Below are positions 1 through 64,000 of a DNA stretch of 64,000 nucleotides, piece by piece (positions within the stretch are counted from its first letter, which is position 1; every line of letters starts with the position of its first letter). The translations under genes were made by a program, and so were the position numbers. The notes below the pieces were generated by a model, which saw only the letters and a program-made list of their open reading frames with translations, had not been told where the DNA came from and did no database searches. This DNA is from Leptobrachium leishanense. Its lineage: Eukaryota > Chordata > Amphibia > Anura > Megophryidae. The DNA is taken from the NCBI GenBank assembly GCA_009667805.1, contig CM019071.1, positions 43,214,250 through 43,278,249 on the forward strand. Reading direction: 5' to 3'.

Positions 1-313
1 GTATCCTCCCCCTGTGCAACTTGGCTTTGCATTGTCAAGTCTCACCTTCTGCTATTCAGACCTGCCTTCCTGTCTCTGTTGATAACCGTGTACCAGACCC
101 TGATTTACCCAACGATATTGCCTCCTTGCTACCAGCCCCTTGATCCACGGACCGTCCTGACTACTCTTTGCCAACTCCCTTTGTACCTCGCCACGGACTC
201 AGACCTGTCTCAGCCAACTTACTCGCAGGTACCTCCAGTATATCCCTGCCAAAGGGGCTCTAACCACCCGTACATGGGTCCCACCACGGCGTATGCCAGG
301 TGCCACCCTGACA
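1..313 (+). mobile_element. Probable 3' part of a solo or truncated LTR
   Basis: The segment ends CACCCTGACA at 304-313, and the sequence to its right resumes a hAT transposase on the other strand, so 313/314 looks like an insertion boundary. It shares GTATCCTCC and CCGTGTACCAGA with the interior of the solo LTR at 46565-47172, and its TGACA end matches the ends of the LTRs at 4480, 7574 and 46565. The other end lies outside the window. No coding sequence is seen. It could also be another repeat of the same family cut by the window edge. Confidence 0.4.
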
Positions 314-1760
314 GCTCCCTCTGTGCGGGCAGGATGAGCTCTGCAACCTTACCCTTGTATCGTGGATCAAGAAGGGTTGCCAACTAGTAATGATCCCTCT
401 CCTTGATAGCACAAATCCTGGGGTCATTTTGCAGGCTTTGCAGGATAAGGAAGCCCATGCAGCATAGGTTGGAGGTAGCATTAGCTTCTGAGTGTTCCCG
501 GTCGCTGAGGATGACCATATCGTGCACTTCCTCCTCCCAGCAATGTACTAGTCCTTGGGTTTGTGGGCACACAAAACCCTCCCTTGAGGAATCCCCACCT
601 TCAATGCCCCCACTACTTAAATATTCCTCTTCATCCTCCTCCTGTCTGATCTGAGGACCCGCAGGAATGCTGTCTGCGTAAAGACTGGGGCCTTGAGAGC
701 TAGAGAAGACCTCTTCTTCCTCCCGCTGCTCTGCCTCTATAATTCCCCGCAGAGTGCGCTCCAGCAGGAACACTAAAGGAATTGTGTCACTGATGCATGC
801 ACTCTCCCTGCTCACCATCCTAGTTGCCTCCTCAAATGGTGACAATACAGTGTATGCATCCTTGATCATCAGCCACTGCAGGGGAGAAAAAAACAAGTTG
901 TCCTAAACCTGTCCTTGTGCCATACTCACACAGGTACTCATTGATGGCCCTCTGCTGCAGACGTTGCAGCATTGCTAATGTCGTGTTCCACCTGGTGGGC
1001 ATGTCACAGATCAGACGGTTTGTGGGAAGGTGGAATTCTCTTTGAATTTCTGCCAGCCGAACACTTGCTGGGAATGACCATCTGAAGTGGCTGCAGACTT
1101 TTCTGGCCTGGCTGAGATGCTCTGCCAGCCCTGGGTACCTGGTTAGGAAACGCTGTACCACCAGATTTAGGACATGTGCTAGGCATGGTACATGCGTCAA
1201 CTTACCCTGGCGTAGGGCAGAGAGAAGGTTGCTGCCATTATCACAGACGACCATTCCCAGCTGAAGCTGGCATGGTTTTAACCATCTCGGCACCTGCCCC
1301 TGCAGAGTTGACAGAATTTCTGGCCCGTGTGGCTCCTGTCCCCTAAACAAACCAGCTCAAGCACAGTATGGCATCTTTTTGCTTGAGCCATTGCGTAGCC
1401 CCTGCCACTTCACCAGAGACAGAGAAGGAGGAGGAGTAGGAGTTAGAGGTGGTGGTGGTGCAGACAGACCTTATACAAGCAGCTTTCTGGAGGCGTGGTG
1501 GATGAACAAGATCCAGCACAGAGCCCCATCCTGGATCCCTCCCAGCTGCAATCAGAGTTAACCAGTGTGCAATGAAGGAAACGTAACGGCCCTGTCCATG
1601 CTTGCTGGACAATGTGTCTAAAGTCATGTGCACCTTGCTGCTGACTGCCTTTCCCAATGACTCCATAACATGGTCTTCCACGTGCTAGTATAGTGCTGGA
1701 ATGGCCTTCCGTGAAAAGAAATGGCGTTTTGGAACCTGCCACTGTGGTACAGCACATTCA
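314..1760 (-). pseudogene. hAT-family (ZBED-like) transposase, decayed
   Basis: Read on the minus strand from about 1760 down, three frames give successive parts of a hAT transposase. Frame one (1681-1343) has an RNase-H-like strand ending in GRYVSFIAHW. Frame two (1350-832) has VVCDNGSNLLSAL, CLAHVLNLVVQ and DMPTRWNTTLAMLQRL, the usual catalytic-domain signatures. Frame three (896-384) has LSPFEEATRMVSRE and then, through an in-frame stop at 384-386, LLDPRYKGKVAEL. hAT enzymes cut and paste DNA with 8-bp target duplications. At least two frameshifts and one stop make it non-functional. The N-terminal BED zinc finger would lie beyond 1760, where satellite DNA begins, and the C-terminal dimerisation region is replaced by the LTR piece at 1-313. 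The family call is secure; the exact subfamily is not. Confidence 0.85.
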
Positions 1761-4479
1761 TCAAATTCACGGAAGGAAGCAGAGTCCACCAGCTCAACCA
1801 TATAATAGTTACTATGAGATAACAGAATATTCCGCATATAATAGTTACTATGGGATAACAGAATATTCCGGACATAATAGTTACTATGAGATAACAGAAT
1901 ATTCCGCATATAATAGTTACTATGGGATAACAGAATATTCCGGATATAATAGTTACTATGGGATAAAAGAATATTCTGGATATAATAGTTACTATGAGAT
2001 AACAGAATATACCGGATATAATAGTTACTATGGGATAAAATAATTTTCCGGATATAATAGTTACTATGGGATAACAGAATATTCCGCATATAATAGTTAC
2101 TATGGGATAACAGAATATTCCGGATACAATAGTTACTATGAGATAACAGAATATTCCGGATATAATAGTTACTATGTGATAACAGAATATTCCTCATATA
2201 ATAGTTACTATGAGATAACAGAATATTCCTCATATAATAGTTACTATGTGATAACAGAATATTCCGGATATAATAGTTACTATGGGATAAAAGAATATTC
2301 TGGATATAATAGTTACTATGAGATAACAGAATATTCCGGATATAATAGTTACGATGTGATAACAGAATATTCCTCATATAATAGTTACTATGTGATAACA
2401 GAATATTCCGGATATAATAGTTACTATGTGATAACAGAATATTCCGGATATAATAGTTACTATGGATAAAATAATTTTCCGGATATAATAGTTACTATGG
2501 GATAACAGAATATTCCGCATATAATAGTTACTATGGGATAACAGAATATTCCGGATATAATAGTTACTATGAGATAACAGAATATTCCGGATATAATAGT
2601 TACTATGAGATAACAGAATATTTCGGATATAATAGTTACTATGGGATAACAGAATATTCCGGATATAATAGTTACTATGAGATAACAGAATATTCCGCAT
2701 ATAATAGTTACTATGGGATAACAGAATATTCCGCATATAATAGTTACTATGGGATAACAGAATATTCCGCATATAATAGTTACTATGGGATAACAGAATA
2801 TTCCAGATATAATAGTTACTATGGGATAACAGAATATTCTGCATATAATAGATACTATGTGATAACAGAATATTCTGGATATAATATTTACTATGTGAAA
2901 ACAGAATATTCTGGATATAAAATTTACTATGGGATAAAAGAATATTCTGGATATAATAGTTACTATGAGATAACAGAATATTCCAGATATAATAGTTACT
3001 ATGAGATACCAGAATATTCCATATATAATAGTTACTATGGGATAACAGAATATTCCATATATAATACTTACTATCGGATAACAGAATATTCCGGATATAA
3101 TAGTTACTATGAGATAACAGAATATTCCGGATATAATAGTTACTATGAGATAACAGAATATTCCGGATATAATAGTTACTATGAGATAACAGAATATTCC
3201 GGATATAATAGTTACTATGGGATAACAGAATATTCCGGATATAATAGTTACTATGGGATAACAGAATATTCCGGATATAATAGTTACTATCAGATAACAG
3301 AATATTCCGGATATAATAGTTACTATGTGATAACAGAATATTCCTCATATAATAGTTACTATGAGATAACAGAATATTCCGGATATAATAGTTACTATGA
3401 GATAACAGAATATTCCGGATATAATAGTTACTAGAAAAATAACAGAATATTCCTCATATAATAGTTACTATGTGATAACAGAATATTCCGGATATAATAG
3501 TTACTATGTGATAACAGAATATTCCGGATATAATAGTTGCTATGGATAAAATAATTTTCCGGATACAATAGTTACTATGGGATAACAGAATATTCCGCAT
3601 ATAATAGTTACTATGGGATAACAGAATATTCCGGATATAATAGTTACTATGAGATAACAGAATATTCCGCATATAATAGTTACTATGAGATAACGGAATA
3701 TTCCGGATATAATAGTTACTATGGGATAACAGAATATTCCGGATATAATAGTTACTATGAGATAACAGAATATTCCGCATATAATAGTTACTATGGGATA
3801 ACAGAATATTCCGCATATAATAGTTACTATGGGATAACAGAATATTCCGCATATAATAGTTACTATGGGATAACAGAATATTCCAGATATAATAGTTACT
3901 ATGGGATAACAGAATATTCCAGATATAATAGTTACTATGTGATAACAGAATATTCTGGATATAATATTTACTATGTGATAACAGAATATTCTGGATATAA
4001 AATTTACTATGGGATAAAAGAATATTCTGGATATAATAGTTACTATGAGATAACAGAATATTCCGGATATAATAGTTACTATGAGATAACAGAATATTCC
4101 ATATATAATAGTTACTATGGGATAACAGAATATTCCATATATAATACTTACTATCGGATAACAGAATATTCCGGATATAATAGTTACTATGAGATAACAG
4201 AATATTCCGGATATAATAGTTACTATGAGATAACAGAAAATTCCAGATATAATAGTTACTATGAGATAACAGAATATTCCGGATATAATAGTTACTATGG
4301 GATAACAGAATATTCCAGATATAATAGTTACTATGGGATAACAGAATATTCCGCATATAATAGTTACTATGGGATAACAGAGTATTCTGCATATAATAGT
4401 TACTATGTGATAACAGAATATTCCGGATATAATAGTTACTATGAGATAACAGAATATTCCGCATATAATAGTTACTATG

Positions 4480-4907
4480 TGTCAGGATCCCTGGCTGTAG
4501 CCATTCTGGAACCCCCCCTGGTGGTACACTTCCATGTACTGTTCCTGCCCTGTAACCAGCATTCACTATCAGCATCCAGCAATGCAACAGTTAACTCACA
4601 AACAACACACTTGACTCACAAAATAAAGGGATCTGCCCCACAATTAACATTGCTGGTTCATTACAGCTCTTGTGCTGAGAGAGTGAGGTGCTACTAACGC
4701 GCTGCTCTGCTGTACCAATCTGTTCCTGTTTATTATTTATGTTTCCTGCAACTCCACCATCATCCTTCTGAGAAACATCCGGTCAGTTTATTTCCCTATC
4801 ATCCTCCATACCCCTTCCCACCTGCTTATCAGTGCAGGACATTGCATCCTGGGCTCATACCCCTGCCATCCAGGTGCCACCCAGGTACCATCCCCACGAT
4901 CCTGACA
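4480..4907. mobile_element. Solo LTR in the 36-bp satellite (copy 1)
   Basis: A 428-bp unit begins TGTCAGGATCC and ends GGATCCTGACA read inward from each side (TG...CA ends, inverted TGTCAGGATC). It is flanked by the 5-bp duplication CTATG (4475-4479 and 4908-4912), which is satellite sequence. It contains AATAAA-type signals (AAATAAAGGG near 4620). No internal retroelement sequence adjoins it, so it is a solo LTR. I count about eight differences and one indel from the copy at 7574-8002. Confidence 0.85.
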
Positions 4908-7573
4908 CTATGGGATAACAGAATATTCCGGATATAATAGTTACTATGAGATAACAGAATATTCCGGATATAATAGTTACTATGAGATAACAGAATATTC
5001 CAGATATAATAGTTACTATGAGATAACAGAATATTCCGGATATAATAGTTACTATGAGATAACAGAATATTCCGGATATAATAGTTACTATGAGATAACA
5101 GAATATTCCAGATATAATAGTTACTATGAGATAACAGAATATTCCGGATATAATAGTTACTATGAGATAACAGAATATTCCGGATATAATAGTTACTATG
5201 AGATAACAGAATATTCCAGATATAATAGTTACTATGAGATAACAGAATATTCCGGATATAATAGTTACTATGAGAACAGAATATTCCGGCTATAATAGTT
5301 ACTATGGGATAACAGAATATTCCGGATATAATAGTTACTATGAGATAACAGAATATTCTGCATATAATAGTTACTATGGGATAAGAGAATATTCCGCATA
5401 TAATAGTTACTATGGGATAAGAGAATATTCCAGATATAATAGTTACTATGGGATAAGAGAATATTCCATATATAATAGTTACTATGGGATAACAGAATAT
5501 TCCGGATATAATAGTTACTATGGGATAACAGAATATTCCATATATAATAGTTACTGTGGGATAACAGAATATTCCATATATGATAGTTACTATGAGATAA
5601 CAGAATATTCCGGATATAATAGTTACTATGAGATAACAGAATATTCCGCATATAATAGTTACTATGAGATAACAGAATATTCCGCATATAATAGTTACTA
5701 TGAGATAACAGAATATTCCGCATATAATAGTTACTATGAGATAACAGAATATTCCGGATATAATAGTTACTATGGGATAACAGAATATTCCGGATATAAT
5801 AGTTACTATGAGATAACAGAATATTCCGCATATAATAGTTACTATGGGATAACAGAATATTCCGCATATAATAGTTACTATGGGATAACAGAATATTCCA
5901 GATATAATAGTTACTATGGGATAACAGAATATTCCGGATATAATAGTTACTATGGGATAACAGAATATTCCAGATATAATAGTTACTATGGGATAACAGA
6001 AAATTCCGGATATAATAGTTACTATGGGATAACAGAATATTCCGGAATTAATAGTTACTTTGAGATAACAGAATATTCCTCATATAATAGTTACTATGAG
6101 ATAACAGAATATTCCGGATATAATAGTTACTATGTGATAACAGAATATTCCTCATATAATAGTTACTATGAGATAACAGAATATTCTGGATATAATAGTT
6201 ACTATGTGATAACAGAATATTCCTCATATAATAGTTACTATGAGATAACAGAATATTCCAGATATAATAGTTACTATGTGATAACAGAATATTCCGGATA
6301 TAATAGTTACTATGTGATAACAGAATATTCCTCATATAATAGTTACTATGAGATAACAGAATATTCCGGATATAATAGTTACTATGAAATAACAGAATAT
6401 TCCTCATATAATAGTTACTATGAGATAACAGAATATTCCAGATATAATAGTTACTATGAGATAACAGAATATTCCGGATATAATAGTTACGATGTGATAA
6501 CAGAATATTCCTCATATAATAGTTACTATGTGATAACAGAATATTCCGGATATAATAGTTACTATGTGATAACAGAATATTCCGGATATAATAGTTACTA
6601 TGGATAAAATAATTTTCCGGATATAATAGTTACTATGGGATAACAGAATATTCCGCATATGATAGTTACTATGGGATAACAGAATATTCCGGATATAATA
6701 GTTACTATGAGATAACAGAATATTCCGCATATAATAGTTACTATGAGATAACAGAATATTCCGGATATAATAGTTACTATGGGATAACAGAATATTCCGC
6801 ATATAATAGTTACTATGGGATAACAGAATATTCTGCATATAATAGTTACTATGTGATAACAGAATATTCTGGATATAATATTTACTATGTGATAACAGAA
6901 TATTCTGGATATAAAATTTACTATGGGATAAAAGAATATTCTGGATATAATAGTTACTATGAGATAACAGAATATTCCGGATATAATAGTTACTATGGGA
7001 TAAAAGAATATTCCGGATATAATAGTTACTATGTGATAACAGAATATTCCGGACATAATAGTTACTATGTGATAACAGAATATTCCTCATATAATAGTTA
7101 CTATGAGATAACAGAATATTCTGGATATAATAGTTACTATGTGATAACAGAATATTCCGTATATAATAGTTACTATGGGATAAAAGAATATTCCGGATAT
7201 AATAGTTACTATGTGATAACAGAATATTCCGGATATAATAGTTACTATGTGATAACAGAATATTCCTCATATAATAGTTACTATGAGATAACAGAATATT
7301 CCTCATATAATAGTTACTATGAGATAACAGAATATTCCTCATATAATAGTTACTATGAGATAACAGAATATTCCAGATATAATAGTTACTATGAGATAAC
7401 AGAATATTCCGGATATAATAGTTACGATGTGATAACAGAATATTCCTCATATAATAGTTACTATGTGATAACAGAATATTCTGGATATAATAGTTACTAT
7501 GAGATAACAGAATATTCCGGATATAATAGTTACTATGAGATAACAGAATATTCCGGATATAATAGTTACTATG

Positions 7574-8002
7574 TGTCAGGATCCCTGGCTGTAGCCATTC
7601 TGGAACCCCCCCCTGGTGGTACACTTCCATGTACTGTTCCTGCCCTGTAACTAGCATTCACTATCAGCATCCAGCAATGCAACAGTTAACTCACAAACAA
7701 CACACGTGACTCACAAAATAAAGGGCTCTGCCCCACAATTAACATTGCTGGTTCATTACAGCTCTTGTGCTGAGAGAGTGAGGTGCTACTAACGCGCTGC
7801 TCTGCTGTACCAATCTGTTCCTGTTTATTATTTATGTTTCCTGCAACTCCACCATCATCCTTCTGAGAATCATCCGGTCAGTTTATTTCCCTATCATCCT
7901 CCATACCCTTTCCCACCTGCTTATCAGTGCAGGACACTGCATCCTGGGCTCATACCCCTGCCATCCAGGTGCCTCCCAGGTACCATCCCCACGATCCTGA
8001 CA
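7574..8002. mobile_element. Solo LTR in the 36-bp satellite (copy 2)
   Basis: A 429-bp unit nearly identical to that at 4480-4907, with the same TGTCAGGATCC start and GATCCTGACA end. The left target duplication is CTATG at 7569-7573. The right one starts CTAT at 8003-8006 and is then split by a later insertion at 8007, after which satellite resumes with TATG at 8906. The identical duplication and monomer phase fit either duplication of satellite plus LTR or two insertions at the same monomer site. Confidence 0.83.
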
Positions 8003-8006
8003 CTAT

Positions 8007-8905
8007 CAGGGTTATCCAAAGAGATCCGAATTGCTTGAGAAAGGTAACCGAACGCTGAAAATCAGCGTTCGGTTACCTTTCCTGACCATTCGGCTATCCA
8101 GAGAGCAGGCAATTCGCCAAATCCTGGCGAATTGCCTGAACATACGGTGCCTGTTCGGTCCCTGTTCGAGGGCAGTGAATCCCCCATAGAGAAGCAATAC
8201 TTCGGCTATTCAGAGAACACAAACCAGCAGTGAAAGGTTCCCCTAATGCCCTGCCATTCGGTGGTTTAATTCAGCAAATTTATTCAGGAGAATCCCATAG
8301 GCTTCAATGTTAAAAATATTCCCGTTTAATTCAATATCTAATAAACCGTTCATTATAAAATTCTGCAGCAAAAAGTCTCTTTATTCATTGATTTTTTAGG
8401 ATACTTTAAGCATTTTTCTGTTTTTTTTTTTTTTTTTAAAAGTCCGATTTTTTTTTGATTTTTTTTTTCAGTTTACTTATTTTTTTTGTAACAGCCCTCT
8501 TTATTATCATTCCCTGGACCTCCTGTGAAAATTTCAGACATTTTCGCTCAGTCGTTTCTTTGCAAACAGCGTTTCTTTTTCCCAGATTCATACAAATGGT
8601 TTTTCTAATTTATTCACTGCCTCCTCTACGTCACAGCTGCTTCGGCTCTGTGTGATTCGGCTCCTGTTCGGCTCCTGTTCGGCTCCTTCGAAGGTTGATC
8701 CAGATGTTTTTGCTTGTTTTCAGCGTGCATGCGGTTAGTTTTCGTCGCGTTTGCGGCAGCTTTTCCCTGCAATTCGGGGACCCTGTGGTGTTTGCTGAAT
8801 ACACCGCAGGGTCACCGAAATGCAATCGGCAAAAGGAACCGAATTGAAGAGAACGAAAAGTCACCGAACGTGCGGTGACTTTTCGAATCTCTTTGGATAA
8901 CCCTG
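8007..8905. mobile_element. Non-autonomous TIR DNA element, CAGGGTTATCC family (copy 1)
   Basis: An 899-bp unit has inverted ends CAGGGTTATCCAAAGAGAT and TCTCTTTGGATAACCCTG, flanked by a 3-bp duplication TAT (8004-8006, 8906-8908). The subterminal regions are rich in small hairpins (GGTAACCGAACGCTG facing CAGCGTTCGGTTACC near 8042-8078; TCACCGAACGTGCGGTGA near 8861-8878). The interior has T-runs and no transposase. A homologous element in the opposite orientation lies at 14633-15499, and a fragment at 13706-13865. The superfamily is unclear: a 3-bp duplication fits Harbinger, Zator or CMC types, but the terminal bases do not settle it. Confidence 0.8.
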
Positions 8906-9255
8906 TATGGGATAACAGAATATTCCGGATATAATTGTTACTATGAGATAACAGAATATTCCGGATATAATAGTTACTATGAGATAACAGAATATTCCGG
9001 ATATAATAGTTACTATGAGATAACAGAATATTCCGGATATAATAGTTACTATGAGATAACAGAATATTCCGGATATAATAGTTACTATGAGATAACAGAA
9101 TATTCCGGATATAATAGTTACTATGAGATAACAGAATATTCCGGATATAATAGTTACTATGAGATAACAGAATATTCCGGATATAATAGTTACTATGTGA
9201 TAACAGAATATTCCGGATATAATAGTTACTATGTGATAGCAGAATATTCCGGATA

Positions 9256-10060
9256 TCTTAGTTACCAGTTAGAAATTTGTTAGAATCCCATTGGATCTTA
9301 GAGAAGGAATCACCTTTATTGGATTCATTATTAGATCATTATTAAAGGATCTTTATCATTATTATATTAAAATTCGAGATTTTTTGGCTGGAGAAAATTT
9401 TCTTTGACTTAAAGAGATTTTTGGGTTTTTATTGATCTGTAAACAGATTAACTCAGTCTTCCTTTACAGACTGAACGGGTTACTCAGAAAGCACCAAAAC
9501 GTCAATGAAATTTCTGTGCTTTTTTGTTCAGCGCATTTCAGTGCGCTTGGACGATTCCATTTCGCCGACCCTGCGATGAATTAATTATTCACCACAATGT
9601 TCCTGAAGTACGCCAAGTTGGATTCACCTTAAACTACTGAACTGACTGCCGAAGACCGCTGAACTACTCGCCGAACTGAAGAGAAAACACCCGGAACTCT
9701 GCTGTTCTTCTGTGTTTAAACCAAAAAATAAAAAAAATAAAGAAATCGCATTAAAATATGTGTAAATATTAAAAAAGGTCTGCTGCAGAATAAAGAAAAA
9801 AACACCTTTTAGGAATAAAAAATTGTATCTAAATAAAATCTAAAAAATACATAAAAGGTGTTCAAGAAAAATAAGTAAATAAAAAAGACGATTTGCTGAA
9901 AATGAAACGAATAAACTGAATCCAGGCTCAAGCACTGCGCATGAAGCACTCTTATGGGTAAGTGCCCAACCTCTGAGGGTCCTCACTCCGTCTGATGATC
10001 CTGCAGTAATTGGGGAATAAAATCAACATACAAATAAATAAATAAATACATGGGTCTGGA
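9256..10060. other. Intergenic repeat debris, no gene
   Basis: No frame resembles a protein. The stretch around 9470-9950 has phrases resembling the CAGGGTTATCC family interior (GCCGACCCTGCGATGAATT, runs of AAAAAATAAA), so it is probably an old decayed copy of that family. The rest is unrecognised AT-rich sequence. Confidence 0.4.
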
Positions 10061-10597
10061 CACCAAAGAGTTAAAGGACAAATGAGATAATATTTATTAA
10101 ACAGCTGTAAATGGATACAATGTGACTGAGTTACTGATTCGTGTTTCTCCTGTATGACTTCCTGAACCCCAACACATGATTACAAAGCCGTAATGCCAGG
10201 GTGCAAACTGGACAGGTGGCAACCCTACCCGGTACAGGTAACACACGGGAACCAGCAACCACAGGCAACGTACTCGAGTCAATAAGAGGAAGAGGTTGTA
10301 TGAAACATCTCCCAAACTGACGGCAAATTCTTCAAGCTGCGCCATTAAGATCTCAATCTGTGACACGACCAGACATTGGAAACGTTTTCTTCACACGCCA
10401 ACTGCTCAAACAAAGGTTAACCTGCGCCTCCCCCACCTTTTATACCACTTTGGTCATGTGACCTAAACCTGGTACCTGCACCAATCCTGATCTATTACCT
10501 AGAAAAGACCACCCACACAGCCTTTCTACGGCAGTCATGGCCCATTAACCCTAGAGCAGCCACCACCTGTAAAGACCTCAATGGAGGTCACACAATA
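10061..10597. other. Unclassified repeat-like segment, no gene
   Basis: The segment starts near GGGTCTGGACACCAAAGAG and includes CAGACATTGGAAACG and a compact CCTGCGCCTCCCCCACC tract. Its texture suggests part of an LTR or a UTR, but no boundaries, target duplications or coding sequence were found. Confidence 0.25.
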
Positions 10598-10990
10598 TTC
10601 CATATTTATTTATTTATTTGCAAAGTATTTTACCAGGAAGGATATATTCCAAAGTGAACACACAGGAACATGGGAGGAACCAGCCGTGTCCCCAGGCGAT
10701 TATAGAGGAGGCAAACACTGTGAATCCACTGAGTAAATACATCTCGTGGGTGGTCTGTGTTGTAGGGAGTCATAGGCGTTTCATCCACCATGTTTGATAC
10801 AAAGTATTTCCAGATTACACATGGTGTTGGCAGGAAACGCACAGAATAAACACAAGAACAGGATCTGGTTGACGCACTTTGCGCACAGGGTAACTCAATT
10901 GACGTCTGTGTATATGTATTTTGCCTTAATTAATTCTCACGCACGAACACAGGTTTAGAATCAGACAGACACGAATCTGTCCTTAAAATC
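10598..10990. repeat. Interspersed repeat, undisturbed copy of the 14560/15500 sequence
   Basis: It starts with a TTTATTTATTTATTTGCAAAG tract and TTTTACCAGGAAGGATA, a module also seen at 13140, 29700 and 45670. From about 10780 to 10960 it matches the sequence on both sides of the element at 14633-15499 (AAAGTATTTCC at 10801, then CAGGATCTGGTTG), so it records the pre-insertion arrangement. Nothing coding. Confidence 0.55.
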
Positions 10991-12864
10991 CCTCATCCCT
11001 TCACCTGATCCCTTAAAATCCCTCATCCTTTCTGTTCCTATTCTCTTCCTTTTTCTTCCTGTCCATCACTTTTCCTGTACCTGCTGCACAGTATTCTGAG
11101 TATAATTTCTGGTTTCTTTTCTCCAGGGATTATTCGCTCTATTCACAAATTTATGTTTAATTCTGTGCTTTGGAATTTCAATTCAATTAACCTCAATTCA
11201 CTGATCCAATTTTGGCAAAAATACGGAGAATTCACTATTTAATGAACGGTCACGATATTTTGCCGAAATTGGTATCCCTGAAGCAGTTCAAAGAAGTCAG
11301 TGAAAACTGCGGAATTGCACCAACCTGTCGAATTGGGCCAAATTGGCGTTGACAAATTCCACAGAACTGGAAAGAAAAAAGGGAAGTCTAGCAGAGTTTG
11401 GATGCAGTCGGAGAGTAGATGTATTCTAGTGGTGCTCCATTATTTGGACTCCTATCTGAGGACCTTTGCACCCTCTACAGGTTCACCCTCCTTGGCTCCC
11501 TTTCTTACCCAGGGGTATTGGAGCCAGTTCCTGGTCTGGGGATTTTTGCTGTGGGGGATGCAATTTCCCCTTACTCCCTACTCCCTCTGGTGGCCATCTT
11601 GGGGCCTACATGGTGGTGGAGTCTTATCACTCCGGGCCTAGGGATCAACAGCTGATGTGGCATCGCTTACCATAGAGTCTGTGGTACAGAGAGGTGTGCT
11701 ACCTGGGGAGCCGGTGGGACCACGTCCCCTGGGAGTCACCCTTAACTGCTGTGGGCCTGAGTGGCCTACATGCATCTGTGATGTCCTTGGTGTCGCCTCA
11801 TTCCCCCTGCTGCCTTCTGATCTGGACTCGCTCCTGCTCATGAAGGAGATGCTAGCGGACTTGTTGGGAGGAGTTGCGGGAGCTTTGGCATGATTCGAGG
11901 AGGGAGGCCGGATGGGTCTGTGAAGTGGATGCATCTGTGGGGTGGCCGGCTAACCTGCGGCACTGAGGGGGGAGGAGTGTGGCTGAGACCAAACGAGACA
12001 CCAGCGGCCCAAAAGGTTTAACTCCTTCCCTGGCTGCTTCGACTATGGCATTGCCTCTAGGTCAGATGTTTTGCTGGAGGCTCCTGTGGCTATGACCGGT
12101 AGCTTGCTGAGTTGATCTTCTCTACCACTTGATGGCCACTCCGTTATCATTGTGTCCCATGTTACCTGGCGACCTGTCTCATGGGATGGTGCGAATTCCT
12201 TAGACGACTGCTGGCTGGGGCTTGTTGTCAGAGGTTCTGGAGGCTGTTCTCTTTTGACCGCTGCTGTGGGTTCACCCTGTGGATGTCTTCCTCGATGGCT
12301 CCGTTTCTATGTGACTTGGCCAGCCTGTGTGGCCTTCTATTGCGACTCGCAATGCCACCTTATTGTTATGCTTTGGGCCTTGGTTCCCCCTATGTTCCTG
12401 GACACTGACTGATGTACCCTTCAAGCTCAGTATACACCTTGTTTTTCTTTTTTCTTGTTTTTTGGACACTTGAACACGGCTGATTGACTATCCCTCCATT
12501 TTTATTTTTATTTTAATTTTCCTTTTATCTTATTTTCGGTTTCTTCCGTTTTCTTTATTATGTCTTTTATTGTTTCTGGGTGTTCTACTTATCCCACTGC
12601 ACACATTTTTAATAGTCCTTCTGTTGTCCAGTACGTGATTGATTGTATAAAAACAAGGAAGTGTATAATCTCTAGCTCGTGGTAGTGGGTCTTTATATTT
12701 ACCGAATGTGGATATTCTAAATGACGACTGGAAGGGTATATGCTGTTCCTTCCTCGGCGTAGATATCAGAAGAGACTCATGAGGCTGTTGGTGTGGCGTT
12801 GATCAAGAATTGATGGAATGGCAATTTAAAACCAAAACCTGTCCGGCAGGTTGGCAGTGGCGGC
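10991..12864. other. No recognisable gene; repeat debris
   Basis: Short frames at 11300-11900 and 12152-12470 overlap one another on both strands and have no recognisable motif. Around 10985-11040 there is a duplicated CCCTTAAAATCCCTCATCC. Near 11110-11330 AT-rich sequence resembles decayed MITE material. I see nothing that supports a real exon. Confidence 0.35.
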
Positions 12865-13700
12865 TAGACTTGTGCACCGATTTTTTTTTCGGTTCGATTC
12901 GGTTCGTTCGTATTTTGTAAATTTTCGTTTCGGCTCGTTTCGGCCGATTTCCGTTTCGGTTCGTTTCGTATCGACTTTTTTTCGTAATTTCGGAAATTTT
13001 CGTGTTTTTCGGAACGTCTGTTCTCCTCGTTTCAAAGTGTCTATTCGTTTTGACGTAAACTAATGGTTTTTCAGATCCGATATTTCTGTCGATACGATAA
13101 TTCTGTTGATACGATAATTCTGCCATTGAGATTTCTCATGTTTTACATGAAGGACACATTGAGATTTCTCTGGTTTCCCGGGAAGGATACATTGAGATTT
13201 CTCTGGTTTCCCGGGAAGGATACATTGAGATTTCTCTGGTTTTCCAGGAAGGATACATTGAGATTTCTCTGGTTTTCCAGGAAGGATACATTGAGATTTC
13301 TCTGGTTTTACAAGAAGGATACATTGAGATATCTCTGGTTTTACAAGAAGGATACATTGAGATTTCTCTGGTCTTACAAGAAGGATACATTGAGATGGGA
13401 ATGATACGAAATTACAGAATCAGCGATATAACCAAAAAATACATTGTCCGAAATTACTGAAATGGAACCGAAATCAGGAATGGAGCCGAAATTACGAATG
13501 GAACGAAAATGATTTTCGATTTTACACATTTCTAGTCCATTCGGAAAATCCGAACAAATTTTCGTTTCGTTTCGTAAATTTTTTCGGATCTGCCGTTTTC
13601 GGATCTGGTAAATTTTCAGAAAATCGTCCAAATCCGAATGCACGAATCGGGAAATTTCGGGAAAATTCCAAAATTCCGAAACCCGAAACGCACATCCCTA
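12865..13700. mobile_element. MITE-like repeat with TTCGG-rich arms and an internal minisatellite
   Basis: The left end TAGACTTGTGCAC and right end GTGC-complement GCACATCCCTA are imperfectly inverted, and the arms are full of TTCGGTTCG on the left and CGAAA-type complements on the right, giving a large fold-back. A 33-bp minisatellite (13126-13393) interrupts the middle. No target duplication was convincing. The left arm of a similar sequence in inverse sense is near 21946-22262. The TIR superfamily is not assigned. Confidence 0.5.
13126..13393. repeat. 33-bp minisatellite built from a LINE 3'-end module
   Basis: About eight units of 33 bp, each containing ACATTGAGATTTCTCTGG and an AGGAAGGAT block. 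The same module occurs singly at 29700-29780 and 45680-45740, where it is followed by TTTTCAAGTATGTCCTGGG at the end of minus-strand LINEs. The unit length is a multiple of three, so both strands stay open (KDTLRFLWFPG-type repeats); this is not a gene. Confidence 0.85.
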
Positions 13701-13705
13701 ATTAG

Positions 13706-13865
13706 CGACGGCGTTCTGTGGCTGATGGCGATCGGTGGCCGATTCGCTGCACTTTGGGGACCCTGCGGTGAATGCTGAATTCACCACAGGATCAGCAAAT
13801 CGGACTCGCTGAAATGAAGCGACTCAAAGAGCACTGAGATGTCAGTGCTCTCTGAATAACCCTGT
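13706..13865. mobile_element. Fragment of the CAGGGTTATCC-family TIR element
   Basis: Contains GGGGACCCTGCGGTGAAT and ends AATAACCCTG at 13865, matching the corresponding parts of the elements at 8007-8905 and 14633-15499. The other terminus is missing, apparently displaced by the MITE that ends at 13700. Confidence 0.6.
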
Positions 13866-14384
13866 AAGTCACCACGACGCTGCTGGGTATGTAATATGTA
13901 AATAATAAAAAAACGAAGATATTTTATGAGGAGGCGTGACATACACCTGCCAACATTAAGAGACTCCAAGTCTGACGGCATAAAAAGGACGATCCTGTAG
14001 GTACAAACAATTCATTCGAGACGATATCACTACAAGCAGGGGTCAAGTCCTGCAGGAACGCTTGGCAACGCAGTTCTCCCACTATTTTAGCAGGAGGAAC
14101 TTAGTTCCCCTTTGGCTGATTTACTGGGAAGCTGCGATTCCTATCTATACAGACACAATTTCATTGAACCGTCTATATTTAAAGTTTTTTCCTAGATTTA
14201 AGCACATTGGGAAGGCATAGGAATGACAATTTCTCAGTGTTTGCCAGTGGAATGACATTGTCATGCATAAAGAAGCGCTGCACCTGCTATGGTTCCCAGT
14301 TATCTTTTGGACTGGAATGGACAGAAATGTTGAGGAGTTCCCACACTTATTTTTTTTGAACTTGACCTCTAACTACAAGGAAAG
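13866..14384 (+). promoter_or_regulatory. Upstream region of OLFM4-like exon 1 (copy A), interrupted by a MITE
   Basis: From about 13880 to 14036 this matches the region ahead of the second exon 1 (16920-17070): both have TTTTATGAGGAGG, CACCTGCCAACATT or TACCTGCCAACATT, and ATTCATTC followed by TACTACAAG or CACTACAAG. The shared stretch is the likely promoter and 5' UTR of the gene family. In this copy a 335-bp MITE splits it 13 bases before the ATG. No TATA box or start site can be assigned with certainty. Confidence 0.5.
14037..14371. mobile_element. hAT-type MITE in the 5' UTR of OLFM4-like exon 1
   Basis: The element starts CAGGGGTCAAG and ends CTTGACCTCTA (imperfect 11-bp inverted ends) and is flanked by an exact 8-bp duplication ACTACAAG (14029-14036 and 14372-14379), the hallmark of hAT. 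The paralogous exon 1 at 17076 has the empty site, with a single TACTACAAG running straight into GAAAGATG. No transposase is encoded. Confidence 0.85.
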
Positions 14385-14444
14385 ATGCTGCTCCTGCTGC
14401 TAATGGTCACACTGGCCACTATAGAGGGTCGACCTTGCCCTGAG
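14385..14444 (+). pseudogene. OLFM4-like first coding exon (signal peptide), copy A
   Basis: Twenty codons, MLLLLLMVTLATIEGRPCPE, form a hydrophobic signal peptide and end at a consensus donor GAG|GTAAGT (14445). The exon is nearly identical to the one at 17076-17135 (two residue changes) and parallels the 20-codon exon at 60024. All three end in phase 0. No exons 2-5 follow before the second exon 1, and a hAT MITE lies in its 5' UTR, so this is probably an orphan duplicate of the promoter plus exon 1. It could still serve as an alternative first exon for downstream exons, which transcript data would show. Homology to copy B continues about 90 bp into the intron and then stops. Confidence 0.65.
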
Positions 14445-14632
14445 GTAAGTGATCATGTAACGATTCCTCTGCAGGGACAATCCATGGAAATGTCATTACC
14501 TGCACAGCAGAAAACAAGTCTGTGCAGACAGATTCTCATTGGTTCTCTGGACTTACAATTAGGTCCAAATATATTTGGACACAGGCATTTCATCCGCCAT
14601 CTTTGTTACAAAGTATTTCCAAATTAAACATA

Positions 14633-15499
14633 CAGGGTAATTCAAAGAGAATCGAAAAGTCACCGCATGTTCGGTGACTTTTCGTTCTCTTCAATTTGGT
14701 TCGATTTGGCGATCCCTTTTCGGCGACCCTGTGGTGTATTCAAGCACCACAGGGTCCCCAAATTGCAGGGAAAGGTCACCGCAAACCCGTCGAAAACTAA
14801 CTGCAAAACCCGGCGACTGCACACCGAAAACCTGCAAAAACATCTGGATTAACCCCGTCGAAAACGCCGGAAAAAAACGAGCAGGAGCCGATCACACGCA
14901 GCGCAGCTGCCGGAAAAAGCCGACACCGCAGACGAATGGAGTGAATAAATTAAAAAAACAGTTTGCTTGAATGTTTGAAAAGTGAAACGCTGTTTGCAAA
15001 GAAACTACTGAGCGAAAATTTCTGAAATTCACATATGAGATCCAATGAATTATAATAAAAAGGGCTGTTAAAAGTAAGTAAAGTTAAAGTTTAAAAAAAT
15101 GAAATTCCGAAAAATGCTTAAAATATCCTAAAAAATCTATTAGAAAAAAGAGACTCTTTACTGCAGAATATTATAATCAACGGTTTATTAGATATTGAAT
15201 TAAAATGGGAATATTTTTAACATTGAAGCCTATGGGATTCGCCTGAATAAACCTGCTGAATTAAACCACCGAATGGCAGGGCATTTCGGGAACCTTTCAC
15301 TGCTGGCTTGTGCTCTCTGAATAGTCGAAGCATTGCTTCTCCATGGGGATTCACTGCCCTCGAACAGGCACCGTATGTGCAGGCAATTCGCAGGATTTGG
15401 CGAATTGTCTGCTCTCTGGATAGCCGAATGGCCAAGAAAGGTAACCGAATGCGTTCGGTTCTCTTTCGGCAGCCATTCGGATCTCTTTGAATAACCCTG
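14633..15499. mobile_element. Non-autonomous TIR DNA element, CAGGGTTATCC family (copy 2)
   Basis: An 867-bp unit with ends CAGGGTAATTCAAAGAG and CTCTTTGAATAACCCTG, flanked by the 3-bp duplication ATA (14630-14632, 15500-15502). It is the inverse of the element at 8007-8905: for example GCAGGCAATTCGC and CAGGCACCGTATG appear in opposite sense. The sequence at 10800-10830 preserves the uninterrupted insertion site. No transposase. Confidence 0.8.
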
Positions 15500-15778
15500 A
15501 TAGTGACAGGAAACACACAGGATTAATACAAGAGCAGGATCTGGTTGCCGCACTTTGGGCACAGCATAACGTATTAGACGATTATATAGTGACACCTTCT
15601 TGGCTTTAATAATTCTCAAATACAATTAACAGGTTTTGGAATCATACAGAAACATACCTTGTATTTCAATGCAGGATCCTGTAAATATGTTTTTGGAAAT
15701 TAAACGGTTAAAAATTGGCAATAAAAAAAAAACAAATAAAAGTAATGTGAGCACAGTTGACACATAGAATTTATTTAA
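15500..15778. other. Continuation of the host repeat; no gene
   Basis: It resumes the repeat seen at 10825-10960 (AACACACAGGATTAATACA, CAGGATCTGGTTG) after the TIR element. From about 15620 on it is unrecognised AT-rich sequence. Confidence 0.4.
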
Positions 15779-16910
15779 CCCCTTCACTCCAGAGATCATT
15801 TTTATCAGTTTCATTTTTTCCCATCACGTTTAAATGTCATTTGAAGTAACATTTTATTGTAGAACCCAGACACATTATGTGACGTGTGTCACTTTGGACT
15901 TGGGGTACATGAGCCTAGAAATGTATTTTGGAGGTGCAGGCCTCATGTTCCATATTATTTCCCTGCCCTCTCTTGTGTTTAAGTCACCCTGTGCCTGTAG
16001 AGTGCAGAGTGCAGGGTGTTTGTGTAATCTGTGTTATTTATGAATAATGTTATTGTCACACTGTCTATCGTTATGTTACATGTGTATCTGTTGATATATG
16101 CTGTATATTTGAGTAGTTTTGTTAATCAGATTTCTCAGGCAAACACTGCCCCATTAGCTTATGTTTTAGACTGTAATCTTGTTTACCATCCACGACTGTC
16201 ATTGCCCTGTCTTGTTTGGGAATGTTGAGTAAGTGTTTATCCAATTATCTTTCCTAGTCAAATTATATCCCAAATGCCGTGAAGCAGAAGGAGCAGTAAT
16301 TTCAGAAACCCTTACAACATTTTCTAGGGAAAGTTTTGTATATGTAAATAACCCATGTTTGACCGCATAAATATCTGTGCCTGTCCTTAATAAAACCAGA
16401 TCCATTTTGACCCTGAAATCCTCCAGATCTACAGCCTTGTTTTATTTCTGGGGGATGCTATCAGGCTCCCTACATGTCTGGTCCTTAAGCTTCATCTGAG
16501 GACTGGAGGAAGGCACGAGATTCTGCTGGGGAGAACACCGGGGTCTGGCGGGGAAACGGCATTGACAGATTTGACTCGGTCAGGGTACTGAGATCTGTTA
16601 CATTATATATTTTTTTTTCCAGCATATTCTGCAGAATCAAAATATGTCATTAGTGCATGTATAAATCTTATCATGTCAGAATGCGCTGCCAAAAATTTAA
16701 AAAAATATATAAATTATATATATAAATATATTTCCTTTCAAATTTCAAACATTTGCAGATTATATTTTTATTTTTTCACATTTTATCATTCAAAGCATTG
16801 TGGTTATTCTTTCTATAGTTTTTTTCTTTAAAAAAAACTGAAATGGAGAAGCTGTTACTGGATTGATTTGAGGAGATACATGCAGACTGGACTGAGCCGG
16901 TTAAGTTATT
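15779..16910. mobile_element. piggyBac-like MITE (copy 1), carrying an LTR-like insertion
   Basis: TTAA flanks both ends (15775-15778, 16911-16914). The termini CCCCTTCACTCCAGAG and, on the other strand, CCGGCTCAGTCCAGTC match at about 10 of 14 positions. Interior phrases such as AAATATGTCATTAGTG and TTTTCACATTTTA match the TTAA element at 18299-19536. A 723-bp insertion occupies 15879-16601. No transposase is present. Confidence 0.6.
15879..16601. mobile_element. LTR-like insertion within the piggyBac-like MITE
   Basis: The 723-bp stretch is flanked by ATTAT on both sides (15874-15878, 16602-16606); the related element near 18410 has the uninterrupted ATTATATAT. It contains a TTAATAAAACCAG polyadenylation-type signal near 16386. 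The ends GTGAC and GTTAC are inverted relative to each other. This fits a solo LTR, though the terminal TG/CA is ambiguous by one base. Confidence 0.5.
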
Positions 16911-16914
16911 GCTG

Positions 16915-17075
16915 TCAGGTATTTAATATGTGAATAAAGAGAATGGATAATATTTTATGAGGAGGTGTACCCACATTTACCTGCCAACATTCAGAGGCTT
17001 CCAGGTCTGACACCATGAGAAGGTGTTTCTGCATCCAGACAGGATTCATTCAAAAAGATATTACTACAAGGAAAG
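16915..17075 (+). promoter_or_regulatory. Upstream region and 5' UTR of OLFM4-like exon 1 (copy B)
   Basis: It is conserved with 13880-14036 and lacks the MITE. It contains GTATTTAATATGTGAATAAA and ATATTTTATGAGGAGG, AT-rich blocks that could hold a core promoter, and a short leader ending TACTACAAGGAAAG before the ATG. The promoter assignment rests only on conservation between the two copies. Confidence 0.45.
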
Positions 17076-17135
17076 ATGCTTCTCCTGCTGCTAATGGTCA
17101 CACTGGCCTTTATAGAGGGTCGACCTCACCCTGAG
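17076..17135 (+). CDS. OLFM4-like first coding exon (signal peptide), copy B
   Basis: Twenty codons encode MLLLLLMVTLAFIEGRPHPE, a hydrophobic secretory signal, ending in the donor GAG|GTAAGT at 17136. It is paralogous to 14385-14444 and to the 20-codon exon at 60024-60083; all three end in phase 0. The nearest downstream olfactomedin exon on this strand is 26930-27533, almost 10 kb away, and I found no exons 2-4 between them; that interval is filled with MITEs and satellites. The copy is therefore probably part of a broken gene, with its middle exons deleted or displaced. Confidence is high that it is a family exon 1 and low that it still makes a product. Confidence 0.7.
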
Positions 17136-17516
17136 GTAAGTGGTCATGTTACAGTTCCTTTGCCGGGACACTCCATGAAAATGTCATTACCTGCACTGCA
17201 GAAAAAAGTCCCCCAGCCTTACTGCAGGTTTTAGTGCACTTGGTCAGCCATCAGACTATCAGGTTTACTCTCCCTTCTGAATGGATCAGAAATGGACACT
17301 CCAGAGAGACACCATAACCACTTCACCTTTTTACAATGCTTACAATGAGAACTCTGTCCCTACAGCCTCAGTTTCCAAAATGATTTAGTATAAGTATATA
17401 AGTATTGTGACATAAGATAGGGCTTGGTTCTGGGGGCCATTAAATTCCACCAGCAGTGCTGCATTGCGGCCGAGAGTCTGATTGCTTCAGGGAGAATGTT
17501 TTCTGTTCAAATTGAT
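17136..17516. other. Intron-1 sequence of OLFM4-like copy B
   Basis: The first 90 bases match the intron after the exon at 14385. No exon-like frame or further repeat boundary was seen in the rest. Confidence 0.4.
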
Positions 17517-17870
17517 GCAAGTATGTATAACAGTGTGTAATTATGTGTAAGTATGTGTAACAGTGTGCAAGTATGTGTAACAGTGTATAAGTGTGTGTAA
17601 CTGTGTGCAAATATGTGTAACTGTGCAACTATGTATAACAGTGTATAAGTATGTGTAACTGTGTGCAAGTATGTGTAACAGTGTGCAATTATGTATAACA
17701 GTTTATAAGTATGTGTAACAGTGTTATACATACTTACACATACTTGCATAACACTGTTACACATACTTACACACTGTTATACATAATTGCACACGGTTAT
17801 ACATAATTGCACACTGTTACACATACTTGCACACAGTTACACATACTTATACACTGTTACTATCCAAGGT
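17517..17870. repeat. GTGTAA/TTACAC tandem repeat that inverts on itself
   Basis: From 17517 to about 17725 the strand reads variants of AGTATGTGTAACAGTGT; from about 17728 to 17866 it reads the complement (ACACTGTTACACATACTT). The two halves can fold into a long imperfect hairpin centred near 17727. Confidence 0.85.
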
Positions 17871-18294
17871 CCTGCTCTGTAAAAAATAGTCGGCTGATGT
17901 GGATAACAGCAGACTTACTCTATCGAAGGTCCCGATGAGAAAAAAACAAATAGATGAAGTGTTTCACCATCGACTATTGTCCAGGGTGCTGAACCTTGGA
18001 CCGTCACCGATAGTGAAAGATTTCATCAGACTATTTCAGCAAAGAAAAAAACAGACCTCGATATTACATTTAAAAATAGTTAGGAAACCTAAAGATTAAC
18101 CTAAAAAATTCCTGACAAATTCCAAAAAAGTCCTAAAAAATTAATTAAAAAATTATCTGTTTGCTGCAGATGAAACTAAAAAATGTTTTAAGAGATATTT
18201 ATTAAATAGTTAAAAACGCAAGTAATTTTTTACATTGAAAAGTATGGAGCAATAAAGCCTAGTTTTGTTTAAAATTAGTTAGAAACCCTAAAGA
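17871..18294. other. No gene; AT-rich repeat-like sequence
   Basis: The segment 18100-18290 resembles 19997-20119 (CTGCAGAT.TAACTAAAAAATG, AAGAGATATTTA), so it is an interspersed or locally duplicated sequence. There is a short frame at 17899-18099 with no recognisable motif. Confidence 0.35.
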
Positions 18295-18298
18295 TTAA

Positions 18299-18781
18299 CC
18301 CTTTCGCTGCTGAGGCTTTTCCCGCCCCTGTGCTGAGGTCATTTTTTACCTGTTTTGCGCATCATGTTTAAACGTGTTTTGAAGGCTTATTTTAGTATAT
18401 GACACCGACATATTATATATCGTTCTTTCCGTCAGACTCGGTAGATTCATAATATGTCATTATTATATGTATACGTTATGTCATGTCTGTATATTATAAC
18501 AAAAAATGCAATAAAATATGTATTTTCAATAATTTACAACGTGTAAAGTGTTTTTTTCCACATTTTAACATGCGAGCAATTGCGGTTATATTTTGTATGG
18601 GGTGCGCTTGTTAAAAAAATTAGAGATGGGGTCTCGTTACATTTTTTTTTGGGGAAAATGGCACTATTTTTAACAAACGCACTGCATACAAAAATCGTTA
18701 GTGCAGCATCATTGTTCACATTATAATTGAAATGGGAACAATATTGCTGCATTAACAACCCAAAAAAATAAAAAAAGTGTT

Positions 18782-18827
<46 letters not shown>

Positions 18828-19536
18828 TTTTCAATTTTTTTTTTTTTTTACAAATTTTTTAACTTTCATGTTTGGTATCGTTGGAACGGCCATGCTCTGG
18901 CCGATCCAACGATATCAAAATTTAACCCCTAGCTGCCACGGATCGGGAGATAGGGAGTTCATTGGAACTCCCTATCTCCACAGTTGGTGGCAGTTAGGGG
19001 TTAACTGTAGGACTGGCGTCATCGTGCTGCGCACGATGACGCCAGTCCTCTGGGGGAGTTCCCGGAAGCTTGGCCGACATCCAAGATGTCGGCCAGCTCC
19101 CGGGAAGGATCGCGAATCGGCGCTTTTCAGCGCCGATTTGCGATCCAGCTCCCCAGGGGTTAATGCCAGGCATCATTTGGAAGGGCAGGCTGTGCCCTTC
19201 CAAATGATGCCTGGGTTAAGCCCCTGTGTGCCACCGATCGGGAGGGAGAGAGGTCCGAAGGACCTCCCCCCCCTCCCTTTCAGGCGCCTCCTCCGCACAT
19301 GCGGGGGGGGCGCCTGAATTAGGTGTCATCGCGCCCCCGCGATGACACCTAATGTTGGCGGCTGCTGGTCCGGATGCCGGGCTGACATCCAGGATGTCAG
19401 CCCGCACCGGAGGGACCAGCGATCGGCCGGAACCCGGCCGAACGCTGACCCCAAACTGAGGACGCGCTCAGCGCGTCCTCAGCACACCAGCGGTAATGCT
19501 GAGGACGCGCTGAGCGCGTCCTTAGCATTGAAGTGG
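18299..19536. mobile_element. piggyBac-like MITE (copy 2), hairpin-rich
   Basis: It is flanked by TTAA (18295-18298, 19537-19540). The ends CCCTTTCGCTGCTGAGG and, inverted, CCACTTCAATGCTAAGG share about 12 of 17 positions. It contains a T-run of more than 40 bases at 18781-18825 and a GC-rich right half with successive hairpins (for example GCGTCATCGTGC facing GCACGATGACGC; TGAGGACGCGCTGAGCGCGTC). The frames at 18868-19588 are hairpin artefacts on both strands. No transposase. Confidence 0.7.
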
Positions 19537-19566
19537 TTAACCCAAAAATTACCGAAACATGCCTAA

Positions 19567-19993
19567 GGCTAGGGTCAGACGAACGCATTTTTCACGTCGT
19601 CCGTGAAAAAGTGCGTTCAAACGAACGTACGTATTTTTTCCCGGAATACGCGATAGCGGTCATACGATGCGCCTTTTCGTCCGTGATTTTGTACGGATCA
19701 TCAATAAAACACTTTTTGTGTCTGGATGTTATGTTAGCCGGACATTAGCAGCGTCTGACGTCTCCCAATCACGCAAACACGCCGCTATGCGGACGCAGCA
19801 CACTCTGTACGTCAGTACTAGCGGTTTGACGTTCTCGAAAAAATGCGTTCGTTTGCAACTTGCGTTGCGCGGACGAACTTTCGTGCAGCCGTACTTCGTA
19901 TGTTCCCCGGCATTGGACGTCATTTGCTGCTAGTACGGCCGTGATTTCGTGCGGCTAAACGCACATTAAAACTGCGCTAGTCTGACCCTAGCC
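19567..19993. mobile_element. Harbinger-like MITE (copy 1)
   Basis: A 427-bp unit has inverted ends GGCTAGGGTCAGACGAACGC and its near-complement (GCGCTAGTCTGACCCTAGCC), bordered by TAA and TTA. It is CpG-rich with ACGAACGCATTTTT-type subterminal blocks. The inverted copy at 22334-22760 has the same length. Confidence 0.75.
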
Positions 19994-20119
19994 TTAATCC
20001 TAAAAAAAAATAATTTAAAAAAATTGCATATTGCTGCAGATATAACTAAAAAATGGTTTAAGAGATATTTAATTAAAAGTTAAAAACACAAATAATTTTT
20101 TAAATTTAAAAAACGATGC

Positions 20120-21945
20120 TGCATTAATTATACTGCAGAGAGGCGCTGCCCAGCAGTGTGCGGATTCATATGCTGCATTAATTATAGTGTAGAGGTGCTG
20201 CCCTGCAGTGTGTGGATTCATATGCTGCATTAATTATACTGCAGAGAGGTGCTTCCCTGCAGTGTGCGGATTCATATGCTGCATTAATTATACTGCAGAG
20301 AGGCGCTTCCCAGCAGTGTGTGGATTCATATGCTGCATTAATTATACCGCAGAGAGGCGCTTCCCAGCAGTGTGTGGATTCATATGCTGCATTAATTATA
20401 CTGCAGAGAGGTGCTTCCCTGCAGTGTGCGGATTCATATGCTGCATTAATTATACTGCAGAGAGGCGCTTCCCAGCAGTGTGTGGATTCATATGCTGCAT
20501 TAATTATACTGCAGAGAGGTGCTTCCCTGCAGTGTGCGGATTCATATGCTGCATTAATTATACTGCAGAGAGGCGCTTCCCAGCAGTGTGTGGATTCATA
20601 TGCTGCATTAATTATACTGCAGAGAGGTGCTTCCCTGCAGTGTGTGGATTCATATGCTGCATTAATTATACTGCAGAGAGGCGCTTCCCAGCAGTGTGTG
20701 GATTCATATGCTGCATTAATTATACTGCAGAGAGGCGCTTCCCAGCAGTGTGTGGATTCATATGCTGCATTAATTATACTGCAGAGAGGTGCTTCCCTGC
20801 AGTGTGCGGATTCATATGCTGCATTAATTATACTGCAGAGAGGCGCTTCCCAGCAGTGTGAGGATTCATATGCTGCATTAATTATACTGCAGAGAGGCGC
20901 TTCCCAGCAGTGTGTGGATTCATATGCTGCATTAATTATACTGCAGAGAGGCGCTTCCCAGCAGTGTGTGGATTCATATGCTGCATTAATTATACTGTAG
21001 AGGCGCTTCCCAGCAGTGTGTGGATTCATATGCTGCATTAATTATACTGCAGAGAGGCGCTTCCCAGCAGTGTGTGGATTCATATGCTGCATTAATTATA
21101 CTGTAGAGGCGCTTCCCAGCAGTGTGTGGATTCATATGCTGCATTAATTATACTGCAGAGAGGCGCTTCCCAGCAGTGTGCGGATTCATATGCTGCATTA
21201 ATTATACCGCAGAGAGGTGCTTCCCAGCAGTGTGAGGATTCATATGCTGCATTAATTATACCGCAGAGAGGCGCTTCCCAGCAGTGTGAGGATTCATATG
21301 CTGCATTAATTATACCGCAGAGAGGCGCTTCCCAGCAGTGTGAGGATTCATATGCTGCATTAATTATAGTGTAGAGGTGTTGTCCTGCAGTGTAGATTCA
21401 TATGCTGCATTAATTATACCGCAGAGAGGCGCTTCCCAGCAGTGTGAGGATTCATATGCTGCATTAATTATACCGCAGAGAGGTGCTTCCCAGCAGTGTG
21501 AGGATTCATATGCTGCATTAATTATAGTGTAGAGGTGTTGTCCTGCAGTGTAGATTCATATGCTGCATTAATTATGGTGTAAAGGTGCTGCCCTGCAGTG
21601 TGCGGATTCATATGCTGCATTAATTATACCGCAGAGAGGTGCTTCCCAGCAGTGTGAGGATTCATATGCTGCATTAATTATAGTGTAGAGGTGTTGTCCT
21701 GCAGTGTAGATTCATATGCTGCATTAATTATGGTGTAAAGGTGCTGCCCTGCAGTGTGCGGATTCATATGCTGCATTAATTATATTGTAGAGGTGCTGCC
21801 CTGCAGTGTGCGGATTCATATGCTGTATTAATTATACTGCAGAGAATAGAAGTGCTGCCCTGCAGTGTGAGGATTCATATGCTGCATTAATTATATTGTA
21901 GAGGTGCTGCCCGGCAGTGTGTGGATTCATATGCTGCAACTACCG
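20120..21945. repeat. 54-bp satellite array
   Basis: About 34 tandem units contain GGATTCATATGCTGCATTAA and TATACTGCAGAGAGG, ending CAGCAGTGTG. The main unit is 54 bp; shorter variants of about 50 bp (TATAGTGTAGAGGTG type) become commoner towards the right. Because 54 is a multiple of three, frames stay open on both strands (286 codons on -, 262 and 217 on +). These frames are artefacts. Confidence 0.93.
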
Positions 21946-22333
21946 AATTTGAAATGAACTATCAAATGGATATTGAGTAACTATCGAATTGATCGAAACA
22001 ATACGAAATTACCGAATCAGCAATGGAACCGAAAAAATACGATGTTCGAAATGACCAAAATGAAACCGAAATCACGAATGGAACGAAAATGACTTGCGAT
22101 TTTACAAATTTCACGTTCATACGAAATAACTAAATTATTTTGTTTCGTATAGGAAATTATTTCGGATGCTGTGTATTTCGGTGCCGATATCGTACGAATC
22201 CAAAGCACTGAATCGGACCGATTCGTGAAAAAAAACGAATCGGTCCGAATCGAAATGCACACATTCATTTGATTGGCTGTGTGCATGCTAGGTTGTCAGC
22301 CCAGAGGATGAGGAGGATATGGTGCAGGAATTA
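21946..22333. repeat. Fragment of a TTCGG/CCGAA-type MITE
   Basis: Runs of ACCGAAT, CGAAATTACC and ATCGGTCCGAATCG end at AAATGCACACATTCATT, matching the right arm of the element at 12865-13700 (ACCCGAAACGCACATCCC). Only one side of the element is recognisable. Confidence 0.4.
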
Positions 22334-22760
22334 GGCTAAGGTCAGACGAAAGCAGTTTTAGCGTGCGTTTAACCGCACTAAATCACGGCCGTGCTAGCAG
22401 CAAATGACGTCCAATGCCGGGCTGCATATGAAGAACGGCCGCACAAAAGTGCGGCCGCGCAATGCAAGTGGCAAACGAACGCATTTTTTCGAGAACGTCA
22501 AACCGCTAGTACTGACGTATAGAGTGCGCTGCGTCCGCATAGCGGCGTGTTTGCGTGATTGGGAGACGTCAGACGCTGCTAGTGTACGGCCAACATAATG
22601 TCCAGACACAAAAAGTGTTTTATTGATGATCCGTACAAAATCATGGACAAAAATGCGCATCGTATGAACGCTATCGCGTATTCCATGAAAAAATGCGTCC
22701 ATTCGTTCGAACGCACTTTTTCACGGACAACGCGAAAGATGCGTTAGTCTGACCCTAGCC
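22334..22760. mobile_element. Harbinger-like MITE (copy 2)
   Basis: A 427-bp unit with ends GGCTAAGGTCAGACGAA and GTCTGACCCTAGCC, flanked by an exact TTA duplication (22331-22333, 22761-22763), as expected for the TWA target of PIF/Harbinger. It is the reverse orientation of 19567-19993. The 102-codon minus frame in it mirrors a + frame in the other copy and is not a gene. Confidence 0.78.
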
Positions 22761-22919
22761 TTAAGGCTAGAATAGACATTCATTTGAGACAGAGATGATT
22801 GGGGGGGGGGTGTCGGTCAGAAGGCTACTTTCATTTTTAACGTTTTGCGTTTTTGTTCCTCCACACCCATTTGTGGTTGAGTGTGTCCCTTTAACAGCAG
22901 GAACTAAGTCGACCCTAAG

Positions 22920-24055
22920 CTTTACGTGTTGCTGTAATTGCTATACACAGGCATTATGCAGCACATACAACATGTTGCTGTAATTGCCATACACAGGCAT
23001 TATGCAGCACCTACAGATACAAGATGTTGCTGTAATTGCCATACACAGGCATTATGGGGCAAATAAAGATACAAGGTGTTGCTGTAATTGCCATACACAG
23101 GCATTATGGGGCAAATAAAGATTCAAGGTGTTGCTGTAATTGCCATACACAGGCATTATGCAGCACATACAGATACAAGGTGTTGCTGTAATTGCCATAC
23201 ACAGGCGTTATGCGGCACATACAGATACAAGGTGTTGCTGTAATTGCCATAAACCGGCATTATGCAGCACATACAGATACAAGGTGTTGCTGTAATTGCC
23301 ATACACAGGCATTATGCGATACATACAGATACAAGGTGTTGCTGTAATTGCCATACACAGGCATTATGCGGCACATACAGATACAATGTGTTGCTGTAAT
23401 TGCCACAAACAGGCATTTTGTGCCACATACAGATACAAGGTGTTGCTGTAATTGCCATACACAGGCATTATGCGGCACATACAGATACAAGGCGATGCTG
23501 TAATTTCCATACACAGGCATTATGCACCCCATACAGATACAAGGTGTTGCTGTAATTGCCATACACAGGCGTTATGCGAGACATACAGATACAAGGTGTT
23601 GCTGTAATTGCCACACACAGGCATTATGCAGCACATACAGATAAAATGTGTTGCTGAAATTGCCATACACATGCATTATGCGGCACGTACAGATACAAGG
23701 TGTTGCTGTAATTGTCATACACAGGAATTATGCGGCACATAAAGATACAAGGTGTTGCTGTAATTGCCATACACAGGCATTATGCAGCACATACAGATAC
23801 AAGGTGTTGCTATAATTGCCATACACAGGCATTATGCGGCACATACAGATACAAGGTGTTGCTGTAATTGCCATACACAGGCATTATGCAGCACATACAG
23901 ATACAAGGTGTTGCTGTAATTGTCATACACAGGCATTATGCAGCACATACAGATACAATGTGTTGCTGTAATTACCATAAACAGACGTTATGCAGCACAT
24001 ACAGATACAAGGTGTTGCTGTAATTGCCATACACAGGTATTAGGCTGCACATATA
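22920..24055. repeat. 52-bp satellite array
   Basis: About 22 units contain GTGTTGCTGTAATTGCCATA, CACAGGCATTATGC and ACATACAGATACAAG. The period is 52 bp. The array ends near 24050 with AGGCTGCACATATAG. Confidence 0.92.
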
Positions 24056-24734
24056 GATATTGCATTGCTAATAATCTCATTCTGATTAGTGGGGTTGTCT
24101 GTGGAGGCGCTGATTTATATATATAGAATTTGGGGTTGCAGCCTACAAGGTGTTACACATAATCTCAACAAAATGTGCAGATACGATAAAGGAAACAAAA
24201 AAAAGGGGGTCCTAGTGGCGCAGTGGTAAATCTTTAAATCACATATACCCTGGCCTAAATGGTCCTTCAGCTACTCGTACAGGAGCCTAAATTCTAAATT
24301 ATTTATATGTGTCGCAAGGAACCATCAGGTCCCAAGAGACGTGCAAATGGCAATAGAAGTGCAAATAGCAAACAAATTGTGCAAAATCACAATACGCAGT
24401 TCATTCGGTAGCAACAAGACCTAAAAAAACATGCAAGAAATGGTGTATAATAATAAAGTGCATGTGCTTGTAAAATCCACTTATCAGTAAAGTGCATACA
24501 CAGAATGTGCGCTGGAACACAAAGTGCTAATAGTGCTAAAAAATGGGTGAGTCCTAAACCACAGTAAAGTGCACGTGCAAATGTGCAAAGTATGAATGAA
24601 ACCAGGTTCTGTGGTCACGAGTAGTTGCACAGCATATGAGCCATGTTGTAGAGATGAGGGGTCCACTTTCACAGCTCCTCTCCTCAACGGATAATTTATA
24701 AAGGGTAAAAGAGGGAAAAAGAAAAAACAATAGT
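24056..24734. other. No gene recognised
   Basis: It includes TGGCGCAGTGG near 24215, which fits a tRNA A-box, but no B-box follows at the expected distance. It also has many AGTGCA-type short repeats (24400-24600). No boundary or coding motif. Confidence 0.3.
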
Positions 24735-25283
24735 GCAGACTGTTTTGTATATTTCAGGTGAGTATGTGAAAGAATCTCACTCACAGATTATAGAGCCTAA
24801 TGAGTCCCTAGCTCTGGGTTGAAGCACTGCTCAGCTCTGCCAGCCTGAGAGAGACAGCCTGAGCCTACAGCAAGCATGCAGTAACAAGCAGGGCTCTGCT
24901 TACAAGACCCCCTGCTCCCTCACCCCTCTATCTTGGAAGTGGGAAGTGAAAGGTGTTCCAGGAGAGAGAGGTGAGGTACACACCGAATCAAGTGGTACCA
25001 TCTGCTTACAAGCTGAGCCTGAGACAAATCGAGGCTCCAACATTGGTGAGTTATACTGAAACGCCATTCCTGACTGCCAATTTTATTTACTGTGTTACGC
25101 TATGGGAGCGCTGTCTCTCTGCTTGTATTTTATTTGAGGCCAACTGGAGGACAAAGAAGGGATACGCCACCCTATATCTGGTGGGAGGTGCTTCAACCCA
25201 GAGCCAGGGACTCATTAGGCTCTATAATCTGTGAGTGAGATTCTTTCACATACTCACCTGAAATATATGAAACAGTCTGCACC
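24735..25283. repeat. Inverted repeat with ~98-bp arms
   Basis: The arm at about 24736-24833 (GTGCAGACTG ... TTGAAGCACTG) reappears inverted at about 25186-25282 (GTGCTTCAACCCAGAG ... CAGTCTGCAC), with roughly 350 bp between the arms. A CAGCTCTGCCAGCCTGAGAG block and a short frame of no known family (24953-25234) lie in the loop. It could be a fold-back MITE; no target duplication was identified. Confidence 0.7.
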
Positions 25284-25676
25284 AGTGGCGTAGCGTGGGG
25301 GGGCTGGGGGGGCGGTGGCCCCAGGTGCAGTTTTATTGGGGGTGCCAGGGGCGCCATAGTGGGCCACTGCCGCCGGTTTCCCTGCCCTGTGCGGTCAGTG
25401 CACACAGGCAGCCAGCGGCACACTCTGGAAACGCCGCGGTGGCGCCTGCACGGCCCCCTCACGTGACCTGTCACATGAGGGGCGGCGCCAGTGCAACGTG
25501 CTTAGACTGGGCTGCAGGCGCCACCGCGGCATTTACAGAGTGCGCCGCTGGCTGCCTAAGAGCATGATGACCATCAAAGGCCGAGAAACCAGCAGGGGCC
25601 TGCTATGATGCCCCAAACCGGCCCCCCCTACCGACCCGAGGGGCCCTCAGAGCCGGTGAGTGGGGGGGAGGGAGAG
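25284..25676. mobile_element. Possible hAT-like end (CAGTGGCGTAGC) and GC-rich tail
   Basis: AGTGGCGTAGCGTGGGGG at 25284, directly after the inverted repeat, resembles a terminus common to vertebrate hAT-type repeats. The following GC-rich stretch (GGTGCCAGGGGCGCC, CCCCTACCGACCCGAGG) has no coding motif. The other end was not found. Confidence 0.35.
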
Positions 25677-26145
25677 GGGGCAAATATATCCATGTTTGAG
25701 CTACTGGGGGCAAATATATCCATGTTTGAGCTACTGGGGGCAAATATATTTATGTGTGAGCTACTGGGGGCAAATATATTCATGTGTGAGCTACTGGGGA
25801 AAATATATCCATGTGTGAGCTACTGGGGGCAAATATTCATGTTTGAGCTACTGGGGCAAATACATTCATGTGTGAGCTACTGGGGGCAAATATATTCATG
25901 TGTGAGCTACTGGGGCAAATATATTCATGTGTGAGCTACTGGGGCAAATATATTCATGTGTGAGCTACTGGGGGACAAATATATTCATGTGTGAGCTACT
26001 GGGGGCAAATATTCATGTGTGAGCTACTGGGAGAAAATATATGCATGTGTGAGCTACTGGGGGCAAATATATTCATGTGTGAGCTACTGGGGCAAATATA
26101 TCCATGTGTGAGCTACTGGGGGCAAATATATCCATGTGTGAGCTA
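25677..26145. repeat. 30-bp satellite array
   Basis: About 16 units contain GAGCTACTGGGGGCAAATA and TTCATGTGT. The period is 30 bp with small length variants. Frames across it (ANISMFELLG-type) are repeat artefacts. Confidence 0.9.
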
Positions 26146-26310
26146 GGGATGAGCTGTTCGGGTTCGGACAGTTCGGAGTTCGGCCCGAACTTTGGCAATT
26201 CGAAAGTTTGCGAACTTCGAACTTTTTGGGTGTGTTCGGTTCGAGTTGAGAAAAAAAAAGAAATTTTGAAAAAAGTATAAAAAATGCTTAAACAATACAA
26301 AAAAAATCTA
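26146..26310. mobile_element. End fragment of the TAGGGATGAGC repeat family
   Basis: It starts TAGGGATGAGCTGTTCGG at 26146, followed by the TTCGG/CCGAA-rich tract typical of the ends at 49087 and 63571. The rest is AT-rich and cannot be bounded. Confidence 0.5.
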
Positions 26311-26829
26311 GAAATAAAGAGACTCTTTTACAATTCCACTACAATCTCTGTATAATCCCTTTACAATCCCACTACAATCTTTTTATAATCCATTTACAAT
26401 CCCTTTACAATCCCTCTTAAATCTCCCTCTACAATCTTCCTACAATCCCTCTACTATCACTATGCAATCCCACTACAGTCCCTCTATAGTCCTTCACTCT
26501 ACAATCCCTTTGCAATGCTTCTACAATCTCCTTATAATTTCTCTACAATCCCTTTACAATTCCTCTACAATCTCTGTATAATCCCTTTACAATCTCACTA
26601 CAATCTTTTTATAATCCATTTACAATCCCTCTTAAATCTCCATGCAATCCCTCTACAGTCTCCCTACAATACCTTTACAATCCCTCTGCAATCTCTTTAA
26701 ATCTCTCTACTATTCAACTACAATCCCTTTACAATCCCTTTACAATCCCTCTACAATCTCTTTACAATCTCTCTACAATTCCTTTGCAATCCCTCTACAA
26801 TCCCTTTAGCATCCCTTTATGATTTGAGG
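26311..26829. repeat. CTACAATCCCTTTACAAT degenerate tandem repeat (intron 4 side of exon 5)
   Basis: Irregular units of CTACAATC and TTTACAATCC fill this stretch, which ends 100 bp before the OLFM4 exon-5 acceptor. The same repeat directly follows exon 4 of the right-hand copy (63128-63570), so it is a family intron-4 feature. Confidence 0.85.
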
Positions 26830-26929
26830 AGAATATTCACAATTACATCCGTAGAAATCACTCCAGAATTTATAGCACTAATTTATATAATATTTTATAA
26901 TTTTCACATTTTCACGTTGTTCGCCGTAG

Positions 26930-27533
26930 GTTCTTGTCAACACGTAGGGAACGAGAACATCAGTAAACCATTTGTGGTTCAACTCAACTGGAGAGGATTC
27001 AACTTTAAAGCCGGAGGATGGGGTAGAGACTCTTTCTATGGCAGCAATGAGCAGAAATATTGGGTGTCCATCCTAGAACAAGATTCCAGCTATTTTACCT
27101 CTGTGTGTCTGTACCCTTCGTATGATGACCTTTTCCTCTACAGAAGAAACCCAGTTGATAAAACCCTGACCGGGCCATCTAACAGGGGTTATGGTTCCAA
27201 GATAACCATTTTCAAGGACTCCCTGTACAATAACTGCCAGGCTTTTTAGTATCTGTGCAAATTTAATCTGTCCAGCAACACTGTCGAGCACCAGTTACTG
27301 CCAAATGCGGCCTACAACAACCGCTTCTTCTATGCATCCTCCCTTTTTCAGGAGATTGATCTGGCTGTCGCTGAATACAGCTTTTTGGTCATAAACTCCA
27401 CAGAAAAGGATGAGGGGAAAATAGTCCTCAGTAAGCACAATGCCACCTCAATGGCCGTGGAGAGGACTTGGTTGACTTCTCAATATAAACCTTGGGTGAC
27501 CAATGCCTTCATGGCCAATGGGGTTCTCTACGC
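26930..27533 (+). pseudogene. OLFM4-like last exon: olfactomedin domain, broken
   Basis: After an acceptor TCGCCGTAG|G, the exon opens in phase 1 (GSCQHVG) and encodes most of an olfactomedin domain, a secreted five-bladed propeller: ISKPFVVQLNWRGF, YWVSILEQ, LPNAAYNNRFFYAS, VISKL-like IVLSKHNATS and NAFMANGVLYA. The starting phase matches the end of exon 4 at 63122. Two lesions disable it. TAG at 27247-27249 follows NNCQAF with the frame continuing unchanged beyond it. The exon also ends at 27533, where a hAT-type end begins, so the last ~65 residues of the domain are lost. OLFM4 is a secreted, mucus-associated glycoprotein in vertebrates; this copy cannot make a full domain. Confidence 0.85.
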
Positions 27534-27680
27534 CAGCGGTTCTCAACCCGTGGTACAAGTACCCCACGAGGTACACATATCACAAACAGGTGGTATGTCC
27601 ACAGTTCCTCCCTGTCCGGTTTTCACTCAGGCCGGATGGGTTTTGACCCCTCTGCCTGGTTTTGTGATGAGCCTAACCCC
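27534..27680. mobile_element. hAT-type repeat end replacing the OLFM4 exon tail
   Basis: CAGCGGTTCTCAACCCGTGG at 27534 is a classic vertebrate hAT (MER-like) terminus. It starts directly after the codons for GVLYA, so insertion or a rearrangement at this end truncated the exon. The other terminus was not located. Confidence 0.6.
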
Positions 27681-28180
27681 GTCTCTCTCCCATCACTCTA
27701 TCTCTCCTCTCTCTATCTCTCTTTCCCCTCTCTCACTTTATCTCTCTCTTGTCTCTATCTATCCCCTCTCTCGCTCTCTTTATCTCTCCCCTCTCTATCT
27801 CTCTCACCTCTGTCTCTATCTCTATCTCTATATCCTCTTTCTATCAAGCTCTCCCCCTCTCTATCGTTCCCCTTTTCCTCTCTCTCTCCCCTCTCCCTCT
27901 TTCTCCCCTCTCTCTGTTGGTTTGGGGTTAGGTAAGTGTGTAGCACTGTGCTAATATATTGTGCACACACCAAAAAAGTCACACATACTGATATTGTACA
28001 CACATAACTCATCACAAACACATATACTGATAGTACACACACACAGAAATCGCAAACACTTATAAAGGCATTTCACACACACAGTTTCACAAACACATAT
28101 TACACACAAAAAGATACTTACAAATAGTGATACATGACAAACACTGACACGTGACATTCAATGTCTATTTCAAGGTCATT
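27681..28180. repeat. CTCTCTAT and CACACA microsatellites
   Basis: 27681-27915 is almost entirely CTCTCTATCTCT-type pyrimidine repeat. 27960-28150 is rich in ACACACA and CACAAACAC. Frames on either strand are low complexity. Confidence 0.85.
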
Positions 28181-29690
28181 TAAAAATAAAGTGATTATAA
28201 TTGGTCCTATAACAGAACCCTGAGAGACACTACTTACCACTGGGGTCCAGCTTGAAAATTTACCATTTATGACCACTTTCTGTGCTCTATCAGAGAATGA
28301 GAATTTTCATCTAGACCAATTTTTCTTAATTTAAATAGTAACTTCTTGCGCAGAAACTGTGCCGAAAACTCTGGCAAAATCCAAGTACATCACATCCACT
28401 GCAATTCCCTGATCTATATTGACGTTATCACACCCTCTGTGACCCCCTGATCTATACTGACACTTACTTCTTCATAGAATGCAATTAGGTTAGTCTGACA
28501 TGATCTGTGTTTCATAAAACCATGCAGATTTTTACTAACTACATTATACCTTCCAATAAATTCCTGAATAATATCCCTTAGTATCCCCTCAAATACTTTC
28601 CCAGCTACAGATGTTAAGCAGGTCTATAATTCCCAGGCATACAATTTGAACCTTTCTCGAATGTAGGGACATCATCAGATTTTCTCCAATCCTCTGTTAT
28701 GATTCCTGAAAGGAAAGAATCTTGAAAGCTTCAAAACAGAGGTTTACATATTTCAACACATAGCTCCCTCAGTACTCGCAGGTGAATTCCATCCGGCCCT
28801 GGGGATTTGTTCACATTCACTTTGTTTAGGTGCTGCAACACCTTTTCTTGAGTCAACCAGTCACATTTTATGAGGACGTTTTTATCAATGAGTTGTATGT
28901 CTCCTGCTACAGGTTTCTTTTAGATAAATACTGAAGAAAAATAATCATTCAACATTTCTTTCTTATCTCGATCTTCAGTTAATACCCCTGGTTCAGATTA
29001 CAGTGAACCTATACTTTCACTCTTATTTGTTGTTGTTTTTTAGATGTTATGTATTTAAAGAATCTTTTAGGGTTTGTCTTGCTCGCTTTGGCTATTTCAT
29101 TTCCATTTTCTAGTTTAGCCCATCTAATCGCTTTTTTACATGCTTTGTTGGCTGTCTTATATGCTTTATAGGACGCCTCAGATTTATCAGGTTTAAAAAG
29201 CTTTAAATGCCTTCTGTTTATTTTTCATTTCCTTGGTTTCCTTCCTACTAAGACACATTGGTGTCAGTCTGTTTCTTTTAGATTTATTATCCAGTGGAAT
29301 ATATTGTGATGTGTACTTTTCTAATCTTGGTTTGAAGATATTCCACTTATCCTCTAGTTTTTCCCTATGAAAGAGTTTTTGCCAGTCAATGACATTGAGA
29401 GCTTCCTTTATTTTAATGAAGTTAGCCTTTCTAAAATTAGATGTTTTAACATGACCCCTATGAAAGTGCTTTTTTGAGTTTATTTCAAAAGACACCATAC
29501 TATGGTCACTCTTTGCTTACTTGAATATTTGAGAAAAGATTCACATTGTTTGCCATAACCAGATCCAGACAAAGATCCTTTGTATTCGGTGCTTCTACCC
29601 GTTGTGTCATTTAACAGTTTCAGAAACCAGATTCCCCTTGCTGAATTACTAGTCCCACTATCCCAAATAATGTCCAGTTAATTAAAATCT
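28181..29690 (-). pseudogene. Decayed non-LTR retrotransposon (CR1/L2-like) reverse transcriptase
   Basis: On the minus strand the segment reads as a fragmented LINE polymerase. The longest piece (29498-29193) has DWQKLFHREKLEDKWNIFKP, typical of the linker before the RT of CR1/L2-type elements. Further left, pieces such as the complement of AACCCTGAGAGACAC match the region after the RT active site. Many stops and frameshifts make it dead. The clade is judged by general resemblance only. Confidence 0.6.
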
Positions 29691-29785
29691 CCAGTAGTTT
29701 TTCTTTTTTGAGAAAGTATTTTACTAGGTAGAAATCATTGAGATTTCTCTTGTTTTCAAGTATGTCCTGGGTAGGCAAGTATATA
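29691..29785 (-). mobile_element. Truncated LINE 3' end module
   Basis: AAGTATTTTACTAGGTAG, ATTGAGATTTCTCTTG and TTTTCAAGTATGTCCTGGG match the 3' end of the minus-strand LINE at 45665. No coding part adjoins, as in a 5'-truncated insertion. Confidence 0.55.
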
Positions 29786-30385
29786 CCAATAGGTTGTAGT
29801 GTGGGTTATAGGTGTCCTATAAACAGTGCCAAAGTTTGATTTGATATAGTTGTTAATCTAATTATAGCATGCAGCCAAAGTGGAAGTATAGGGTATCACA
29901 TCCTCTCAGACACCCAAAGTCTAAATAGAAAAGGAAAAAAGAGTTGCATACGGTGCAGTAATAATAATAATAATAATAAAACAAATCAAATGTTATATGA
30001 AATTCCTTTCCAACACATACTAATACAGAAAATCTATACAGATCACAAATTGTATTCCTCTGTAGAAGAGACGAGGAAAGTCCACACCATACTGGTAGAA
30101 GAGGAGCCAGCGGTGAAAATATCTGCACAATACGTCACAGAATGTCACAAACTAAGAGGAACATGAGAGATCCCGGACTTACAAATCCCCAACACGGACT
30201 CGCCCCCATCCCCCTTCACATTATCCCCTACCCCTCCCTGATAATGTCCATGGACTTGCCCATTCCCCCCATATATGTCCCACTACCCCCCCTCCACCCC
30301 ATATAACCTCCCCATATGCCTTGGCAATGCTAAAATGTTTTTGGTCCTGCCAATAAAGCTTATTTTGATTTGATTTGATTTTTAT
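29786..30385 (+). mobile_element. LINE-like 3' end with a TTTGA tail; remainder unassigned
   Basis: The right end, AATAAAGCTTATTTTGATT followed by TTTGA repeats at 30352-30383, is the kind of 3' terminus found on CR1/L2-type LINEs. Upstream are a C-rich tract (30200-30300) and, at 29960-29985, an AAT microsatellite. No intact coding sequence. Confidence 0.4.
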
Positions 30386-31061
30386 TAATTTCTTTGGACC
30401 TGGAGGAGTCTCCTCTAGTGGCTTTTTAACTGCCTATTAGTTTGAGCAGTCTTTTTCTGGAGCACTGTATATTGAGGCAGGGGTTTGGCGCCCTCTAGTG
30501 AATGCAGAAAAAAATTGTCCCAGAATTGCCTTTTAAATTTAGAAAAAATAATAAAATAGGTTACATAGTCCTTATTACCAATCTGAATAGCGCCTCTTTC
30601 CTTTCGCTCCTGTTTGGTGTATACCTCGAAAATATAAAGAGACACACGATTGCGCAGATCTTCCTTAGACAGTGGTCAGTTAAAATATAGTTATAGAAAT
30701 ACTCTACTCACATTTCCTAGTGCCTAAGAAACCTAGACACTAGAAGAGTTGCAGTCAGTGTCTTACTCGGAGCACTGTATCCCTTCTTTTGTTATCCTCT
30801 GTCATGCAGTGTCAGGGCTCGGAGGAAAGAGAAAGTGTGCCAACATTGCGCAGATGACCCCTACAACACTTGAAATAATATGTAGTAAAAGGATGATACT
30901 CACAAATGTCGGTGTCCTACTTCCATACACCAGGTTCCAAGAGGTCAGTGAATTATTGGGGTCACTGATCCCCCCTCTTGTCTGTCTCCTCTCTTGCCCA
31001 AAAAATAAAACTGGAGTAGTGGTAGACCTAATAAGCTTTATTAATAATACAATGCTAACAG
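30386..31061. other. No recognisable gene
   Basis: Short frames at 30415-30690 and 30749-31072 show no family motif. The repeated phrase GGAGCACTGTAT (30459, 30769) suggests repeat-derived sequence, possibly part of the hammerhead-bearing element that follows. Confidence 0.3.
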
Positions 31062-31216
31062 CATATAAATAAAATGAATCTTAAAAAATATTTAAAATAG
31101 GTACAGAAAATCGTTTCACCGATTGCTCTCGGCCTCTTCTGAAGAGGCCGATAGCAATCGGTGAAACGCGTTTCTGTACCTATTTTAAATATTTTTTAAG
31201 ATTCATTTTATTTATG
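31062..31216. repeat. Short palindrome with a decayed hammerhead-like motif at its centre
   Basis: Arms of about 75 bp meet near 31138. The right arm opens with CTGAAGA (31139), a hairpin GCCGA/TCGGT, and GAAACGCG (31163-31170), the order of a hammerhead core. Stem I is not formed by the flanks and the left-arm copy has GAAACGAT instead of GAAACGCG, so this copy is probably inactive. Confidence 0.6.
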
Positions 31217-31639
31217 TGATAAAAATATTTTATTCTCGTACTCTCATTGCAGAGGGAAACATTGCTTTAATTTTAAATTATTTTATTATTATTTATTAAT
31301 TGTTATTCATTATTTTTTTATTAAGAAAGTAATAGCAAACAGCACTTAGGTAATACTTAAAATAATTACTAACAGCTCAATGTATGAAATAATATAGTTA
31401 GAAATAATATACATAATATAATTACTAGTAATATAAATCGTATAATAATAAAATATAAATAATGGAAATATTACTATATAATAGAAAAAATATAAATATT
31501 ACTATTTTAAAAATATATTATTCTTGTACCCTCGTTGCAGAGAAAACTTTTTATTATTTTTAAATTATTTTATTATTCTTTATTAATTGTTATTCATTTT
31601 CTTAAAATAATCACTAACAGCTCACTTTATGGAATAATA
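31217..31639. repeat. AT-rich direct repeats
   Basis: A block around 31233-31310 (CTCTCATTGCAGAG, TTTTAAATTATTTTATTATT) recurs diverged at 31528-31600 (CCTCGTTGCAGAG). AT-rich filler continues on the far side of the Tc1 element at 43604-43735. Confidence 0.6.
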
Positions 31640-32141
31640 TACAGTTGTGTTCAAAATGATTCAACCCCCAATGCTGTAAAGGGTTTTAGGGAATTTAGTG
31701 ACATTTGTAATTGTATTCAGAATGAAATCCTACAAGGACTTTTTAAAGAACCATATGCAACTAAAATGACATCAATTGGTTTTGTTTTTTTGAATGTAAA
31801 AGTTTTTTTATTGGAGTTCACACATGTAATGATACAACATTGCAGAAATGGTGAAACTTCGGAGATCAAAAACATAGATTCCTATCATTGACAATAGGCA
31901 ATGCAAATGAAGCCTCAGTATTATCTGATATAAGGTCATTAGTGCGGTCTCCATTTTCCACAAACAGATATAATCCTAAACTAACATAAAACACTAAACA
32001 CAGCAGCACTACAGTCGTACACAGTGAAATATCTTATATCAAGGTTCCTGACTCGACAAACACCCTCCACCCCTCCCATGTATCATCAAACTGGCACATT
32101 GAGTTATTCGCGCTGTGGGACATTTCTTCATATTTACAAAG

Positions 32142-35100
32142 AGAAAAGGACCTCAAAACTAGAGGTTAATGGGCTAGGACATGTACATCTAAAATATAAA
32201 CCTTTATTAAACATTAAACATAAATCCTTCTGAAGGTTACAATAACTAAACTCAGACTGACATAACAAATATCGACATGGATAAAATCAATATAACCACT
32301 ATGATTCTTAGGTAAAATACCTTTAAGGGTGGTTATAACCTAGGTAAATGGAACATGTGAAATAACCATATCAATTCCTCCTATTATTGTTGTGCATTCA
32401 TATCTTATGGAGCATGGGTATATTCACAACATTAATTTGAACAACAAATAAGAATTGTAACTCATATGTCATAACATTTAATGAGATAACTAATGATAAC
32501 TATCAACCCTAATATTGTACCAGATGATTACCCTGATAGGTAATAATATTTGGGGATCCAAAAAGGTCAATAATAATCTATGAAAAAAGGGGGGGGATTA
32601 GTTACTACCTCCTTCTGATTATATAATGCTGGACCACTTATTGGATATTGCTTACAGATCGCTGCTTAGACCATAATGAACCGCAAGATATTTAATGAGC
32701 GTATGGTAAGTTGAAGCGGTACATCGGGGACCGATTATAGGGGTACTTCAAACGATTTATCCTCTCGTCAGGAAAAGACTTGTACAACTCAGGCGGTAAC
32801 CAGAGTTCCTTGTTAACCTCTGAGAATACTCAGCAATTCATACCAGCCTTAAATCATTTATTAATTGGATAACCCAATATACATTTGAAAAGCGTCACGA
32901 CCAATTTCGATGTAGCATAGGTTCGATTATAATCAGAATCAATTCGAGTTTTAATTGTGAACAAAAGCTATAAGTTCTAGGAAAATTTTGGGATCATAGC
33001 TATATAAACAAATTTAGTAAAACATAAATTGAGGAGTAATGTAAATAGTATTGGTTCAATCTTGTACAAGTGCTGAAAAGCGTAGTACCACAATTATTCA
33101 CAGAAAATAGTTACATGATAGTAACAAATGCCTCAGTTAAAGCTGTTACTCTCATTCATCAAATACTTCGAGATACTGTATCTCTTAGGCACACTTATAT
33201 AAAGTCGAATAGTTACGCCCGCAGCAGCATTTAATAACACAGTTACTCTGTTATTATTTCGTTGACACTATACGAAATTCAACCTTATGAACAGTGAAGA
33301 AAGTCCAAACTGTTACTTTAATGCTGCAGATATTTTAAGATCTCATGTATCAGAAGCTCATGTATCTGGATGATAGCATCCAAAGTAACATTTGGATTTA
33401 AATACGATCTTTAACACAGTATAGAGTTCAAGCTGCTAGATTCATTCATTAGGTACTTGGTCTTACTCCATTTCAACAGCGCATATATTTTATAGATTGT
33501 TTACACAGTGTTCAAGACTAGTATATTCATTCATAAAGTACTTAAGGATGCTGAAAATTCACCGCAATACATGCTGAACTAAAGGTCATTTGTTTTATGG
33601 ATTCCCCAAAGTGCAAGTAGAGAACGTTACCACCAATTCGTGTAACATAAATTTAATTATAATCCGAATTAGCCATGTAAGTTTGTAAATAATTGCTTCA
33701 AATACTAGAGAGATATGGGATCGTAGCTATATAAGTCCTCCTGGACAGACAAAGGACGAACTGTGATCCAAATGGAGTTGGTTCAATTGCACAGAAGTGC
33801 TAAAGAACGTGACATCATTGCCACTAATCAACAGCGGACCTCTAGGCGACCACGCTCCAGGGAGCACCCAGATCCAAATACAAGCTCAAGTGCTTCAATC
33901 ATATATTATCTCATTAGATCTTGAAATCATTGTTTTGAGATTTAGACTGTTATGGTCATTCAGGTATTAGAAGATGCTATATTTCGGCATCGAGTTCAGG
34001 TCTATATATAATACCGGCAAATACCATATGTCAGCAGCACATCCATTGAATAACTACGCCCAGAGCAGCATTTATATTGAAACCTTCAATGAAACCCTCA
34101 ATCATTCATTATCTCATTCACAGTTCTATTGTTCTTATATCATTCCGTTTAGCTTTAAATTACTTTTGTCAAAAGGCATATTATTGCATTGATTTAAAGC
34201 TATGTTTAAAGATTTAGATTGTAGATTTCAAGCACTAAGTTTCAATCTATACCTAGTGCTGGCGAGTGCTATATATCAGCAACACATCTTTAGAATAACT
34301 ACGCCCAAAGCAGCGTTTGAATTTTTAACGTTCAATGAGGCACTTTAATCATTCATTATCTCATTCACAGTTCTATTGTTCATATATCATTCCATTTAAC
34401 TTAAGTTACTTTTAACAAAAGGCATATTATTTCATTTGTATCTTGAATTAAGATGAATCATTTATTGAGCATTCGACGCGCGTTTCACATACGTGCTCCT
34501 CAGGAATGCTCATTCCTGAGGAGCACGTATGTGAAACGCGCGTCGAATGCTCAATAAATGATTCATCTTAATTCAAGATACAAATGAAATAATATGCCTT
34601 TTGTTAAAAGTAACTTAAGTTAAATGGAATGATATATGAACAATAGAACTGTGAATGAGATAATGAATGATTGAGGGTTTCATTGAAGGTTTCAATATAA
34701 ATGCTGCTCTGGGCGTAGTTATTCAATGGATGTGCTGCTGACATATGGTATTTGCCAGTATTATATATAGACCTGAACTCGATGCCGAAATATAGCATCT
34801 TCTAATACCTGAATGACCATAACAGTCTAAATCTCAAAACAATGATTTCAAGATCTAATGAGATAATATATGATTGAAGCACTTGAGCTTGTATTTGGAT
34901 CTGGGTGCTCCCTGGAGCGTGGTCGCCTAGAGGTCCGCTGTTGATTAGTGGCAATGATGTCACGTTCTTTAGCACTTCTGTGCAATTGAACCAACTCCAT
35001 TTGGATCACAGTTCGTCCTTTGTCTGTCCAGGAGGACTTATATAGCTACGATCCCATATCTCTCTAGTATTTGAAGCAATTATTTACAAACTTACCATGG

Positions 35101-36631
35101 CTAATTCGGATTATAATTAAATTTATGTTACACGAATTGGTGGTAACGTTCTCTACTTGCACTTTGGGGAATCCATAAAACAAATGACCTTTAGTTCAGC
35201 ATGTATTGCGGTGAATTTTCAGCATCCTTAAGTACTTTATGAATGAATATACTAGTCTTGAACACTGTGTAAACAATCTATAAAATATATGCGCTGTTGA
35301 AATGGAGTAAGACCAAGTACCTAATGAATGAATCTAGCAGCTTGAACTCTATACTGTGTTAAAGATCGTATTTAAATCCAAATGTTACTTTGGATGCTAT
35401 CATCCAGATACATGAGCTTCTGATACATGACATCTTAAAATATCTGCAGCATTAAAGTAACAGTTTGGACTTTCTTCACTGTTCATAAGGTTGAATTTCG
35501 TATAGTGTCAACGAAATAATAACAGAGTAACTGTGTTATTAAATGCTGCTGCGGGCGTAATTATTCGACTTTATATAAGTGTGCCTAAGAGATACAGTAT
35601 CTCGAAGTATTTGATGAATGAGAGTAACAGCTTTAACTGAGGCATTTGTTACTATCATGTAACTATTTTCTGTGAATAATTGTGGTACTACGCTTTTCAG
35701 CACTTGTACAAGATTGAACCAATACTATTTACATTACTCCTCAATTTATGTTTTACTAAATTTGTTTATATAGCTATGATCCCAAAATTTTCCTAGAACT
35801 TATAGCTTTTGTTCACAATTAAAACTCGAATTGATTCTGATTATAATCGAACCTATGCTACATCGAAATTGGTCGTGACGCTTTTCAAATGTATATTGGG
35901 TTATCCAATTAATAAATGATTTAAGGCTGGTATGAATTGCTGAGTATTCTCAGAGGTTAACAAGGAACTCTGGTTACCGCCTGAGTTGTACAAGTCTTTT
36001 CCTGACGAGAGGATAAATCGTTTGAAGTACCCCTATAATCGGTCCCCGATGTACCGCTTCAACTTACCATACGCTCATTAAATATCTTGCGGTTCATTAT
36101 GGTCTAAGCAGCGATCTGTAAGCAATATCCAATAAGTGGTCCAGCATTATATAATCAGAAGGAGGTAGTAACTAATCCCCCCCCTTTTTTCATAGATTAT
36201 TATTGACCTTTTTGGATCCCCAAATATTATTACCTATCAGGGTAATCATCTGGTACAATATTAGGGTTGATAGTTATCATTAGTTATCTCATTAAATGTT
36301 ATGACATATGAGTTACAATTCTTATTTGTTGTTCAAATTAATGTTGTGAATATACCCATGCTCCATAAGATATGAATGCACAACAATAATAGGAGGAATT
36401 GATATGGTTATTTCACATGTTCCATTTACCTAGGTTATAACCACCCTTAAAGGTATTTTACCTAAGAATCATAGTGGTTATATTGATTTTATCCATGTCG
36501 ATATTTGTTATGTCAGTCTGAGTTTAGTTATTGTAACCTTCAGAAGGATTTATGTTTAATGTTTAATAAAGGTTTATATTTTAGATGTACATGTCCTAGC
36601 CCATTAACCTCTAGTTTTGAGGTCCTTTTCT
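32142..36631. repeat. 4.5-kb near-perfect palindrome with hammerhead-like ribozymes at its centre
   Basis: The left arm (32142-34508, 2367 bp) and right arm (34511-36631, 2121 bp) are inverse copies separated by two bases (CT). They match almost base for base where I compared them: outer edges, the 33974 and 34798 regions, and the centre. The length difference reflects about 246 bp present only in the left arm. Each arm starts, at the centre, with the 5' strand of a hammerhead-like stem I. It lies in the 3' UTR of the L1-like LINE. No coding sequence was recognised in either arm; the frames at 33974-34192 and 34798-34604 are the same sequence read from each arm. Confidence 0.92.
34511..34549 (+). 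ncRNA. Hammerhead-like self-cleaving ribozyme motif (short stem III)
   Basis: Order along the strand: CATTC (stem I 5'), CTGAGGA (core CUGANGA, 34516-34522), GCA-CGTA-TGT (stem II hairpin), GAAA (34533-34536), CGCGCG (minimal, self-complementary stem III), TC (cleavage dinucleotide), GAATG (stem I 3'). CATTC pairs fully with GAATG. Hammerheads with reduced stem III are known from Penelope-like retroelements and have been reported to act as dimers. The left arm holds the inverse copy at about 34470-34508. Activity is inferred, not shown. Confidence 0.65.
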
Positions 36632-36668
36632 TATTGATGTTGGGTTATTCCCTGAGTGGCTCTGGATT

Positions 36669-39600
36669 TCATATCTGAGAAGCTCTACAGTAGTCAACAG
36701 TTTGGCTACCCTTTTCATATGATTCATATTTACAAACACTTTCAAGGGTCATCATAACTTCTTTCATAGATGGGCAGAATGAGGAACGCCAATGTCTTGC
36801 AATGACCGTTTTTGCTGTCCCCAGTACCATAGAGATAAACCTCCTATGACGGATCTGAATAGTAATGGGTATGATATGTAGGAGATACATTTTCGGGCAT
36901 AGTGGGAGTCTAAGTAAAGTGCAGTGAGAAATTAGTCTACTGATTTTAACCCAATAACCCCCCAACGCGGGACATAACCAAAAGGTATGTAATAAGGAAC
37001 CAAGGCCGGTAAGGCATCTCCAGCAGAAGCCGGTATTCCCCGAGATATGGGCCAAACGGGTTGGTGTTAGATACCATCTACACAGCAATTTAATATGGGC
37101 CTCATGTAGATTGGTGCTTCTAGAATATTTGTATATTGTGTCCATGGCATATGACCAGTCATCTACGGAGAGCGTGAAAGCTAAATCTTTTTCCCATTTA
37201 ATCATATAGGGTAATTTTTTAGGTGGGTTCGGGGTTAAGAGGCTATCGTAACAGAGAGATAGCGGTTTCTTTTGACATTTCTTCCCCATACACAGTTTGT
37301 GAAAAGCTGAAAGGTTCGTAGGTGTAAAAGAGGTCAGGCCCTTCTGGTGTAGAGCGTGCTTCACACGTAGGTAAGAAAAACAGTCACTCAATGGGATGGC
37401 AAACTCCTGTACCAAGTCTGGAAAGGGTTTCAGGGAGTGGGGTGTAAAGAGCTGCCACACATGCGTCAAGCCGCGCAAAAAACAAGAATCTAAATTTAAG
37501 TCTGGAATATAGCGGCACAGAACTCTGAGCGGGGCGAGATATAATAAGTCATAAGGCCGTACCAACGGGCGACCCCACTGACGCCAGGACGTGAGGGAAA
37601 GCATCGAGGCGGGTAGTAAACCCATGGTGCTAGTTCTAGGAAGGAGTGGAAGCCACAACAGGTCGTGAAGTTTGTATGGGAAAATCATGGCGTTCTCCAA
37701 CTGTAACCATAGAGGTGTTTCTTTGAGATGCATTGACGACAACAATTGGGCTAGTAAGGCTGCTTTATAATACGATTGTAAATCCAAAAAACCCAACCCT
37801 CCTGTACGTCGCGGCGCGATGACTGTAGAGGCCGATACTCGAGGGGGCTTCCCTTTCCAAAAGTGCGCATGCAGCAGTTTTTGCAGCCGGAGCAATAAAT
37901 GCGCCGGTATAAAAACTGGAATGTTTCTGAAATAATATAAAATTTGGGGTAAGATACTCATCTTTATGGCCGCCATACGTCCCAGCCAGGAGGATTCGTT
38001 TGTGCTCCATGTAGAGAGCTGCTTCTCGATGGAGTTCAAAAGTGGCATGAAATTTTCCTTTAGGATGGTGCCTCGTGATTTAGTAAGGGAGATTCCCAGG
38101 TATTTTAAAGAGGTGGAGCGCCAATCAAAAGGGTACGTGCTACGCAAGGAGCTAAGGGATGAAGCTGCAATATTTATGGGGAGAGCTTGTGTTTTACTCA
38201 CATTATTTTTATAGTAAGATAACGCGCCAAATCTGTCGAGGAGACAAAACAGGGGAGGGAGCGATGTCTCCGGGGTGGTCAAAAAGAGCAGTATGTCATC
38301 TGCGAAAAGTGCCAGTTTGTGCTCCCCATGCGGGGTCGGCATACCTTTGATCGTCTGGGAGATTTTAATCTGCAGCGCTAAGGGTTCTAGAGCCAGAATA
38401 AATATTAGCGGGGATAACGGACAGCCCTGTCGGGTGCCATTGGTTATGTGGAAATAAGAGGATAGAAGTCCCGACGCCAAAACTTTCGCCGATGGGGCGG
38501 AGTAGAGGGCCATAATACTGTGTACAAATTGTGCTGGCAGACCAAACTTTAGTAACACCAGCCGCATATACCCCCAGTGTAGGCGATCGAACGCCTTTTC
38601 GGCGTCCAATGCCAGCAGGAGTCCGGAGGTATTAGTCCTATGGGCCAAATCAATTATATCATAAAATCGTCGGGTATTGTCACACGTCTGGCGGCCTGGG
38701 ACAAAGCCGGTTTGTTCAGTTGCAATCAATGATGGAAGTAGGGGGCCCAGCCTATTAGCTAGTAGTTTAGCATACAATTTGGCATCTACGTTCAACAGGG
38801 ATATAGGGCGGAAGTTGGCACAATGTGTCGGGGCTTTACCAGGCTTGGGCAGGGTTACTACCGTTGCTTGCAACATCTCCGGAGGGATAATGCCAGTGTT
38901 CTTAATGTCATTAAAAAACAGGGTAAGAGTCGGAACTAGTGAGGATGCAAATACCTGATAATACAGATTCGTAAAACCGTCAGGGCCAGGAGCTTTATTT
39001 TTTGGAAGTGCCTTAATAGCCTTAAGCACCTCCTCCTCTGTAAACGCGGTAAGCAAATCTGTAGCTTGAGAGGGAGAGAGGGAGGGAAGATGCGCAGCTT
39101 GGAGAAAGAGATCTATGTCAGCCTGGGTAGGGGACGGTACGGTATGATCCAATCCTAGGTTGTACAGGGAGGCATAATAACGTGCAAATTCATCAGTAAT
39201 GAGGGCCGGATTATAAATTTTGACATTATTAGCATCCAATAGGTACGGTATGTTGGTTTGCATTCTTTTCCCTTTCAGTTTGGACGCCAGCAGTTTCCCC
39301 GATTTATTCCCTTGGGTATAATGAGCATAGTTAAGCCATCTAATTGAGCGTGCCGTGACTTGGAGCATCAGGTGCTCCAACTCGCGGCGCTGCGCAGTCA
39401 ATTGAGCGGTAATGTGAGGGGTGGGCGAGGCTTTATTCTGGGTTTCTAGGTCAGTGATGCGTCGTGTAAGAGCAGTCATCTGAGCATTTAGGCGTCTTTT
39501 ACGCTGCGCTCCTTTCTGTATAAAATGTCCTCGCAACACTGCTTTGTGGGCCAGCCAAACCGACGCTGTTGCAACGTCCCCAGTTACATTTGTCATAAAA

Positions 39601-40428
39601 TACTCCTGGAGGAGTTGTAACGTTGTTTGCACGTCCTCTCTGTCTACAATGAGGAGTCATTAAGTCTCCAATTCCCCATCCCCCTCGGTGGAAAGGCAGC
39701 CTCAAAAGTGAGCGTGAGCGGAGCATGGTCAGACCACGTAATGATGCCAATGGTCGCCTCCAGGAGACGAGACAAGACTGAACTATGTATCAAACACAAG
39801 TCAATTCTACTATATGAGGAGTGGACATGAGAAAAGTAGGTGTAGTCACGTGTGTTGGGGTGACATATCCTCCACGTATCATATAGGTCAAATGATTGCA
39901 TGAATTCCCGTAGTTGTTTACTAGAGGGCGGGGGGAGCGGGAGTGGGGGCGGGGTTGGCTCGTCTGAGTGTCAACTTCGGGGTCAGGAGTGCAATTAAAA
40001 TCCCCACATAGAAACATCGTACCACTAGACATTTTTTTCACTCTACAAAAAGCTTTCCGCAGATAAGAAACCGGGTTATCATTAGGGAGGTATAAATTAG
40101 CTATAGTGACCGGTAACTCGTTCAGCGTACCCACAAGAATCACAAGGCGGCCCAACGGATCAACATACTGAGCCGAACACACAAAGGTCCAATCTCTATG
40201 AAACATAATCGAGACGCCTTTGGACTTTGTCGGAGCAGTGGAATGGTAGGCCTCAGTGTACATACGCGATTTCAAAAATGGAGGACGCCTCTTACAGAAA
40301 TGGGTCTCTTGCAAACAAACAATAGCCGGTTGAGATTTATGCAGGTCACGAAATAAAGCATGGCGTTTGTACGGAGTGTTCAAACCCCTAACATTTAAGG
40401 AATAAATCTGGAATTGGGGTTTACTCAT
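36669..40428 (-). pseudogene. L1/Tx1-like LINE ORF2 (endonuclease-reverse transcriptase), frameshifted
   Basis: The ATG at 40428 opens an apurinic-type endonuclease (YSLNVRGLN, QETHF, CGDFN). The frame changes around 39900-39960, continues with YSRIDLCLI and SDHAPL, then hits a stop near 39647 and shifts again. From 39632 a 987-codon frame runs to 36669 with the RT core: NKAPGPDGFTNLYYQVF, TRQGCPLSPLIF, FADDILLF (about 38302-38279), and a C-terminal CXC-type segment (FCWRCLTGLGSLLHTFWLCP). The protein nicks target DNA and primes reverse transcription there. Three frames and at least one stop mean no complete ORF2 protein, although the polymerase part is intact. Confidence 0.9.
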
Positions 40429-41014
40429 TTGTGGTTACGCCCAGCCCTCTAGAACTCACAGCGGACAGTGAAGACAACCTCCTCAGGAGGATGGAGGGAT
40501 TCCCCTGCACATAATAGCACCTGTAACCGTGTAACCTAGTGCATGCCGAACAAACAAACAATACATACATTACATATACAGGTCGAAAAAAAAAGAAACA
40601 AAAAAAAGGAGAAAAATAAAAGGCAGGAAAAAAATTAAAAATAAAGAAAAAAACGACCAACTTCAGAGAAAAAAAACTGCACTCCATGAGCGCAGCTGAA
40701 TGGAGTCAATCAACACAGCAGATTGGTATAAGTAGAAAACAAACTGTCAAGAAAACTCCAGTAGGGGAAACAACAGTCCCAACTCTACCTGAGAAGGACC
40801 GCGCCAATTCACAGGCCATTGGAAGGCCTCGGGGCATTGCCGATTAAGAGACCAGAACAGGCCCCCATGAGCGCCCAGTTGAGGTAGATCAAAAAAAAGA
40901 AAAAATGGGTCAGTCCAGCATCCGTGGAAGAGTTCTGATGCCCAAGAAGACGGGAAGCAGCATGGCAAAGTGGTAGGAGCACGCCCCAGTGTTGGATCCT
41001 ACAGGGCCAGAGCC

Positions 41015-41968
41015 TCATTTCGGTCGAATCCGATGCCACTCCGGAGAAACCTTCAGCGGCGAAGATGATTCCTCCCTGGGGGGAGTAAACTCCGACACAA
41101 CTTTCCAGTCCGTCAACAGACGCATGCCAGTGAGGGGATCAGGGATAACGTGCAAGACTCCCTCCCGCCATAACAAGATCTTTGTGGGGAATCCCCAGCG
41201 ATACGCCATGTTGTGATCACGTAAAATTTTCGTGAAAGATGAAAATTCCCTTCTTTTAGACATGGTAGCCGTTGACAGGTCAGCGTAAAAAGAAATTTCA
41301 GCATACGGAGAAGGCAGAGGCATAGATTTCCGTGATGCTCTCATTAACGCTTCTTTAACATGGAAGAAATGCACCCGGACTAGAACATCTCTAGAAGCTG
41401 AGGGCGGCAGGTTCTTAGCGCGTGGTAATCTGTGTGCCCGATCCATCAGGAAATCCTGGGACGAGTACGTTGGGACAAGGATCTGGAAAAGTTCCAATAT
41501 ATAGGGCTGAAGGTCAGCAGGATTTACTGCCTCTGGAACACCCCGGATCCGTACATTGTTACGCCACGAGCGATCCTCCAGATCGGCCAATTTCGTCGCC
41601 ATAGCGTCATGTGCAGTCTGCAAAGCTATATGACGGTCCACTAAATCGTTATGGGCCAAACATAGGTCATCTGTCTTAGCCTCCAATGAGTCTGTCCTCT
41701 CACCCAGATCTTGTACATCGCGCCTCAGCTCCTGCAGCGCCTCTTTAAGATCCGATTGAATAGTAGCTCTAAGTTCTTGCAGCATGGCATGGAGTCTGCT
41801 TTCTGAAGGTGGTAAGCTGTCAGACATGCAGGGTGGGCCTGCTACGGCCGCTTCCATGGTGAAGGAGGAAACAGAGGAAGGAGATCCGCCATCTTGGGCC
41901 TCACGAACCCGGTCTTTTTTTGCCGATTTTGCCGGTTCCAACGCTCGTTGCGCCTTAGGGGGCACCAT
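41015..41968 (-). CDS. L1/Tx1-like LINE ORF1 RNA-binding protein
   Basis: A continuous 317-codon frame from ATG at 41968. The N-terminal third is low complexity (SAKKD, SVSSFTMEAA). The middle is a heptad-rich coiled coil from about LQELRATIQSDLKEA to ATKLADLEDRS. The C-terminal half has the L1 ORF1 RRM signature RNNVRIRGVPE, RAHRLP and LVRVHFFHVKEALMRA. L1 ORF1 proteins form trimers that bind LINE RNA as a nucleic-acid chaperone. The frame is uninterrupted, unlike ORF2 downstream. An upstream GTG at 41989 is less likely than the ATG as start. Confidence 0.88.
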   Translation of the reverse strand: MVPPKAQRALEPAKSAKKDRVREAQDGGSPSSVSSFTMEAAVAGPPCMSDSLPPSESRLHAMLQELRATIQSDLKEALQELRRDVQDLGERTDSLEAKTDDLCLAHNDLVDRHIALQTAHDAMATKLADLEDRSWRNNVRIRGVPEAVNPADLQPYILELFQILVPTYSSQDFLMDRAHRLPRAKNLPPSASRDVLVRVHFFHVKEALMRASRKSMPLPSPYAEISFYADLSTATMSKRREFSSFTKILRDHNMAYRWGFPTKILLWREGVLHVIPDPLTGMRLLTDWKVVSEFTPPREESSSPLKVSPEWHRIRPK

Positions 41969-42336
41969 CTGGAGGCTAGGAGATGTCACCCAGCTGTGGG
42001 TGAAGTTTCAGCCCCGGGGTTGCTGTAATTTAGCCGCAGGAATTAAAAGTTTAGCGCTGGTCACAGGAGCTCTCCTCACATGCGACCGCGCGCTGCAACG
42101 TCCGGCCACGCCCCATCAATTGGTTTTGTAATACAGTATTAAATGTTTCTTTTGTGAATTCTTCATTGACACAATTATTCAACCCCTTAAAGACTACCAC
42201 TCTGAAGAACAGAGGTTCATTCAAGTGTTTTCAATCAGGTATTGAAAACACCTGTGGATGTCACGGAGCAGCAATAAAGCATAATAAGCACCAATTAGGC
42301 AGCTTTAAAATGACTGTGATACTCAGCTCCTTCTAG

Positions 42337-43383
<1,047 letters not shown>

Positions 43384-43603
43384 GATTGAATGTCACTTGG
43401 GGGTTGAATAAAACTGATAATGATGTGAGCACAGAAAAGACATTTGTGGTTATTTCATTATAAATGTTATGTTATATTTGTCTGACCTACACGTGCCTCT
43501 TTGATTTAATTGTAAGCAAGATGACTGAATGATCAAAATCAATGTCAAACTGGCCAAAACACTCAATTTCAGTGGGGGTTGAATAATTTTGAACACAACT
43601 GTA

Positions 43604-43741
43604 GCTCTAAATAACATACATATATATATAAAAAATAAATAATATATTTATAAGTAATATAAACAGTACAATAATGCATAAATAATATAAATATTACTAT
43701 GTAATATAAATATTATTATTACTTAACATCTATACTATAAT
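43604..43741. other. AT-rich sequence flanking the Tc1 insertion
   Basis: ATATAAATATTACTAT and TAATATAAACAGTAC phrases match the AT-rich material at 31380-31510 on the other side of the transposon, as expected for a single stretch split by Tc1. No gene. Confidence 0.45.
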
Positions 43742-44155
43742 TGAGTAAGGCTTGGTGTGTCCATCGCCAAGCCTTACTCTGCGCATGCGCGCGCAACCAG
43801 CGGCGGTTGGTTCCACGCGCATGCAACCGCCGCGGCACGAGCCGGCTGTGCGCTCGCCGCGGCGGTTACAAGATGCACACAGCAGCCAGGTAGAGGCTGT
43901 GCTCGCAGCCTCTACCCGGCTGCCGCGCGCATCCAACCCCCGAGCGGCGAAGGGAAAGTTCCCTCGCTTCCGCTCTTTGAAGGAGCCAAGCCGCGGTCAC
44001 GTGGGAGTCCCACGTGACCGCGGCTTGGGTCCTTCAACGACCGGAAGCGGGGAAACTTTCACTTCGCCGCTTGGGAAGGTAAGTATGCGGAGCTCATGGG
44101 GCGGCTGTCCGAATGTCGATAGAGCATTCAAACAGCCGCCCCATGTCTGGTCTGG
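43742..44155. repeat. Cluster of GC-rich hairpins (palindromic MITE-like unit)
   Basis: Successive inverted repeats: GAGTAAGGCTTGG facing CCAAGCCTTACTC (43743-43780); GTAGAGGCTG facing CAGCCTCTAC (43891-43917); an imperfect ~60-bp-arm palindrome centred near 44009, whose core CCAAGCCGCGGTCACGTGGG faces its exact complement; and CATGGGGCGGCTGT facing ACAGCCGCCCCATG (44095-44146). No coding family is recognisable in the overlapping frames. Confidence 0.75.
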
Positions 44156-44159
44156 GGTC

Positions 44160-45183
44160 TGAGCTGGGGGGCAGTATCCACGAGCTGAGGGCAGTATCCA
44201 CGAGTTGAGGGCAGTATCCACGAGCTGAGGGCAGTATCCATGACCTGGGGCAGTATCCATGAGCTGAGGGCAGTATCCACGAGCTGAGGGCAGTATCCAC
44301 GTGCTGGGGGCAGTATCCACGAGCTGAGGGCAGTATCCACGAGCTGGGGGCAGTATCCACGAGCTGAGGGCAGTATCCACGAGCTGGGGGCAGTATCCAC
44401 GTGCTGAGGGCAGTATCCACGAGCTGGGGGCAGTATCCACGAGCTGGGGGCAGTATCCACGAGCTGAGGATAGTATCCACGAGCTGAGGGCAGTATCCAC
44501 GAGCTGGGGGACAGTATCCACGTGCTGGGGGCAGTATCCACGTGCTGGGGGCAGTATCCACGTGCTGGGGGCAGTATCCACGAGCTGGGGGCAGTATCCA
44601 CGTGCTGGGGGCAGTATCCACGTGCTGGGGGCAGTATCCACGAGCTGAGGGCAGTATCCACGTTTTGGGGCAGTATCCACGAGCTGAGGGCAGTATCCAC
44701 GAGCTGGGGGCAGTATCCACGAGCTGAGGGCAGTATCCACGAGCTGAGGGCAGTATCCACGAGCTGAGGGCAGTATCCACGAGCTGGGGGACCGTATCCA
44801 CATGCTGGGGGCAGTATCCACGTGCTGGGGATAGTATCCACGAGCTGGGGGGCAGTATCAAAGAGCTGGGGGCAGTATCCAAGAGCTGGGGGCAGTATCC
44901 ACGAGCTGAGGGCAGTATCCACGAGCTGAGGGCAGTATCCACGTTTTGGGGCAGTATCCACGAGCTGAGGGCAGTATCCACGAGCTGGGGGCAGTATCCA
45001 CGAGCTGAGGGCAGTATCCACGAGCTGGGGGACCGTATCCACATGCTGGGGGCAGTATCCACGTGCTGGGGATAGTATCCACGAGCTGGGGGGCAGTATC
45101 AAAGAGCTGGGGGCAGTATCCAAGAGCTGGGGGCAGTATCCACGAGCTGAGGGCAGTATCCACGAGCTGAGGGCAGTATATCC
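44160..45183. repeat. 20-bp satellite array
   Basis: About 50 units of AGTATCCACGAGCTGAGGGC and close variants (GTGCTGGGGG, GTTTTGGGG). A block of roughly 240 bp (ending ACATGCTGGGGGCAGTATCC and CAAAGAGCTGGGG) occurs twice, at about 44650-44900 and 44890-45140. Long minus-strand frames (up to 331 codons) repeat every 60 bases and are artefacts. Confidence 0.93.
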
Positions 45184-45664
45184 ACAATAGACTGCCTTCT
45201 GGGCAGGCTTTCCACCTTGTAAATAATATTACTGTATACTTTATAACTGCACAACTAGATGTTATTAAAAGTTATTAATGTGGCCTGTCTGAGCCTCTTC
45301 TCCTACAGAGCATCCTCTGTGAGATAATAAAGGTGCAACTCTCGATCTCCATCCTAAACGCCGATTGGTGCAGCTGGATTTTTAGATTAATAGCCAGGAC
45401 TGCCATCAGAAATTTTGGGAACCATTACTGAACCCCTACTCGGGGGCCGTCATTCCCTCAACTGCCTTCAAACCGCGTTTAAACATGATGAGCAAAAATG
45501 GTAAAAATGAGCTGAGCACACAGCAGTGAAATGGCTCAGTAGTGAAAGGGTTAAAATAAGTATCATGTCAATGGTTATTTTTCCTCTGAAAATACAAAAT
45601 AATGAAAGTGTGTTGAAAAATAAAACAAATTCACAAAAAAATCCATAATAATAGTAAATTGAAG
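45184..45664. mobile_element. Repeat debris including a piggyBac-like MITE end
   Basis: From about 45470 to 45554, GCGTTTAAACATGATGAGCA through AGTGAAAGGGTTAA matches the right end of the MITE at 53861-55428, finishing in TTAA at 45551-45554. The rest (45184-45470) has no recognised feature. Confidence 0.55.
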
Positions 45665-45859
45665 ATTAGATTTATTTATTTATAAAGGATTTTACCAGGA
45701 AGGATACATTGAGATTTCTCTCGTTTTCAAGTATGTCCTGGGTTCAAGAACATTGAAGTGTTACAGTTACAGAAATACAAAGTAATACAATGCAAGATAT
45801 TAAAAAACAACACAAATATACAGATTAAGAGAAAAATAAATATGTAGGAAATAGTCATT

Positions 45860-47440
45860 ATGTCACATGTTTACAGGCGCATTCTGTATATAGTCACTGT
45901 GTTACATGTTTACAGGCACATTCTGTATATAGTCACTGTGTTACATGTTTACAGGCACATTCTGTATATAGTCACTGTGTTACATGTTTACAGGCACATT
46001 CTGTATATAGTCACTGTTACATATTTACAGGTGCATTATGTATATAGTCATTATGTTACATGTTTACAGGTGCATTCTGTATATAGTCATTATGTTACAT
46101 GTTTACAGGTGCATTCTGTATATAGTCACTATGTTACATGTTTACAGGCGCATTCTGTATATAGTCACTGTTACATATTTACAGGTGCATTATGTATATA
46201 GTCATTATGTTACATGTTTACAGGTGCATTCTGTATATAGTCATTATGTTACATGTTTACAGGTGCATTCTGTATATAGTCACTATGCTACATGTTTACA
46301 GGTGCATTCTGTATATAGTCACTGTGTTACATGTTTACAGACACATTCTGTATATAGTCACTGTGTTACATGTTTACAGGTGCATTCTGTATATAGTCAC
46401 TGTGTTACATGTTTACAGGTGCATTCTGTATATAGTCATTATGTTGCATGTTTACAGGTGCATTCTGTATATAGTCATTATGTTACATGTTTACAGGTGC
46501 ATTCTGTATATAGTCACTATGTTACATGTTTACAGGCGCATTCTGTATATAGTCACTATGTTACTGTCAAGGTCCGAACCACCAGACCCTCTGGCGCCCT
46601 CTTTTGTTCTCCTTTTGCCCTGTTTTGCACTGATATGCAGGTTCTAGGACTCTTTCCTCCATACGCTTCTTGAACTATAATTTGCATAATGGACATGGAA
46701 CCACACCTGCCGTTCATCTCCCTAATTAATCCTGCATATGAGGAAGCTACACCCCTGATCCCACGCTTCCTCATTGAAGTTCCTAGCTTAGCTAGTGCAG
46801 ACCTGCCTTCCACAGATCCTTGCCTGGAACCCCTCCTGCTCTTGATCCATAGACCTTCCTGTACACCCTCTGCTATTTCTGGACATTCTCTACCGGTATC
46901 CTCCATTGCCCCCTGTACCCTCTGCTTTCCATTATTGATAAAACCGTGTACCAGATCTCTGCTAATTCTTGACCACTCTATTGCCTATTCCTATTTTGTA
47001 CCTGCGCCTGATTTATATGTTCTATATCCATTGTTTATTTTCCTGGTCTGTTGTCAGTTTATTTGTATTCACAAATAAACCCTGTTACCCTGTATCCTGC
47101 CTTCTGATACATTTACTGCACCTTGGGCTCACACCCACATTTCTGCACATCTGCTAGGCCAGGCTTGTGACAGTTACATGTTTACAGGTGCATTCTGTAT
47201 ATAGTCACTGTGTTACATGTTTACAGGTGCATTCTGTATATAGTCACTGTGTTACATATTTACAGGTGCATTCTGTATATAGTCACTGTGTTACATGTTT
47301 ACAGGTGCATTCTGTATATAGTCACTGTGTTACATGTTTACAGGTGCATTCTGTATATAGTCACTGTGTTACATGTTTACAGGTGCATTCTGTATATAGT
47401 CACTGTGTTACATGTTTACAGGTGCATTCTGTATTGAGGT
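45860..47440. repeat. 39-bp satellite in the LINE 3' region, split by a solo LTR
   Basis: Units contain TTACATGTTTACAGGTGCAT and TCTGTATATAGTCAC; period 39 bp. They fill 45860-46564 and 47173-47440. The last unit on the right merges into the end of the LINE ORF, so the array grew out of LINE 3' sequence. Frames of 13-residue repeats on + are artefacts (39 is a multiple of three). Confidence 0.9.
46565..47172. mobile_element. Solo LTR inserted in the 39-bp satellite
   Basis: A 608-bp unit starts TGTCAAGGTCC and ends GCTTGTGACA, flanked by the exact 5-bp duplication GTTAC (46560-46564, 47173-47177). It has an ACAAATAAACCC polyadenylation-type signal near 47070. The ORFs inside it (46556-46906 -, 46689-47078 +) have no retroviral or host motif. 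Part of its interior resembles 1-313. Confidence 0.9.
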
Positions 47441-48963
47441 ATGTTAATAGGGAACTCTTTCGTGACTTTAGACTGGGGGAAGATTTGACGGCATCTGGGA
47501 GGTTATTCCGTAATTGTGGTGCTCTGTAGGAAAATGAGGATCGGGCCACTGTCTTTTTGTATTGTGGTATAGCAAGTAAGGTGCTGGTCCTGGATCTGAG
47601 GTTATAGGATGAGGGAGCTGCTGGGGGAAGCAGTCTATTCAGGTAGGGTGGCAGCTTCCCAGAAAAGCTCTTAAACACCAGGTTGGAAAGGTGAAGGGTG
47701 CGCCTAGAGTGATGGCCAGTGATGGCCAGTTTAGTTCTTTTAACATGTCACAATGGTGGGTCATGTAGTTACATTGTAGCACAAAGCGACAGAATGAGTT
47801 ATACAATGTGGTAAGTTTCTGAAGGTGTAGTGTATGCAGCCGCCCCGCGAACACATCTCCGCATTCAATAGCTGGCATAAGCATTTGTTGTACAATCTGT
47901 TTTCTTACCGCGGGGCTCAGGCAGGATTTGTTTCTGTACAGGGCACCTAGTTCGGGGTAAAGTTTTTTTTAGATGAGTTTTTCTATGTGGGGCAAAAGGA
48001 TAGATTTGGGTCCAACCACATACCTAGATGTTTGAGAAGTGACTGTGGTCAGCGTGCCATTTGATTTTGTCCCCACACATAGATGGGGATTTTGTAATTT
48101 GTGTAGTTTAGGTTTTGTTCCAAAGAGCATTGTTACAGTTTTGTCAGTATTTAAAAAAAGTTTGTTGTGTTTGATCCACTTTTCTACCTCAGTGAATTGT
48201 TCTTGCAGCGCGGCCTCCAGCTGCGGGAGATTTGGTCTGCTGGTATAGATTACCGTGTCGTCTGCGTACATGTGTACAGTTGAAGCTTTGCAGACATTGG
48301 ACAGATCATTTATGAATATTGTTAATAGCAGGGGGCCGAGTATTGAGCCTTGGGGTACACCACACGTGACTGGGAGCGGGAGGGAGGAGCTGCCAGAAAG
48401 AGACACATATTGCAATCGGTTGGATACATAAGATTGAAACCAGGTTAGCGTGCGATCACCAATACCAGAGTTTTTGAGTTTTTGTAATAGGATGCCATGG
48501 TCTACAGTGTCAAAGGCCTTGGCATAATCAAGGAAGATGCTCCAGTTAGGTTTCCTTGTTCCATCCCAGCTTGGATATCATTGCAGACTTTTAAAAGGGC
48601 GGTTGTAGTTGAGTGATTTGGACGAAAGCCTGATTGATCTGGGGTTAAGTAGTTCCAATATTGATAATAATCACGTAATTGTGTGTAAATGCATTTTTCC
48701 AAAATTTTTGACATTACAGGGAGCAATGATATCGGACGGTAGTTGGATACCAAAGTACTGTCACCACTTTTATGGATAGGTAACACTCTCGCAGTCTTCC
48801 AGAGTTTGGGTATGTATCCAGTCGCCAGTGATTCATTTATTAGGGTTGCGACAGGATTTGCAATTGCTGGCACACTGATTTTCTGCAGCATTGCTGGTAT
48901 TTGATCAGGTCCAGACTGGTATTTCATTTTTTGGTTACGGAGGAGTTTGTAACGACACTGACA
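47400..48963 (-). pseudogene. L2/CR1-like LINE reverse transcriptase, 3' half
   Basis: In successive minus frames: MKYQSGPDQIPAM with YRPISLLPVMSKILEK and DQSGFRPNHSTTTAL (48927-48502); GVPQGSILGPLLLTIFINDL and MYADDTVIYTS, the polymerase active site (48415-47969); LHLQKLTTLYNSFCRF (47884-47639); and a C-terminal end APQLRNNLPDAVKSSPSLKS (47678-47400). This domain set is that of a Jockey-superfamily (L2/CR1-type) LINE. Each step needs a frameshift, for example at the A-run at 48924-48929, so it is dead. Confidence 0.88.
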
Positions 48964-49153
48964 GGCACTGGTCTAAAACTGAATTCCTGTCTGATACAGG
49001 GTCTTTGCACAGTTGGAGGGGCCTGACCTGCATGAGGCCTCTCTGATTGCCAAGCTAGAAAATGACATGCAATCAAAGTGGTGGCTAGGGATGAGCCGAA
49101 CACCCCCGAGTTCGGTTCGCATTCGAACTCGAACACGAAGTCAATACAAGTCA

Positions 49154-49433
49154 TGTTGGTTATGTATGAAAGAGGCACTGGAGTCTTGTGAATCTGCAGT
49201 AGAGAACTTTACTTTGTGCATATAGCAATAAAACAACTTATAACAGATTAGTCACTGGATATATATCAGGATGGTTCTTCATCACACAGCTAGAAAGGAA
49301 GAAGGAAGTAAAGCAGAGACAATAGAGACTTATTTCCTGTGAACATATACCAACGAGTTTAGAACACATTTAACCTGTACTAACAGCGCCACCTGCAGTC
49401 CATAGTATAATATATGCTGTTGTATCTCCAACA
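49154..49433 (-). repeat. Copia 3' LTR
   Basis: 280 bp, almost identical to 53435-53714. The two differences lie near 49276-49280 (GGTTCT against GCTTCA). Confidence 0.95.
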
Positions 49434-49458
49434 CCCCTTCTCAACAGCATGTGCATAA

Positions 49459-52400
49459 TCATACAACATTCAGCTTCTTTTGAAGAAAACAATAACGTTC
49501 CTTTGGCAACGGTTTGGTGAGTGCATCTGCAGTCATCTCTTCTGATGGGCAATACTGAATATCGATAAGTCCTTGCTCTTGTGTGTCCCTGAGCAGATGA
49601 TATTTTACGTCTATGTGCTTGGTTCTAGGGTTGATCCTTTCTGATTGTGTCAACTTTATACATCCCTGGTTGTCTTCAAAGATGGGTATCGGTTTAGACA
49701 TATCCAGTCCCATGTCTAATAGAAGTTGACGAATCCAATTGCTTCTTGACATGCATGTGCTGCTGCTATGTATTCTGCTTCAGTTGAAGAGAGTGCAACA
49801 GTCGCTTGTTTTCGACTAGACCAGCTGATGGTTCCTTCTCCGTACTGGAAGATGTAACCAGTAGTAGATTTGCGGTCTGTGATATCTCCGGCCCAGTCAG
49901 CATCTACATATCCAATTAAGTTTGCATTGGGTGTTGCTGGCAGTCGCAGTTTCATATGAATTGTTCCTTTTAGATACTGTATCACCCTTTTTACGGCATT
50001 CCAATCACGTTGACAGGGTGTTGAAACTTTTCTACAGAGTATACTCAATGCTGCGGCAATGTCTGGTCTTGTCACAGTTGCAATGTATAACAATTTTCCA
50101 ATTGCTTTGCGGTACTTCTCATTGTTAGGTAACAAGTTTTCCATTCCATTGTCTTTCTGATAAGCTGGTTCCATAGGCGTTTTCACCTCTTTTGCATCTT
50201 GCATGTGAAACTCTGCTAGAATATCTGTAATTTTCTGACTTTGGTGAAGAAGATAACTTCCGTCTTCTTCTTTCTCGATTTGGATTCCTAAATAGTGAGC
50301 AATGTTCCCAAGCTCTTTAATCTCAAAGTTTTGTTTCAATGTGCTAGTTATTTGATCATAATCCCCTTCTTGTTCAAAACAAATTATGATGTCATCAACA
50401 TAAATTAGTAGGTAGATCCATTTGTTGTCTTGATTCTTTGAATACAGGCATGGATCAGCGTTACTTCTTGAAAATCCTTCTGTTGTGAGTACTTCGTTCA
50501 CTTTTTCATTCCACATTCTTGCTGCTTGTTTGAGACCATAGATGCTCTTTTGCAGTTTACACACAAGGTTCTGTCCTGTATTAAACCCTGGTGGCTGCTC
50601 CATGTAGAGTTCCTCTTTGATATCTCCATATAGAAAAGCTGTTTTGACATCCAGGTGCTTCACTTGCATTTGTTTTTCAGCTGCAATGCTGAGGAATGTT
50701 CTAATGGTTGTGTGCTTTACCACTGGAGCAAATGTTTCATCATAATCTTCTCCATATTTCTGGGAATATCCCTTGGCGACTACTCTTGCCTTGTATCTGT
50801 GAATGTTTCCTTCTGCGTCGTACTTCACTTTAAAAATCCATTTACTTCCTATAGTTTTGTGACCGGGAGGGAGCTCTGTGAGAGTCCAGGTTTCATTTTT
50901 CTGAAGTGATTTTAGTTCTTCTTCAGCCGCCTTTCTCCACTGATTGGCTTCCCCTTTTGGTAGTTTATCTATGTCTTCCCAAGATGTTGGTTCAAATGTC
51001 TCATGTGTCTTAACAGTGTATGACAGCTTGCGCGGTGGGATCCCTTTTGTTGTCCGAGTAGATCTTCTGATTTCTGGTTGTTCTGTCGGTTCTACTGGAT
51101 TGTGAACAGTTAAGTCATCAATTGTGAGTTCCACTTCTTGGTCTGACTCCTGCACAGTTTCCTTTTGGTCAGCATCTCTTGCTATTTCAATCGGCACCTT
51201 TTCTTCGTGTTTTTCGGGAGTCATTATTTCTGATGTTTGGCTTTCATCAAAATAAACACTGCGGCTTACTGTGACCTTGTTGGTCTTTGGATTAAGGATT
51301 CTGTATCCCTTACTTTGTTCACTGTAGCCTATTAGAATGCCTTCTATGGCTCTGTTCTCCCACTTGGAGCGTTTTTCACTTGGAATGTAAACGTATGCTT
51401 TGCAACCAAACACTCTAATATGACCTATACTAGGTTTTGATCTGTTCCACATTTCATAAGGGGTACTTTCAATAGCTTTAGATGGTAGTCTGTTCTGTAG
51501 ATATGTTGCAGTCATTATTGCTTCTCCCCAGTACTTGTTGTGTAGGTTGGCATCTGAAAGCATGCATCTGGCCATTTCTACAAGAGTGCGATTTTTTCTT
51601 TCAGCTACACCGTTTTGTTCTGGAGTGTACGGTACGGTTGTCTGGTGTATGATACCATGTTTCTTTAGATATGATTCCACTTCTTTACCCATATATTCCC
51701 CTCCATTGTCCGTGCGTATTATTCCGGGTTTCCTTTGAAATTTGTTGCTAGTCATCGCTACAAATTCTTGAAGTTTATCAGTTGTCTCACTTTTGTGTTT
51801 CATCAGATATGTCGTTGTGTACCTGGAATAGTCATCAATGAAGGTTATTAAATATTTGTTGCCGCTGGGTGTCGGGGTTTTCATTGGTCCACACACGTCA
51901 CTGTGTATAAGTTCCATGGGTTTAGTGGTTTTTCTTTGACTGGCTTGTGGAAGTGGTGTACGTGTGGCCTTTGCTTTGATGCAACACGTGCACTTCATCA
52001 ACTTTGGACAAGGTATCATTATCATGTCTTCTGATAATTCTCTCTTAGAAAGTTCCTTTATAGCTTCTGAGTTTCGATGCCCCAATCGTCTGTGCCATAG
52101 ATGGATGCACTTGTCATGTGGATTATGAGTGACTGTTTTGACTTGAACACGTTCAGTGACGATTTTGTATAGGTGTTCATTCAACCTTCCTTTTGCAACG
52201 ATTTCTTTTCTGTTTCGAATTGTGCATTCATTACCTCGGAATTGTACTGTAAGTCCATTGTTAGCAAGGTTTTTTACTGATAGGAGGCTTCCTTCTAGAC
52301 TTGGAACATACAGAACGTTCTTTACAAGGATGCTTCGGTTACCTCCTGATGGTGTGATGCAGTTCAGAAATCCTTGACCTTTACCTTCTGATGTAATACT

Positions 52401-53324
52401 TTTCCCATTTGCTAGGAAGACTTTGTCTTTTGTATTAAAATTAATTTCTGTGAAGAAGGTCTCATCACTGGTCATGTGACTTGTTGCTCCTGAGTCAATG
52501 TACCATCCATGCGGGGTAGTATTCTGAGTTACTTTAAAACTTGCACTCCACGCTGTGTCTTTGCTTTCCTGTGTGGCTGCTTTAGCTCTTTCTTTTGTGA
52601 ATGTCTCTCTCCTTCGCTGTTCTGCTTTCCAGATTGAACAATTATATTTCAAATGACCTGTCCTTTTGCAGCGAAAACACACTGGTCTCTTTGTTTTGTT
52701 TTGTGTTTTCATTCACCTTTAGAGCTACTTCTGTTTTGTCATTCTCTTCACCACGTATATTTTCCTTCTTTCTGTTGTATTCATCAATTAATTTCCCTTT
52801 AGCATATTCCAGTGTTAGTTCTTCCTCTGGTCTGGTTTCTAGAGCGTTTATCAGGGCACTATATGATTCTGGAAGGCTGCATAATAGTAATGCCACTACA
52901 TGATTGTCTTTTATTTCTTCTCCAATTGCACGTAATTGCTCCACAATTTCCAGCATAGCGTTCACATGTTCACACATTTCCTGGCCTTTTTCCAGCCTCA
53001 TCTTATACAGTTTACGTAGCAGATATAGTTTACTGTTTAAGTTTGAACGCTCGTGCAGTTTCTGTAGCGCACTCCACATACCTTTAGCTGTGTTTTCTTT
53101 TCTTATATGGATAAGTTGATCATCCTCCACTAACAGGCTTATAACTGCTTTTGCTTGCCTGTTTCTTTTGTCCCATTCTTCTGGGTTGTCAGTGGGTCTG
53201 ATTGTATCCAGCACCTGCCACAGATCATCTTTGGATAACAGCATTTCCAGCTTAAACTTCCACAGCTGATAATTGGTATTGTTTAGCTTTGCTATTGCAT
53301 TTTCACATCTGAGCCACTTGCCAT
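49459..53324 (-). pseudogene. Copia Gag-Pol polyprotein, three small frameshifts
   Basis: An ATG at 53324 opens MASGSD; about ten codons on, the frame shifts to the long Gag frame (AKLNNTNYQLWKFKLEML, a UBN2-type Gag). Near 52700 it shifts back to the starting frame, giving the zinc knuckle CFRCKRTGHLKYNC, protease DSGATSHM, integrase (HLWHRRLGH, RTDNGGEY, VAERKNRTL), reverse transcriptase (YVDDIIICFE near 50395) and RNase H (DADWAGD, STEAEYIAA). A third shift near 49739 leads to the last 90 codons (FEDNQGCIKL). The first two shifts cancel, so the ancestral gene was one ORF, as in other Copia; they look like mutations rather than programmed frameshifting. Other than these, no stops occur. Confidence 0.92.
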
Positions 53325-53434
53325 CTTTCAGTATATTGGATGCAGCTCCTTTCCTCACACACAGCAGGTATTTGGATGATAGCTGCAGCACTTACTGATT
53401 TGTAGTTTCGTTTTCAGTGTCTGGGCCCATAACC

Positions 53435-53714
53435 TGTTGGTTATGTATGAAAGAGGCACTGGAGTCTTGTGAATCTGCAGTAGAGAACTTTACTTTGTGC
53501 ATATAGCAATAAAACAACTTATAACAGATTAGTCACTGGATATATATCAGGATGCTTCATCATCACACAGCTAGAAAGGAAGAAGGAAGTAAAGCAGAGA
53601 CAATAGAGACTTATTTCCTGTGAACATATACCAACGAGTTTAGAACACATTTAACCTGTACTAACAGCGCCACCTGCAGTCCATAGTATAATATATGCTG
53701 TTGTATCTCCAACA
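53435..53714 (-). repeat. Copia 5' LTR
   Basis: 280 bp; on the minus strand it starts TGTTGGAGATACAAC and ends ATAACCAACA, directly followed by the primer-binding site. Confidence 0.95.
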
Positions 53715-53860
53715 AGTCAATGGGACTCAAAGTTCGATTTTTAGAGTGCCCCCCAAGAGGGCATATATGCAAGATATTTGCCATAAAAAGTGTATGGGGG
53801 TCCGGGTGGTGCCCTGGGGGACAGGAAACAAGGACAAAGTTTTTAAAAAGCTGTTTTTAA

Positions 53861-55428
53861 CCCCTTCACTGCTGACGACGTGTGGGACACGTCCTCAGTT
53901 ACTCCCGCTGTATGCTGAGGAGGACGTGTCCCATACGTCATCAGCTTTGCGGGACCCCCGGCGGAGATACTCACCTCTCTGTCTGGGGTCCCACGGCGTT
54001 CTGACGTCAGCGTCATTAGACGCTGAAGTCAAGCTCCTCTTGGCGTAAATGACGTCATCGCGCCATGAGCGATGATGTAATTTCCAGGCGACCCCCGGCA
54101 ATGCCGGGAGATCGCCTGGTAGGGGGGGGGCAATCGGTTCGGATTCCTCTCCCTCCCGATCGGGATGTCCCACAAAAAAAAGCCAGGCACCGCTTAAAAG
54201 GGGAAGAGTCTCCCCTTTTAAGCAGTGCCTGGCTTTAAGGCTAAGGTCAGACTAACGCAGTATTAACGTGCATTTAGCCGCACTAAATCACGGCCGTGCT
54301 AGCAGCAAATTACGTCCAAGGCCGGGCAGCATACAAAGAACGGCCGCACAAAAGTGCGGCCGCGCAAAACAAGTGGCAAACAAACGCATTTTTTTCGAGA
54401 ATGTCAAACTGCTAGTACTGACGTACAGAGTGCGCTGTGTCCGCTAGCGGCGTGTGTGTGTGATTAGGAGACGTCAGACGCTGCTAATGTCCGGCCAACA
54501 TCACGTCCAGATGCAAAAAGTGTTTTATTGATAACCGTACAAAATCACGGATGAAAATGCACATCGTATGACCGCTGTCGCGTATTCCGTGAAAAAATGC
54601 GTCCATTCGTTCGAACGCACTTTTTCACGGACAACGCGAAAAATACGTTAGGCACCCGGTCGCACTTCGGCGCCGAAGTGCGGCCTAGCTCCGGTGGGGG
54701 CCGCCATCTTGGATGGCGGCTCCACCCCCGGGTCCCCCATCACTGCCTGACATCCTCACGCATAGCATGATGACGTCAGATAGCTGGGGAACCCCTAGCT
54801 GCCCGGAATCCCCTGGTGGAGATAGGGGGTTCATTTGAACCCTGATATCTCCAGAACCGTGGCAGCTAGGGGGTCATGGAGGGTGACAATCGAAAGGCCT
54901 GAGCATGGCCTTTCGAATGATATCCAACATGACCAGGTATAAAGTACAAAAATAAAAAAACATGTATTTTTTTTGTGTGTTATTTTTATTAATGCAGCAA
55001 TATTGTTCACATTTCAATTATGTGAACAATGATGCTGCACTAATGATTTTTTTTTTATGATGTGCGTTTGCTAAAAATCATCAAATTTTTTGGGGGGAAT
55101 TAAAAGTCCCCATTTCTAATTTTTGTATAAGCGCACCCCATAGACAATATAACCGCAATTGTTCATGTGATAAAAGGTGAAAAAAAAAACACTTTACACG
55201 CTGCAGATGATTAAATATTCAAGTTTTATTGCATTTTTTTGTTATAATATACAGGCAGAACATGACGTATACATATAAAAATGATATATTATGAATCAGC
55301 CGAGTCTGCCGGAAAGAACGATATATAATATGTCTGGGTCGTATAATAAAATGTGGCTTCAAATCGCATTTAAACATGATGAGCAAAAGCGGTAAAAACA
55401 GCGGTGAAATGCCTCAGCAATGAAAGGG
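53861..55428. mobile_element. piggyBac-like MITE (copy 3)
   Basis: It is flanked by TTAA (53857-53860, 55429-55432), with ends CCCCTTCACTGCTGACG and, inverted, CCCTTTCATTGCTGAGG. A perfect-looking hairpin occurs at 54181-54235 (AGCCAGGCAC...GTGCCTGGCT around CTTAAAAGGGGA). Interior phrases match 18299-19536 in inverted order. It carries a Harbinger-like MITE at 54239-54654. No transposase. Confidence 0.75.
54239..54654. mobile_element. Harbinger-like MITE (copy 3), right end lost
   Basis: It starts GGCTAAGGTCAGACTAACGC after TAA and follows the 22334-22760 copy closely (CGGCCGCACAAAAGTGCGGC, GCGTCCATTCGTTCGAACGC) but stops at ATACGTTAG, without the GTCTGACCCTAGCC end. Confidence 0.7.
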
Positions 55429-55536
55429 TTAAAGGAACAGTGAGTTTTCCATAAAATAAGGGTGAAAAATTCCTTCAAATATCGTGCCTAGGAGGTCCCC
55501 ATAACCTGCCTGTGAAGTGGCGGATTTGTAGGATGT

Positions 55537-57340
55537 ACTGTATGTTGGAAAAGTGTCCACTCACAACTCTGGAGCCCCAACACTGGCTCTGAGCGGGTAA
55601 TCGCCTCGGGGTTGTTTTTCTGAAGATATTCTCCGGTAACCCACTCCTTTTGTCTGCAATTCTTCACAGCTCTCTCGATGAGGGAAATGTAAAGTAAAGC
55701 AGAAACAATCTCTGTGTGTATCTGAATTGCAACAGTCGAATGAGAAAAACTCCTAGCGGAGTGACAACTCACATTTGCTGGAGCTTATTCAAGCTCAGGA
55801 TATGCGCCTATGGATTTTGTGTGGTCAAATCCAAGAAAAAACAATTGGATGCTGGAACTCGTTCTTTAAAAAATTTATTAAAAATTAACAAGTTAAAATA
55901 ATAGTCCAGGACGCGTTTCGCCGCTAATGATATGTCTTCATATACTCACCTCATAACTATTTTCGTTTAAGTTAGACACTAAGTTTTATGTTATATTTAT
56001 CACCACTCACTACATCAATTTAATCAAGAGTACAATCTCAAGATTGAGGATATATTGTAAAAATACATCTAATATTTAATAATTATACCAATACAATACT
56101 TATCACATATTTAATATTATATATAATGAAATAGCATTAATTATGCATCCATTTAAACTGTACACAATGATCTTCTTATTTTACACTCTTATAATTCAGT
56201 TGATCATAATGATAAAGGTTTTTTTTTCCCCCCTATTATATTGGTCTTTATTGGTTTATAAAAAAGATACAAATACATCTAGAATATGGTTCTCTCATTG
56301 GAGATTGTGTTTGATGTATTAATGCATACATTAATTGCAGCCTATTGTCCCCCCACACGTTTGAGGAGTAGATCTCACGAACGGAATGGGTACCGGCCAA
56401 GCCGCTGGAGCATATTGAGAGATGTGTATGTTGCACATTGCGCCTGTGTATAATGGCGCTGTAGTCGTAGAATTCATACACATTCTTATTTTTGGAACAG
56501 TCAATATATTTTCTTGTGTTCAAGATTTTTCCTTTTTCTTTTTATCCATTGGTTTTTTAATAGAAAAATAAATATAAAAAGGATACATCTTCATTTGGGA
56601 AGTTTGTCTCTCTCAATTGAGATAGGGTACAGTGTACTGATGTGTATATATTAACTGTATCCCATTGTTTTCCCCATATGACGTTCGGGAGCAAATGTTT
56701 AGGAACGAAATAGAGATCGGCGGCACCACTGAAACGCACTGTGAAACGCGGAAGTTGCGCATTGCGCTTGCGCAAAATGGTGCCGTACCGACAGAATGTG
56801 GAGAGGTTCCAAAGAGAGGCATAGAACGCACGCCACTCGCAGATTGATGACATGTGGGACCATTTACATTTTGATTTGTGTGACTATAATATGATGCTTG
56901 GAGGTTCTAATCAGATGATACCAGCTGATGAAGCCGTGATTAGCGGCGAAACGCGTCCTGGACTATTATTTACTTTATTTTAACTATTGTTAATTTTTAA
57001 TAAATTTTTTAAAGAACGAGTTCCAGCATCCAATTGTTTTTTCTTGGATTTGACCACACAAAATCCATAGGTGCATATCCTGAGCTTGAATAAGCTCCAG
57101 CAAATGTGAGTTGTCACTCCGCTAGGAGTTTTTTCATTCGACTGTTGCAATTCAGATACACACAGAGATTGTTTCTGCTTTACTTTACATTTCCCTCATC
57201 GAGAGAGCTGTGAAGAATTGCAGACAAAAAGGAGTGGGATACCTGAGAATATCTTCAGAAAAACAACCCAGAGGCGATTACCCGCTCAGAGCCAGTGTTG
57301 GGGCTCCAGATTTGTGAGTGAACACTTTTCCAACATATGT
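55537..57340. mobile_element. Inverted-repeat element with a hammerhead-like ribozyme at the inner end of an arm
   Basis: The left arm (about 55537-55930) and right arm (about 56921-57340) are inverse copies: TGTTGGAAAAGTG and CACTTTTCCAACA outside, GGCGAAACGCGTCCTGG inside. Between them is a ~1-kb spacer with two diverged ~300-bp direct repeats (56225-56520 and 56560-56860). No known protein is encoded; the frames at 56248-56853 are the two repeats read on the minus strand. The layout resembles inverted terminal copies of a Penelope-like retroelement without a polymerase. Confidence 0.7.
56921..56961 (+). ncRNA. Hammerhead-like self-cleaving ribozyme motif (second site)
   Basis: CCAG (stem I 5'), CTGATGA (56925-56931), then A, GCCG-hairpin-CGGC (stem II), GAAA (56948-56951), CGCG (minimal stem III), TC, CTGG (stem I 3', 56958-56961). 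CCAG pairs fully with CTGG, and stem II has four G-C pairs. One extra base between the core and stem II departs from the textbook form. The inverted copy at about 55906-55940 keeps GAAACGCGTCCTGG but has lost the CTGATGA core. Confidence 0.65.
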
Positions 57341-57511
57341 ACTCTGTATATCCTGTGTGAGACATACTGCACCAATGTAGTATTTTTGTCTTCCTATTTC
57401 TCACATGTTGTACCTTCACGGAGGAAACTACTACAAGAGTTGCCCAAACATCCCTTGCGTTCCATTTTTCACGCTGACCAGATACGTACCATACTTAAGC
57501 TCATCCCTATG

Positions 57512-58371
57512 GTGGCACATCCAACAAAATAATCATTAAAGGTATTTGCTACATCTAGGGGGTGTTGCAGAGTTCGGTTGTTTACTTTGACAGCAGCTGG
57601 CTGAGAGTGGACAGGGGGTGCTTGTATGTTACTTATGGTTTTCCAAAAGTTTCTAGAGTTTGATATGTTATTGTTTAGATTTTCATTGTAGTAATGGGCT
57701 TTAGCCATTTTTGTTTGTTTTGTGCATGCATTCCGGCATTGTCGGTATTCATAGTGATCGTTCATGGATCCAGTACTCTTGAAATTTGACCACAGTGAAT
57801 CTCTAAGGTGGTACATTAGTGTTAGATCAGCTGTAACCCAGGGGCGATGGGTCCATTTTACTCGCACAGCGGGGCATGGGAATTCCAGACTTGCAGGAGC
57901 TCAGACTGAAAGTATTCAATTGCACAGTCTAGGTCTGGGATTAGGTTTAGTCTGTACCAGGGGAGCTGTTTTGAGATCACTTAGGAAGGATTCAAGAATA
58001 AATTTCTTGAAAGACCTGTTGGTTATTACCTTTGGGGGAGATTTCATGGCCTTTATTTTGCACACGCTGTACACTAGACAATGGTCACTAAAGCTATTAG
58101 CGAGAACACCTGCCTCCTGTATTCTATCAGGATGTGAGGAGAGAGTCCAGTAAGGTATGGCTAGGGCTTTTCATATTAATGCGAGTGGGGGAGGAGAATA
58201 ATTGAGTTAGCTGCAAAGTTCTGAACAGCGAGCAGTGTTTATTGTTTTTAGGATTTAGCCAATCGGTATTAAAATTGCCGAGGACCAGCAGTTCACTTTT
58301 TTGGTTTTGTGCAAGTAGGTTATTAAGGATCCTCGGGATCGACTTTATGATCCCACCACGTTTTAGAACAG
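57512..58371 (-). pseudogene. L2/CR1-like LINE, endonuclease end and linker
   Basis: On the minus strand, LLVLGNFNTDWLNPKNNKHC (58371-58127) is the end of the endonuclease and PWVTADLTLMYHLRDSLW through FNDYFVGCAT (57867-57512) the pre-RT linker. The continuation is at 49086 leftwards, after the nested insertion. The two parts here need a frameshift between them, so the copy is dead. Confidence 0.8.
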
Positions 58372-58930
58372 GGGTCGGCAACCTCGACCTTCCAGATGTT
58401 TTGGAGCCACATCTCCTATGATGCTCAGCCAATCACCTGGTTTGCAGAGGGAAATGTAGAAACACCTGGACGGCCCAGGCTGGTGACCCTTGCCCTGCTT
58501 ACTGAAAGACGAGATTCGAAGGATCCGGGATCCATGGGCGACGCTCACACACAGGTAAATGTTCTGCTTGATGAGGTGGAGCTCTGTGACAGCTGCGCGT
58601 TGTCCTTTTGGCCGACCATGGTTTGGACATTTGACTGGATTCCATCCAAGACTTAAACCTGTAGGACAAGATCTGTCAACGAATAGAATCGGATCCTCAA
58701 ACAAAGAAACCGGAATTAAAAGTGATTCTATCATGGACTGACACAAATATTGCAACATTCTACAACTGCCAGATCCAGCTTTATTCATTGTATTGTGATG
58801 AATGTTAAGATAAGCTTGTTGTGACGCTGTGCATGATGTGACCCTGTGCATGATGTGACCCTGTGTACGATGTGACGCTGTGTTTGATGTGAATGTTATA
58901 AACTCATTTTAAAGTCAGACTGTCACTAAC
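58372..58930. mobile_element. hAT-type end and short tandem repeat
   Basis: CAGGGGTCGGCAACCTCGAC at 58372 is a common vertebrate hAT terminus, at the point where the LINE stops. At 58815-58885 there are four or five ~18-bp units of GTGCATGATGTGACCCT. No partner terminus or gene was seen. Confidence 0.5.
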
Positions 58931-59280
58931 AAAAACTGTAACTACGTTACTTGTGCATTACAAACACACATTATAAAACAAATTATAAACACATTATAAA
59001 CAGATTTCAAACATATTATTAATCACATTATAAAGACATTATTAATTACATTAAAAGCAAATTATAAACACATAATTAAACACGTTATAAAACATATTAT
59101 AAAATGCAATATAAATACATTATAGAATGCATAATAAACACATTATTAGACAGATTATAAACACATAATCAATTATAAAATGCTTTATAAAGACATTCTA
59201 AAATTATAAACATATAATAAAAAAGGATTATAGAACACATTATAAAATAAATTATAAAGGAACATATAAAGGAACATATC
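58931..59280. repeat. AT-rich ATTATAAACACA tandem-like repeat
   Basis: Irregular repetition of ACATTATAAA, AAACACATTA and similar. No gene. Confidence 0.7.
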
Positions 59281-59545
59281 ACACAATGGATGCGCCCAGT
59301 GACACACATAGAGGAAAATATCACACATATAGAGGAAAATATCACACAATGGATGCCCCAGTGACACATATAGAGGAACATATCACACAATGGATGCGCC
59401 CAGTGACACATATAGAGGAAAATATCACACAATGGATGCACCCAGTGACACATATAGAGGAAAATATCACACAATGGATGCACCCAGTGACACATATAGA
59501 GGAAAAGATCACATAATGGATGCACCCAGTGACACTTATAGAGTA
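59281..59545. repeat. 42-bp minisatellite
   Basis: About six units contain CACAATGGATGCRCCCAGTG and ACACATATAGAGGAAAATAT. Frames on both strands stay open because 42 is a multiple of three. Confidence 0.88.
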
Positions 59546-60023
59546 ATATGTTTTCTTATCTAAACATACAATAGAAAAACAAAGCACATGGAAGATATCA
59601 TTAACAATCAACACAATAAGTACATTGCATTTTTGGTGGTACTGGCCCTTTAAGAGGTTTTGAAGTTAAGGCTCTTTAAACGCCTCAGGTTAAACACATT
59701 AATTTGGAAATAGTTTATTAGTTCATCCCATAAAAATCTTAAGACAAACTCCGGCATCAGTCACGGATTTATTTACTGTGCTCATTAAGTGCATTAAGAA
59801 TTCGGATGAGCAGGTTGCGCCGCGCAGTCGCTGACAGAAACATCTTTTACAATGTTTGTTCTTCCACAAAGCGCACGGATCACAGATACGGCAAATATTC
59901 AGAGAGCAAACGGGTGACGTCTTGTACGATCCAGTGATCGCTGGATCCAAAGCTGACGCTTGAAAAGGGACTTTGTTAGAGTGAAACAAGAGTCGGAAGA
60001 AGAGGATGCTATTACAAGGAACG
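59546..60023 (+). promoter_or_regulatory. Upstream region and 5' UTR of the OLFM4-like gene (copy C)
   Basis: The leader ending CTATTACAAGGAACG before the ATG matches TACTACAAGGAAAG before exon 1 of the other copies, so the 5' UTR is homologous. Further upstream shows no clear match. No core promoter element is assigned. Confidence 0.4.
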
Positions 60024-60083
60024 ATGCGCCTTCTACTTCTAACCATCACTTTGGCCGTCAGCAAGAGTCAGACCAGGAACACG
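60024..60083 (+). CDS. OLFM4-like gene copy C, exon 1 (signal peptide)
   Basis: Twenty codons MRLLLLTITLAVSKSQTRNT ending at donor ACG|GTGAGT (60084), phase 0. The peptide is a secretory signal with likely cleavage after VSKS. An in-frame ATG at 60006 would add MLLQGT; the 60024 start aligns with the other two copies and gives the same exon length. Exon 1 is followed by a 716-bp intron. Product: a secreted olfactomedin-4-like glycoprotein. This is the least damaged copy in the window. Confidence 0.82.
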
Positions 60084-60799
60084 GTGAGTGAAATTCCACG
60101 ATAACCCTTCAGTGATCCTTCACCACGCGTGGCCGTGTCCGTACGTCTTCTAATCCTGCTCTCAGTGGTGTAACAGATTCTGCATTTAATAGAGAGAGGG
60201 GTAACATGGCGCAGACCAGGAGTGATGAGCTTCACCAATCGGTAGGGATCTTCAAGCTAGTTCTCTTTTGACGAACAGACACAATCAGGGTCGCCATCAT
60301 GGGGTGACAGTCCATGGTATGTTCTGGGGCCCAGGAGCTGCCAAACTCTGTGCAGCTTGTCTAAGTGCTATAGATGTAAGGGTCCATCCATGCCACCCAG
60401 GACCGGCCCACCAAGATACCAACATATGTCCCAGTGGGCTGTGGCACCTGGAGCCGAAAAGAGAACGCTGTCCCATCACTGATGGAGCGATTAGTGTGGT
60501 GTCCAGATAGAGGTGCAGACTGTATGCTTTCCAGCCAGGGGACACTTTTTATCCCCTTGCTGGTCCACCAGGGATTTAGCCCCCTCCTTGTAACATACGA
60601 TAAGCAGGAGGAGGCAGAATGGTTTAGTTTCTATATACTTCACTAGAAGAACAAGTGAAGGGAGGCCCCGACCAGTGGGTCAATAAGGGGTCTCAAGATG
60701 GCAGCCCTACTCAAGATGCCAGAGTGAACTCATGCACACCTCAGTGACCCAAATGACTATGTAGACAATGTGTTTTTTGGCTTTCTCCTTTTCACTCAG

Positions 60800-60949
60800 A
60801 CTTCCACCTTTTCCGGTTCCTTGGATAATAATGGCATCTGCCAATGCGCCGTCCGGCTCCCAGATTCCACCTTCCCGGCCAATCACCTGGAGGCTCTGCA
60901 AGAGGCCAATCACAATCTGAGTGTCAGCTTCCAGGAGCAGCTCTCAAAG
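60800..60949 (+). CDS. OLFM4-like gene copy C, exon 2
   Basis: Fifty codons between acceptor TTCACTCAG|ACT and donor AAAG|GTACGG, phase 0 at both ends. It encodes STFSGSLDNNGICQCAVRL with a CXC motif typical of OLFM4 proteins (cysteines used in disulfide-linked multimers), then PDSTFPANHLEALQEAN, the start of a helical region. An NLS N-glycosylation site lies near its end. It joins exon 1 without frame change. Confidence 0.85.
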
Positions 60950-61264
60950 GTACGGGGTGAATGGGCAAGCGGGCGAGCGGGCGAGCGGCCGAGTGGCTCA
61001 CCAACCCTGATAATATCCAAGTGTCGTCATTGTGATATGATTGGTATAAAGATTAATGAGACTCATGCGTCAGGGTGGGGGCTTCTTCCCAAGCTTTATC
61101 CAAATTTTATTGGTAACAGTCTAAGCAATTCACACGTGTCAACACGGACACGTTCTGCGTGTGGAAATAGGCGTGTAGATTTATAACAACCCTTTATATT
61201 ATTATTATGAATCTAGAGGCAAGATGTGTAGAAGACCCTGCTCAGAGGAGCTTAGGATATAGAG

Positions 61265-61386
61265 CAGGGCTGTTAAACTCACAGCCCCCCAGATGTTAAT
61301 GCCTACTCTGCCCAGTATAGATGACCAGGGTAGCATGGGAGTTGTAGTTTGGAAACATCTGGGGAGCCGGAGTTTGGCAGCCCTTA
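61265..61386. mobile_element. hAT-type MITE in OLFM4-like intron 2
   Basis: Inverted ends CAGGGCTGTTAAACTC and GAGTTTGGCAGCCCTTA lie 122 bp apart. No clear 8-bp duplication was found. Confidence 0.6.
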
Positions 61387-62149
61387 CCTAGTGGAGCTGG
61401 TGTTGACGGAAGAAGTAGAGGAGTTGCCATCTGATTAGAGGTCAGGATCACTGTTGTTTGTGTCAGCAGTGATGGACAAGCCAGTGACGAGGGCTCATGG
61501 GTGGATAAATATACAGTAGATCCTCAGCGGGAAAATAGTTACAAATATTTTCATGTACATTCTTGTTGTGTTTTTTGAGATCCTGTAGTTGAATTCTGGG
61601 AAAGTAATTTTCTTGGTTCAGCCTTGTGGCTGAGAGCGGCAATTTGTGGTCCTCTGGAGCACGGAATGCGATCACCACCAGTAGGTAAGAGGTGACAGGG
61701 AGAGTCTAGAGTTTGCCAGGTTGTGGCTTCCATGTGTCAGAGCAAGTCGGGCAAGATTACATTAAAAAAAATGATAATTTTTTCCTTCCCTTGTTTTTGA
61801 GATTGAAGTATGAAGAAAGAAGGCGACTGGTGTTTTGTTTCCAACCACCAATAGCTTTATTATTCAATGTCACCAACAAAGTCACCAAATGTCTCGATAA
61901 ATCAGAGCTTCCTGCATAAAATCCATATGGTATGACAATAATTCAGGCAAGAGTGACCTGATCTATGTCATTTAGACTTAAGTAGATTGTTGCTTTGGGG
62001 GCTCGAAATTTCCACTCGCCCAGGGTTGGGTGAATGGAAATTGGGCCCTTTGAAATTCTGAAACTTAATTTTAGCATCTGCGCCTTTAAATGTACTCATC
62101 CAGTCCAAATGAATACAGCACAAAGTTGTGAGTGGGGTGTGTTTAAGTG

Positions 62150-62315
62150 GGTGTGAAGTTGGGGAGGTGATGGGTGTGATGTTGGGGAGGTGATGGGTGT
62201 GATGTTGGGGAGGTGATGGGTGTGATGTTGGGGTGGTGATGGGTGTGATGTTGGGGAGGTGATGGGTGTGATGTTGGGGAGGTGATGGGTGTGATGTTGG
62301 GGAGGTGATGGGTGT
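62150..62315. repeat. 23-bp minisatellite in OLFM4-like intron 2
   Basis: About seven units of GTGTGATGTTGGGGAGGTGA; one unit has GGGGTGGT instead. Confidence 0.88.
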
Positions 62316-62396
62316 GATCAAAAGTGGAGAGTAACTTTTTTGCCTCACTAGGAGCTTAGGACTGGAAATTGTGACCCCTACTTTCTTGTATCCAAG

Positions 62397-62609
62397 ATAC
62401 AAAGTTACCAGGCCACAATGACCAGGAGCCTGGAGCAGCTGGACAACCTGACCAGGAGGGTGCGAGTAATAGAGATGGGAGGACTGTCCTTAATGGAGCT
62501 GAACTTTGAGCCGATGAAGGTGGAGATCAAGGAGATGGAGTCTATAGTGCAGGAGCTTAAAACGTCTTTCAGAGGTTCCAGTGCCGTGGTGGAGACACTG
62601 TTTGAAGAG
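62397..62609 (+). CDS. OLFM4-like gene copy C, exon 3 (coiled coil)
   Basis: Seventy-one codons between acceptor ATCCAAG|ATA and donor GAG|GTACGT, phase 0 on both sides. The sequence (MTRSLEQLDNLTRRVRVIEM, VEIKEMESIVQELKTSF) has regular hydrophobic heptads and so forms part of the coiled coil through which OLFM4-type proteins oligomerise. NLT is a glycosylation site. Confidence 0.85.
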
Positions 62610-62920
62610 GTACGTGGCACAGGTCTAAAATATAGGACATCGAGTCACATTCATGCACTGCATCAATACAGGTCTTTCTTTTCTATTTTATATATGTAAT
62701 CCAGAGCAGAGGACATGTTCTGTTAATGCAGGGACTTCCTTGATGCGGTGCCTGGGATCTTTGCAGTTACCGTCTTCCCTAATCATTCTCTGGTCGTTGT
62801 AATTGCTCCAGGACATAAATTACATCTATTTGCGTGATTGACATCTATCTATCCAGGCTTATTTTTTTCCATATGATCAGCTCTACCTCTCATGATTGTA
62901 TCTGAGATTTGTTTGATCAG

Positions 62921-63122
62921 GTGAATGTAACGCGTTTACTAAGCTGTCCGTCCTGGAACATCCACCAGGTTCAGAACATCTCCACCATGGCGAATCAGCT
63001 GGAGTCCTATGACAAGAACAACGTCCTGGTGGTTCGGAGGGATATGGCTTCCCTGCGGAGAAGGTTAGAAGATTGTCAGCAGGTTGAGAAAAGCTTCAGT
63101 CCTCCTCCTCGAATAGATTTTG
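62921..63122 (+). CDS. OLFM4-like gene copy C, exon 4
   Basis: It starts after acceptor GATCAG|GTG in phase 0 and ends at donor TTTG|GTGTGT leaving one base (phase 1), which matches the phase of the olfactomedin exon at 26930. It encodes VNVTRLLSCPSWNIHQVQNI, then a second helical stretch (LVVRRDMASLRRRLEDCQQ) and a proline-rich hinge FSPPPRIDFG before the expected olfactomedin domain. NVT and NIS are glycosylation sites. The next exon must lie beyond 64000 or be missing, so completeness cannot be judged. Confidence 0.85.
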
Positions 63123-63570
63123 GTGTGTGTTTACAATTTCTCTACAATTCTTTTACAATCCCTCTATGATCTCACTACAATTCCTTTACAATCCCTTTAT
63201 AATCTCACTACAATTCCTTTACAATCCCTTTATAATCCCTTTACAATCCCTTTACAATCCCTTTATAATCCCTTTACAATCCCTTTACCCTCTACTATCG
63301 ATCTACAATCCTTCTATGATCTCACTACAATCCCTTTACAATACCTCTACAAACCCTTTACAATCCCTCTACAAACCCTTTACAATCCCTCTACAATCTC
63401 TCTACAATCCCTTTACAATCCCTCTACAATCTCTCTACAATCCCTTTACAATCTCTTTACCCTATATTATCCCTCTACTATCGATCTACAATCCTTCTAT
63501 GATCACTCTACAATTCCTTTGCAATCCCTCTACAAACCCTTTACAATTCCTCTACAAACCCTTTACAATT
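63123..63570. repeat. CTACAATCCCTTTACAAT degenerate tandem repeat in intron 4
   Basis: The array starts within a few bases of the exon-4 donor and runs to 63570. Frames of FYNPSTISLQ-type repeats are artefacts. It is homologous to 26311-26829. Confidence 0.88.
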
Positions 63571-64000
63571 AGGGATGAGCCGAACACCCCCCGAGTTCGG
63601 TTCGGGCCCGAACTTTCCATATGTTCGGGTCCGAACCCGAACTTCCCATATGTTCGGGTCCGAACCCGAACTCAATGCAAGTCAATGGGGCTGAAAATTT
63701 GGTTTTTAGAGTGCCCTCCAAGAGGGCATATATGCTAGATATTTGCCATAAAAAGGTGTATGGGGTCTGGGTAGTGCCCTGAGGGACAGGAAACAAGGTC
63801 AAAAAGTAAAAAAAAAACATTTTTAAAAGGGACAGTGAGTTTTCCATGAAATAAGGGTTAAATATAAAAACCAAAAATTCCTTCAAATATTGTGCCTAGG
63901 AGGTCCCCATAACCTGCCCGTGAAGTGGTGGATTTCTATGATGTATAGAAACACTTAAAAACAAAAAAATGACGTTTCAAATGACGGTAAATGCTTTTCC
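63571..64000. mobile_element. TAGGGATGAGC-family element, left part
   Basis: TAGGGATGAGCCGAAC opens the element, followed by repeats of CCGAACCCGAACTT and a unique part (AGAGTGCCCTCCAAGAGGGC, GGAGGTCCCCATAACCTGCC) that matches the split copy at 49087, 53715 and 55433. It runs off the window. Confidence 0.7.

Follow-up and report, generated by a model that had tools for sequence, protein, structure and literature searches.

The window, a stretch of 64,000 nucleotides from Leptobrachium leishanense, holds a palindrome of about 4.6 kb whose two arms both begin at a hammerhead-like motif, and it raises the question of how such a structure came to be made and whether the motif sets its boundaries.

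Anatomy of the palindromic insertion

The two arms, at 32142-34508 and 34511-36631, are inverted copies of each other with the dinucleotide CT between them (34509-34510). The first-pass annotation had described inverse arms separated by two bases, and the alignment bears this out, with an arm-to-arm identity of 99.4% over a long BLAST match of 2,050 bases. The arms differ by a repeat unit of 247 bases in the alignment and by a few bases; this unit, an additional internal repeat of the left arm (34135-34381, minus strand, its position inside the repeat being ambiguous), accounts for the greater length of that arm. The insertion is larger than the annotated palindrome: it extends from 32141 to 36722 and comprises, beyond the palindrome itself, a tail of 91 bp at the right end only (36632-36722, plus strand), delimited by the insertion limits and by relatives. 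It is flanked by a target-site duplication (TSD) of 14 bp, the left copy of which, TTCATATTTACAAA (32127-32140, plus strand), is identical to the right copy (36723-36736, plus strand). The element went into a LINE-1-like ORF2 at its 3' end (36737-39632, minus strand; type assigned by eye) and interrupts it near the C-terminus; this ORF2 matches RVT_1 with an E-value of 3.2e-31 (36669-39632). The ORF2 frame is restored once the flanks are rejoined without the insertion, and this restoration, together with the 14-bp duplication, indicates that the palindrome is one insertion.

The left arm can be described as an inverted pLTR-like unit without a tail (32141-34508, minus strand), on the basis of the arm alignment, the insertion limits and the ends of relatives. 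The alignment and the relatives likewise define the right arm as a pLTR-like unit between the putative RNA 5' end and the site of the tail-less end (34511-36631, plus strand). The central CT was assigned to the tail-less arm because AGCATTCC is read there in most relatives.

The hammerhead-like motif and the family that carries it

As annotated, the motif is present at the start of both arms, with the order CATTC, CTGAGGA, a hairpin, GAAACGCGCGTC and GAATG. In the left arm it occupies 34469-34508 on the minus strand, as placed by the motif and the comparison of centres, and in the right arm 34511-34550 on the plus strand, where the core starts at 34516 and the predicted cut falls after C34544. 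The type I core CUGANGA...GAAA...UH and a paired stem I are found in the window and in relatives. The covariance model, to which the first-pass annotation looked for confirmation, does not provide it: a search of 131 nt matched Hammerhead_1 (RF00163) at 34510-34550 with 21.8 bits (E 0.0025), and the relative L038, which encodes a reverse transcriptase (RT), reaches 27.5 bits (E 3.1e-5), both under the gathering score of 34. No Rfam match was obtained at the gathering threshold over the whole window, nor any hammerhead match at E<=10 in a 5-kb Rfam search. At three mismatches or fewer the motif occurs at 206 places in the genome and its reversed control at none, which is more than expected by chance. 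The core is also retained in 12 arms that were found by arm similarity or lie in the window, the left arm of L033 with two changes in it. What speaks for the predicted hammerhead pairing is conservation of the motif and not compensatory base changes, a constancy partly built in by the search, as 20 of the 26 unpaired-motif loci were found by that motif. In L038 the RT ORF stops about 460 nt upstream of the motif, so the idea that the motif lies within the terminal part of that ORF was given up.

Judged by its relatives, the insertion is a member of a Penelope-like element (PLE) family, as had been supposed. This family occurs genome-wide, and its longer members carry a Penelope-type RT together with the same motif and arm; the copy studied here contains no polymerase, in agreement with the annotation. 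RVT_1 was matched in a frame of 814 aa in L038 (E 3.1e-7) and in one of 692 aa in L050 (E 3.2e-7), with a score slightly under the cutoff in L046 and no match in the pieces of L044 and L045. Among 7,998 proteins scored, 360 matched at E<=0.001, the best match being 86% to a L. leishanense protein. From their RT motifs we take these to be PLE proteins. C-terminal to the RT, a YLITC...YVGKT motif that may belong to a GIY-YIG endonuclease was seen by eye; some of the listed homologues carry PF01541, and Pfam found no GIY-YIG domain at E<=10. The ORF is broken in the L037_38 copy, where a start piece of 113 aa is followed by the RT frame kilobases further on. In the relative L037 the sequence of the tail ends some 65 nt upstream of the start codon of an ORF.

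The origin of the palindrome centre

The proposal that two units were joined head to head is upheld by the relatives and by the recurrence of their centres, and both single-arm and palindromic relatives exist in the genome, as the annotation had anticipated. Neighbouring motifs within 12 kb, counted over the 119 sites listed among the 206 genome matches, form 22 divergent, 6 tandem (5.8-6.5 kb) and 0 convergent pairs; five of the 22 head-to-head pairs are tight, for which a uniform null, itself crude, gives P about 5e-9. Ten palindromes have their turning point at the hammerhead's 5' edge, some 35 nt upstream of where the cut is predicted: nine exact ones in a genome-wide search whose control gave 0, and L033. 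One copy, L041_42, is centred on the predicted cut, with arms that start exactly there and a spacer ATTTTT. This ratio of ten to one does not reflect an equal search, as the search at the cut site fits only subfamilies with GCCTTAA downstream, for which 6 of the 10 edge-centred copies qualify. In 8 of 26 unpaired motifs, other sequence abuts the same 5' edge, and in the other 18 a TATA-like box lies some 32 nt upstream (TTTAAAAG in 14, a close variant in 4); 20 of these 26 loci were hand-picked from unpaired sites on the plus strand and are not a random sample. Edge-located centres, abutting unpaired starts and TATA-like boxes together make the RNA 5' end, rather than the ribozyme cut, the probable unit boundary, AGCAUUCC being the inferred transcription start. 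The annotation was correct in placing the boundary at or near the ribozyme; if this is read as cleavage setting the boundary, it is not supported. A cleaved 5' end as the place where the palindrome arises would account for L041_42, and we regard it as improbable in view of the ten centres upstream, the unpaired arms that begin at the same edge, and the observation that an anole PLE with a mutated ribozyme still inserted in vitro (PMC11167929).

At the outer ends, the tail of about 90 bp is present at exactly one end in 21 of the 21 copies with both ends read, and exact TSDs of 14-16 bp flank 19 of the 21 (14/15 and 5/6), a count over copies whose second end falls within the comparison, which that of L046, L049, L050 and L063 does not. 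The usual tail-less end is absent from L067. Four unpaired arms were tested as single-arm insertions: TSDs of 15 and 14 bp were found in L089 and L092, separated from AGCATTC by 8 and 20 unexplained bases, and no TSD was found in L090 and L091.

We propose, as the probable origin of the insertion, a non-autonomous event of an endonuclease-type PLE in which two separately primed cDNAs were joined head to head at their RNA 5' ends. Each arm would correspond to one pLTR-like unit, delimited on one side by the RNA 5' end, where the hammerhead has its first bases, and on the other by the site where reverse transcription starts. The PLE machinery would cut the target with a stagger of about 14 nt, and both exposed 3' ends would prime reverse transcription of the element RNA from two alternative internal start sites some 90 nt apart, one giving the tailed end and the other the tail-less end. 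Each copy would proceed as far as (A)GCAUUCC, the 5' end of the RNA, and the cDNA ends would be joined, often over two bases, to leave a palindrome centred on the hammerhead. Priming by both target strands, and the identity of the joined ends as cDNA ends, are what we infer from the sequences.

The comparison of centres bears directly on this proposal. Bases unique to each arm occur in several copies: the tail-less arm goes 1-10 bases further than the tail arm in five (the window, L033, L059, L065 and L040), the tail arm is longer in two (L043 and L068), the arms are equal, and hence uninformative, in the four copies with zero spacer among the nine exact centres, and L031, L032, L035, L048, L067 and L041_42 are ambiguous. 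These asymmetries, with the exceptions noted, favour two separately primed cDNAs. The competing idea, already suggested for Penelope (PMC3846280), is self-priming, in which a cDNA started at the tail end would bend its 3' end round on reaching the 5' end of the RNA and copy itself into a hairpin and then a palindrome. It would predict a longer tail arm, as in L068 and in L043, where the tail arm exceeds the other by 17 bases around a loop-like centre of 17 bases. It would also explain the short copies L035, L040 and L048, which turn near-symmetrically inside the arm with centres of 9-10 bases and for which the two-cDNA proposal needs the same shortened RNA to be copied twice. Against the two-cDNA proposal, small later deletions at the centres could imitate the asymmetry, and gene conversion could also keep arms similar. 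Self-priming does not account for the longer tail-less arms, nor for the unequal arm ends of the asymmetric pairs L039, L047, L070, L074 and L076, and a hairpin loop does not directly give a zero spacer. After the comparison of centres, snapback of a single cDNA was downgraded as the mechanism, and we hold it to be rather unlikely.

The centre could also have been inherited, if a palindromic parent copy was transcribed and reinserted, and four centres are indeed identical (GGAATGCATTCC), with similar spacers in L033 and L059. The arms agree far better within a copy (98.2-99.8%) than between copies (88-93%; three copies of one subfamily compared), so the palindromes formed separately and inheritance is very improbable. 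Long inverted repeats with internal repeats, and an outer portion of about 290 bp that is the most widely matched part of the arm, recall a DNA transposon of the fold-back type, or else an inverted duplication that arose later in the genome. Such an origin is scarcely plausible for copies with a single tail, TSDs of 14-16 bp, single-arm counterparts with TSDs of their own and RT-encoding relatives; the fold-back transposon, which calls for symmetric inverted termini and a transposase in autonomous relatives, was dropped in view of the single tail and the RT of the longer relatives. Misassembly is common at palindromes, and it is almost certainly not the explanation here, given arms that differ by the 247-base unit and a few bases, and the exact TSDs of most copies.

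In a broader form of the two-cDNA proposal, transcription in this family would be TATA-driven and the RNA would open with the hammerhead as its initial ~40 nt; this RNA would usually serve as template uncleaved, and cDNAs primed from both ends of the break would be joined at RNA 5' ends. Self-priming might then not be needed to account for the inverted pLTRs that PLEs in general carry. We advance this reading tentatively, the chances for and against being close to even.

Relation to known Penelope-like elements

These observations touch on how PLEs insert, how their inverted repeats originate and what the hammerhead does, the role of PLE ribozymes being "still a mystery" according to one review (PMC7761336). 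The 206 motif matches and the precise, recurrent joins constitute an archive of where the RNA began and of what the joining produced, and this archive points to an RNA that begins at the edge of the ribozyme, mostly uncleaved templates and probably two priming events per insertion.

The annotation knew of no family with this layout, a statement that is only partly right. The head-to-head arrangement is already described in Penelope of Adineta vaga, in which an inverted and a direct pLTR meet at a palindromic junction, target duplications occur and one end may bear a short tail (PMC3846280); the word hammerhead occurs 0 times in the main text of that paper. The dimensions differ: pLTRs of ~190-220 bp, a tail of 31 bp and TSDs of 8-10 bp in A. 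vaga (PMC3846280), against an arm of ~2.2 kb, a tail of ~90 bp and TSDs of 14-16 bp here. The Poseidon PLE of Anolis (PAc) also bears a hammerhead, and its protein cuts and extends both strands in vitro, starting at a pair of neighbouring internal positions between which the tail lies (PMC11167929), behaviour that speaks for the two-cDNA proposal. The PAc hammerhead overlaps the ORF start, whereas in the present family some 2.2 kb separate the ORF start from the hammerhead, which occupies the extreme 5' end of the arm, and palindromic products are not mentioned in the part of that report available to us (PMC11167929). The motif resembles the minimal type I hammerheads of PLEs and Terminons in its reduced stem III (ACGCGCGU), its core and its being borne by a PLE (PMC7761336), and differs from them, by our own reading, in a first stem II pair that would be G-U. 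Metazoan retrozymes share the type I hammerhead and the non-autonomous state; they are tandem repeats of ~150-300 bp that produce RNA circles (PMC7761336), unlike the inverted pair of ~2.2-kb units with TSDs and one motif per arm described here. Head-to-head repeats, tails and hammerheads are thus already known in PLEs, and what seems to be new is the length of the arm, the placement of the ribozyme at the putative start of the RNA, and the evidence on how the two units are joined.

Structure of the insertion and of its family

The two arms of the window palindrome, inverted relative to each other (32142-34508 and 34511-36631) around the spacer CT (34509-34510), are 99.4% identical over their long aligned part, in agreement with the head-to-head pairing of two units proposed by the first-pass annotation. 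The left arm carries one additional repeat unit, which occupies 247 bases in the arm alignment. The insertion extends past the palindrome (32141-36722), with 91 bases at its right end that have no counterpart at the left. It is flanked by a 14-bp direct repeat (TTCATATTTACAAA; 32127-32140 and 36723-36736), and when the flanks are joined, the C-terminal frame of a minus-strand LINE-1-like ORF2 (RVT_1 match, E 3.2e-31) is regained; on both grounds, 32141-36722 entered as a single insertion. The window palindrome is a real insertion of a Penelope-like element (PLE). Elsewhere in the window lie long arrays of 36-bp tandem repeats (1799-8006) and a tandem array of ~54-bp units (20116-21938), both with open frames on both strands, together with an unbroken 344-aa frame (42349-43383) and long frames of 998 and 249 aa (49716-53391), which by eye resemble a Tc1/mariner transposase and Copia, respectively.

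A search of the 3.54-Gb genome with one arm gave 97 scored matches, many as inverted pairs, from which 20 stretches at 17 loci were examined; relatives of the palindrome elsewhere in this genome are designated by L numbers. In longer copies, a reverse transcriptase frame sits upstream of the hammerhead-like motif (814 aa in L038, RVT_1 E 3.1e-7; 692 aa in L050), and its best protein match, at 86% identity, is from Leptobrachium leishanense. In L037, the last 250 arm bases and the tail, a ~90-bp extra sequence at one outer end, lead towards the start of an ORF (broken further downstream in that copy), the tail stopping ~65 nt ahead of the start codon. The element thus runs from the motif through a ~2.2-kb leader and the tail site into the ORF, after which motif and leader recur, and the palindrome arm is a long pLTR, the PLE terminal repeat unit.

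Exact duplications of 14-16 bp accompany 14 of 15 copies in one set and 5 of 6 in a second, the exceptions being L044_45, with 8 exact bases within an imperfect repeat, and L059, for which the examined stretch stopped too early. The tail is present at exactly one outer end in 21/21 copies; the tail-less end begins within a few bases of a common A/G-rich stretch preceding ACCTC in 20 of them, and further inside in L067. Single-arm relatives, anticipated if two units had been joined, were also found: two of four unpaired arms tested resemble insertions of a single arm, L089 having a 15-bp and L092 a 14-bp duplication, with 8 and 20 unexplained bases, respectively, ahead of AGCATTC, and no duplication was found for the other two (L090, L091). 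Within one subfamily, the arms of a copy are 98.2% (L063), 99.8% (L064) and 99.4% (L059) identical, and those of different copies 88-93%; the other palindromes examined have within-copy identities of 96-99.7% (main match). These values indicate that the palindromes are of separate origin, and gene conversion could contribute to the within-copy likeness.

The motif and its 5' edge

Both window arms bear CATTC-CTGAGGA-hairpin-GAAACGCGCGTC-GAATG. RF00163 (Hammerhead_1) matched at 21.8 bits (E 0.0025) when 131 nt of the window were searched and at 27.5 bits (E 3.1e-5) in the RT-bearing L038, both below the gathering score of 34. Nothing reached the gathering threshold in the whole window, and a search of 5 kb gave no hammerhead at E<=10. 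The motif occurs at 206 genome sites with at most three mismatches (reversed control, 0). Among 26 unpaired loci, the differences within its 29-nt core are confined to three loop positions, at one of which only a single locus departs, a constancy partly built in because the motif itself retrieved 20 of these loci. Its activity is uncertain, as the first pair of stem II would, in our reading, be G-U. At the predicted cut, the subfamily of L060, L061 and L059 has GTA in place of GTC.

Exact head-to-head centres at the 5' edge of the motif number nine genome-wide (control, 0), and L033 is a tenth edge-centred palindrome. Four of the nine are GGAATGCATTCC with zero spacer; the remainder are spaced by one G, CT (in the window), CTCTG or a CTAGG-type sequence, or their join is shortened. 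One copy, L041_42, is centred on the predicted cut, in a search that suits the downstream sequence of 6 of the 10 edge-centred copies; six others (L031, L032, L035, L040, L043 and L048) turn inside the arm. Among the 119 sites listed of the 206, neighbouring motifs within 12 kb form 22 divergent pairs, 6 tandem pairs (spaced 5.8-6.5 kb) and no convergent pair, and 5 of the 22 divergent pairs are at most 15 bases apart (P ~5e-9 under uniform spacing). Two head-to-head pairs of different subfamilies, C5:248357452/248358357 and C2:397845165/397846073, have near-equal spacings of 871 and 874 bases, the latter with a 108-base centre.

Of the 26 unpaired motifs (20 picked from plus-strand sites, 6 from loci already collected), 18 run upstream into PLE sequence, 14 of them with TTTAAAAG and 4 with a near variant of it; in the consensus this sequence starts 32 bases ahead of the A of AGCATTC. 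For the remaining eight, different sequence adjoins AGCATTC (6), TTAGCATTC (L071) or CATTC (L075). It is inverted family sequence in four (L039, L070, L074, L076); among the family loci collected, three have no match and L075 has one weak match. Since differing sequences adjoin the same edge, the same 5' end recurs whatever is joined to it. We infer from this sequence pattern an RNA 5' end at AGCAUUCC, which would most likely be a transcription start. A boundary produced by cleavage of the same hammerhead was rejected, the predicted cut (after C34544 in the window) lying ~35 bases downstream of the edge.

Formation of the palindromes

The arrangement fits best with two cDNAs made from both ends of one break: at a staggered break, both ends would prime cDNA synthesis, and the two products would be joined to each other at their RNA 5' ends. 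An anole PLE protein is reported to cut and extend both strands, and to begin at two internal sites (PMC11167929). The main rival is self-priming, which has been put forward for Penelope (PMC3846280). The tail is confined to one arm in the window, L033, L059, L065 and L040, and in these same copies the tail-less arm outreaches the tail arm at the centre, by 2, 4, ~5, 1 and 10 bases, respectively. Each arm thus holds bases that the other lacks, and simple copying of one arm cannot have given the other, barring later loss of bases at the centre, which argues against self-priming; L043 and L068, in which the tail arm is the longer, show the opposite asymmetry and speak in its favour. In the remaining copies, the arms are equal at the centre or ambiguous. 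The L043 centre has a run of ATGCTTTAT-like units, as though DNA synthesis had slipped after turning.

Among the titles listed on PLE hammerheads and on inverted, pLTR, palindromic or transcription-start layouts, none concerned the present arrangement, most subscription papers lying outside the coverage. Head-to-head inverted pLTRs that meet in a palindrome, accompanied by target-site duplications and a single optional tail, have been described (PMC3846280), as have hammerheads in PLEs (PMC7761336, PMC6431247, PMC11167929); the genomic evidence presented here bears on two open questions about these elements.
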